DNA of 34,168 bases, taken from a virus. Below the pieces are notes generated by a model, which worked only from the letters and a program-made list of their open reading frames with translations, ran no database searches and was not told the DNA's origin. Location: the IMG/VR virus record IMGVR_UViG_3300034102_003761, positions 1-34,168 of that record; one strand, given 5' to 3'. The translations under genes and the position numbers were made by a program. Shown in pieces: positions 1-34,168 of the stretch (positions are counted from its first letter, which is position 1; each line of letters begins with the position of its first letter).

Positions 1-159
1 ATCACCGTCCTCGTCCACCTCGCCGATGGCGAAGTCTGGACCGGCTTTCTCGACGCCGACACCTGGCGCTATGTCAGCGGCGACCGCATCGAAGCCGCAG
101 TCCTCCACTGGGCCGACTTTCCGCCACCGCCAACCGCCAAGCCCAAACCCACCAAATGA
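1..159 (+). CDS. DUF551-like protein, C-terminal part (cut by window edge)
   Basis: Frame 1 is open from the first base to TGA at 157-159, giving 52 residues with no visible start. The pattern of a VLVHLADGEVWTGF strand followed by a tryptophan, then a closing LHWADFPPPP segment, matches the way DUF551 phage proteins end (dG-v...W...HWmpLPepP). DUF551 proteins are small phage proteins of unknown role, usually in early or accessory clusters. The stop overlaps the next ATG as ATGA, so it is translationally coupled to it. Family assignment is by pattern memory only. Confidence 0.6.
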   Translation: MTVLVHLADGEVWTGFLDADTWRYVSGDRIEAAVLHWADFPPPPTAKPKPTK

Positions 160-416
160 AAAACTCCATCGACCCCACCATCGCCTGTCCCGCCTGCCGC
201 CGCGAGTGGCAGGACCACCCCGGCGTCGCGCATTGTTGCCGACTCGCCACCGAGTTAGCCGCCAGCCTACGCGCCATCCTCACCTATGTCCGCCCGCCCG
301 AATACACCCGCGACATCGGCGAGCAGGAAATCTACTTCGACCTCATGGAAAACGCCCGCCGCCTCGTCGTCAAAGCCGGGCACTTCCAAAACCTCCCACC
401 GGAACCCCACCTATGA
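156..416 (+). CDS. Small hypothetical phage protein with CxxC motif (86 aa)
   Basis: The ATG overlaps the upstream stop (ATGA at 156-159) and the stop overlaps the next ATG (413-416), which fixes both ends. The N-terminal part holds CPAC (residues 11-14 region) and a later HCC, suggesting a small metal-binding site. The remainder is predicted mainly helical (TELAASLRAIL, then YFDLMENARRLV). I do not recognise the family. Its position in a chain of coupled small genes before terL suggests an early accessory role. Confidence 0.75.
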   Translation: MKNSIDPTIACPACRREWQDHPGVAHCCRLATELAASLRAILTYVRPPEYTRDIGEQEIYFDLMENARRLVVKAGHFQNLPPEPHL

Positions 417-604
417 GCGACACCCCCGAAACCGACAAACTCCTGGCCGATTGGCTGAAAGGCCGCAGCAAAAAGATCCCGGATTTCGCCGCCCTCGCCC
501 GGCGGCTGGAGCGCGAACGCGACGCAGCGCGGGAGCAAGTGGAAGAACTCACAGCCGTCATCAAAGGGCTCCGCGCCATCATGCGCCAGGAGGGCGCGAA
601 ATGA
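413..604 (+). CDS. Small coiled-coil phage protein, MSDTPETD type (63 aa)
   Basis: Start is the ATG in the ATGA overlap at 413-416; the open frame extends upstream but this start keeps the coupled arrangement. It begins MSDTPETD and contains an arginine/glutamate-rich helix (RRLERERDAAREQVEEL) predicted to form a coiled coil. The first 24 bases of coding sequence nearly repeat those of the next gene, and the two proteins share the RR(L/M)ERERD(A/E)AR segment, so they are probably paralogues. Function unknown. Proteins starting TPETD with an ERERDEAR helix are, from memory, common in phage early regions. Confidence 0.75.
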   Translation: MSDTPETDKLLADWLKGRSKKIPDFAALARRLERERDAAREQVEELTAVIKGLRAIMRQEGAK

Positions 605-975
605 GCGACACCCCTGAGACGGACGCCAAAGTTTCCGGACACATTGGATTCTATTCGTGTGCAACGGTTCCCGCTGAATTGTGCCGCCGCATGGAGCGCG
701 AGCGCGACGAGGCGCGGGCAGATTTAGAGTTTCGGCGTGGGCTTGACGGGGCGAGAACGGCGTTTGTTGTTGAAGCAAGGCGCGAGCGCGACGAGGCGAG
801 GCAGCAATACGACGACCTTGCAACCGAGCATGTGCTGGCAGTCAATAAACTCGCCGAAGAGCGCGACGCAGCGCGGGAGCTGGCACAGCAAATGTCGGAG
901 TCCAACCAAGTGCTCATGGCGGATGTTCGCTTTTACCGAAACGCATGGGAGCAACGCAGGGAAGCCGCCAAATGA
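601..975 (+). CDS. Coiled-coil phage protein, MSDTPETD paralogue (124 aa)
   Basis: Starts at the ATG of the ATGA overlap with the preceding gene (601-604) and ends in an ATGA overlap with the next (972-975). It begins MSDTPETD, then VPAELCRRMERERDEAR. The (R/E)ERD(E/A)AR motif recurs three times (about residues 34-40, 61-67 and 86-92), giving a long charged coiled coil. It is a longer relative of the 63-aa upstream protein, apparently grown by repetition of the helix. Function is not recognised; a structural or adaptor role in early phage development is a guess. Confidence 0.75.
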   Translation: MSDTPETDAKVSGHIGFYSCATVPAELCRRMERERDEARADLEFRRGLDGARTAFVVEARRERDEARQQYDDLATEHVLAVNKLAEERDAARELAQQMSESNQVLMADVRFYRNAWEQRREAAK

Positions 976-1202
976 CCTGCCCCACCTGCCAAGCCCAGAC
1001 CAGCGTGGCCGCTTGCCGGACGGAGGGGCATCGAGTCCACCGCCTGCGCGAGTGCCCCGCCGGGCACCGCTTTTACACCTTTGAAGCGCCCGCAACAGGG
1101 CGGTATCCGTGGCCTAAAAAACCAGCCAGCAAACGCTACAAGCCCAAGCCCAAGCCCCCCAGCCGTTGGCTCACCCGCATCGCCGCCTTCGTTTCCGCAT
1201 GA
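972..1202 (+). CDS. NrdR-like zinc-ribbon protein (76 aa)
   Basis: Translation is fixed by ATGA overlaps on both sides. Residues 1-40 carry CPTC near the start, then RLRECPAGHRFYTFE, with H at the last expected ligand position. This closely follows the N-terminal zinc ribbon of NrdR (CPxC...RRRRECxxCxxRFTTYE) and of small phage transcription factors of the Ogr/Delta type. The NrdR ATP-cone is absent; instead there is a basic, proline-rich tail (about residues 49-66) suited to nucleic-acid contact. Likely a small DNA-binding regulator. The fold is inferred from motif spacing; the target is unknown. Confidence 0.6.
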   Translation: MTCPTCQAQTSVAACRTEGHRVHRLRECPAGHRFYTFEAPATGRYPWPKKPASKRYKPKPKPPSRWLTRIAAFVSA

Positions 1203-1333
1203 CATACCTTGAAGAATTCCAAAACGACATCAAGCGCCATGGCCTATCCGAATATCGCGGCCCCTACCGCGACTTGATCCGCATCATCGTCAACATTCGC
1301 CTCCGCCGCCTCCTGCAATCCCTAAAGCCATGA
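1199..1333 (+). CDS. Small hypothetical protein (44 aa)
   Basis: A short ORF fills the space between two coupled genes: ATG in the ATGA overlap at 1199-1202, stop in the ATGA overlap at 1330-1333. The product starts MTYLEEFQNDIKRHG and ends in a basic amphipathic helix (RDLIRIIVNIRLRRLLQ). Both overlaps match the pattern of every neighbouring gene, which is the main support for it being translated. No family recognised. Confidence 0.65.
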   Translation: MTYLEEFQNDIKRHGLSEYRGPYRDLIRIIVNIRLRRLLQSLKP

Positions 1334-1536
1334 ACTCCCTCCGCGACTACCTCACCGCCCGCCGGTTCGATCCCGACCACGCCCTCAATCTCCTCCAAGA
1401 CCACGGCATCATCTCCGACCTCTGCATTACCCCCGAAGATGTCGGCGACGCCGGAAAGGCCGTGGCCTGGTTGAGCCTCCGCGAATCCGAACTCAAATCC
1501 TCCTCTGTGCCCTCTGTGTCCTCTGTGGTCAAATGA
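1330..1536 (+). CDS. Small protein upstream of terL, C-terminus supplied by an interspersed repeat (68 aa)
   Basis: Start is in the ATGA overlap at 1330-1333 and the stop is in the ATGA overlap with terL at 1533-1536. The body (residues 1-54) is a helical domain beginning MNSLRDYLTARRFDPDHAL. The last residues (SSSVPSVSSVVK) are encoded by the CTCTGTGTC repeat at 1490-1534, which also occurs at 3957-4000 and 4779-4812. The native end of the protein was therefore probably replaced by the repeat. Its place just before terL is where a small terminase subunit often sits, but I see no small-terminase signature. Confidence 0.65.
   Translation: MNSLRDYLTARRFDPDHALNLLQDHGIISDLCITPEDVGDAGKAVAWLSLRESELKSSSVPSVSSVVK
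1490..1534 (+). repeat. Interspersed repeat copy 1 (9-base period, CTCTGTGTC)
   Basis: About 45 bases beginning AACTCAAATCCTCC, then three imperfect units of CTCTGTG(T/C)C ending CTGTGGTCAAAT. Copy 2 at 3957-4000 shares the same flank and core. It lies inside the 3' end of the 68-aa gene and reaches the terL start codon. Confidence 0.85.
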
Positions 1537-3236
1537 TCCCCCAAACCCCCAACCCCGTCATCCCCTCCATCGAAGTCGAAGGCCGCCGCGCCGATGGCTC
1601 CTTCGTTGTCCGCTACCGAGGCCAAAAGCTCGCCGCCACCGAGGCTCAACTTCTCGCCATCCACCGCGAGCGCGAGGAGCAAATCGCCCGCATGGTCGAA
1701 GACCCGTGGCGCTACGGCTGGCTGAACCCCGCCTGGCAGCGAGCCGATTCCGCCTACGACAGCCTCCGCGAGAAATTCCCCAAAGGCGTCACCGAACTCC
1801 TCATCCTCGGCGGCAACCGCTCCGGCAAGTCCCGCTACTTCGCCCGCCGCGCCATGCAGCACCTCGTCGAAAAGCCCGGCGCAAAAGTCTGGTGCCTCCA
1901 ATCCACCGAAGCCGCCAGCATCCAAAACCAACAGCCCTATTTGTGGGAGTATCTTCCGAAGGAATGGAAGCCCTCGGCCTCCGGCAAACTCAAAAAAGGG
2001 GCCGTCGCCAACATCACCTATTCGCAGAAAGGCGGCTTCACCGAAAACTCCTTCGTCCTGCCGAATGGCTCCCAATGCTGGTTCAAGTTCTACAGCATGG
2101 ATGTCACCTCCATAGAAGGGGCTGAGTTAAATTTTTGTTGGGCAGACGAGCTGGTAACCCCTGACTGGTTGGAAGCCCTTCGTTTTAGGCTACTTACACG
2201 CGACGGCGAACTCGGCATCGGCTTTACTCCCGTCGAGGGCTACACCACCACCGTCAAAGAATACCTCGATGGCGCGAAGACCTTGGAAGAATGCCCCGCC
2301 CCGCTCCTTCCCCGCTACCGCGACGGCCACCTCCTCGGCGTCGAGAGCGTCCCCCGCATCCAGCAATGCGCCCGCTCGAAGGCCCGTGTCGTTTATTTCC
2401 ACACCGCCGACAACCCCTACGGAAACCCCGAGGCCATGGAAACCGAACTCCGAGGCAGCAACCGCGAGCGAATCTTGATGCGAGCCTACGGCGTCCCCAC
2501 CAAAGCGCGGATGTCCATGTTCCCGAAATTCCGCGAGAATGTGCATGTCGTCCCTCACGACAAAATTCCCACAGCGGGAACCGTCTTCCATTTCGTCGAT
2601 CCCGGCGAAGGGAAAACTTGGGCCATGTTGTGGATTCGATTTTCCCCCGATGGCCGGTGCTGGATTTACCGCGAGTTTCCCGACCAGCTCGACTACATCG
2701 AAGGCGTCGGCTACCCCGGCCCGTGGGCCGAAGCCGATGGCAAGCTGCAAGACGGACGCCCCGGCCCCGCGCAAAAAGCCTGCGCCGGGTTTGGCTTCGA
2801 GGACTACAAGCGCCTCATCGAAGCCGCCGAGAAAGCCGACTCCGCCGAGCCCGCCGAGCGTTGGATGGATTCCCGCTACGGCAACACCCCCACCATGACG
2901 CACGAAGGCGTGCGAACTTTGATCGAGCAATGCAGCGAGCGCATCGGCCTCGACTTCCGCGCCACCAGCGGCCAAGCCATCGTCGAAGGCGTCACCCTCA
3001 TCAACGACTGGCTCGCCTACAACGACGAAGCCCCCGTCGATGCCCTCAACTCCCCCCGCCTCTACATCTCCGAGCGTTGCCAAAACCTCATCTACGCCCT
3101 CAAGACCTGGACCGGCAGCGACGGCAAACGCGGTGCAACAAAAGACTGGATTGATATTTGTCGCTATATTGCGCTCTCCGGCGTCGAATACGAAGACCCC
3201 GCCTCCCTCCGCACCCGAGGAGGCGGGTGTTATTGA
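1533..3236 (+). CDS. terL: Terminase large subunit (567 aa)
   Basis: ATP-driven motor and nuclease that cuts concatemeric DNA and pumps it through the portal into the prohead. The Walker A loop is GGNRSGKS (residues 93-100). The Walker B strand ends in acidic residues within ELNFCWADE (198-206). The C-terminal RNase H-like nuclease domain opens with FHFVDPG (aspartate 356), and further acidic residues lie in WMDSRYG (about 443) and near KDWIDICRY. Length is in the normal 450-700 range. The start overlaps the previous stop (ATGA), and it is followed after three bases by the methyltransferase GTG. No small subunit is recognisable nearby. The stretch coding for Walker B (about 2107-2210) has visibly lower third-position G+C than the rest of the gene. 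Confidence 0.95.
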   Translation: MIPQTPNPVIPSIEVEGRRADGSFVVRYRGQKLAATEAQLLAIHREREEQIARMVEDPWRYGWLNPAWQRADSAYDSLREKFPKGVTELLILGGNRSGKSRYFARRAMQHLVEKPGAKVWCLQSTEAASIQNQQPYLWEYLPKEWKPSASGKLKKGAVANITYSQKGGFTENSFVLPNGSQCWFKFYSMDVTSIEGAELNFCWADELVTPDWLEALRFRLLTRDGELGIGFTPVEGYTTTVKEYLDGAKTLEECPAPLLPRYRDGHLLGVESVPRIQQCARSKARVVYFHTADNPYGNPEAMETELRGSNRERILMRAYGVPTKARMSMFPKFRENVHVVPHDKIPTAGTVFHFVDPGEGKTWAMLWIRFSPDGRCWIYREFPDQLDYIEGVGYPGPWAEADGKLQDGRPGPAQKACAGFGFEDYKRLIEAAEKADSAEPAERWMDSRYGNTPTMTHEGVRTLIEQCSERIGLDFRATSGQAIVEGVTLINDWLAYNDEAPVDALNSPRLYISERCQNLIYALKTWTGSDGKRGATKDWIDICRYIALSGVEYEDPASLRTRGGGCY

Positions 3237-3239
3237 TCT

Positions 3240-4025
3240 GTGAATGAGCTGGCACTTTTCGCAGGCGCTGGTGGAGGCATACTCGGAGGGAAACTCCTCG
3301 GCTGGCGAACCGTCTGCGCCGTCGAATGGGACGCCTACGCACGGGATGTTTTGGTCGCCCGGCAAAACGACGGATGCCTCGACCCGTTCCCGATCTGGGA
3401 TGATGTTCAGACCTTTGACGGACACCCATGGCAAGGCCGTATTGATGTCGTGTCTGGAGGCTTCCCTTGTCAGGACATCAGCGCCGCAGGCAAAGGAGCC
3501 GGAATCGAAGGTCAGCGAAGTGGAATGTGGAAACACATGGCACGAATTATCGGTGAAGTTCGACCCCGTTTCGTCTTCGTGGAAAACTCACCAATGCTTG
3601 TGGGAAGAGGTCTTGCCGTGGTCCTCGGTGATCTTGCCCAAATGGGGTTTGATGCGCGATGGGGAGTTGTGGGAGCGCACCACTGCGGCGCTCCCCACCG
3701 CCGCGACAGAATCTGGATTGTTGCCCACTCCAACAGCAACGGACTACAAGGGGGGGCGATCTCCAGAGGGGGCCGAAAAAGCTGGGAGAGGCCCAACAAA
3801 CGGACTTCGGGATTTTTGTCGCCTAGTGCTTGGGTGGAAGCGGCCAAAACCGGCGGCTTTGAAGTCACTCATGGGATGGCCGATTGGATGGACAGAATCC
3901 GCTGCATTGGCAACGGACAAGTTCCAGCAGTGGCTGCGCTCGCATGGGAAATCCTAAACTCAAATCCTCCCTCCGTGTCCTCTGTGTCCTCTGTGGTCAA
4001 TCCCTCCCTTGACTCCCTCCCGTAA
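3240..4025 (+). CDS. C5 cytosine DNA methyltransferase (261 aa, GTG start)
   Basis: Transfers a methyl group from S-adenosylmethionine to carbon 5 of cytosine, probably protecting phage DNA from host restriction. Motif I is LFAGAGG (residues 6-12), motif IV is GGFPCQDIS with catalytic Cys77, motif VI is ENS (115-117), motif VIII is HRRDR (153-157) and motif IX/X is GNGQVP (224-229). Only about 60 residues separate VIII from IX, so the target-recognition domain is unusually small; the enzyme is compact (typical 300-400). The last 21 or so residues (SVSSVSSVV region) are encoded by repeat copy 2. A 237-aa ORF in the +1 frame runs through most of the gene. GTG at 3240 follows a GAGGAGG run about 17 bases upstream. 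No cognate nuclease is visible, so it looks like an orphan enzyme. Confidence 0.92.
   Translation: MNELALFAGAGGGILGGKLLGWRTVCAVEWDAYARDVLVARQNDGCLDPFPIWDDVQTFDGHPWQGRIDVVSGGFPCQDISAAGKGAGIEGQRSGMWKHMARIIGEVRPRFVFVENSPMLVGRGLAVVLGDLAQMGFDARWGVVGAHHCGAPHRRDRIWIVAHSNSNGLQGGAISRGGRKSWERPNKRTSGFLSPSAWVEAAKTGGFEVTHGMADWMDRIRCIGNGQVPAVAALAWEILNSNPPSVSSVSSVVNPSLDSLP
3244..3957 (+). CDS. Overlapping ORF inside the methyltransferase gene, +1 frame (237 aa)
   Basis: ATG at 3244 opens a 714-base uninterrupted frame, shifted +1 relative to the methyltransferase and almost wholly contained in it. The product begins MSWHFSQALVEAYSEGNSS and ends with GWPIGWT and KFQQWLRSHGKS, with LPTPTATDYKG in between. 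I recall phage proteins of this pattern (SQAL-EAYSEG, WPTPTA-D, GWPIGWT, KFxxWL) annotated beside or across Dcm genes, which would argue for real translation. I cannot check that here. It has no methyltransferase motifs. The two starts are four bases apart and could share one ribosome-binding site. An alternative is a chance frame kept open by composition. Confidence 0.45.
   Translation: MSWHFSQALVEAYSEGNSSAGEPSAPSNGTPTHGMFWSPGKTTDASTRSRSGMMFRPLTDTHGKAVLMSCLEASLVRTSAPQAKEPESKVSEVECGNTWHELSVKFDPVSSSWKTHQCLWEEVLPWSSVILPKWGLMRDGELWERTTAALPTAATESGLLPTPTATDYKGGRSPEGAEKAGRGPTNGLRDFCRLVLGWKRPKPAALKSLMGWPIGWTESAALATDKFQQWLRSHGKS
3957..4000 (+). repeat. Interspersed repeat copy 2 (CTCTGTGTC type)
   Basis: Begins AACTCAAATCCTCC like copy 1, then (CTCCGTGTC)(CTCTGTGTC)(CTCTGTGGTC)AAT. 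It supplies the 3' end of the methyltransferase reading frame and starts at the stop codon of the overlapping ORF (TAA 3955-3957). Confidence 0.85.
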
Positions 4026-4028
4026 AAT
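4009..4028 (+). promoter_or_regulatory. TTGAC / C-rich / TAAAAT element before the HTH gene
   Basis: TTGACT at 4009-4014 is followed by CCCTCCCG and TAAAAT at 4023-4028, ten bases before the ATG at 4039. A near copy (TTGACA, CCCCTCCC, GATAAT) lies at 10558-10577, twelve bases before another ATG. The 8-base gap is too short for an ordinary sigma70 promoter, so the role is open. Confidence 0.3.
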
Positions 4029-4038
4029 CTCCCTATCC

Positions 4039-4191
4039 ATGAAACTACTCCGCCGCCGCGATGTCATGGCCCGTCTGGGCGTTTCCGCAAAGCAAATCAC
4101 CAAACTCATCGACTCCGGCATTCTCCGCCCGATTCGCCGACAAGGAGCCCGCGCCTGGTATCGCGCCGCCGACCTCGAAAAACTCGCATGA
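4039..4191 (+). CDS. MerR/AlpA-type helix-turn-helix protein (50 aa)
   Basis: I take the ATG at 4039 rather than the in-frame upstream start at 4009, because homology-like sequence begins at MKLLRRRDVMARLGVS. The first residues contain the helix-turn-helix (RRDVMARLGVSAKQITKLIDSG), followed by the wing (ILRPIRRQGARAWYR) and a closing helix (AADLEKLA). This is the layout of excisionase/AlpA-like and DNA-binding HTH_17 proteins. It could be a recombination directionality factor or a transcription regulator. It is distant from the integrase (about 26 kb in this linear view, closer if the genome is circular). The stop overlaps the next ATG (4188-4191). Confidence 0.8.
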   Translation: MKLLRRRDVMARLGVSAKQITKLIDSGILRPIRRQGARAWYRAADLEKLA

Positions 4192-4442
4192 GCACCAAAC
4201 GCACCGACAACCACGGCAGCCTGAGCCGCAACAAGAAAAAGGAAAAGGAAACGCACCCCACGCACAAAGGCTCCTGCACCATCGAAGGCCGCGAGTATTG
4301 GATCAGCGCGTATGTGAACGAAAGCCGCGACAGCGGAGAAAAGTATTTCAAGCTCTACTTCGAGCCCAAGAAGCCCCGCGAGGATTCCCCCGCCGAGCCG
4401 CATTCCGCCTCGCTCTCTGAGTCTCCAGACATTCCCTTTTGA
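4188..4442 (+). CDS. Conserved small phage protein, EYWISAYV motif (84 aa)
   Basis: ATGA overlap with the HTH gene fixes the start. The N-terminus is lysine-rich (NKKKEKETHPTHKGSCTI), followed by EGREYWISAYVNE and EKYFKLYFEPKK, a short beta-rich domain. From memory this matches a widespread family with the pattern H-P-x-x-x-G-S-x-x-x-x-G-x-E-Y-W-(I/L)-S, found in phages and mobile elements near single-stranded DNA-binding or recombination genes. A nucleic-acid-related role is possible but not shown. The proline/serine-rich tail looks disordered. Confidence 0.7.
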   Translation: MSTKRTDNHGSLSRNKKKEKETHPTHKGSCTIEGREYWISAYVNESRDSGEKYFKLYFEPKKPREDSPAEPHSASLSESPDIPF

Positions 4443-4444
4443 GT

Positions 4445-4681
4445 ATGACCGCCGAGGAACAATCCGCCGCCTGGTGCGTGCCGCCCGAGGAAATCTGGTT
4501 TCGCGCCGTGCTCCTAAAAATCACCGACGCCATCGAGGACGCCGCCGAAATCACCTGTATGCCGCAGACCGCGCAGAATCCCGGCCTCCTCGCCCACAGC
4601 GCCGGTGGCCTCGAAGCCCTCCGCACCCTCCGCGAAGAAATCGAGCGCACCCGCTCCGAGGCTTTCCAAGCGAAGAAATAA
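4445..4681 (+). CDS. Small hypothetical phage protein (78 aa)
   Basis: ATG at 4445 lies two bases after the upstream stop; an in-frame TTG at 4439 overlapping that stop (TTGA) is an alternative start that adds two residues. The product is helical: VPPEEIWFRAVLLKITDAIEDAAE, then NPGLLAHSAGGLEALRTLREEIERT. I recall a similar phrase (PGLLAHSAGGIxALKxLR) in small phage proteins of unknown role. It is the last gene before a 325-base non-coding spacer with a strong inverted repeat, so the early transcription unit may end here. Confidence 0.7.
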   Translation: MTAEEQSAAWCVPPEEIWFRAVLLKITDAIEDAAEITCMPQTAQNPGLLAHSAGGLEALRTLREEIERTRSEAFQAKK

Positions 4682-4705
4682 TCATTTTCCCGACGCCGGG
4701 AAAAC

Positions 4706-4770
4706 GACCGGCCTAAGTGGGGGAGGCGTGCTGTGCCTCCCTTAAACCGCTCACCACCTCTAGGCCGGTC
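4706..4770. terminator. Nested inverted repeats after the early genes
   Basis: GACCGGCCTA (4706-4715) pairs perfectly with TAGGCCGGTC (4761-4770). Inside it GGGAGGC (4721-4727) pairs with GCCTCCC (4735-4741) around a 7-base loop. The structure sits 25 bases after the last early gene. There is no U-run directly after, so a factor-dependent terminator, RNA-processing site, packaging signal or protein-binding cruciform are all possible. Confidence 0.45.
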
Positions 4771-4778
4771 AACTTCCC

Positions 4779-4812
4779 CCTCTCCGTGCTCTCTGTGTCC
4801 TCTGTGGTCAAA
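4779..4812 (+). repeat. Interspersed repeat copy 3 (CTCTGTGTC type)
   Basis: CCTCTCCGTG, CTCTCTGTGTC and CTCTGTGGTCAAAT in the intergenic spacer. It shares the 3' core of copies 1 and 2 but lacks their AACTCAAATCC flank. Confidence 0.8.
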
Positions 4813-4823
4813 TCTTTTTAGCC

Positions 4824-4863
4824 CCCGTTAGCACCCATTAGCTCCCGTTAGCGCCCATTGCGC
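4824..4863 (+). repeat. 20-base tandem repeat, CCCGTTAGC/CCCATTAGC type
   Basis: Two 20-base units (4824-4843 and 4844-4863), each built from two 10-base subunits CCCGTTAGC(A/G) and CCCATT(A/G)(G/C)... directly after repeat copy 3. The remaining spacer to 5006 has only short GC-rich inverted repeats (for example CTGC/GCAG and CTCCG/CGGAG) and no gene that I can support. Confidence 0.7.
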
Positions 4864-5006
4864 CAGCACCCCCTTCCGCTTCCTGCATTTCGCAGGCATT
4901 TCCTTTCGCAAGCGAGGGCTGAACTGCTCGCCGCGACTCCGTGGAAACCGTGCGGAGCCGCATAAACCCTCAGTTCTGACACCGCGACTTGGACGCACCA
5001 CAAACC

Positions 5007-6047
5007 ATGGACCAGACAGAATCAGCATTCAGCATCGGCGAAGTCATCGACGCGCTGGGAGTCACCCTCCCCACCGTGGATGAGACATCTCCGGCGGCCC
5101 CCGAGGCCGACCAGGAAGCAATCGCGGATGAGACCCCTGACACCCCAACCGAAGAAACCGAGACCGAAGATTCCCCCGAAGATCCGTCCGATTCGTCTGA
5201 TCCGTCCGACGAAGCCGACGACGAGGAAACCGACGCCGACACCGACGACGAAGACCCCGACGAGGAGCCTGTAGAAGCCGAACCCGCCGCCGTGAGGAAA
5301 CTCACCAAGCGAGTGGACAAGCTCACCGCCCGCGCCAAAAGCGCCGAGGAGCAAGCCAACACGCTGCAAGCCGAACTCGCCGCCGCCCGGGATGCGCTGA
5401 CCAAAGCTCAGCCCATCGTGCTGCAAGACGCTGCCGACCCACTCGGCGATGTCCTCACCGCCGAAATCCTCGAAAGCCGCCTCGCCGCCGCCAACACCGT
5501 CCTCGACAATGTGCCCGACCTCATTGCCAAGGCCGATATGGAAGGCGAAGTGGAAGTGCCCATGGGAGACGGCAGCACCCGCAAGTTCACGAAGCAAGAG
5601 CTTCAAGAGCGCCTGCGAGTCGCCCGCCAAATCCTTAGGGCCGAGCCCGCCCGCCGGAACTACCTCGCCCAGCGCGAGACCTTCCAGCACGAAGCCCGGC
5701 AAGTTTATCCCGAGCTTTTCCAAGACGAATCCCCGGCCCGCAAGATGATGCTCTCCACGCTGCAAGCGTATCCCGGCATCGCCAAGCTCCCGAATCTCGA
5801 ACTCATCATCGGCGACGCCATTCGCGGCCAAGCCCTCCGCTTCCAGCAAGCCGAGGCCATGGCCAAAAAATCCGCAGCGGCCAAGCCAAAAGCTCCCGCC
5901 GCTCCCGCGAAAACCGCCGTCGCTCCCAAGGTTGTCAGCCCATCAGCCGCCCCGAAAACCAAGTCCAAAGCCGACCCGCTCGATCTGTTGAAGAAGTCCG
6001 GAAACCGTGATGCCGCCGAGAATTTCGTCGCCTCACTTTTCAACTAA
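5007..6047 (+). CDS. Putative capsid scaffolding protein (346 aa)
   Basis: Likely guides prohead assembly and is then released or cleaved. Residues about 25-90 form a strongly acidic, disordered stretch (runs of D, E, S, P, T). Residues about 95-135 are a coiled coil (RKLTKRVDKLTARAKSAEEQ). A mixed helical domain with GDGSTRKFTKQELQERLR follows, and a lysine/alanine/proline-rich C-terminus closes it. The acidic start, coiled coil, basic tail and position directly before the major capsid gene are what scaffolds look like. I take ATG 5007 over an in-frame TTG at 4989. Function is assigned from composition and context, not from a recognised domain. Confidence 0.7.
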   Translation: MDQTESAFSIGEVIDALGVTLPTVDETSPAAPEADQEAIADETPDTPTEETETEDSPEDPSDSSDPSDEADDEETDADTDDEDPDEEPVEAEPAAVRKLTKRVDKLTARAKSAEEQANTLQAELAAARDALTKAQPIVLQDAADPLGDVLTAEILESRLAAANTVLDNVPDLIAKADMEGEVEVPMGDGSTRKFTKQELQERLRVARQILRAEPARRNYLAQRETFQHEARQVYPELFQDESPARKMMLSTLQAYPGIAKLPNLELIIGDAIRGQALRFQQAEAMAKKSAAAKPKAPAAPAKTAVAPKVVSPSAAPKTKSKADPLDLLKKSGNRDAAENFVASLFN

Positions 6048-6083
6048 CCCAACCCAAAAACTCAAACCCCCAAAACTAACACT

Positions 6084-7094
6084 ATGCCAGCTACCCCCAT
6101 CACCACAGTCAAAGGCCAACGCGAGGATCTTTCCGACGCGATGGTCCTCATCGAACCCGGCGACACACCCCTGTTCAGCCTCTGCAAGAAATCAAAAGAG
6201 CCCGCGAATGTCCTCTTTTCTTGGCCCGCCGACCGCTACAACGACCCGCAAACCGCTGGCGTCCTCGCCAACGATGATGTCACCAGCTTCGACGACCAGC
6301 ACGCGAACCGCGAACTTCTTTCAGGCCGTATTCAAAAAGTCCGCCGCAGCTTCCAGGTTGACGATCTCGTTGAGAATGTCGCCGACCTCGCAGGCGTTGG
6401 CAAAAAGCAAGCCTTCAACAAGGCCGCTGCCAAAGCCCTCGTCGAATTGAAAATCGACATCGAGTCCATCATGGGCAGCGACAACGACAGCCAGGTTCAA
6501 TCCGGCTCGAACCCCTACCGCACCCGTGGTATCGGCGAGTGGATCAAATCCACCGCGCAAGGTGACACAGCCACCGCCGTCGCCGCCGCGTTCCGCACCC
6601 CCGCCGCGTCGATCAACACCACCGCCACCGCTTCTCTCACCGAGAACAATGTCATTGATGTGTTGGAGTCGATGTTCCGCGTTCGCCGCGCTCGTCGCAA
6701 CTACGACCTCGTTTGCGGCACCAGCCTCAAGCGTGCATTCACGAACTTCATCCGCACCCAAACGGGCTCGACGAATGTCATGTCCTCCGTGCGCACCTTC
6801 AACAGCAATGTTTCCGACAAGAAGATCGTGAACACGATCGACATCTACGAAGGCGACTTCGGTGTGCTCTCGCTGCATGTTTCGACCTACCTCGCCCATG
6901 GCGCGGCAGCCGCCGTCTCGGCAGCCCGTGGCTATGTCCTCGACATGGACCTCGTATCCATCGGCTTCAACCGCAAGCCTCGCATGGAAGAGCTTGAAGA
7001 CCGTGGCGGTGGACGCCGTGGCTTCTGCGACGCCATCTTCGGCGTAGCCGTCAGCAACCCCCAAGTCCTCGGAAAATTCGCGGCCACCGCGTAA
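6084..7094 (+). CDS. Major capsid protein, SU10/DUF5309-like (336 aa)
   Basis: Builds the icosahedral head, expected HK97 fold. The N-terminal segment EDLSDAMVLIEPGDTPLFS matches the start of the SU10-type capsid family (DUF5309; L-D-I-x-x-I-x-P-x-D-T-P-F). It is followed by the F-x-W-x-x-D-x-Y strand region, then a long helix (KKQAFNKAAAKALVELKIDIE) and the late V-x-x-Y-x-x-D-F-G strand (IDIYEGDFGVLSLHVS). Length fits the family. The leader 6048-6083 is A/C-rich with no Shine-Dalgarno. A 12-bp hairpin follows the gene. No decoration or protease gene lies next to it. Confidence 0.85.
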   Translation: MPATPITTVKGQREDLSDAMVLIEPGDTPLFSLCKKSKEPANVLFSWPADRYNDPQTAGVLANDDVTSFDDQHANRELLSGRIQKVRRSFQVDDLVENVADLAGVGKKQAFNKAAAKALVELKIDIESIMGSDNDSQVQSGSNPYRTRGIGEWIKSTAQGDTATAVAAAFRTPAASINTTATASLTENNVIDVLESMFRVRRARRNYDLVCGTSLKRAFTNFIRTQTGSTNVMSSVRTFNSNVSDKKIVNTIDIYEGDFGVLSLHVSTYLAHGAAAAVSAARGYVLDMDLVSIGFNRKPRMEELEDRGGGRRGFCDAIFGVAVSNPQVLGKFAATA

Positions 7095-7111
7095 TACCCG
7101 CCCCCCAGCCC

Positions 7112-7166
7112 TTGCCGGTGGCCCCTCGTCTCAGGACAGGCCACCGGCAACCGGGCTCCCCTTTTT
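7112..7166 (+). terminator. Hairpin terminator after the major capsid gene
   Basis: TTGCCGGTGGCC (7112-7123) pairs perfectly with GGCCACCGGCAA (7139-7150), a 12-bp stem with a 15-base loop. A T-run (TTTTT, 7162-7166) follows 11 bases later. It could partly terminate transcription so that capsid mRNA exceeds the downstream portal mRNA. Confidence 0.65.
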
Positions 7167-7170
7167 GACA

Positions 7171-7518
7171 ATGGAAATCCTCAAAGAAGCCCTCAGCGAC
7201 CTTCCCAGCGAACTCGCCGAAGGAGCGAAATCGGAACTCTTCTCGCAGTGGAACTCCCGCGCCGTGCAGGCCGACGCCCGCCAGCACGCCATCGCCGCCG
7301 ACCACGCCAAGCAAGACCTCCGCTCCATCGAGGGCGTGGGCGCTTTGACCCTCTCCGTTGACCCCCAAATTTATCACTTCTGGAATTGGAAAGTCCCCGG
7401 CTGCTGGCGCGACTCCGATTTCATCGCCTGGTTCAAACGCAACTTCCCCCAATGCGTCGTCAAATGCGGCGGCACCGGCAAGTTCGCCATCCTCATGCCC
7501 GGCCTACGAACAGCATGA
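7171..7518 (+). CDS. Hypothetical protein between capsid and portal (115 aa)
   Basis: ATG at 7171 is preferred over the in-frame TTG at 7165, which lies in the terminator T-run. N-terminal half is helical (LPSELAEGAKSELFSQWNSRAVQADARQHA). The C-terminal half has an aromatic patch (IYHFWNWKVPGCWRDSDFIAWFKRNFP) and ends with GGTGKFAILMPG. The stop overlaps the portal start (ATGA 7515-7518), so it is probably made together with the portal. No family recognised; a head-completion role is possible from context only. Confidence 0.7.
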   Translation: MEILKEALSDLPSELAEGAKSELFSQWNSRAVQADARQHAIAADHAKQDLRSIEGVGALTLSVDPQIYHFWNWKVPGCWRDSDFIAWFKRNFPQCVVKCGGTGKFAILMPGLRTA

Positions 7519-9605
7519 CTGAATCCGACGAGCCAGACCGCGACACCAAATACTGGATCGGCCAGCTCACCGAAGCCGCCACCGATGGCGGCTGGTTCTC
7601 CTCCGTCCGCGCCCGCAACTACGACACCCGCATGGCCCTGTGGGACGGCCAATCCTCCGATGGCCGCAAGTGGGCCAGCAACTACGGGAAAAATATTTTC
7701 CCCTGGGAAGGCGCTGCCGACAGCCGCATCCGCCTTGCCGATCTCGTCTGCAACCGCGAGGCCCAGCTTTGCCTCACCGCCACCTTCGCCGCCCGCCTGC
7801 AAATGATGCCGGTGGAATCCTCGGACTCCCTCTCCCGCACCGCCGCCGAGGCCGTGCTGAAGTGGATGCTTTTCACCCATTGCTCCAGCGACCTCCGCCG
7901 CGAACTCGAACTCGCCCTCAACATCCGCGCCACCTACGGCCTCGCCATCATGGGCGTCTTCTGGAAAACGACGACACGCATTGAGCAGAAGAGCGTCACC
8001 CTCGAAGACCTCATCGTCATGGCCCAAGAGCAGGGCGACCCCGCCTCGCCGCTCGCCATGCTCATCGGCGCGATCCTCGATCCGCTCCAAGAAGAAATCG
8101 CCATCGAGATGGCCGAGCAATTCGCCCCCGGCACCGGCACCGCCGCCAATGTCCGCAAGCTCCGCGAGGGCGGCACCGTCGAATACACCGAGCCTTACAT
8201 CTTTGAGAGCAAGCCCGAGTGGACCGCCCTGGAACCTTTCAACGACATCATTTTCCCCACCGCCACCTACGACCTCCAACGCGCCCCGTGGATCGCCCGC
8301 CGCGAGATGGTGACTTGCGAGGAGTTGGAAGAGCGCACCGTCACCGAAGGCTACCCCTACGAATTTTACGAGAAAGCCGAGAACTACAAAGGCACCTCCC
8401 TCTGGCCCATCTACGCCCACCAGAATACCAACCGCCGCGACAGCATCCTCTGGCAAGACCACCGCGACCTGGTGGAAATCTGGCATATCTATTCCAAGGA
8501 GACCGACGAGAAGACCGGCGCGACCAAGGTCATGTGCCGGGTCATGCACCCGAATGTGGACATCTTCGCCAAAGAAGAAATCTCCCCCTACTCACACGGC
8601 GAATATCCTTTCATCGAACTCCCCCGCGAGCGCGTCACCCGCTGCCTCATCGAAGCCCGAGGCATCCCCGAGATCGTCAGCACCATGCAGGCGGAAATCA
8701 AAACCCAGCGCGACTACCGCACCGACCGCGCCGGAATCGCCATCCTGCCGCCCATGCGCGTGCCCGCCAACCGTGGCAAGCTCGACATCATCCTCGGCCC
8801 CGCTGTCCAAATCCCCGAGCGCCGCCCCAACGAAATCGGCTGGATGCAACCGCCGCCCTTCGACCAAGGCACCATCGAGATCGAACGCGCCGTCCGCCGC
8901 GATGTGAATGAATACTTCGGCATGGCAGGCGAGGGGGTTGATCCCAACTACACCGCCCTCGTCCAGCAGCACACGGTGGACCGCTGGCTGCGCGACTTCA
9001 AAGCCATCATCACCCAGACCTACCAACTCATGCAGCAATACATGCTGCCCGTCCAAATCCTCCGCGTCTCCGGTGGCCAAGTCCTCCCGTTCCAAGCCGA
9101 CCGCGAAAGCATCCAAGGCAAGTTCGACCTGATCGTGGATTGGGACGCCCGCAACCTCGACGCCGAAGCCCTCGGCGCGAAGCTCGACTACATCAGCAAA
9201 GCCATCGTGCCGATGGATACCGCCGGAGTCATCGACCGCGCAGGGCTCATCAAATTCATCATGAGCGCCGTCGATCCGGTTCTTGCCGAAATGCTCGTCC
9301 GCGACCCCGGCCCCGCCGCCGCCATGGAGGCCAACGAAGAACAACTCGCCTTCACCAAGATCGCCGCAGGCACCGAGCCCGAACTTCCCGCCGAAGGGCA
9401 GAACCACCAGCTCCGCGCCCAAGTCCTCCAAGGCATCATAGCCGCAAACCCCGCCCTCCAGCAGCGCATCCAGCAAGACGAGATTTTCCGCAACATGATC
9501 GAAGCCCGCATGAAGGGCTTCAACTTCCAGCTCCAGCAACAGCAAAACGCCCAGATCGGCCGCCAAGGCACCCTGCCCGCGTTGCAACAAGGAGCCCCGC
9601 AATGA
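7515..9605 (+). CDS. Portal protein (696 aa)
   Basis: Forms the dodecameric ring at one capsid vertex through which DNA passes. I start at the ATGA overlap (7515); the frame is open further upstream but that would overlap the previous gene. Typical podovirus portal features are visible: an N-terminal region describing a region like KNIFPWEGAADSRI, a wing region with LEPFNDIIFPTATYDLQRAPWIARR, a core stretch LPRERVTRCLIEARGIPEIVS, the stem-type helical segment FGMAGEGVDPNY...RWLRDFKAI, and a glutamine-rich C-terminal barrel-like helix (LQQQQNAQIGRQG). Size fits podoviral portals. It comes after the capsid gene, the reverse of the usual portal-scaffold-capsid order. Confidence 0.88.
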   Translation: MTESDEPDRDTKYWIGQLTEAATDGGWFSSVRARNYDTRMALWDGQSSDGRKWASNYGKNIFPWEGAADSRIRLADLVCNREAQLCLTATFAARLQMMPVESSDSLSRTAAEAVLKWMLFTHCSSDLRRELELALNIRATYGLAIMGVFWKTTTRIEQKSVTLEDLIVMAQEQGDPASPLAMLIGAILDPLQEEIAIEMAEQFAPGTGTAANVRKLREGGTVEYTEPYIFESKPEWTALEPFNDIIFPTATYDLQRAPWIARREMVTCEELEERTVTEGYPYEFYEKAENYKGTSLWPIYAHQNTNRRDSILWQDHRDLVEIWHIYSKETDEKTGATKVMCRVMHPNVDIFAKEEISPYSHGEYPFIELPRERVTRCLIEARGIPEIVSTMQAEIKTQRDYRTDRAGIAILPPMRVPANRGKLDIILGPAVQIPERRPNEIGWMQPPPFDQGTIEIERAVRRDVNEYFGMAGEGVDPNYTALVQQHTVDRWLRDFKAIITQTYQLMQQYMLPVQILRVSGGQVLPFQADRESIQGKFDLIVDWDARNLDAEALGAKLDYISKAIVPMDTAGVIDRAGLIKFIMSAVDPVLAEMLVRDPGPAAAMEANEEQLAFTKIAAGTEPELPAEGQNHQLRAQVLQGIIAANPALQQRIQQDEIFRNMIEARMKGFNFQLQQQQNAQIGRQGTLPALQQGAPQ

Positions 9606-10549
9606 AGGCCACGCCCTACCGCACCGTCCGCGATGGAGTGATTTCCCGCATGGGCATCGACCCCGCGCAGCCGCTCATGGCCTCGCAGGCTTCGGCGCTT
9701 GCCGAGTATTTGACGACCGCCGCCGCGACGGCTTGGACCTTCTTCGATTGGCCCGAGACGACCTACACGGAGCAGCGTGTTGTATTGGGCACAGGTTTTG
9801 CCGAAGGAGGCTACACCTACGAGCACGATTACCAGGGCACCACCTCCTACATTGGCCGCGCTGTGCAGGGTTCGGAATTTTCCGACCTTGTGTGGCGCAT
9901 CAAGCGGGTGAGCACCACGACAAGCGGCGAGGTTTCCAATATCGACACCGCGCTCAATGTGGCGTGGAACGACCGCGCCACGGCCGCCTATGTCGAGGAT
10001 TCCGGCAACGAAGCTCCCGAGGATGCGTTGCCCTACATTCCGCTCATCCAGACCGGCCAGACGCCTATCGGCAATGTGGTCGCGGTTTACGCCGACAAAC
10101 CAAGCGAGTATGCGATCACGCAGAAATTGGAGTTCGTCATCACCGGCGACAGCCTCGTCATCATCGACGAGAACTATGTCTCAGGGCCGGTGTATGTGGA
10201 GTTCTCCCTACCGCAGCCGAAGTTTACCAGCACCGCGTTCAACGCCTCCACCGCTTACGCAGCGGGCGATCTCGTTTACTACAACACGACCGGCGATTGC
10301 TACGAAGCCCTCGCCGCCACCACCGGCAATCTCCCGACGAATGAGGAGTTCTGGCTACGCCACCGCATCCCAGCCTTCCTCGCCGATTACCTCAAGTTTT
10401 ACGCCCTCGCCGAGACGCTTTCCGAGGACGGCCAGATGGACAAAGCCAACTACCAGTTCGCCCGCGCCGAAGGCATCCTCCAACAACGCATGGACGACGC
10501 CTGGCTCCGCAAAGGCGAGGTCCGCCGCTACTCCGCGCAGTTCCAATAA
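9602..10549 (+). CDS. Head-tail connector / adaptor with CBM5/12-like insert (315 aa)
   Basis: Starts in the ATGA overlap with the portal, with AAGGAG about 8 bases upstream. The N-terminal part (VRDGVISRMGIDP, then LAEYLTTAAATAWTFFDWPE) and the C-terminal helices (FLADYLKFYALAETLSEDGQMDKA) look like a podoviral connector that docks on the portal. Residues about 208-252 form a separate module: STAYAAGDLVYYNTTGDCYEA, TGNLPTNEEFW. This is the pattern of carbohydrate-binding modules CBM5/12 (AYxxGdxVxYxGxxYxA...P...W). Such modules are expected on fibres; within a connector it may face outward. Connector assignment rests on position and shape. Confidence 0.7.
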   Translation: MKATPYRTVRDGVISRMGIDPAQPLMASQASALAEYLTTAAATAWTFFDWPETTYTEQRVVLGTGFAEGGYTYEHDYQGTTSYIGRAVQGSEFSDLVWRIKRVSTTTSGEVSNIDTALNVAWNDRATAAYVEDSGNEAPEDALPYIPLIQTGQTPIGNVVAVYADKPSEYAITQKLEFVITGDSLVIIDENYVSGPVYVEFSLPQPKFTSTAFNASTAYAAGDLVYYNTTGDCYEALAATTGNLPTNEEFWLRHRIPAFLADYLKFYALAETLSEDGQMDKANYQFARAEGILQQRMDDAWLRKGEVRRYSAQFQ

Positions 10550-10557
10550 CCCCCCTA

Positions 10558-10577
10558 TTGACACCCCTCCCGATAAT
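10558..10577 (+). promoter_or_regulatory. TTGACA / C-rich / GATAAT element, second copy
   Basis: TTGACA (10558-10563), eight bases, GATAAT (10572-10577), then twelve bases to the ATG at 10590. It matches the element at 4009-4028 in composition and in distance to the start codon. The spacing is short for sigma70. Confidence 0.3.
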
Positions 10578-10589
10578 TCAATTAACGAC

Positions 10590-10877
10590 ATGAGCAACCC
10601 CACCGTCCAGATCGCCGCCCGCAGTTCCTCGGGCATTGTCCAACCCGTCCAAGCCACACCAGATGGGGCTCTGCGAGTCACCACCGGTTTTGCACTCCCC
10701 CTCTACGACGACTTTGAAGTCTTCCGCGTCGGGGCGACCAACAACACCGACTACACCGAATACCGCTTTAGCGGAACCGCTGTGGCCCGCATTCGGTTTC
10801 AGTATTTCGGCGGAGTGCCCACCACCGACAACGCCGGGCTTCGCCGCTCCTTCATCCAGTATCCGCCCTTCGCGTAA
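10590..10877 (+). CDS. Small virion-associated protein (95 aa)
   Basis: ATG 10590 gives MSNPTVQIAARSSSGIVQP; the frame is open upstream but only as a shadow of the connector. The product is beta-rich with few charged residues (DYTEYRFSGTAVARIRFQYFGG), as expected for a head decoration or tail-associated protein. Two bases separate it from the next ATG. No family recognised. Confidence 0.65.
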   Translation: MSNPTVQIAARSSSGIVQPVQATPDGALRVTTGFALPLYDDFEVFRVGATNNTDYTEYRFSGTAVARIRFQYFGGVPTTDNAGLRRSFIQYPPFA

Positions 10878-10879
10878 CC

Positions 10880-11152
10880 ATGTCGCAAGTTTCGTTCGAT
10901 CCCCTCACCGGAAACATGATCAGCACCACCGCTCAGGTCGCGCAGCTCGACTCCTCGGGCCAGATCTCCGGCGCGATGATCCCCGACGATTTCGACGATG
11001 TGCAACGCTTCGACTCCGTGGCCGACTTCCCCGCCGAGGGCGTCGTCGCCCGCATCTACTTTCCAGCCGACACCAACATCCCGCACCGATGGGATGTGGA
11101 CACCCTTTCCTACATCCCCATCTCGTCCGACACGGACGGCGGTGAGTTTTAG
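10880..11152 (+). CDS. Small tail-associated protein (90 aa)
   Basis: Begins MSQVSFDPLTGNMISTTAQVAQLDSSGQIS and contains DVQRFDSVADFPAEGVVARIYF...NIPHRWDVDTLSYIPIS. That second half follows the short fibre-attachment pattern (f-x-x-x-x-x-FPxxGxxxxIYxAxDTxxxYrWd) seen in many phage fibre proteins. It is likely a small baseplate-like or fibre-docking protein. It precedes a run of fibre genes. Confidence 0.65.
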   Translation: MSQVSFDPLTGNMISTTAQVAQLDSSGQISGAMIPDDFDDVQRFDSVADFPAEGVVARIYFPADTNIPHRWDVDTLSYIPISSDTDGGEF

Positions 11153-11195
11153 GATTAACCCCGCAGAACAACCCAAACACCCCCCCAATAACACA

Positions 11196-12089
11196 ATGGC
11201 AAATACACTCAGAATCAAACGCAGATTGACAGGTGCCTCCGGCGCCCCTACCGGCCTCGCTCTCGGCGAGTTGGCCCATAGCTTCGTCGACGACAAACTT
11301 TGGATCGGCAATGGCTCGACCTCGGTCGTCATCGGCGGCGCAGGCCACTTCGCTACCAATGCCCAGCTCGCCTCCGAGACCTCGGCCAGAGAAGCCGCGA
11401 TCACCAGTGTTTCCTCGGATCTCTCCTCCGAAGTCACCCGTGCGACCGCAGCGGAACAAGCCCTCGGCGCTCGCATCGACAATGTTCTCTCGAACACAAC
11501 GCAGGGCTCGCTCGATTCGTTGACGGAGGTTGTGCAAGCCTTCGAGCAAGCGGATCAAAATCTCAACGGAGCGATCACCACGCTCGCCAATAGCGCCTCC
11601 AGCGCCCTCAGCTCCGCTGTGGCCACGCTCGAAGCCGCCGACTCCACCCTCCAGTCGAACATCGATAGCGAAGCCTCGACCCGCGCCGCCGCCGACTTGA
11701 CCCTCCAGGGCAACATCGACAGCGAGGCGACCACCCGCTCGAACAACGACGCGACCCTCCAGAGCAACATCGACAGCGAAGCCAGCACCCGTGCTTCGGC
11801 CATCAGCGCCCTCGACAGCCGAGTGGTCGTGCTCGAAAACGCCAGCGCCGACGCTCGCCTTGATGAAGTCGAGTCCGACATCGCCGCGCTTGAGAGCCGC
11901 GCCAGCACCATCGAGAGCGACGCCACAGCCCTCACAGGCCGCGTCTCCACCGCCGAGTCCGACATCGAAGCCATCGAAAGCGCCGCAACGACCCTCGCCG
12001 GTCGTGTGACGACCAACGAAGGCGACATCGATTCGCTCGAAGTTCGCGTCCTCGCGCTCGAGACCGAGATCGACGGCGGAACCTTCTGA
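11196..12089 (+). CDS. Coiled-coil tail fibre protein (297 aa)
   Basis: ATG 11196 gives MANTLRIKRRLTGASGAPTGLALGELAHSF...KLWIGNG. This is the N-terminal attachment motif common in fibre proteins (L-GELA-N--D-KLYIG), also seen in the next gene. From about residue 55 the chain is almost continuous heptad coiled coil. It contains repeated L-Q-(S/G)-N-I-D-S-E-A-(S/T)-T-R units (about residues 150-205) and ends in a second alanine/serine-rich heptad region. It should be a trimeric rod. The leader 11153-11195 is A/C-rich with no Shine-Dalgarno. Confidence 0.8.
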   Translation: MANTLRIKRRLTGASGAPTGLALGELAHSFVDDKLWIGNGSTSVVIGGAGHFATNAQLASETSAREAAITSVSSDLSSEVTRATAAEQALGARIDNVLSNTTQGSLDSLTEVVQAFEQADQNLNGAITTLANSASSALSSAVATLEAADSTLQSNIDSEASTRAAADLTLQGNIDSEATTRSNNDATLQSNIDSEASTRASAISALDSRVVVLENASADARLDEVESDIAALESRASTIESDATALTGRVSTAESDIEAIESAATTLAGRVTTNEGDIDSLEVRVLALETEIDGGTF

Positions 12090-12155
12090 TCGCCCCCCAT
12101 CCCCCTCAAAGCGGCAGCGCGGTCCCAACCCGCGCCGCCGCCCAGGGCCGCCCCA

Positions 12156-12185
12156 CTTAAAACTTAATTCTTAAAACTTAAAACT
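12156..12185 (+). repeat. 30-base AT-rich repeat, copy 1 (CTTAAAACTTAA type)
   Basis: Differs at one base from 14826-14855. Built from CTTAAAA and ACTTAA units. Ends five bases before the ATG at 12191, in an otherwise GC-rich spacer (12090-12190) that also has a small GCGCGG/CCGCGC hairpin at 12117-12135. Confidence 0.85.
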
Positions 12186-12190
12186 TCTCC

Positions 12191-12553
12191 ATGGTCCTCA
12201 AGCTCCTCCGCAGCACGGTTCCCGGCCGAGTCCCCACCGCCGCCCAAGTGGCCGAAGGGAGCCTCGCCCTCAACCTCGCCGACCGGCGCTTGTATAGCAA
12301 AGACCACCTCGGAGAAGTCTTCCGCCTCGCCCGCCCCCGCGACCCCAGCGACTACCAGCTTCTCCACGCCGTGGACGGCGACCACCTCTACCTCGGCCGC
12401 CTCGCTTGGGCCGACTTCCCCGCCTCCGGCCCCGCCGAGGACTCCCCCGCCTGGACAATTTACCGCATCACCACCGACTCGGCAGGCAATGTCCTCTCGG
12501 AGCAATCCGCCACCGGCGCGTGGTCGAACAAAAGCAACCTCCAATTTTCTTAA
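12191..12553 (+). CDS. Fibre-attachment-type protein (120 aa)
   Basis: Begins MVLKLLRSTVPGRVPTAAQ, then LALNLADRRLYSKDHLGEVF, the same N-terminal attachment motif as the 297-aa fibre (LRxxxxPGxxPTxxxxxxGxLAxNxxDxxLYxxd). The second half (WADFPASGPAEDSPAWTIYRIT) is a small beta domain. It may be a stand-alone adaptor or the base of a second fibre. The start sits just after the 30-base AT-rich repeat. Confidence 0.7.
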   Translation: MVLKLLRSTVPGRVPTAAQVAEGSLALNLADRRLYSKDHLGEVFRLARPRDPSDYQLLHAVDGDHLYLGRLAWADFPASGPAEDSPAWTIYRITTDSAGNVLSEQSATGAWSNKSNLQFS

Positions 12554-12574
12554 ACCTCAAAAACCACCACCACC

Positions 12575-12856
12575 ATGAACGCATCCGCACCATCCAGCAT
12601 CGACTCAAAGCAATACGACCGCTACGCCCTCAACCTCATCATTTCCGGCAGCTATGACGGGGAAGGCCAGCCAGAGGCATCGGTTGTAATGAATCTCACC
12701 CCGCTCCGCATCGAAGACGGCATGGTCGAGACCCAGCCCGCCCACGCGAAATCCATCCGCCTCGGCTCGCTCGCTCATGCCGACGAAGCCACCCTCGCCA
12801 CCGTGGGCGCGATCCAATCCGCCCTCCAACAATTCATCGCCGCGAAAGGACTCTAA
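12575..12856 (+). CDS. Small hypothetical tail-region protein (93 aa)
   Basis: ATG 12575 follows an A/C-rich leader (CCTCAAAAACCACCACCACC). The sequence YDRYALNLIISGSYDGEGQPEASVVMNLTPLRI suggests a beta-sandwich. The C-terminus is helical (LATVGAIQSALQQFIAAKGL). It sits between fibre genes, three bases before the large adhesin. Possibly a chaperone or capping protein for the fibre; function not recognised. Confidence 0.65.
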   Translation: MNASAPSSIDSKQYDRYALNLIISGSYDGEGQPEASVVMNLTPLRIEDGMVETQPAHAKSIRLGSLAHADEATLATVGAIQSALQQFIAAKGL

Positions 12857-12859
12857 GCC

Positions 12860-14641
12860 ATGGCCACAGCACGCGCTATCGCAAACGGCAACTGGTCCGC
12901 GACCAGCACATGGAACGGCGGCGTTCTGCCCGGCAACGGCGACACCGTTTACGCCAATGGATTCAATGTCACGATCAACCAAGACATCCTGATCGGCGGA
13001 GCCAACAACCCCACCGTCAACGCCGGATCGTTCGTCTCCGGTCAATGGTATGAAGTCCTCTTCGTCGGCACCACCTCATGGACCGGCATCGGCGCGGCGT
13101 CCAACACCGCAGGCACGATATTCCTCGCCAGCGGCGTAGGCGCAGGCACCGGCAACGCCCGCGCTCTCGCCACGCTCACCACAGCCTCCAACACCGCCGC
13201 AGGAGCTACTGGCGGAGGCGGATCGTTTGCCATGTCCTCGCCATTCGCCATCACCACCGACCTCCGCGCAGGCACAACAACCTGCCTCTCGGTTACCGGC
13301 GCGACCGCGTTGACTCTGGACGGGCTGCGCGTCGTGGGAGGATCGGCGGCAGGAGCGCATGGGTGCAACTATGCAGGCACCACGACTTGCACTCTGGGAA
13401 ATGGCACATTCACGGGAGGCAGCAACGGCACCGCCATCGCCCTCAACAACGCCTCAAGCGGAACGGTCAATGTCAGCGCGTCCTGCACATTCACAGGCGG
13501 AATCACGGGTTCAGCTTTCAACAACGCCTCAAGCGGAACGGTCAATGTCAGCGCGTCTTGCACATTCACAGCCGGTGGGTCTGGCACCGCCATCGCCCTC
13601 AACAACGCCTCAAGCGGAACGGTCAATGTCAGCGCGTCCTGCACATTCACAGCCGGGAGCGCCGGGTCCAGCAGCCACTGTTTTCAAAACACCTCTACTG
13701 GCTCGGTTAATGTGAGCGCGCCTTGCACATTTATGGCTGGAAACAGCGTCACATGCTTTGCCTTAAATAGCAGCTTGACCGGAACGGTCATCATTAGCCA
13801 AGGCACTTTCACCGCTTCCGCGTTCTCAAGTGCAATGGGAGTTGGGAATACCGCCGCAGATGTCCGCTTGAGCGGGGATTTCCTCGACCACTGGAGCGGG
13901 TGGAAAGCCGTCTCTGGAGCCAAGTGGCGCCTCGGCACCGCGCCCACTCTCGGCCAGACACGCTACGCCCTCGCAGGCACGACCGACTCGTATTTCACCA
14001 TGTTCGGCTCCGACTTCGGCACCTTCGGCAACCCCATCGCCGCCGATGTCCGCACCGGAGTGAGCTACGGCGGCGGTAACCTCACCGGCACATGCGCAGT
14101 CCCCGCCGCAGGCTCGGTGGCGCTGGGAGTCCCCGTCGATGCGACCACAGGCACAGCAGTCCTTACGCCAGAAGCCGTGTGGGGCCACGCATCCCGCACA
14201 ATCACCGGCGGGCTGGTTGACACGGCCACAACGCTGACCAACTCGCCAGATGTTCCAACCGAGGCTGAAATCGCCAGCGCAGTCTGGGGAGCCGCAACCA
14301 AGGAAATCACCGGCGGCACGGTCACCAACCTCACCAACGCCCCGGCCTCCTTAACGCCGAGCGACATCTGGTCGCACTCCAGCCGCACGCTGACCAGCGC
14401 CAGCGGCCCGACCGTCGTGCAAATCCGGCAGGAAATGGACGCCAACTCGACCAAGCTCGCCAACCTCGACGCCCCGGTCTCCGGAGCAGGCAACGCCCCG
14501 AGCGCCAGCACGGTGGCCACGGCAGTCCGCACCGAACTCAGCGACGAACTTGCCAAAGTCTCGGCCCTCAACACCGACCGGCTCGCCCAGTGCTCGACGG
14601 TCTCGACCACCGGAGCCCAGCTCGCCGCCGCCCTCAGCTAA
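12860..14641 (+). CDS. Large repeat-containing tail fibre/adhesin (593 aa)
   Basis: Begins MATARAIANGNWSATSTWNGGVLPGNGDTVYANG, the pattern of a G8-like or parallel-beta entry domain (W-s-x-x-TW-x-G-x-x-P-x-x-G-D-x-V). Residues about 180-310 are a run of 25-27-residue units containing NNASSGTVNVSASCTFT, three of them near-identical in DNA, expected to form a beta-helix. Late repeats (VWGHASRTITG, VWGAATKEITGG, IWSHSSRTLTS) are a typical phage fibre motif. The C-terminal helix (ELAKVSALNTDRLAQ) should trimerise. It is probably a receptor-binding fibre. A cysteine recurs in each repeat, which is uncommon. Confidence 0.8.
   Translation: MATARAIANGNWSATSTWNGGVLPGNGDTVYANGFNVTINQDILIGGANNPTVNAGSFVSGQWYEVLFVGTTSWTGIGAASNTAGTIFLASGVGAGTGNARALATLTTASNTAAGATGGGGSFAMSSPFAITTDLRAGTTTCLSVTGATALTLDGLRVVGGSAAGAHGCNYAGTTTCTLGNGTFTGGSNGTAIALNNASSGTVNVSASCTFTGGITGSAFNNASSGTVNVSASCTFTAGGSGTAIALNNASSGTVNVSASCTFTAGSAGSSSHCFQNTSTGSVNVSAPCTFMAGNSVTCFALNSSLTGTVIISQGTFTASAFSSAMGVGNTAADVRLSGDFLDHWSGWKAVSGAKWRLGTAPTLGQTRYALAGTTDSYFTMFGSDFGTFGNPIAADVRTGVSYGGGNLTGTCAVPAAGSVALGVPVDATTGTAVLTPEAVWGHASRTITGGLVDTATTLTNSPDVPTEAEIASAVWGAATKEITGGTVTNLTNAPASLTPSDIWSHSSRTLTSASGPTVVQIRQEMDANSTKLANLDAPVSGAGNAPSASTVATAVRTELSDELAKVSALNTDRLAQCSTVSTTGAQLAAALS
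13444..13651 (+). repeat. Three near-identical ~52-base repeats in the adhesin gene
   Basis: Copies start at 13444, 13519 and 13600 (spacing 75 and 81), each encoding NNASSGTVNVSASCTFT with at most one base differing. Two diverged units follow (about 13682-13730 and 13765-13812). Both spacings are multiples of three. Confidence 0.85.
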
Positions 14642-14644
14642 GTC

Positions 14645-14830
14645 ATGGACCACCACCAAGCCGCCGCCTCGTTCACCGGCCTCGTCGCTACGGCGACGGG
14701 GCTCACGGTGTCGATGCTCCCCGAGATCGAGGCGTGGCTTCGCATCGCCTCGCTCTTAGTCGGCATCGCGGTCGGCGTGGCCTCGCTCTACGCCCTCCTC
14801 AACAAGAAGCGCCCGCCCCACGACCCTTAA
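14645..14830 (+). CDS. Putative holin (61 aa)
   Basis: Small protein with two hydrophobic stretches, about residues 9-24 (SFTGLVATATGLTVSM) and 33-53 (IASLLVGIAVGVASLYALL), joined by PEIEAW and ending in NKKRPPHDP. Size, positive tail and position at the head of the lysis cassette suit a class II-like holin that permeabilises the inner membrane and releases the endolysin. Starts four bases after the adhesin stop. Confidence 0.65.
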   Translation: MDHHQAAASFTGLVATATGLTVSMLPEIEAWLRIASLLVGIAVGVASLYALLNKKRPPHDP

Positions 14831-14855
14831 AACTTAATTTTTAAAACTTAAAACT
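14826..14855 (+). repeat. 30-base AT-rich repeat, copy 2 (CTTAAAACTTAA type)
   Basis: One mismatch to the copy at 12156-12185. It begins at the stop codon of the 61-aa gene and ends 13 bases before the ATG at 14869, followed by a C-run. Confidence 0.85.
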
Positions 14856-14868
14856 CCCTTCCCCCCCC

Positions 14869-15033
14869 ATGAATAAAATCCTCTCGCACCTCAAACAAAA
14901 ATCCACCTGGGCAGGCATCGCCTCGCTCGTCGCCTTGACCGGTTGGCAAGTCAGCCCCGACCAATTTTCGGCCATCAGTGCGGTGATCATCGCGCTCGTC
15001 GGAGCCTACGAGGTTTTCCGCAACGAGAAATGA
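14869..15033 (+). CDS. Second small membrane protein, holin candidate (54 aa)
   Basis: ATG at 14869, stop overlapping the next ATG (15030-15033). N-terminus is basic (MNKILSHLKQKSTW), then a hydrophobic stretch (AGIASLVALTGW) and a second one (FSAISAVIIALVGAYEVF), ending RNEK. The pattern KSTWAGIASLxAxxG...xxIxxxxxAxxGxYExFRxEK is, from memory, that of small phage holins. Two holin-like genes in series could be a holin/antiholin pair. Confidence 0.7.
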   Translation: MNKILSHLKQKSTWAGIASLVALTGWQVSPDQFSAISAVIIALVGAYEVFRNEK

Positions 15034-15197
15034 CCACCCCCGCCCAAGTCGCCGCCACCGGCCTGCTCATCGGCTACATCTTCCTGACGATCTCGTTCCT
15101 CTCCGGATGCAGCACGCTCGGCATCTCCCTCGAAACCGACTACGGGCGCTTCAGCTACACGCTCCCCGAACTTCCCGCGCCCACTTCGAGCAAATGA
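15030..15197 (+). CDS. Small lipoprotein, o-spanin candidate (55 aa)
   Basis: ATGA-coupled on both sides. A hydrophobic N-terminal segment (GLLIGYIFLTISF) leads to the lipobox LSGC at about residues 24-27, so the mature lipoprotein would be about 29 residues and starts CSTLGIS. The mature part (DYGRFSYTLPELPAPTSSK) is proline-bearing like Rz1-type outer-membrane spanins. Position between holin and amidase supports a role in outer-membrane disruption. No separate inner-membrane spanin is evident; the preceding 54-aa protein could serve. Confidence 0.6.
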   Translation: MTTPAQVAATGLLIGYIFLTISFLSGCSTLGISLETDYGRFSYTLPELPAPTSSK

Positions 15198-15778
15198 TGC
15201 AATGGCTCCAGCGACTCATGGGTAGGGATGGCTCGCCGAGCCGTCCCAAGCCTGTATCGCCCTTGCCAGTCCTAGCCGCCCCCGAGCCACCAGCCCCCGC
15301 CCGCTACTACCCCCAAACCAACCGCCGCAGCCCCAACATCAGCGCGGGCCGAGTCATCCACCCCAGCCATGTCGTGCTCCACCACACCTCCGGCAGCTAC
15401 GCCGGAAGCGTCGCGTGGTGCATGAATCCCGCCAGCAAAGTCTCGTATCACTGCATCATCGGGCGAAACGGCAAGCGAACCGTCCTCGCCCTGCCCACCC
15501 AACGCGCCTGGCACGCCGGAGTGAGTAGCTGGCAAGGCCGCAAAGACTGCAACTCCTACAGCATCGGCCTAGCCTGGGAAGGCGATACCTACACGACCCC
15601 CCTCAGCGAAGACGCCCTCCTGAGCGCCATCGAATATCTCCTCCCGCTCCTCGAAGAGCACCAGATCCCGCTCTCCCACATCCTCCGCCACGCCGACATC
15701 GCGCCCGGCCGCAAAACCGATTGCTCCCCCGAAGCGCACCGCCAACTCGTCGCCGCCCTCCGGCGCGCCCTCGCATGA
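15194..15778 (+). CDS. N-acetylmuramoyl-L-alanine amidase endolysin (194 aa)
   Basis: Cleaves the bond between MurNAc and the stem peptide to lyse the host. It is an Amidase_2/PGRP-type zinc enzyme: VVLHHTSG (zinc ligand His63), QRAWHAG (104-108), NSYSIGLAWEG (120-130), and HILRHADIAPGRKTDCS with ligands His166 and Asp176. Residues 1-50 are a proline-rich leader without a clear signal peptide, so it needs the holin. The start is in the ATGA overlap (15194); a second ATG follows directly. Length matches single-domain phage amidases. Confidence 0.92.
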   Translation: MMQWLQRLMGRDGSPSRPKPVSPLPVLAAPEPPAPARYYPQTNRRSPNISAGRVIHPSHVVLHHTSGSYAGSVAWCMNPASKVSYHCIIGRNGKRTVLALPTQRAWHAGVSSWQGRKDCNSYSIGLAWEGDTYTTPLSEDALLSAIEYLLPLLEEHQIPLSHILRHADIAPGRKTDCSPEAHRQLVAALRRALA

Positions 15779-16014
15779 AGAAACCCAAAACCTCCCCCCC
15801 AAAAGACCGCGAGGCCATCATGCTCCAGGTGCGCTCCTTGCTCGCCGAGCACTTCGATGTCGGCATCGCCGTGGTCTCTTGGGAGGACGGCGGCGAGACC
15901 TACTTCATGGATTTCAAATTTGGAAACGACTACGCCGCCCGCGCCATCACCCGCGAGGCCGAAGACATCCTCTGGCCCTACGAAACCGAAGACGACGAGG
16001 AGGACGACGAATGA
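15775..16014 (+). CDS. Small acidic protein (79 aa)
   Basis: Coupled by ATGA overlap to the amidase and to the metallophosphoesterase. It has a basic start (MKKPKTSPPKDREAIM), a compact alpha/beta core (LLAEHFDVGIAVVSWEDGGETYFMDFKFGN) and a very acidic tail (YETEDDEEDDE). Function not recognised. The acidic tail suggests a partner protein or DNA mimicry, but nothing more can be said. Confidence 0.7.
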   Translation: MKKPKTSPPKDREAIMLQVRSLLAEHFDVGIAVVSWEDGGETYFMDFKFGNDYAARAITREAEDILWPYETEDDEEDDE

Positions 16015-17018
16015 AAACATCCTGGAGTTCCATCGCCCGCGAGCAAGCGGACAAAGCCCACAAGACCGAGGTGGACAGCCTCAAAGCCAAGCTCGCGCAA
16101 TACCAAGCCAGCGTCGAGTCGCTGGAAAAGCAACTCGGCATCGCGCTGAGCCTCGGCAAGACCCGCATTCGCCCGCAGCCGCTCTCCGTCTCGATGAGCG
16201 ACAAAGCCGAAGCCGTCGCCGTGGCGCTCGCCAGCGATTGGCATGTCGAGGAAACGGTCGAATCCGCCAGCGTGAACGGCCTCAACGAATACCGGCTCCC
16301 CATCGCCAAGACCCGCATCGAGAAATTTTTCAGCACCATCGCCCGCCTCACCGAGATCGAACGCCACGGCGCGAAGATCGACGACCTCATCCTCTGGCTC
16401 GGCGGCGACCTGATGAGCGGCATGATTCACGAAGAGCTCGCAGAGTCGAACAGCAAGACGCCCACGCAAGTCATCCTCTGGCTGCAAGACCGCCTCGCAG
16501 ACGGCCTCGCCACGCTCAAGCCTCATTTCAAACGCATCCTGATCCCGACCTCTTACGGCAACCACGGACGCACCACGCAAAAGCCCCGCCACGCCACCGG
16601 AGCCGCCCACAGCTACGAATGGCTTCTCTACCGCATCCTCGAAGGCCGCTTCGCCGACGACCAGCAAATCGAATTTCAAATCGCCGACAGCTACTTCAAC
16701 TTTATGGAAGTGTATGGCCGCCGCCTGCGCTTTCATCATGGTGACTCGCTGAAATTTTTTGGCGGAATCGGCGGGTTGTCCATTCCCGTAGAAAAATCCA
16801 TAGCCTCATGGAATAAGTCGCCGAACCGAGCCGACCTTGATCTCTTTGGGCACTGGCACCAATACCAGCAGAACCGGCACTGGCTCTGCAACGGCAGCCT
16901 CATCGGCTACAACGCCTACGCCCTCTCAATCAAAGCCAGCTTCGAGCCCCCCACACAGACCTACTTCCTCCTCGATAAAAAGCGCGGACGAACCATGACC
17001 TCCCCCATCTACCTATGA
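16011..17018 (+). CDS. Calcineurin-like metallophosphoesterase (335 aa)
   Basis: Two-metal phosphoesterase fold. All metal-binding motifs are present in order: SDWH (residues 75-78), GGD (131-133), GNHGR (183-187, where GNH(D/E) is usual), HHGD (242-245) and GHWH (280-283). An N-terminal coiled coil (about 15-45: KTEVDSLKAKLAQYQASVESLEKQ, shortened here) precedes the catalytic domain. Homologous folds include SbcD/Mre11 nucleases and small phosphatases. A phage DNA-processing or nucleotide-hydrolysing role is most likely. It sits between the lysis and nozzle genes, so it is probably expressed late. The exact substrate cannot be told from sequence. Confidence 0.85.
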   Translation: MKTSWSSIAREQADKAHKTEVDSLKAKLAQYQASVESLEKQLGIALSLGKTRIRPQPLSVSMSDKAEAVAVALASDWHVEETVESASVNGLNEYRLPIAKTRIEKFFSTIARLTEIERHGAKIDDLILWLGGDLMSGMIHEELAESNSKTPTQVILWLQDRLADGLATLKPHFKRILIPTSYGNHGRTTQKPRHATGAAHSYEWLLYRILEGRFADDQQIEFQIADSYFNFMEVYGRRLRFHHGDSLKFFGGIGGLSIPVEKSIASWNKSPNRADLDLFGHWHQYQQNRHWLCNGSLIGYNAYALSIKASFEPPTQTYFLLDKKRGRTMTSPIYL

Positions 17019-17443
17019 GCTGGAAATCCCTCGCCAAGCGCACCAACAGCCTGCCCGAAGGCTGGAGCACCCCCGACGAAATCGCCGCCGACCTCGACTG
17101 CGAAATCTCCGAAGTCCCCAAAATCCTCGCCGCCGCCATCCGCGACGGCCAAGTCGAGAAGCAGAACTTCCCGCACTGGCAACCCGGCAGCCGCCAACTG
17201 CTCTATCAAACCGGCTACCGCCAGCGCCCCGCCGGAACCAAGTCCTCCCCAACTCTAGCCACCGTCACCTCCATCCCCGGCATCCCCGACGATCTCCTAC
17301 CGCGAGTCCGCGAGAAAATCCTCGCCCACCCGCACAAAACCGCCTCCGGCATCCGCGACCTTTTCAGCAGCAGCAACCGCCGCCGCCTCAGCACCCCGGC
17401 CATCCGCACCCTCCTTGACAAGCCCCCGCACAATAAAAGGTAG
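17015..17443 (+). CDS. Winged-helix-like DNA-binding protein (142 aa)
   Basis: ATGA-coupled to the metallophosphoesterase. Residues about 12-70 (LPEGWSTPDEIAADLDCEISEV...AAIRDGQVEKQNFPHW...YQTGYR) read as a winged helix: helix, helix, recognition helix, then a two-strand wing. A second helical domain follows (IPDDLLPRVREKILAHPHKTASGIRDLF). It may regulate late genes or assist the neighbouring phosphoesterase. Its 3' end carries an AAAAGG sequence serving as ribosome-binding site for the nozzle gene. Family not firmly recognised. Confidence 0.65.
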   Translation: MSWKSLAKRTNSLPEGWSTPDEIAADLDCEISEVPKILAAAIRDGQVEKQNFPHWQPGSRQLLYQTGYRQRPAGTKSSPTLATVTSIPGIPDDLLPRVREKILAHPHKTASGIRDLFSSSNRRRLSTPAIRTLLDKPPHNKR

Positions 17444-19522
17444 ATGCCCGACGACCAAACCATAGTCGAAGGCGATGCCGGATTCCTCGGCATGGCCTCC
17501 CGTTTGAACCCGCTGCAACTCCAGCCGGGCATGGTCCAGTATTGCGAAAACATGCGACTCGATCGCGGCGTGGCGCAGACGCGCAAAGGCGCGAAGCGGG
17601 TTGCGGAAAACATCAATCCCTCGACGGATATTTTGCTGTTGGATTTTACGCTCGGGACAAACCGCTCGATTGCCACTCTGACTCAAGTCGGCGGGCTGGC
17701 GACGGCGACCTTTTCCGCACCGCATAACCTCTCCAATTTAAGCTGGGTCAATATCACCGGCGCATCCGCCAGCGAATACAATGGGGATTTTCAAATCTCT
17801 GTGACCTCGCCAACAGAATTTACCTATTCCGTAGTCTCTGGCGCTCCCGGCTTCGCAGGCGGCTCGCCTATCGCAAACAACGGTCCTGTCGTTAAGACGA
17901 CCTATGGCGGCGACATCATCCAGAGTGGCATCTACTCCTCTCCAAGATTTGACAATGCACGGGAATATATCGTGCTGGCCGCGCCTTCGGAGTCTTATCT
18001 GTGGCGGCACGACGCGGCCACGGTGGAGTCGGTGGCCTACCCTCTTGGCGACACGATGGAGAACGGGGATGATGTCGAGATCGTGCAGGCGTTTGACAAG
18101 CTCTACCTGCTACGCACCAGGCCGTCGGACTTAGCGCATCGAGTGCAATCCATCTCCAACACCAGCGGCACTGCGCTGGTGACGATGGATTCCGCGCATG
18201 GATACAAGACGGGCGAGGTGGTGCGGATCAGCGAATCGGAAACCCTCGGATTCAATGGCGATTGGGAAGTAACCAAAGTAAGCGACACCGAGTTCAGCTA
18301 CACGCTGCCGGTCTCGGTGACTGATCCCGCTGCCGCTGGAAGGATCTTTGCCCGCCGCGTCCTGCCTGCATTGGTGTGGGACGGAAACCTGGACAATAAC
18401 TTTGTGCGCGTGGAGCAAGGGGCGCATCCGCTGGGAGTGACCTACTCACGCTTGCCGAGCACCAGCATAGCGACCTACCACAACAACCAACTCGTCATTG
18501 CCCGCAACCGTGACGAGGTGCTGGTGAGCGATGTCTTTGACGCCGAGACCTACGACGCGGTGGCCAAGGCGTTTCGCGCCAACGCAGGCTCAAATGACTA
18601 CATCGTCGGTCTGCACCCTTTCAGCGAATCGCAAATTCTCGTTTTTTGCCGCAAGAGCATCTGGCTGGCCACGGCGGTCATCGGTGCGGATGGCGTCTCG
18701 ATTGATCCTGTCGCCTCCAGCCTGCAACTCCTGACAAATGAGATCGGGTGCAGCGCGAAGCGAACCATCACGACAGCGGGAACGGCTGTGCTTTTCTTGA
18801 GCGACCGGGGAGTTTACCGACTCGATAGCCAGTTCGATCTCAAGTTGAGGGGGAACACCATGCCTCTGAGCGATCCGATCAGTGACCTCGTGGCGACCAT
18901 CAATAACAACAGCGTCGAGACGAGTAATGCGGTGTATTTTGACAACCGCTATTTCCTAGCTGTGCCGACCGGGGAGAGTGCGATCCCGAATGCGGTCTTT
19001 GTTTACAACATGCTGAACGCCCAGTGGGAGACGAAGGATGTTTTCCCATTCGGCGTGGATCGGTTGCTGGTGAGCGACTACGGCACGCAGCGCCGTCTCT
19101 TTGCCAGCTCGCGCTACGGCAGCCTCTACTTGATCGACGAAAACGAGGACGGCAATGACGATGGAGCTTTTGGCAGCAGCCAGACTCCTGTGGCGGCCTC
19201 GCTCCTGACCCGCCGCTATGGTTGGGGGAATCTCAACGCCAAGCGCCTGCTGCGCGTCAAAGCCAGCACAGTCCTTCCCGCTGGAAGCGCCTGCTCGCTC
19301 GATGCGGTGACGACGGATTACGACAATGACTTTGAAATCGCTGCCCTCAGCAACGCAGCAGGCAGCCAAGAGGATTACACGCTCAAAGCTCCGCTGCGCT
19401 GCAAAGCCACGGCGCTTGACCTCCGCTACCGCACCACGGCTGGCCGCCCGATCCTTCGACAAATCACTGCGGAGGCCGCTCTCACTGGCCCTGCCAGCTC
19501 CGAAACCCGCACCCTTAACTAA
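17444..19522 (+). CDS. Tail nozzle protein, podovirus-type (692 aa)
   Basis: Probably forms the distal tube below the connector (gp12/nozzle-like beta-propeller). The start MPDDQTIVEGDAGFLGMASRLNP, then GMVQYCENMRLDRGVAQTRKG, matches the characteristic opening of podoviral nozzle proteins (G...N-x-x-x-x-x-G-x-R-x-G). Later features include LPSTSIATYHNNQLVIARN, FCRKSIWLATAV, GCSAKRTITTAGTAVLFLSDRGVYRL and FDNRYFLAVP...VFVYNMLNAQWE, repeated propeller-blade strands. Two inserted modules (about residues 76-145 and 227-290) share a pattern with the next fibre gene. ATG follows the previous stop with no gap; AAAAGGTAG is a good Shine-Dalgarno. Confidence 0.82.
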   Translation: MPDDQTIVEGDAGFLGMASRLNPLQLQPGMVQYCENMRLDRGVAQTRKGAKRVAENINPSTDILLLDFTLGTNRSIATLTQVGGLATATFSAPHNLSNLSWVNITGASASEYNGDFQISVTSPTEFTYSVVSGAPGFAGGSPIANNGPVVKTTYGGDIIQSGIYSSPRFDNAREYIVLAAPSESYLWRHDAATVESVAYPLGDTMENGDDVEIVQAFDKLYLLRTRPSDLAHRVQSISNTSGTALVTMDSAHGYKTGEVVRISESETLGFNGDWEVTKVSDTEFSYTLPVSVTDPAAAGRIFARRVLPALVWDGNLDNNFVRVEQGAHPLGVTYSRLPSTSIATYHNNQLVIARNRDEVLVSDVFDAETYDAVAKAFRANAGSNDYIVGLHPFSESQILVFCRKSIWLATAVIGADGVSIDPVASSLQLLTNEIGCSAKRTITTAGTAVLFLSDRGVYRLDSQFDLKLRGNTMPLSDPISDLVATINNNSVETSNAVYFDNRYFLAVPTGESAIPNAVFVYNMLNAQWETKDVFPFGVDRLLVSDYGTQRRLFASSRYGSLYLIDENEDGNDDGAFGSSQTPVAASLLTRRYGWGNLNAKRLLRVKASTVLPAGSACSLDAVTTDYDNDFEIAALSNAAGSQEDYTLKAPLRCKATALDLRYRTTAGRPILRQITAEAALTGPASSETRTLN

Positions 19523-19524
19523 TC

Positions 19525-20709
19525 ATGGCAACTCTCACCCCAGGCTACACTTTTACATCCGGCGAGGTCGTGACCCCGGCCAAGCTCAACAGCGCGGCGT
19601 CTCCGACACTCGTTCCCGCGACCATCACAAACGCCGACATTTCGCCGACTGCGGCAATAGTAGGAAGCAAACTCGCCGACGCATCCGTAACCACAGCCAA
19701 AATCGCCGATGCATCTGTAGCCACAGCCAAACTTGCCGACGCATCCGTAACCACAGCCAAACTCGCCGACGCATCCGTAACCACAGCCAAAATCGCCGAT
19801 GCATCTGTAGCCACAGCCAAACTTGCCGACGCATCCGTAACCACAGCCAAACTCGCCGACGCATCCGTAACCACAGCCAAAATCGCCGATGGCTCGATCA
19901 CGGCTTCCAAGCTGGCCGGGAATGTGGACCAGCTTGCTACAGCCTGGGTTTTATTTCGCGGCGACATTGCCGATTCTGCTGTGCTCGGAGCCATCTTTAC
20001 CCGCCTCACGGATACCAAAATCCAAGTCACCCGCTCGACTGGCCATGGCCTAGCCAATGGCAACTGGATTACATTCCATGCGCTGACGGGCTTCTACGCT
20101 TTCTTAAACGGAACATGGGAAGTGCAGAACGCTACCGCGACGACTTTTGAGTTTAATTTAGCGGGAGCCACGACCCCTTCCGCAGCGGTCACGATTACAA
20201 CCGCCAACCCCGCCGTCATCACTTGGACGGGCCATGCTTTGGCAGTTGGGCAAACGGTCACATTTTCGACCACAGGGACGCTGCCTACGGGAATCACGGC
20301 TGGCACGACCTACTTTGTCAGGTCGGCTACCGCTGGGACTACTTTCACGATTTCTTTAACCAGCGGGGGAACAGCTATTGCCACCACCGCTGCTGGCACG
20401 GGCACACACACCGCCACGCTCACCGGCGTGATGACTTCGCAGATTTTCAGACCCGTAGCCATCAATCGCAAATATAACATCAGCAAAGTTGGCCGCCTTG
20501 ATCTCGGCAAATACCGAGTCTTTTTTGAGACAAAGCCGCTGACCGTCGATTACATCTCCTTAGGATCTGCCGCTGACGCAAGTGGCGACGCTGTAGGACT
20601 CGTTGGGGCTACGGCGCAGACCATCGACTACGCCGATATCGTCACAACAAATTCGGCAGGAACAAACGCCAACTACAACGCGGTGCGCTTAGTCGTGTTC
20701 GGAGGCTAA
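19525..20709 (+). CDS. Tail fibre with decapeptide repeats (394 aa)
   Basis: Two bases after the nozzle stop. The N-terminal part (MATLTPGYTFTSGEVVTPAKLN) is the common fibre opening with the TPxKLN motif. Residues 50-129 are eight decapeptides of the form (L/I)ADAS-V-(T/A)-T-A-K, typical of the shaft of many phage fibres. A module resembling those in the nozzle follows (VTRSTGHGLANGNWITFHA...NGTWEV...TTFEFNL), then a threonine/alanine-rich beta domain and a C-terminal head ending RLVVFGG. It is probably a receptor-contact fibre attached to the nozzle. Confidence 0.8.
   Translation: MATLTPGYTFTSGEVVTPAKLNSAASPTLVPATITNADISPTAAIVGSKLADASVTTAKIADASVATAKLADASVTTAKLADASVTTAKIADASVATAKLADASVTTAKLADASVTTAKIADGSITASKLAGNVDQLATAWVLFRGDIADSAVLGAIFTRLTDTKIQVTRSTGHGLANGNWITFHALTGFYAFLNGTWEVQNATATTFEFNLAGATTPSAAVTITTANPAVITWTGHALAVGQTVTFSTTGTLPTGITAGTTYFVRSATAGTTFTISLTSGGTAIATTAAGTGTHTATLTGVMTSQIFRPVAINRKYNISKVGRLDLGKYRVFFETKPLTVDYISLGSAADASGDAVGLVGATAQTIDYADIVTTNSAGTNANYNAVRLVVFGG
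19672..19911 (+). repeat. 30-base tandem repeat with exact 90-base higher-order unit
   Basis: Eight 30-base units from 19672. Units 1-3 (19672-19761) are repeated exactly as units 4-6 (19762-19851). Unit 7 equals unit 1, and unit 8 starts like unit 2 before diverging. Encodes the fibre-shaft decapeptides. Confidence 0.95.
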
Positions 20710-20713
20710 TGCA

Positions 20714-21079
20714 ATGCTCCCCTGCGAACGCGCCCGCAACTGGCATGACAACCACACCACACAACCCTTCGAGTCCCTGCTCGCCTGGCACATGGCCCAC
20801 GGCCTCGTCTTCAATACCCCGCAAGTCTTCCTCCTCGCCCACGAAGTCCACTACTCCCCAGATACTAACACTATGACCTACGATCTCCCCCCCAACGCCT
20901 GGTTCGTCGAGCTGGCCGCCTCGGTCGGCCACGCGAACCCCGTCCGCGAATTCATGCGCGTCGCCACCCGCCCCCAAACTTGGGCCATCTGGCACCGCCG
21001 CAACTCCTTCGAGCCCCACGCCTACCCATGGGCCAAGCTCGCCCGCCGCGTTGGTCTCGCTGAAGGGAGGGTGTCCTAA
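20714..21079 (+). CDS. Hypothetical virion-region protein (121 aa)
   Basis: ATG 20714 with GGAGG about 9 bases upstream. Aromatic and histidine-rich: NWHDNHTTQPFESLLAWHMAHG, VFLLAHEVHYSPD, AIWHRRNSFEPHAYPWAKLARR. The density of tryptophan and histidine may suggest metal binding or packing against other virion proteins. The stop overlaps the next start (TAATG). Not recognised; its position at the head of the ejection-protein genes suggests an internal or injection role. Confidence 0.65.
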   Translation: MLPCERARNWHDNHTTQPFESLLAWHMAHGLVFNTPQVFLLAHEVHYSPDTNTMTYDLPPNAWFVELAASVGHANPVREFMRVATRPQTWAIWHRRNSFEPHAYPWAKLARRVGLAEGRVS

Positions 21080-22473
21080 TGGGCGGCGGAGGAGGGGGTA
21101 AGCCCAAGGAAAGCACGCCACCGCCCCAAGCGCAGCCTATCGACTACGGTGCCATGATGGCGCAGGCCAGCGTCGCCGCCAAAGAGCAATACCGCGACCA
21201 GCTCAACGCCCAGATCGAAGCCTATCCAAAACTGGAACGCCTCCAACTCGGCACCGTCTCCAACTTTGCTTCCAACCTCTCTGGCGAAGGCGGCACCCTC
21301 TACGAGAACAAGTGGATTCCTGGTGAAACCACCGGCAAAGGCAAGAACAAGAAAACCACCGAAGGCCGCTGGGAAAAAGTCGCCATCGGAGAAGCCGCGC
21401 CTAATCTCTACACCCGCCGCGCCACCGACCAACTCATCGCCGCCGAAGACCAAGCCACCCAACTCGGCCGCATCGGCGACTACACCGAGCAACTCGGCTA
21501 CCAAGCCGCGCAAGACCTCGAAGGCACCGACATTGAGCGCGAGCTTGGCAGCCAAGCCCTCCGCGAACTCCAGCTCGGCCGCAGCCTCAGCCCCGAGCAG
21601 GAGCGCCAAGCCGCCCAGCAAGCCCGCGCCGGGATGTCCGCCCGTGGCCTCGGAGTCGGCAACGCCGCCCTCGCCGCCGAAATCCTCAACCGCGACTCCT
21701 ACGCCAGCCAGCGCGAAGCCGAACGCCGGAACTTCGCAGGCTCCACCAACCAAATGCTCGTCGGCAACCGGCAGAACCGCATCGGCATGGTCGGCAACAT
21801 CCTCGGCCAATCCGCCAACACCAGGATGAACCAAGCCAACCTCCGCAGCAGCCTCGCCGGAGCCAACATCACCATCGACCCCTACGCCCGCGCCATGAAC
21901 CCCGCCCTCGGCATGGGTTCCACCACCCTCGGCCAAAGCGGCCAGATGATCGGCAACACCTACAACACCGCCACCCAGATGGCCGGAAATGTCGCTAGCT
22001 TCAACGCCAACATGCAGCAAAGCGAGCGCAACACGGTGCTCAACAACAACGCTGCACTGCAAGGCGCATACCTCACCAGCGGGGCCACCAACAACGCCGG
22101 GTGGATGTCTATGATTGGCGGCATGGCACAGGGCGCTGGTTCGCTTGGCGGCGGATATTTGCAAGGCAAATACTCCGACCGCCGGATGAAGAAGGACATC
22201 AAGCCCATCGGCAAAGGCGGCGCAGGCGGACTCCTTGGCCTCACCGCCTACGAGTTCCGCTACAAGGATGGCGACGACCGCAAGCACATCGGCTTCATGG
22301 CGCAGGATGTTCAAAAGGTTCTCCCCGAAGCCGTCGAGGAAGTGGACTACAAAGGCCAGCGCCGCCTCGCCATCAAGCCCAAGGTCATCGGCGACGCCAT
22401 CGCGGAAATCCTCGCCGACGGCCAAGCCGGGCTTTTCGACAAAGGCTACACCGTCGGCTCAGGCCGCAAGTGA
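21079..22473 (+). CDS. Virion protein with C-terminal S74 intramolecular chaperone (464 aa)
   Basis: Glycine/glutamine-rich N-terminus (GGGGGGKPKES), a long helical and repetitive body (RNRQNRIGMVGNILGQSANTR, shortened), and small-residue membrane-like stretches (IGGMAQGAGSLGGGYLQG, about 346-363). The last 100 residues are a Peptidase_S74 chaperone: SDRRMKKDIKP with the likely Ser366-Lys371 dyad, AYEFRYK, IGFMAQDVQKVLPEAV. S74 domains trimerise phage fibres and then cut themselves off. Here the body resembles internal or ejection proteins rather than a beta-helical fibre, and it lies in the ejection cluster. A GGGAGG ribosome-binding site precedes the start. Confidence 0.8.
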   Translation: MGGGGGGKPKESTPPPQAQPIDYGAMMAQASVAAKEQYRDQLNAQIEAYPKLERLQLGTVSNFASNLSGEGGTLYENKWIPGETTGKGKNKKTTEGRWEKVAIGEAAPNLYTRRATDQLIAAEDQATQLGRIGDYTEQLGYQAAQDLEGTDIERELGSQALRELQLGRSLSPEQERQAAQQARAGMSARGLGVGNAALAAEILNRDSYASQREAERRNFAGSTNQMLVGNRQNRIGMVGNILGQSANTRMNQANLRSSLAGANITIDPYARAMNPALGMGSTTLGQSGQMIGNTYNTATQMAGNVASFNANMQQSERNTVLNNNAALQGAYLTSGATNNAGWMSMIGGMAQGAGSLGGGYLQGKYSDRRMKKDIKPIGKGGAGGLLGLTAYEFRYKDGDDRKHIGFMAQDVQKVLPEAVEEVDYKGQRRLAIKPKVIGDAIAEILADGQAGLFDKGYTVGSGRK

Positions 22474-22475
22474 CC

Positions 22476-23105
22476 ATGGACTTCGACAGCTACCTCCAGA
22501 ATAACGGATTCAAGAAAGGCGACTACCTTTCGCCCGAGACAGCTCGCGGCATGTATTCAAGCTACAACGCCAGCATGTCCACCCCCGCGTGGTCCATGGT
22601 CGCCAACGCCCCCAAGCAAACCGAAACCTCCCAATCCAACAGTGGCGGCGGCCTCGGCGGCGCACTTGGCAATACCGCAGGCGGCATGGCGCAAAACTAC
22701 GCCAGCACCGGAAGCCTAAAAGCCGGTTGGGGCGGAGTCCCTGGCGGAGCCGCCAATGGATTCATGGCCGGTCAATACATCTACGAGACCGACCCCCGCA
22801 TGAAATCCAAGAAAGACGGATTCGGCACCAAATACGGAGACTACCGCGCCCAAGTCGGAGGCGCTGTCCTCGGAGGAGTCATGGGCTACTACGGCCTCGG
22901 CAGCCTCGCCGGTCCCGCCACCATCGCCGCCCACCAAGTGATGGAGCCAACCACTCGCGCCGCGATTAAATGGGGCGACTCCTGGGGCGGTTCGGGAGGA
23001 GCTTTAATGGTCGATCCCATCGGCACCGTCGCCTCCGGCAAATACTCCGGCGGCCAACTCCTCAAAGGCGCTCTCCTGGGCCCCTTCACCAAAGTCTTCA
23101 AATAA
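22476..23105 (+). CDS. Glycine-rich putative ejection protein (209 aa)
   Basis: Starts two bases after the S74 gene. N-terminal part MDFDSYLQNNGFKKGDYLSPETARGMYSSYN is polar. Residues about 55-110 are glycine/alanine/asparagine-rich, and about 125-160 contain hydrophobic small-residue helices (VGGAVLGGVMGYYGLGSLAG) that could insert in a membrane. This composition and position fit podoviral internal virion proteins that are ejected to form a channel across the cell envelope. No family recognised by sequence. Confidence 0.65.
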   Translation: MDFDSYLQNNGFKKGDYLSPETARGMYSSYNASMSTPAWSMVANAPKQTETSQSNSGGGLGGALGNTAGGMAQNYASTGSLKAGWGGVPGGAANGFMAGQYIYETDPRMKSKKDGFGTKYGDYRAQVGGAVLGGVMGYYGLGSLAGPATIAAHQVMEPTTRAAIKWGDSWGGSGGALMVDPIGTVASGKYSGGQLLKGALLGPFTKVFK

Positions 23106-23122
23106 CCCAAACCTCCCCGCCT

Positions 23123-23722
23123 ATGTTCGCCTATTCCCCAACCCCCGACCGATCCGCCGAAATCCTCACCAACGCCAGCAACAACGCCGCGCAAATCCAA
23201 CTCCAAGGAATGCAAAACCTCGGCAAATCCTTCGCGGCCATGGGCGACTCCTTCGCCGACAGCATCAACAAAGCCAACGAAAACGCCGCCAAAGCCGAGA
23301 CAAACCTCGGCACCGCAGAAGCCATCGCCAGTATTTACAAAACCTATGGAACGCAAGACCAATACAAAGATTTCATGACCGGATTGGATAAGGTTTCCAA
23401 TAACCATGATAAAACTTCAGGATTTCTTGCGGTCAATGTCCAAACAGCCAATGCGTTGATTGAAATGGATAAGTCCAAGCAAATTGCCGCCGCCCAAGTC
23501 GAAGGCTTCAAAGACCTCGCCGACTACAAATCCTCTCTCGGCGCAGACACCACTTCCTCCCCGCGTTTGAATGCGGATTACTTTCGCAGCATGGTAGTCG
23601 AAGCCAAGGCCGCTGGATTTTCCGACGACGCAATCAAATCCAAAATCCAGCAGAAATACGGCGATTACGCCGTCCGTTTCGTTTACCCGCCGAAAAACCA
23701 AGGCATTTGGTCGGAGCAGTAA
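23123..23722 (+). CDS. Alpha-helical putative ejection protein (199 aa)
   Basis: ATG 23123 follows an A/C-rich leader. The chain is nearly all helical: LTNASNNAAQIQLQGMQNLGKSF, SFADSINKANENAAKAETNLG, then a C-terminal domain (LNADYFRSMVVEAKAAGFSDDAIKSKIQQKYGDYAVRF). Alanine/glutamine-rich helical proteins of this size are typical of podoviral ejection sets. Bases about 23330-23480 have lower G+C at third positions than the gene's start. Function assigned from context. Confidence 0.65.
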   Translation: MFAYSPTPDRSAEILTNASNNAAQIQLQGMQNLGKSFAAMGDSFADSINKANENAAKAETNLGTAEAIASIYKTYGTQDQYKDFMTGLDKVSNNHDKTSGFLAVNVQTANALIEMDKSKQIAAAQVEGFKDLADYKSSLGADTTSSPRLNADYFRSMVVEAKAAGFSDDAIKSKIQQKYGDYAVRFVYPPKNQGIWSEQ

Positions 23723-23731
23723 AATAGCCCC

Positions 23732-26700
23732 ATGGCCAACCCCCTCCTCGACGCTCTCCTTGCGGACCGCGACGCCCGCGACCCCGCGTATCCTGACCCT
23801 GCCGCTGCGCCGACGCCGGAGGCGGGAGCCCGCATGATCGACTTCGCCACGCCTCTTCCCGAGGCGGAGCCTTTGTCTGGAGACGAGATCACTTTCCCTG
23901 GCGAACAGGAAAACGCTTTGGCTCCTCTCGAAGAGGTCAATAGTGAAATCGAATCGCCCACTTCCCCGCCCGCCTTGTCGAGAAATCCCTTGCTCGATTC
24001 TTTGTTGGCCGACCAGCAAGCCCAAGCCGCCACCCAGCAAGCCGTCGCCGAGGCCACCACACCCGACCAAAACCTCCCCGTCCTCAAGCCCGAACTCGCC
24101 GATGCCCTCGGAGTCCTCGACTACCGCGACCCCCAAGAAGGAGCCCGCCGTTCCCAAGCCGCCGCCCTCGGCGAAATCCTCGGTCTCCCCGAATACGAGA
24201 AAGTCCAACTCGGAGCCGCCCCCGTGAATGACGACGGCACCGTCACCATCCGCCGCGCCCAAGCCGTCTCCCCCGAAGCCAATGCCGCTGCCGCCAAGCA
24301 GCTTGAAAATCTGCGCACCATGGCCGCAGGCGAAATGCTCGTCGAAGAATCCCCCAAAGAAGTCGGCACCCTCCAAGGCATAGCCAACGCCGCGCAGAAT
24401 GCTTTCGACTCCGCTCGCCAAGCCCTCATGGCCACCGATGGTCTAGATGAGAACGACGCCTCGCAGATCGCCCGCATCGAATACAACAAAGCCGCCCGCC
24501 GCGTCGCCCCAGGCTACGCCGCCTACCAGCAAGCCGAAGGTTGGGATGCCGTAAAAGCCTTTGCCAAAAATCCCTTCGAGGTCTCGGCAAATATCATCAC
24601 CGAAGGACTCGCCGGAAGCTGGCCCGCCCTCGCAAGCGGCCTCGCCACCGGAGCCACCACCGCCGCCGTGGCCGGAGCCGCCGGATCGGTCGTGCCCGGT
24701 GCTGGCAATGTCATCGGTGCAGGCGGAGGCTTCACCGCAGGCATGGTCGGAGGCACAGCCGCCGGTTCCTTTGCCACAGAATACGGCAGCAAAATCCTCG
24801 AAGAATTGCAGACCGCCGGGATGAATCCCAAAAATCCCGAGAGCATCGCCCAATTTTTCAGCAACGAAACGCTCATGGCCGAAGCCAAGGATGCCGCCTT
24901 CAAGCGAGGAGTTCCCGTCGCCGCCTTCGACGCCCTCTCCGCAGGCATCGCCGGGCGAGTCGGCTCCGTCTTCCGCGCCGCCGCCAAAACCCCTGTCCGC
25001 CTCGCCGCGACAGAAGGAGTCATCCAAGGAGGGCTCGGAGCAGGAGGCGAAATCAGCGGGTCCCTCGCCGCCGGTGATCCAGTAAACCCCAAAGCTGTCT
25101 TCGGCGAAGTCCTCGGCGAAGTCGGCCCTGCCGCCATCGAGATCGCCGCCGGACGCGCCGCCTCCGCCAGCCAGCCCGCCCCCGTGGGAACGCCGTCGTC
25201 CCCGACGGCCCCTCCGTCATCCGCTCCCATCGCCCAGCCCGCCCCCGCCGAAGTCCCCCAAAACTTCACCCCCATTTCCTCCCCCGCGCCCGCCGCCACC
25301 GGCCCCGCGCCACGCACCCTCGGCCAAGTCCGCGCCCCGCAGATCGCCATCGACCAAGCCGCCCTCGATGAAGCCTTCGGCTCGACCTTCGCCCCGCCCC
25401 AGCCAGCACCCGCCGATCCTTTCGCCCCGTCTCCTGCCGCAGTTAACCCAGCAGTTAATCCCGCCCCATCCGCGCCGGTATCTGTTCAATCTTCTCTTGA
25501 TTTTCAAATCGAGAATCCTACAAACCAAACCATGCCCGAAGACCAGCGGGCCGCCGAAACAGCAGGGCAACCTTCGCAGGGCGGTTCGATTGCGGGGGTT
25601 GACGCAGCCGTTCAGTCAAACGAAACATTACCTGTATATGAAAATGCAAATTCCCCAAGTGATCGTGGGCCCGGAAACCCAGCGAATCTTTCAAGCGCTT
25701 TCTTCAAAGCCTCGTCCGAAATCAATAACTCCGGAACAAGCGAAGCGACAGACCGAGATGCATCAAGAGTCCGCCAGACGGAATCTCTTGTTGGCTGGGC
25801 ACGCTCCCAAGGCAATCTAATCAAGCCCGAGCAGGTTGATTCCCTGCCAATCATTTCAAACTCCACCAGCGAGCACGAAGTTCATTATCGCCAATCCGAC
25901 AACCGAGCTGTCAAACGAACCTGGCCCGGTGTCTATGGACAAATTCCAGTTTCTAAAAACGGCAAACTGGATCGAGCCAACGCCACTCCCTCCGAATACC
26001 TCCAACGCCAAGCATTACAGGTAGCTGTTTTCAAAAGCGACATACGCTTGGAAGGTGTCTCCGTCTCCGACAAGCCGAGCATGGTTCTTTTCGAACCGCC
26101 TGGGCAGCCCTCATTTGTCGTATCCCAACAATGGTTTGAAGTAACCGAATCACCAAGTCTTCAAGAAATTTCTGATCGTCTAAAAGGCGACGGGTTTCTG
26201 CCTGTCCCAGGCTCTTATTTCGGATGGTTTCGCCCCTCCGATCGCGTCGCTATTGTTGATGCCAAGCCAGACAATTTCGTGAAAACCGAAGAAGGCGTTG
26301 TCCCTCTCGACTTGCAAATGTCCGTCTTCACGCCGGAGCAAGTCACTGAAGCTGGTCTGGATTCTTTTGAATCTCCCGCGTCATCTACTGGCGCGGTAGA
26401 AACGACCGCTCCGTCCACCAATCCCGCCCCCCGCAACCGCAAAGGCGAAGCGGGCAGCGTCCTCATCCCATCCCGCGAAGACCTCATCCAAGCCGGTCAA
26501 AATCTTTACGAGGCCGGAATGGATTTCGCCGCGTGGGCAGGCCGTATGGTGCAGCAATTCGGTGAAGCTGTCCGTGAATTTCTTTCCGAAGTCTGGTCTG
26601 CCGTCTCCGGCGGGCAATACCTGCCGCAAGCCCGCGAGCGTGGCAGCGTAAACATTTCTCCTGGCACTGGACCCAAACCCCGCAAGTTCTCCCAATCCCT

Positions 26701-29653
26701 CCAAGCCGCTCCCGGCGTTGCGCCCGAAGTCAAATCCCGCCTCACCTCGCTCGACTACGATCCTGTCTCGAACGCCCAAACCCTCGCCAACGCCCGCGCC
26801 CGCATCGACTCCGCAGGCAGCATCGACACCGCATTCACCGACCTCATGGGCAAGCCCGCCATCGAAGGCTGGCAGCCCACCGCCGAGGATTACGCCACCG
26901 GCATGGAACTCATGGCGCAACTCCAAAACCGGAGCCGCCATGCCGATGCCGCCTCCATCGCCAACATGATGGCCACTCGCGCCACCGACCAAGGCCGCGC
27001 CATCCAAGCCCTCTCGATGATCGGCCGCCTCGGGCCGCAAGGCATCGAGCTTTTCGCTCAAAGCCAACTCCAAGCCGCCGCCACCAAGCCCGCCAAGACC
27101 GACAAGCAGAAGGCCGACATCCAAGCCAAGATCACCGAGGCCGGGCAGTTGCAAGGCGAAGTGGACAAGCTCCGCCGCGACTCCACCACCGCCGCCATCG
27201 TCGCCAACAAAGACCTCATCAAATCCTCGCTGCCCGCCGGAGTCGATGCCGTGCAGGTGAACATCGCCATCCGCGAAGCCATCCTCGGCGCACCTACGCC
27301 GCTTGCCGCCCAAGCCGCAACCTCTTCCATCCTCACCGGCCAAGGTCTCTCCGACAAAGGAGCAGCACGCATCTCCGGCAGCATCGTCCGCGATTTCCTC
27401 AAGACCACGCAGGACACCCGCGCCAAAGTCCTCCAAGACCTCCTCGCCACCGCCGATTCCGACCGCCGCTTGGACAAATCCAAACTCGGATCCCTCATCC
27501 GCCTCAACCGCGAAGGCAAGCTCACCGATGCCAGCCTCCACGCAGGCATGGCCAAAATGCTTGGCATCCCGCATTGGAGCGCCGAGCACAGCGCCAAGGT
27601 CCGCCGCATCCTCGCCCAGCACGAGAAGGCCACCGACCCCCGCATCAAGCTCGTCAAAGCCGCTGAAGCCCTCGATGTCGTTTACCGCGACTTTATGCCG
27701 CCGGGCTTCCTCGATAAAGTGGACACCATTCAGACCATCGCCATGCTGCTGAACCCCAAAACGGTCAATCGAAATGTGATTGGCAACGCTCTCATGGCAG
27801 GAGCAGACTTGGCCGCCGATGCCGTCTCCGTGCCCATGGATGCCTTGGTTTCCCTGGGGACCGGCCAGCGCACCCGCACAGGGCTTTCACTCGGTGAACG
27901 CCTCATGGGCCTCGGAGCCGGAGTAGGGGACATCAAAGCAGGCTACGACTTCGCCCGCTCCGAAGGCCGTGGCCGCATCGGCAGCATCGCTGAGGGCGTC
28001 GATACCCTCGTCCGCCTCGGCCGCCTGCAATCCTCGGGCAAATACAACGCCTCCGACATCTCCGCCCTCAGCGGCCCCACCTTCACAGCTCCAGTTTTTC
28101 GTCACCTTGAAACAACACTTGGAGCCGTCCTCTCCATCTCCGACCGAGGTTTCTACGAATCCGCCTTCCGCGCCAGCCTCGACACCCGCATGAAAGCTGC
28201 CGCCGCAAGTGGCAACCCCATGCTCGCTCCTGATACTGACATGGTGACAGCCGCCCGCATGGATGCTGGCCGCGCCATTTACCAAGACGACAACGCCGCC
28301 AGCCGCACACTCGGCGGGCTCCGCCGCGTCCTTAATTTCAATCAACGCTGGGGCATCGGCTCCCTGCTGATGAAATTTACCCAAGTCCCCGGCTCGATCC
28401 TCACCCGCGCTGTGGAATTTTCCCCGCTTGGATTCATCAACACCGCCTACCAAAGCCTCGCGCCGATGCTCTCCAACTCCCGCGAGTTCGACCAGAAAGC
28501 CTTCACCGACTCCTTCTCCCGCGCCCTCGTCGGCACCACCGGCCTCGTCGCCACCGGCTACTGGCTCGCCCACCTCGGCATCATCTCCGCTGGTGGAGAT
28601 GCCAAAGATGAAGACAAGCGAAACCTCAACCGCGCCATGGGTTGGGGCACCTACAAGCTCAATGTCGATGCGCTCAAGCGTGCCCTCATGACCGGGAATT
28701 TCTGGACCCCTCAGAAGCAACAGCTTCATGACAGAACAGAAAGCTACGATTGGGCACAGCCCCTCTCCATCGGCGTCGCCATGGGAGCCTACTCCCGAGA
28801 GAATCAAGAAGCCATCAAGCAAGACATCCTCGCAGGCAAGAAGCAAAGCCTCGCCGCCACCGGCCTCAACTGGCTCGCCTACGCAGGCGGCGCAGCCACC
28901 GGAGCCATGAACTCCCTGATCGAGCAGCCTCTCCTCACCGGCCTCAATCAATTTGCCCGAGATGTCGGCTACGACAACATCCCTGGCGCACTCCTCAAAA
29001 CCGCCGCCGATGCCCCCGGCACCTTCATCCCCACCGCCGCAAGGCAATGGATGCAACTCACCGACAACGCCGTCCGCGAAACCCGCGACAGCTCCCCAGC
29101 TCGGCAATTCATTAACGAACTCAAGGCGCAACTCCCCGGCCAAAGCCAAACCCTCCCGCCGAAATACGACATCACCGGGCAACCCGTCGAACGCTGGGCC
29201 AAGGACAGCAACACTCTTTTCAATGTCCTCTTCAATCCCTCGATGGTCTCCTATATCAAAGGCAGCCCAGCGCTCACCGAGATGAGCCAGGTTTACAAAT
29301 ACACTGCCGAGGCCGGAGCCATCCCCAACCAGGTCAAACCGGAGTTCACCGTCGAAGGCGTCAAAGTCCGCCTCACCTCCGAAGAAATCAGCGCCATGCA
29401 GAAAGACATGGGAGCTCTCAGCATCGCCGCGCTGGAAAAGTTCGTCCTCTCCGATCCCCGCTACGACAAAGCCACCTGGGACGCCAAAGCCCGCGCCATG
29501 ACCCGCGCCCTGGAGAAAGCCAGCACCGCCGCCAAATACCGCATCCTCTTGTCTCGCCCCGACCTCAAGACCCGCGCCAAGCAGGAATACGACGCCATCC
29601 AAGCCAACCGCGCCGCCACCCAATCCGACATGCTCGCCCCTGTCGGGCCGTAA
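23732..29653 (+). CDS. Giant virion/polyvalent protein with embedded kinase-like domain (1973 aa)
   Basis: Probably packaged and ejected with the DNA. In order: a short motif NPLLD(A/S)LLAD occurs twice (residues 3-12 and 85-94); glycine/alanine hydrophobic stretch (about 303-353); proline/alanine linker (about 485-640); kinase-like domain (about 712-865) with VK (Lys728), EYLQRQAL, SQQWFEV, VDAKPDN (Asp843, Asn848) and VPLDLQ (Asp860). This follows the protein-kinase domain described in phage/plasmid polyvalent proteins. Next comes DFAAWAGRMVQQFGEAVREF (about 931-950), a segment common in such proteins, and a helical half with MLLNPKTVNRNVIGN (about 1338-1352), also typical. The kinase part is much lower in G+C than its flanks. 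TAAAAT (23720-23725) lies just before the ATG. The N-terminus has no signal peptide. Confidence 0.8.
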   Translation: MANPLLDALLADRDARDPAYPDPAAAPTPEAGARMIDFATPLPEAEPLSGDEITFPGEQENALAPLEEVNSEIESPTSPPALSRNPLLDSLLADQQAQAATQQAVAEATTPDQNLPVLKPELADALGVLDYRDPQEGARRSQAAALGEILGLPEYEKVQLGAAPVNDDGTVTIRRAQAVSPEANAAAAKQLENLRTMAAGEMLVEESPKEVGTLQGIANAAQNAFDSARQALMATDGLDENDASQIARIEYNKAARRVAPGYAAYQQAEGWDAVKAFAKNPFEVSANIITEGLAGSWPALASGLATGATTAAVAGAAGSVVPGAGNVIGAGGGFTAGMVGGTAAGSFATEYGSKILEELQTAGMNPKNPESIAQFFSNETLMAEAKDAAFKRGVPVAAFDALSAGIAGRVGSVFRAAAKTPVRLAATEGVIQGGLGAGGEISGSLAAGDPVNPKAVFGEVLGEVGPAAIEIAAGRAASASQPAPVGTPSSPTAPPSSAPIAQPAPAEVPQNFTPISSPAPAATGPAPRTLGQVRAPQIAIDQAALDEAFGSTFAPPQPAPADPFAPSPAAVNPAVNPAPSAPVSVQSSLDFQIENPTNQTMPEDQRAAETAGQPSQGGSIAGVDAAVQSNETLPVYENANSPSDRGPGNPANLSSAFFKASSEINNSGTSEATDRDASRVRQTESLVGWARSQGNLIKPEQVDSLPIISNSTSEHEVHYRQSDNRAVKRTWPGVYGQIPVSKNGKLDRANATPSEYLQRQALQVAVFKSDIRLEGVSVSDKPSMVLFEPPGQPSFVVSQQWFEVTESPSLQEISDRLKGDGFLPVPGSYFGWFRPSDRVAIVDAKPDNFVKTEEGVVPLDLQMSVFTPEQVTEAGLDSFESPASSTGAVETTAPSTNPAPRNRKGEAGSVLIPSREDLIQAGQNLYEAGMDFAAWAGRMVQQFGEAVREFLSEVWSAVSGGQYLPQARERGSVNISPGTGPKPRKFSQSLQAAPGVAPEVKSRLTSLDYDPVSNAQTLANARARIDSAGSIDTAFTDLMGKPAIEGWQPTAEDYATGMELMAQLQNRSRHADAASIANMMATRATDQGRAIQALSMIGRLGPQGIELFAQSQLQAAATKPAKTDKQKADIQAKITEAGQLQGEVDKLRRDSTTAAIVANKDLIKSSLPAGVDAVQVNIAIREAILGAPTPLAAQAATSSILTGQGLSDKGAARISGSIVRDFLKTTQDTRAKVLQDLLATADSDRRLDKSKLGSLIRLNREGKLTDASLHAGMAKMLGIPHWSAEHSAKVRRILAQHEKATDPRIKLVKAAEALDVVYRDFMPPGFLDKVDTIQTIAMLLNPKTVNRNVIGNALMAGADLAADAVSVPMDALVSLGTGQRTRTGLSLGERLMGLGAGVGDIKAGYDFARSEGRGRIGSIAEGVDTLVRLGRLQSSGKYNASDISALSGPTFTAPVFRHLETTLGAVLSISDRGFYESAFRASLDTRMKAAAASGNPMLAPDTDMVTAARMDAGRAIYQDDNAASRTLGGLRRVLNFNQRWGIGSLLMKFTQVPGSILTRAVEFSPLGFINTAYQSLAPMLSNSREFDQKAFTDSFSRALVGTTGLVATGYWLAHLGIISAGGDAKDEDKRNLNRAMGWGTYKLNVDALKRALMTGNFWTPQKQQLHDRTESYDWAQPLSIGVAMGAYSRENQEAIKQDILAGKKQSLAATGLNWLAYAGGAATGAMNSLIEQPLLTGLNQFARDVGYDNIPGALLKTAADAPGTFIPTAARQWMQLTDNAVRETRDSSPARQFINELKAQLPGQSQTLPPKYDITGQPVERWAKDSNTLFNVLFNPSMVSYIKGSPALTEMSQVYKYTAEAGAIPNQVKPEFTVEGVKVRLTSEEISAMQKDMGALSIAALEKFVLSDPRYDKATWDAKARAMTRALEKASTAAKYRILLSRPDLKTRAKQEYDAIQANRAATQSDMLAPVGP

Positions 29654-29665
29654 TTTTTGCCCACC

Positions 29666-29695
29666 CCCTCGGCCAGATTTTTCCAGCCCCGAGGG
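29666..29695. terminator. Bidirectional hairpin between converging genes
   Basis: CCCTCGG (29666-29672) pairs with CCGAGGG (29689-29695), with TTTTT in the loop. It lies between the giant gene (ending 29653, rightward) and the integrase (ending 29699, leftward). Confidence 0.6.
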
Positions 29696-29698
29696 TAA

Positions 29699-30793
29699 TT
29701 AAAGCGGCTTCGGCCTTTCCAGCAGGGCGTGGTAGTGCTTCTCGACGACATCCATAGAGTCGCGCAGCAGCTTCGCCGCCACCTCCAGGCCGTCCCGCTG
29801 GGCGATGCGGCTGCCGTATTCCTTTCGCAGATTATAGGCTCCCTTCGCCCCGTCGGGGATGAAGCGCCGCACAAAATCATTGATGCCGTCGTGCGTCAGG
29901 TCGTCGGCCTCGGTCTTGTGAGCGCGGGGAATCACATACTCGCCCTCGCCAAGCGCGGCCTGGATCAACCGCATCAAGCGGAGATTCGCAGGCACGCGGC
30001 CATATTTTCCATTTTTGCTGTGAAAGTCAGGGCGCTTGATGAGAACCAAATCCACGCCGCTCTTGTTGGGAAGCCAATCCACCCAATCCCACCGGAGCTT
30101 GGCCACCTCGGAGTTTCGCAACCCCGCCCGCCGCATCAGCCAGTAAATCGCCCACACGCGGGGATTTTCCCGCCGCAGGGGAATCCTCGCCGCCGCATCC
30201 ATCCGCCGCAGGATGTCGCGGGGGATGGGCTCGTAGCTTTGATCCTGGGCTTTTCCGCCCGAGACTTTCCAGAACTCGGTCAAATCCGGCAGCGTCAAAT
30301 CCGCGAAGAGGTGCATTCGGCGCTGGGCCACCACTTGCTTAACCGTCTGCACGCTCGACCTCACGCCCGCCTCGGTGCAGCCCGACGCCATCCGCGCCGT
30401 GATCCAATTCCTCAAGACCGGAGCCGTGAGCACCAAATGAGAGGACACGCCGCGCCAATCCGCCTTGCCGCTCGCCTCGGCGACATACTTGGCAAAGCCG
30501 CTCGCAGCCTTCACCGCCGATCCGCCAGGGCCGTGGAGCTTAAACCGGTCCACGATCTCGCCCGCCGTGGCATAGCCTGGCCGCCGGACGACCTTAGCCA
30601 GCTCCTCCTCGTTGCCCGAGCGCAATCCCTCGGCGATCTTTTTAGCCTTCGCCTCCGCCGCCGCTCGACCCGCCTTGTTGTTGATCGAAACCCCCGTGGC
30701 CTTCTCGACCCGCTTGCCGTCGATCTGCACGCGGTAATACCAGCCATTGCGGGAGTCTTTCCAGTAAACCGAAACCTCGTTGTGTTTTCTCAT
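29699..30793 (-). CDS. int: Tyrosine recombinase / phage integrase (364 aa)
   Basis: Catalyses attP x attB recombination. N-terminal arm-binding region (VYWKDSRNGWYYRVQIDGKRVEKATG), SAM-like core-binding region (about 80-180), and catalytic domain with Arg226 (AGLRNSE), Lys260 or Lys263, Arg323 (NLRKEYGS) and the nucleophile Tyr354 (EKHYHAL). The two usual histidines are replaced: Tyr320 where HxxR is expected, and Asp345 at the box III histidine. The ATG at 30793 is preferred; an in-frame GTG at 30829 would add 12 residues encoded by the arm-type repeats. Divergent from nothing nearby, it reads away from attP and could be autoregulated by the repeats over its start. Confidence 0.92.
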   Translation of the reverse strand: MRKHNEVSVYWKDSRNGWYYRVQIDGKRVEKATGVSINNKAGRAAAEAKAKKIAEGLRSGNEEELAKVVRRPGYATAGEIVDRFKLHGPGGSAVKAASGFAKYVAEASGKADWRGVSSHLVLTAPVLRNWITARMASGCTEAGVRSSVQTVKQVVAQRRMHLFADLTLPDLTEFWKVSGGKAQDQSYEPIPRDILRRMDAAARIPLRRENPRVWAIYWLMRRAGLRNSEVAKLRWDWVDWLPNKSGVDLVLIKRPDFHSKNGKYGRVPANLRLMRLIQAALGEGEYVIPRAHKTEADDLTHDGINDFVRRFIPDGAKGAYNLRKEYGSRIAQRDGLEVAAKLLRDSMDVVEKHYHALLERPKPL

Positions 30794-30795
30794 GG

Positions 30796-30832
30796 GGTCG
30801 CCACTTTTGTCCGCCACTTTGGTCGCCACTTC
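30796..30832 (+). repeat. Arm-type repeat cluster, three copies of GGTCGCCACTTT
   Basis: Copies at 30796-30807 (exact), 30809-30820 (GTCCGCCACTTT) and 30821-30832 (GGTCGCCACTTC), same orientation, directly before the integrase start. Likely integrase arm-binding sites and possible autoregulatory operator. Confidence 0.75.
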
Positions 30833-30918
30833 AATCTGAAATTCTTTGGATGGGGTAAACGCATTAGACAGTCAAAATCTAGAAAGTTTCTGACAAGTTA
30901 CCTAGTGAAACCGGAAAT

Positions 30919-30930
30919 GGTCGCCACTTT
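30919..30930 (+). repeat. Arm-type repeat, single copy of GGTCGCCACTTT
   Basis: Exact copy, same orientation as the clusters, 16 bases from the tRNA-derived core. The region 30833-30918 between the clusters is AT-richer and holds no gene that I can support. Confidence 0.75.
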
Positions 30931-30946
30931 GAGGGGGTGAGGGGAG

Positions 30947-30989
30947 TGCAGCCGGAAAGACTCGAACTTTCAACCTTCTGATCCGTAGT
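30947..30989 (-). other. attP core: 3' half of a tRNA-Arg(ACG)-like gene
   Basis: On the minus strand this reads ACTACGGATCAGAAGG, a T-stem/loop GAAAG-TTCGAGT-CTTTC and the 3' acceptor strand CGGCTGC plus discriminator A. CTACGGA fits an anticodon loop with ACG (Arg), and TCAGA is the 3' anticodon stem. The bases upstream cannot pair with it, and no D-arm or 5' acceptor strand is present, so only the 3' half exists. This is what a phage carries to restore a tRNA after integration. Confidence 0.8.
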
Positions 30990-31029
30990 TTCTGAATCTA
31001 TCATTATTTTGCAATAATTTAGATTGTGC

Positions 31030-31053
31030 GTCTGCCACTTTGGTCGCCACTTT
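31030..31053 (+). repeat. Arm-type repeat pair on the far side of the core
   Basis: Two tandem copies, an imperfect one (CTGCCACTTT, 31032-31041) and an exact GGTCGCCACTTT (31042-31053). Same orientation as the copies on the integrase side. The second reaches the stop codon of the leftward gene ending at 31052. Confidence 0.75.
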
Positions 31054-31285
31054 ACATTTTGATTCGGCGGCGTTCTTCTTCGGTGGGTTGGGTGGGGCGG
31101 CCGGTGGCTTGGTTGAGTTGCTGGCGTATCCAGGCGCTTAATTTTTCGGGCTTGGCGGCGCGGACCCAGGCGTTTTTTTCTTCGGGGTAGCAGAAGAAGA
31201 GGACTTTGGCAGTCATGTTTTCGGCTTCGGGGTCGCGGGCGGCGTGGCGGTTGCCGGTGTTGCCGTGTGGTTCGATTGTGGGCAT
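31052..31285 (-). CDS. Small RHH-like DNA-binding protein next to attP (77 aa)
   Basis: ATG at 31285 is chosen; a TTG at 31318, overlapping the upstream stop, would add 11 residues. The core MTAKVLFFCYPEEKNAWVRAAKPEKLSAWIRQQLNQATG, given here in pieces (KVLFFCYPEEK, KLSAWIRQQLNQATG), looks like a strand followed by two helices of the ribbon-helix-helix type found in phage and plasmid regulators. It lies beside the attP arm repeats, so a repressor or recombination directionality factor is possible. The C-terminus is basic (EEERRRIKM). Confidence 0.6.
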   Translation of the reverse strand: MPTIEPHGNTGNRHAARDPEAENMTAKVLFFCYPEEKNAWVRAAKPEKLSAWIRQQLNQATGRPTQPTEEERRRIKM

Positions 31286-31346
31286 GGCTGAATTTCTAAT
31301 GGGGTGGGGTGGGTTCAATGAATTTTTTGCGTCTGTCCGCCTTGTT

Positions 31347-31514
31347 TTACTTGGGCTCGGGGGTAGTTACCGGCTGGCCGTCCACCAGGGCGGGCAGGAT
31401 CTCGGCGTCGTCCTGGACAAGCTGGGCCTCGGTGGTGTGGCCGGGCTGGAGGTCGAGACGATGAAGCGCCGCCTCCATCGAGGAGGCGGCGCGGGTGAGT
31501 TGCTCGGGGGTCAT
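31347..31514 (-). CDS. Small hypothetical protein (55 aa)
   Basis: ATG (31514-31512) overlaps the previous stop (ATGA). The product begins MTPEQLTRAASSMEAALHRL and ends ALVDGQPVTTPEPK: one helix and a short tail. Third positions are GC-rich, in keeping with the other phage genes. Support is the coupled start and codon bias; no family recognised. Confidence 0.55.
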   Translation of the reverse strand: MTPEQLTRAASSMEAALHRLDLQPGHTTEAQLVQDDAEILPALVDGQPVTTPEPK

Positions 31515-31663
31515 GGCTTGGGCCTCGGGAAATATCCGGCGGGCGTGTCCACCTGGCTAATGTGTGGGTTTTTCTGCATGATTTCGGCGGCCTGCTCGGG
31601 AGTGATTTTCTTTGAGACAACGGCCCTCGTTCCGACGGTTTCGAATTTGATTTCGGTTTTCAT
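31511..31663 (-). CDS. Small hypothetical protein (50 aa)
   Basis: Starts in an ATGA overlap at 31663-31660 and ends in another at 31514-31511. It reads MKTEIKFETVGTRAVVSKKI, then TPEQAAEIMQKNPHISQVDTP, a small beta-alpha unit. Tight coupling on both sides is the main support. It is likely part of the leftward early operon; function unknown. Confidence 0.55.
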   Translation of the reverse strand: MKTEIKFETVGTRAVVSKKITPEQAAEIMQKNPHISQVDTPAGYFPRPKP

Positions 31664-31863
31664 TTGGTAATTTTGATGACTTGTTCGAGGGTTTCGGTGG
31701 CGGTGGTTTTAATGGCTGTCCAATCTCCTGGCGTGATTTCGCCGAGGATGCAGCCGATCTGCCAGCCTTCTGGCAAATTGTAGTTTGCGGCTTCTTCGCC
31801 TTTTTCGTCCGTGTAGGTGTCGCGGTATTTGGCAATTTCTAGCAGTGAATATGTGGTTTTCAT
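31660..31863 (-). CDS. Small hypothetical phage protein (67 aa)
   Basis: The frame is open further upstream, but the ATG at 31863 gives the coupled start (ATGA 31863-31860). The product begins MKTTYSLLEIAKYRDTYTDEKG, then NLPEGWQIGCILGEITPGDWTAI and a C-terminal helix. The shape suggests a small alpha/beta domain. The stop overlaps the next start. No family recognised. Confidence 0.65.
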   Translation of the reverse strand: MKTTYSLLEIAKYRDTYTDEKGEEAANYNLPEGWQIGCILGEITPGDWTAIKTTATETLEQVIKITK

Positions 31864-32162
31864 TTTGCGTCCTCCTCGTCGATTTCGCGCTGTAGGTCGT
31901 CGATGATGTCGGCGGCCCATTGTGATGCGACCGCGTGAATGTCGTCGGATGCGTTGCATTCATAGGCTCCGACGCCCTCTTGCAAATCTAGGAGGATGCG
32001 ATCCTCCGGGTAAATGTTGGTGAGTGATGAGCCGTAACTAATCCGCCCGCTGGTTCCATCCATGAGGATGGCGGGGTTGTGCGGGCGAGCAACACCGTTT
32101 TCGGCAATGTCGCTAATGGCTGCGGCAAGGGCGGCCGTGAGTTGTGATTTTTCGATTTTCAT
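31860..32162 (-). CDS. Hypothetical phage protein (100 aa)
   Basis: I start at ATG 32162 (MKIEKSQLTAALAAAISDIAENG) rather than the upstream in-frame start, because the preceding 50 bases are an A/C-rich leader (CCAACCAAACCAACCCAAAA) like those of other genes here. The product ends in a very acidic helix (WAADIIDDLQREIDEEDAK). The middle (NPAILMDGTSGRISYGSSL) may be a short beta hairpin. Function unknown. Confidence 0.65.
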   Translation of the reverse strand: MKIEKSQLTAALAAAISDIAENGVARPHNPAILMDGTSGRISYGSSLTNIYPEDRILLDLQEGVGAYECNASDDIHAVASQWAADIIDDLQREIDEEDAK

Positions 32163-32212
32163 ATTTTGGGTTGGTTTGGTTGGTTTTTTGGTTGGGTTGT
32201 TCTGGGGATCGG

Positions 32213-33070
32213 TTAGTGCGCTGCTTCCTCGGTGGCGCGGTGGATGTGTTGGGAGATGCTGGCGTTGTTGTGCCATGTGGAATGCAGCCAATTCCAGAGG
32301 GCGTTTTCATTGGCGGCGGCTTGATCGGGGAGGGGCACGCCGTAACGGGTGCAATACTCGCGGGCGTCGTTTAGAGCGGCGGCGAAGCTTCTGGCGCGGT
32401 GGGTGAATGTGTAGCGGGGGCCGGAGGTGACTAGAACAGCATCGCCGCGCAGTGGGGAGCCGATGGCTTCGGAATAAACGCCTAAGCTGCCTTCGGTGCC
32501 GGGGGTGTGTGCAAGGCTCATGGTGCCGTCTTGGTAGAGCCAACGGTCGATGTGGTAGGCCATGTCAATCATGCCATCGAAGCCGCCGAATTGGTAATTT
32601 TTAGTGATGTCCTCGACTGCTCGTGAGCTTGGGCCGTCTGTCCAAGAAATGTTTATTGAGTTGTTGTCGGATGTGACGCTGAATTTTGTCTGTGGAAACT
32701 CGATCCGGAGCTGGTGGCGAATGAGGGTGGCGGCTTCGGGGCAGGAAATGCAACCAGAGGCGCGGGCGCGGTTATAGATTTCTCCAATATCGTTAGTTCG
32801 AGCGGCGCGGGTGGCTTCGGCTCGTTTGGCGCGATAGGCGGCGCTTTCTTCTAGGTTTTTGAAGAAGCTGGCAATTTCTCGCTCGCATTGTTGGGGGTTT
32901 GAAAAGCGATAATTCCAAGTGGGTCGGCCTGCTGTGCCTTTGTAGGCGATGGCGTGCCGCTTGTCGGGGGAGTAATAAACAACGCCTTGGGCTGTTTCCA
33001 TGGTTTCGGTGCAATGTTCTGGCCGGTAGCGCGAGGAAAGGCGGGCGGCTTTGGTGATTAGTCTTTGCAT
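32213..33070 (-). CDS. LPD29-like domain protein (285 aa)
   Basis: Residues about 111-175 match the large polyvalent-protein-associated domain LPD29: PEAATLIRHQLRIEFPQTKFSV, then SINISWTDGPSSRAVEDI and FGGFDGMIDM. This resembles the known pattern ...A..IR..L...FP..KFSV......I.V.W.DGP....V..I......FDGM.D. An N-terminal beta part (VVYYSPDKRHAIAYKG) and a charged linker helix (about 70-105) precede it. LPD domains occur in giant phage and conjugative-element proteins expressed or delivered early. Here it is a stand-alone protein. Upstream are a hairpin and direct repeats that may regulate it. Confidence 0.75.
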   Translation of the reverse strand: MQRLITKAARLSSRYRPEHCTETMETAQGVVYYSPDKRHAIAYKGTAGRPTWNYRFSNPQQCEREIASFFKNLEESAAYRAKRAEATRAARTNDIGEIYNRARASGCISCPEAATLIRHQLRIEFPQTKFSVTSDNNSINISWTDGPSSRAVEDITKNYQFGGFDGMIDMAYHIDRWLYQDGTMSLAHTPGTEGSLGVYSEAIGSPLRGDAVLVTSGPRYTFTHRARSFAAALNDAREYCTRYGVPLPDQAAANENALWNWLHSTWHNNASISQHIHRATEEAAH

Positions 33071-33079
33071 TTTTTAGTT

Positions 33080-33129
33080 CCCGGATTCGCCGGGCCGAGG
33101 TCTTTATTTTTTCCAGATTCGCTGGACCG
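33080..33129. promoter_or_regulatory. Hairpin and 14-base direct repeats upstream of the LPD29 gene
   Basis: CCCGG (33080-33084) pairs with CCGGG (33090-33094) ten bases before the leftward ATG. GATTCGCCGGGCCG (33084-33097) is repeated imperfectly at 33116-33129 (GATTCGCTGGACCG), period 32, three helical turns. Probably an operator or leader control site. The rest of 33071-33270 is AT-rich spacer: TTGCAC and TATAGA in the leftward sense, TTGACA (33232) and TAGAAT (33252) in the rightward sense, both with about 14-base spacing. Confidence 0.4.
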
Positions 33130-33270
33130 TGGCGGGCCTGTTGTGGCTCGCTTGGTTTTGAATCTATAAAGAAACAAAAGGAGTGCAAGGGAATTTTTGT
33201 TTTTTGCTGAAACTTTTTTTGAAGATTTTTGTTGACAGGCGCGGAAGCCGATAGAATGGGGCTCGCGGGA

Positions 33271-33705
33271 TTATCGGGATTTTTTCTGCGTGAGGGTGCG
33301 GGCGTCGGCGCGGAGGGAATCGAGGAGGGGATTGGCGGCTCCGGGGCTGACAATGGCGATGTGCTGCGGGGGCATTTCGGAGGGCTGGAAAATCTCATAG
33401 GCGCGGGCTCCGCTTGGCCAGCGGGCGCGGAAATAGTGGGTTAAGGCTCCGGTCTCGGGCCAGCGGGGTCGGCCGCCGAATGTGGTGTCGGGGCGGATTT
33501 TTAAGACGACGGGGGCCGCGCCGAGGACATTCCCATTCCAGTCCACGATTCCGCCGGGTGGGCTGGTGTGGATCGTAATTTCCATGGGGGGATGGGCGGC
33601 GATGGCGCGGGGTGCGTAGGTCTCGCGGGGGTCGGGCTGGGTGGCGCAACCGGTGAGAATGGCGGCTAGAGCTAGGAAATAGGCGGCTTGGAAGGGTTTC
33701 ATCAT
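33271..33705 (-). CDS. Lipoprotein with PEGA-like segment (144 aa)
   Basis: Start in the ATGA overlap with the upstream gene (33705-33702). A signal sequence (KPFQAAYFLALAAI) ends at the lipobox LTGC, giving a mature N-terminal cysteine. The mature part contains ITIHTSPPGGIVDWNGNVLG, like PEGA domains (S-x-P-x-G-A-x-V-x-x-N-G-x-x-x-G), surface domains of the PVC and other groups. It may be a lysogenic-conversion or superinfection-exclusion factor displayed on the envelope. The leftward stop is 200 bases before the LPD29 start. Confidence 0.7.
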   Translation of the reverse strand: MMKPFQAAYFLALAAILTGCATQPDPRETYAPRAIAAHPPMEITIHTSPPGGIVDWNGNVLGAAPVVLKIRPDTTFGGRPRWPETGALTHYFRARWPSGARAYEIFQPSEMPPQHIAIVSPGAANPLLDSLRADARTLTQKKSR

Positions 33706-34019
33706 TCCTCGTAAAATTTCTTTGGGGCATTGGAAAACCATTTTTCCAACGCTGCGCGGTCGCCGCGCTCCCACTGTGAAATGAGCGTGAGCAAATCTTG
33801 TTTTGCCATGGCGTTTTTAACGCGTGGCGGGGTTGCGGGATTTACAAACGCAACAACCGCACACATGGAAAGCAGAACGAGACAGCCAATAATTTTGGTG
33901 GGTTTGGTTTTGAAAATCTCTCGGGCGATATGGTGGCAGCCCACCCAGCAAGCGGCGGCCATCGCAAGCAGGCAAAGGGCGTAGGGGATTCCCCAAAATT
34001 CGCTATTTAAGAGGTTCAT
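33702..34019 (-). CDS. Two-helix membrane protein (105 aa)
   Basis: ATG 34019 overlaps the stop of the upstream partial gene (ATGA), so it is preferred over ATG 34043. Two transmembrane segments are clear: about residues 10-30 (GIPYALCLLAMAAACWVGC) and 46-63 (IIGCLVLLSMCAVVAFVN). A soluble C-terminal helix follows (AKQDLLTLISQWERGDRAALEKWF). Coupled to the lipoprotein gene, so the two may act together at the envelope. No family recognised. Confidence 0.7.
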   Translation of the reverse strand: MNLLNSEFWGIPYALCLLAMAAACWVGCHHIAREIFKTKPTKIIGCLVLLSMCAVVAFVNPATPPRVKNAMAKQDLLTLISQWERGDRAALEKWFSNAPKKFYEE

Positions 34020-34168
34020 TGCGGTGATTCCTGATGGGTCCATGATGTGAGGTTGTGGATCTGGCCTATCCAGCCGGGTGGGAGCTTTTGGGCGTAGCTG
34101 TTGAGGGCGTAGAATCGAAATTCGCGGACGCTCTCAGGGTCTTGACACCAGCAGGCTCGGGCTGGCTC
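34016..34168 (-). CDS. Hypothetical protein, C-terminal part (cut by window edge)
   Basis: On the minus strand the frame is open from the window edge to TGA at 34018-34016, giving 50 residues (ends LTSWTHQESPQ). It holds ACWCQDPESVREFRFYALNSYAQKLPPGW, given here as ACWCQD and FRFYALNSYAQKLPPGW. The stop overlaps the next ATG, as for all other genes in this strand. Start and family unknown. Confidence 0.55.
   Translation of the reverse strand, partial: EPARACWCQDPESVREFRFYALNSYAQKLPPGWIGQIHNLTSWTHQESPQ

Follow-up and report, generated by a model that had tools for sequence, protein, structure and literature searches.

A 34,168-nt viral sequence (IMG/VR record IMGVR_UViG_3300034102_003761; the whole stretch is here called the window) contains a cytosine methyltransferase gene whose DNA also encodes a second protein, in the +1 frame, across nearly its entire length. 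The dual coding is conserved among relatives, both frames are under selection, the motifs of C5 methyltransferases are distributed over the two products, and the dominant frame alternates along the gene. Judging from sequence comparisons, the locus probably encodes a phage two-subunit C5 DNA methyltransferase from one stretch of DNA, with one product (alpha) as the catalytic half and the other (beta) as the recognition half. It is a case of real, conserved dual coding, and it varies the known design of C5 methyltransferases built from two polypeptides.

Two open frames downstream of the terminase gene

Both frames follow the gene for the large subunit of terminase (1533-3236; phrog_2); the first opens with GTG at 3240 and the second, at +1, with ATG at 3244.

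3240..4025, + strand: alpha, a C5 cytosine methyltransferase of 261 aa with a GTG start (PF00145, E=7e-33; phrog_363, E=4e-61)
3244..3957, + strand: beta, a +1-frame protein of 237 aa covering nearly all of alpha's length (phrog_1008, E=4e-15; conservation; purifying selection)
3240..3246, + strand: tandem starts GTGAATG, with the alpha GTG at 3240, the beta ATG at 3244, and between them a TGA in the beta frame

An earlier reading of this DNA, made from its letters alone (the sequence-only reading), had claimed two long frames here, and both are open as described, from the GTG at 3240 to a stop at 4025 (261 aa) and from the ATG at 3244 to a stop at 3957 (237 aa). Its remark that third-position G+C is lowered in the methyltransferase frame also holds, at 0.58 compared with 0.70 to 0.81 in the large neighboring genes. 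In the window sequence alone, a +1 frame would stay open with a probability of about 0.18 for this protein written in phage codon usage, and of 0.04 when the gene's own synonymous codons are permuted. Because an open +1 frame in one sequence is weak evidence, the decision must come from conservation.

Several other features were recorded in the window. A small open reading frame just 3' of alpha (4009-4191) has profile matches to an excisionase (phrog_66) and a terminase small subunit (phrog_57). A 35-nt direct repeat with the core TCCTCTGTGTCCTCTGTGGTCAA occurs 5' of the terminase gene (1498-1532), at the end of alpha (3966-4000), and further downstream (4777-4811); the copy at 3966 is coding for the alpha tail past motif X. 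Eight tandem repeats with a 30-nt spacing occupy positions 19608-19937, within an open reading frame at 19525-20709.

Conservation of the pair and selection in both frames

Related loci were fetched with the methyltransferase alignment alone, so the +1 frame was not selected for. Beta was present at the same offset in all 80 loci of the window's subfamily (the best 80 of >570 relatives). It was likewise present in 80 of 80 loci of a second, more distant methyltransferase subfamily (again the best 80 of >570 relatives), for which the query consisted of six proteins from loci found through beta and is therefore less neutral than the first. The conservation claim is made for the sampled best 80 per scan, that is, for 160 loci in two subfamilies. 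A tblastn search with the +1 protein matched 88 phage records, and all six that were inspected have beta in the +1 frame of a C5 methyltransferase frame. Among bacterial and archaeal genomes, too, nearly every +1 match lies at +1 over a methyltransferase frame. The beta start codon is ATG in 142 of 150 relatives and GTG in the other 8, and the tandem start [AGT]TGAATGA is common to 48 of 58.

Stops in the +1 frame of close homologs, which the sequence-only reading had named as a sign against a second gene, are not frequent. Among 58 non-redundant genes of the window's subfamily (<80% identical), 57 are stop-free in +1, against an expectation of 0.43 under a null of synonymous permutation. By the same permutation of these 58 genes, the +2 frame holds 14.5 stops, with 12.0 expected.

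The synonymous-site constraint that the earlier reading had proposed to look for in +1 was found with an OLGenie-style count, our own simplified version of the approach of PMC7531306. The dNN/dNS ratio was 0.29 in +1, compared with 1.18 in +2 and 1.04 in the +1 frame of Dcm-type control genes; the interval for the first value (0.28-0.305) is too narrow, because bootstrapping was over non-independent pairs, although the contrast is still large. Pairs that include only the window gave 0.29 in +1 as well. Fourfold-degenerate third bases point the same way: at 60-70% amino acid identity, they differ at 0.354 of sites in alpha and at 0.565 in its neighbors on the same contigs; these neighbors are mechanically called open reading frames and perhaps spurious in some cases. 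The corresponding value in the Dcm controls was 0.742. Some alpha residues use a single codon throughout, namely, G136 (GGG, 58/58), A214 (GCC, 53/53), D218 (GAC, 55/55), and N2 (AAT, 54/54), and these locked codons face the conserved beta residues G135, P213, T217, and M1. Beta thus shows the purifying selection in the alternate frame by which same-strand overlapping genes are recognized. A similarity test of +1 against independently permuted genes was set aside, since the +2 frame also came out above that null, via shared ancestry.

Rates by region show that the two frames take turns. Alpha is dominant over motifs I-VIII, and no constraint on beta was detected over alpha motif IV. From motif VIII to motif X the order is reversed, with ratios of about 0.81 for alpha and 0.30 for beta (beta-based alignment), and over 3738..3869 dSN is 0.086 versus a dNS of 0.469. 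The N-terminal extension of beta is constrained in the window's subfamily (dNN/dNS 0.28-0.43). For the second subfamily, +1 constraint is absent from the first 60 columns (1.21) and present in the later body (0.24-0.45), so the extension is a trait of the window's subfamily.

These results bear on whether the open +1 frame could have arisen from codon usage and the conservation of alpha, with no product made from it. Openness is not improbable in the window sequence alone (P 0.04-0.18), but the stop counts, the dNN/dNS contrast, and the codon locking all argue against such an origin, as does the fact that beta is most strongly constrained where alpha is least conserved. We give this reading a negligible probability; chance openness and shadow conservation are ruled out by the synonymous permutation, the OLGenie-style counts, and the two kinds of control genes.

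Distribution of methyltransferase motifs over alpha and beta

The elements assigned to the two proteins are as follows.

3252..3278, + strand: alpha motif I, ALFAGAGGG (sequence; invariant columns)
3456..3482, + strand: alpha motif IV with the catalytic Cys, GGFPCQDIS (sequence; invariant columns)
3582..3590, + strand: alpha motif VI, ENS (sequence; invariant columns)
3687..3725, + strand: alpha motif VIII, GAPHRRDRIWIVA (sequence; invariant columns)
3738..3869, + strand: alpha stretch between VIII and X, read as a linker, and on the same DNA the putative beta recognition region (rate ratios)
3909..3926, + strand: alpha motif X, GNGQVP (alignment)
3529..3717, + strand: beta conserved core, residues 96-158, with W/S-rich strands and LPKWGLMRDG (near-invariant columns; beta ratio 0.45)
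3724..3756, + strand: beta PTPxAxD module, PTPTATDYKGG, single copy in the window (conserved in relatives)
3850..3894, + strand: beta motif IX-like element, PAALKSLMGWPIGWT (in-frame in L217 and L239; alignment to M.HhaI 271-307; ratio 0.14)

Aligned with its relatives, alpha has motifs I-VIII and X in one protein, including PCQ in motif IV, EN in VI, and RxR in VIII, and belongs to the C5 methyltransferases (PF00145). Motif IX was not found in the window's alpha, and its match to M.HhaI is restricted to motifs I-VIII. An ordinary single-chain C5 methyltransferase has its target recognition domain (TRD) and motif IX in one chain; alpha does not fit this description, being without IX and near neutral from VIII to X. 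The region of about 60 residues that the sequence-only reading had taken for a short TRD in this frame instead looks like a near-neutral linker. Since alpha is near neutral there and beta is constrained, the alpha segment most plausibly serves as a linker, and the recognition region probably lies in beta.

The C terminus of beta reads NPxWVEWLMGWPIGWT in most relatives. In two natural variants (L217 and L239), the corresponding element lies in the methyltransferase frame, ahead of motif X, and phmmer aligns it to approximately residues 271-307 of M.HhaI (motifs IX and X); the motif IX alignment is short, with a weak score, and collinear with a strong N-terminal match. In addition, phrog_1008, the family of beta, matches the in-frame C terminus of L239 (E=6e-29). 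On the strength of these in-frame variants and the M.HhaI alignment, MGWPIGWT in beta looks like motif IX. Two other variants are split differently: at L133:2492-3001 and L137:2492-3001, alpha ends after motif VIII, and IX and X are both in +1. By inspection, genes 6 and 5 of Mycobacterium phage JangDynasty (L004) also have IX and X in +1. Five loci with IX in the alpha frame and no X there (L053, L131, L054, L083, and L165) resemble single indels or sequencing errors and were excluded.

Another possibility is that ribosomes move into +1 once motif VIII has been translated in frame 0, so that the functional product is an alpha-beta fusion and the separate beta start is secondary. In L133 and L137, where alpha stops just past VIII and +1 holds IX and X, such a shift would give a complete enzyme. 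However, in the window and in most relatives X lies in alpha's frame, and the fusion would be without it. Moreover, the beta ATG is conserved (142/150), often with a well-spaced Shine-Dalgarno sequence, and beta is constrained upstream of the junction as well. We therefore consider a frameshift fusion very improbable and favor two separately started subunits.

The phrases that the earlier reading had associated with phage proteins do correspond to blocks conserved in a family of phage proteins (phrog_1008, phrog_35493, and phrog_26627), which beta and its relatives match. The label of phrog_1008, DNA methyltransferase, is silent on the lack of motifs I-VIII, the position in the +1 frame of a methyltransferase gene, and the role as a partner subunit. 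No relative of beta was found in Pfam, NCBIfam, or the PDB (the last by profile search). AlphaFold gave low confidence for isolated beta, both for the whole protein and for the core alone, and Foldseek with the whole-beta model returned no match.

Modules of the form [LFW]PTPxAxD precede motif IX in 1-4 copies per protein. Among 173 distinct beta proteins, 95, 50, 24, and 4 have one, two, three, and four modules, respectively (two to four in 78/173). The spacing is most often 29-31 aa, and the length of the segment tracks the number of modules (r=0.85); example relatives for this segment are L137:2505-3716, L002:2501-3394, and L228:2755-4068. The modules recall tandem target-recognizing domains, which we regard as a lead rather than a demonstration.

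It is also conceivable that beta is a real overprinted protein that is only housed in this gene and has a job independent of the methyltransferase (e.g., anti-restriction or regulatory). The N-terminal extension is constrained (0.28-0.43) without containing any methyltransferase motif, neither structure nor family match assigns beta, and the two-subunit model gives its first ~95 residues no role. On the other side, beta hardly ever turned up away from a methyltransferase frame, it carries the motif IX that alpha is missing, and some variants have this element in the methyltransferase frame, others in +1 together with motif X. An independent job thus appears unlikely, and a partner subunit is the reading we prefer.

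Comparison with known enzymes and a proposed two-subunit model

The closest precedent is M.EcoHK31I, in which the beta gene is reportedly, from work in 1995, also read in another frame overlapping alpha. As described in PMC3404938, this enzyme (YGGCCR; Lee, Kam and Shaw 1995) has motifs I-VIII and X in its large subunit and IX in its small subunit, with a TRD predicted in the large one. Going by this published description, the window pair is alike in that alpha has I-VIII and X without IX and beta has IX. Unlike M.EcoHK31I, the window's beta is 237 aa long, has its start 4 nt behind that of alpha, extends over nearly the entire gene, and has a constrained N-terminal extension, in a phage gene adjoining the terminase; and whereas the TRD of M.EcoHK31I was predicted in the large subunit, the rates would put the window's recognition region in beta. 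Complete overlap, the constrained beta extension, and evidence pointing to recognition in beta are thus what appears to set this arrangement apart.

In M.AquI (CYCGRG), motifs I-VIII are on one chain and IX-X on the other (PMC3404938). The window likewise has catalytic I-VIII and IX on separate chains, but its motif X is in alpha rather than in the small subunit; L133 and L137 are divided as in M.AquI, with the difference that their frames overlap. When circular permutants have the C-terminal helix on the large domain, a split between VIII and the TRD gives polypeptides approximating the two domains (PMC5944983). By analogy, the window pair matches this topology, with alpha as the presumptive large domain and beta as the small one.

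Two further phage systems invite comparison. Multispecific C5 methyltransferases of Bacillus phages (SPR, SPbeta, phi3T, and H2) have tandem target-recognizing domains between conserved blocks (PMC8936443; see also PMC12707154). The 1-4 PTPxAxD modules of beta relatives may resemble such tandem units; unlike these single chains, the window pair is split and has one candidate module, and it does not class as multispecific. The ShiLan domain is an HNH endonuclease hidden within a phage gene for a methylase and is a mobile homing-endonuclease insertion (PMC11855218). In both cases a phage methylase gene holds another protein in a different frame, but the window has no insertion, and the beta overlap extends across the gene and occurs almost universally in the family. 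Beta has no HNH or endonuclease family match in Pfam or NCBIfam and is not of the ShiLan type.

With IX in beta and the VIII-X stretch constrained there, alpha resembles a large catalytic domain and beta a small recognition domain. Alpha would use motifs I-VIII for AdoMet binding and catalysis, followed by a tolerant linker and by motif X, which may fold back on the large domain. Beta would supply the small domain, with its conserved strands, the PTPxAxD module for target recognition, and motif IX. Starting at neighboring codons, both subunits would probably be made at similar levels and join in a single enzyme; it would methylate the phage DNA site-specifically, most likely as an escape from host restriction. 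We infer the binding of alpha to beta, the specificity conferred by beta, and the anti-restriction purpose. Where a Shine-Dalgarno sequence is seen in relatives, it is mostly 4-5 nt 5' of alpha and so 8-9 nt 5' of beta, and this spacing together with the shared tandem start suggests joint initiation from one ribosome-binding site. In the window, alpha starts 3 nt past the terminase stop and the nearest Shine-Dalgarno sequence is 16 nt away, so coupled reinitiation may operate.

The sequence-only reading had guessed that the two frames form a dual-coding pair, a methyltransferase with a partner. As far as the conserved pair goes, this guess is supported by motifs, natural variants, and evolutionary rates; the reading had named neither the partner's role (motif IX and target recognition) nor the precedent of M.EcoHK31I. 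More tentatively, and with somewhat less than even confidence, the locus may represent a large phage C5 methyltransferase family in which complete dual coding splits the two physical domains; beta would be an exchangeable specificity subunit, composed in many phages of 1-4 tandem PTPxAxD recognition modules, and multispecific modification would be encoded wholly within the catalytic gene, in its other frame.

It is unusual for two enzyme halves that probably interact to be dual-coded on the same strand at near gene length, and this pair is conserved across many phages and prophages. The second frame goes unnoticed because many such genes carry the annotation of one "DNA methyltransferase" or of a hypothetical product. 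Should beta be the specificity subunit, alpha expressed by itself would yield false negatives, both for activity and in assigning the site. Relatives with IX and X in differing frames offer a natural series on the partition of domains by overlapping frames. The two-part design of such enzymes has been known since the 1990s; the pair is a phage version of it that is widespread and as a rule goes without annotation.
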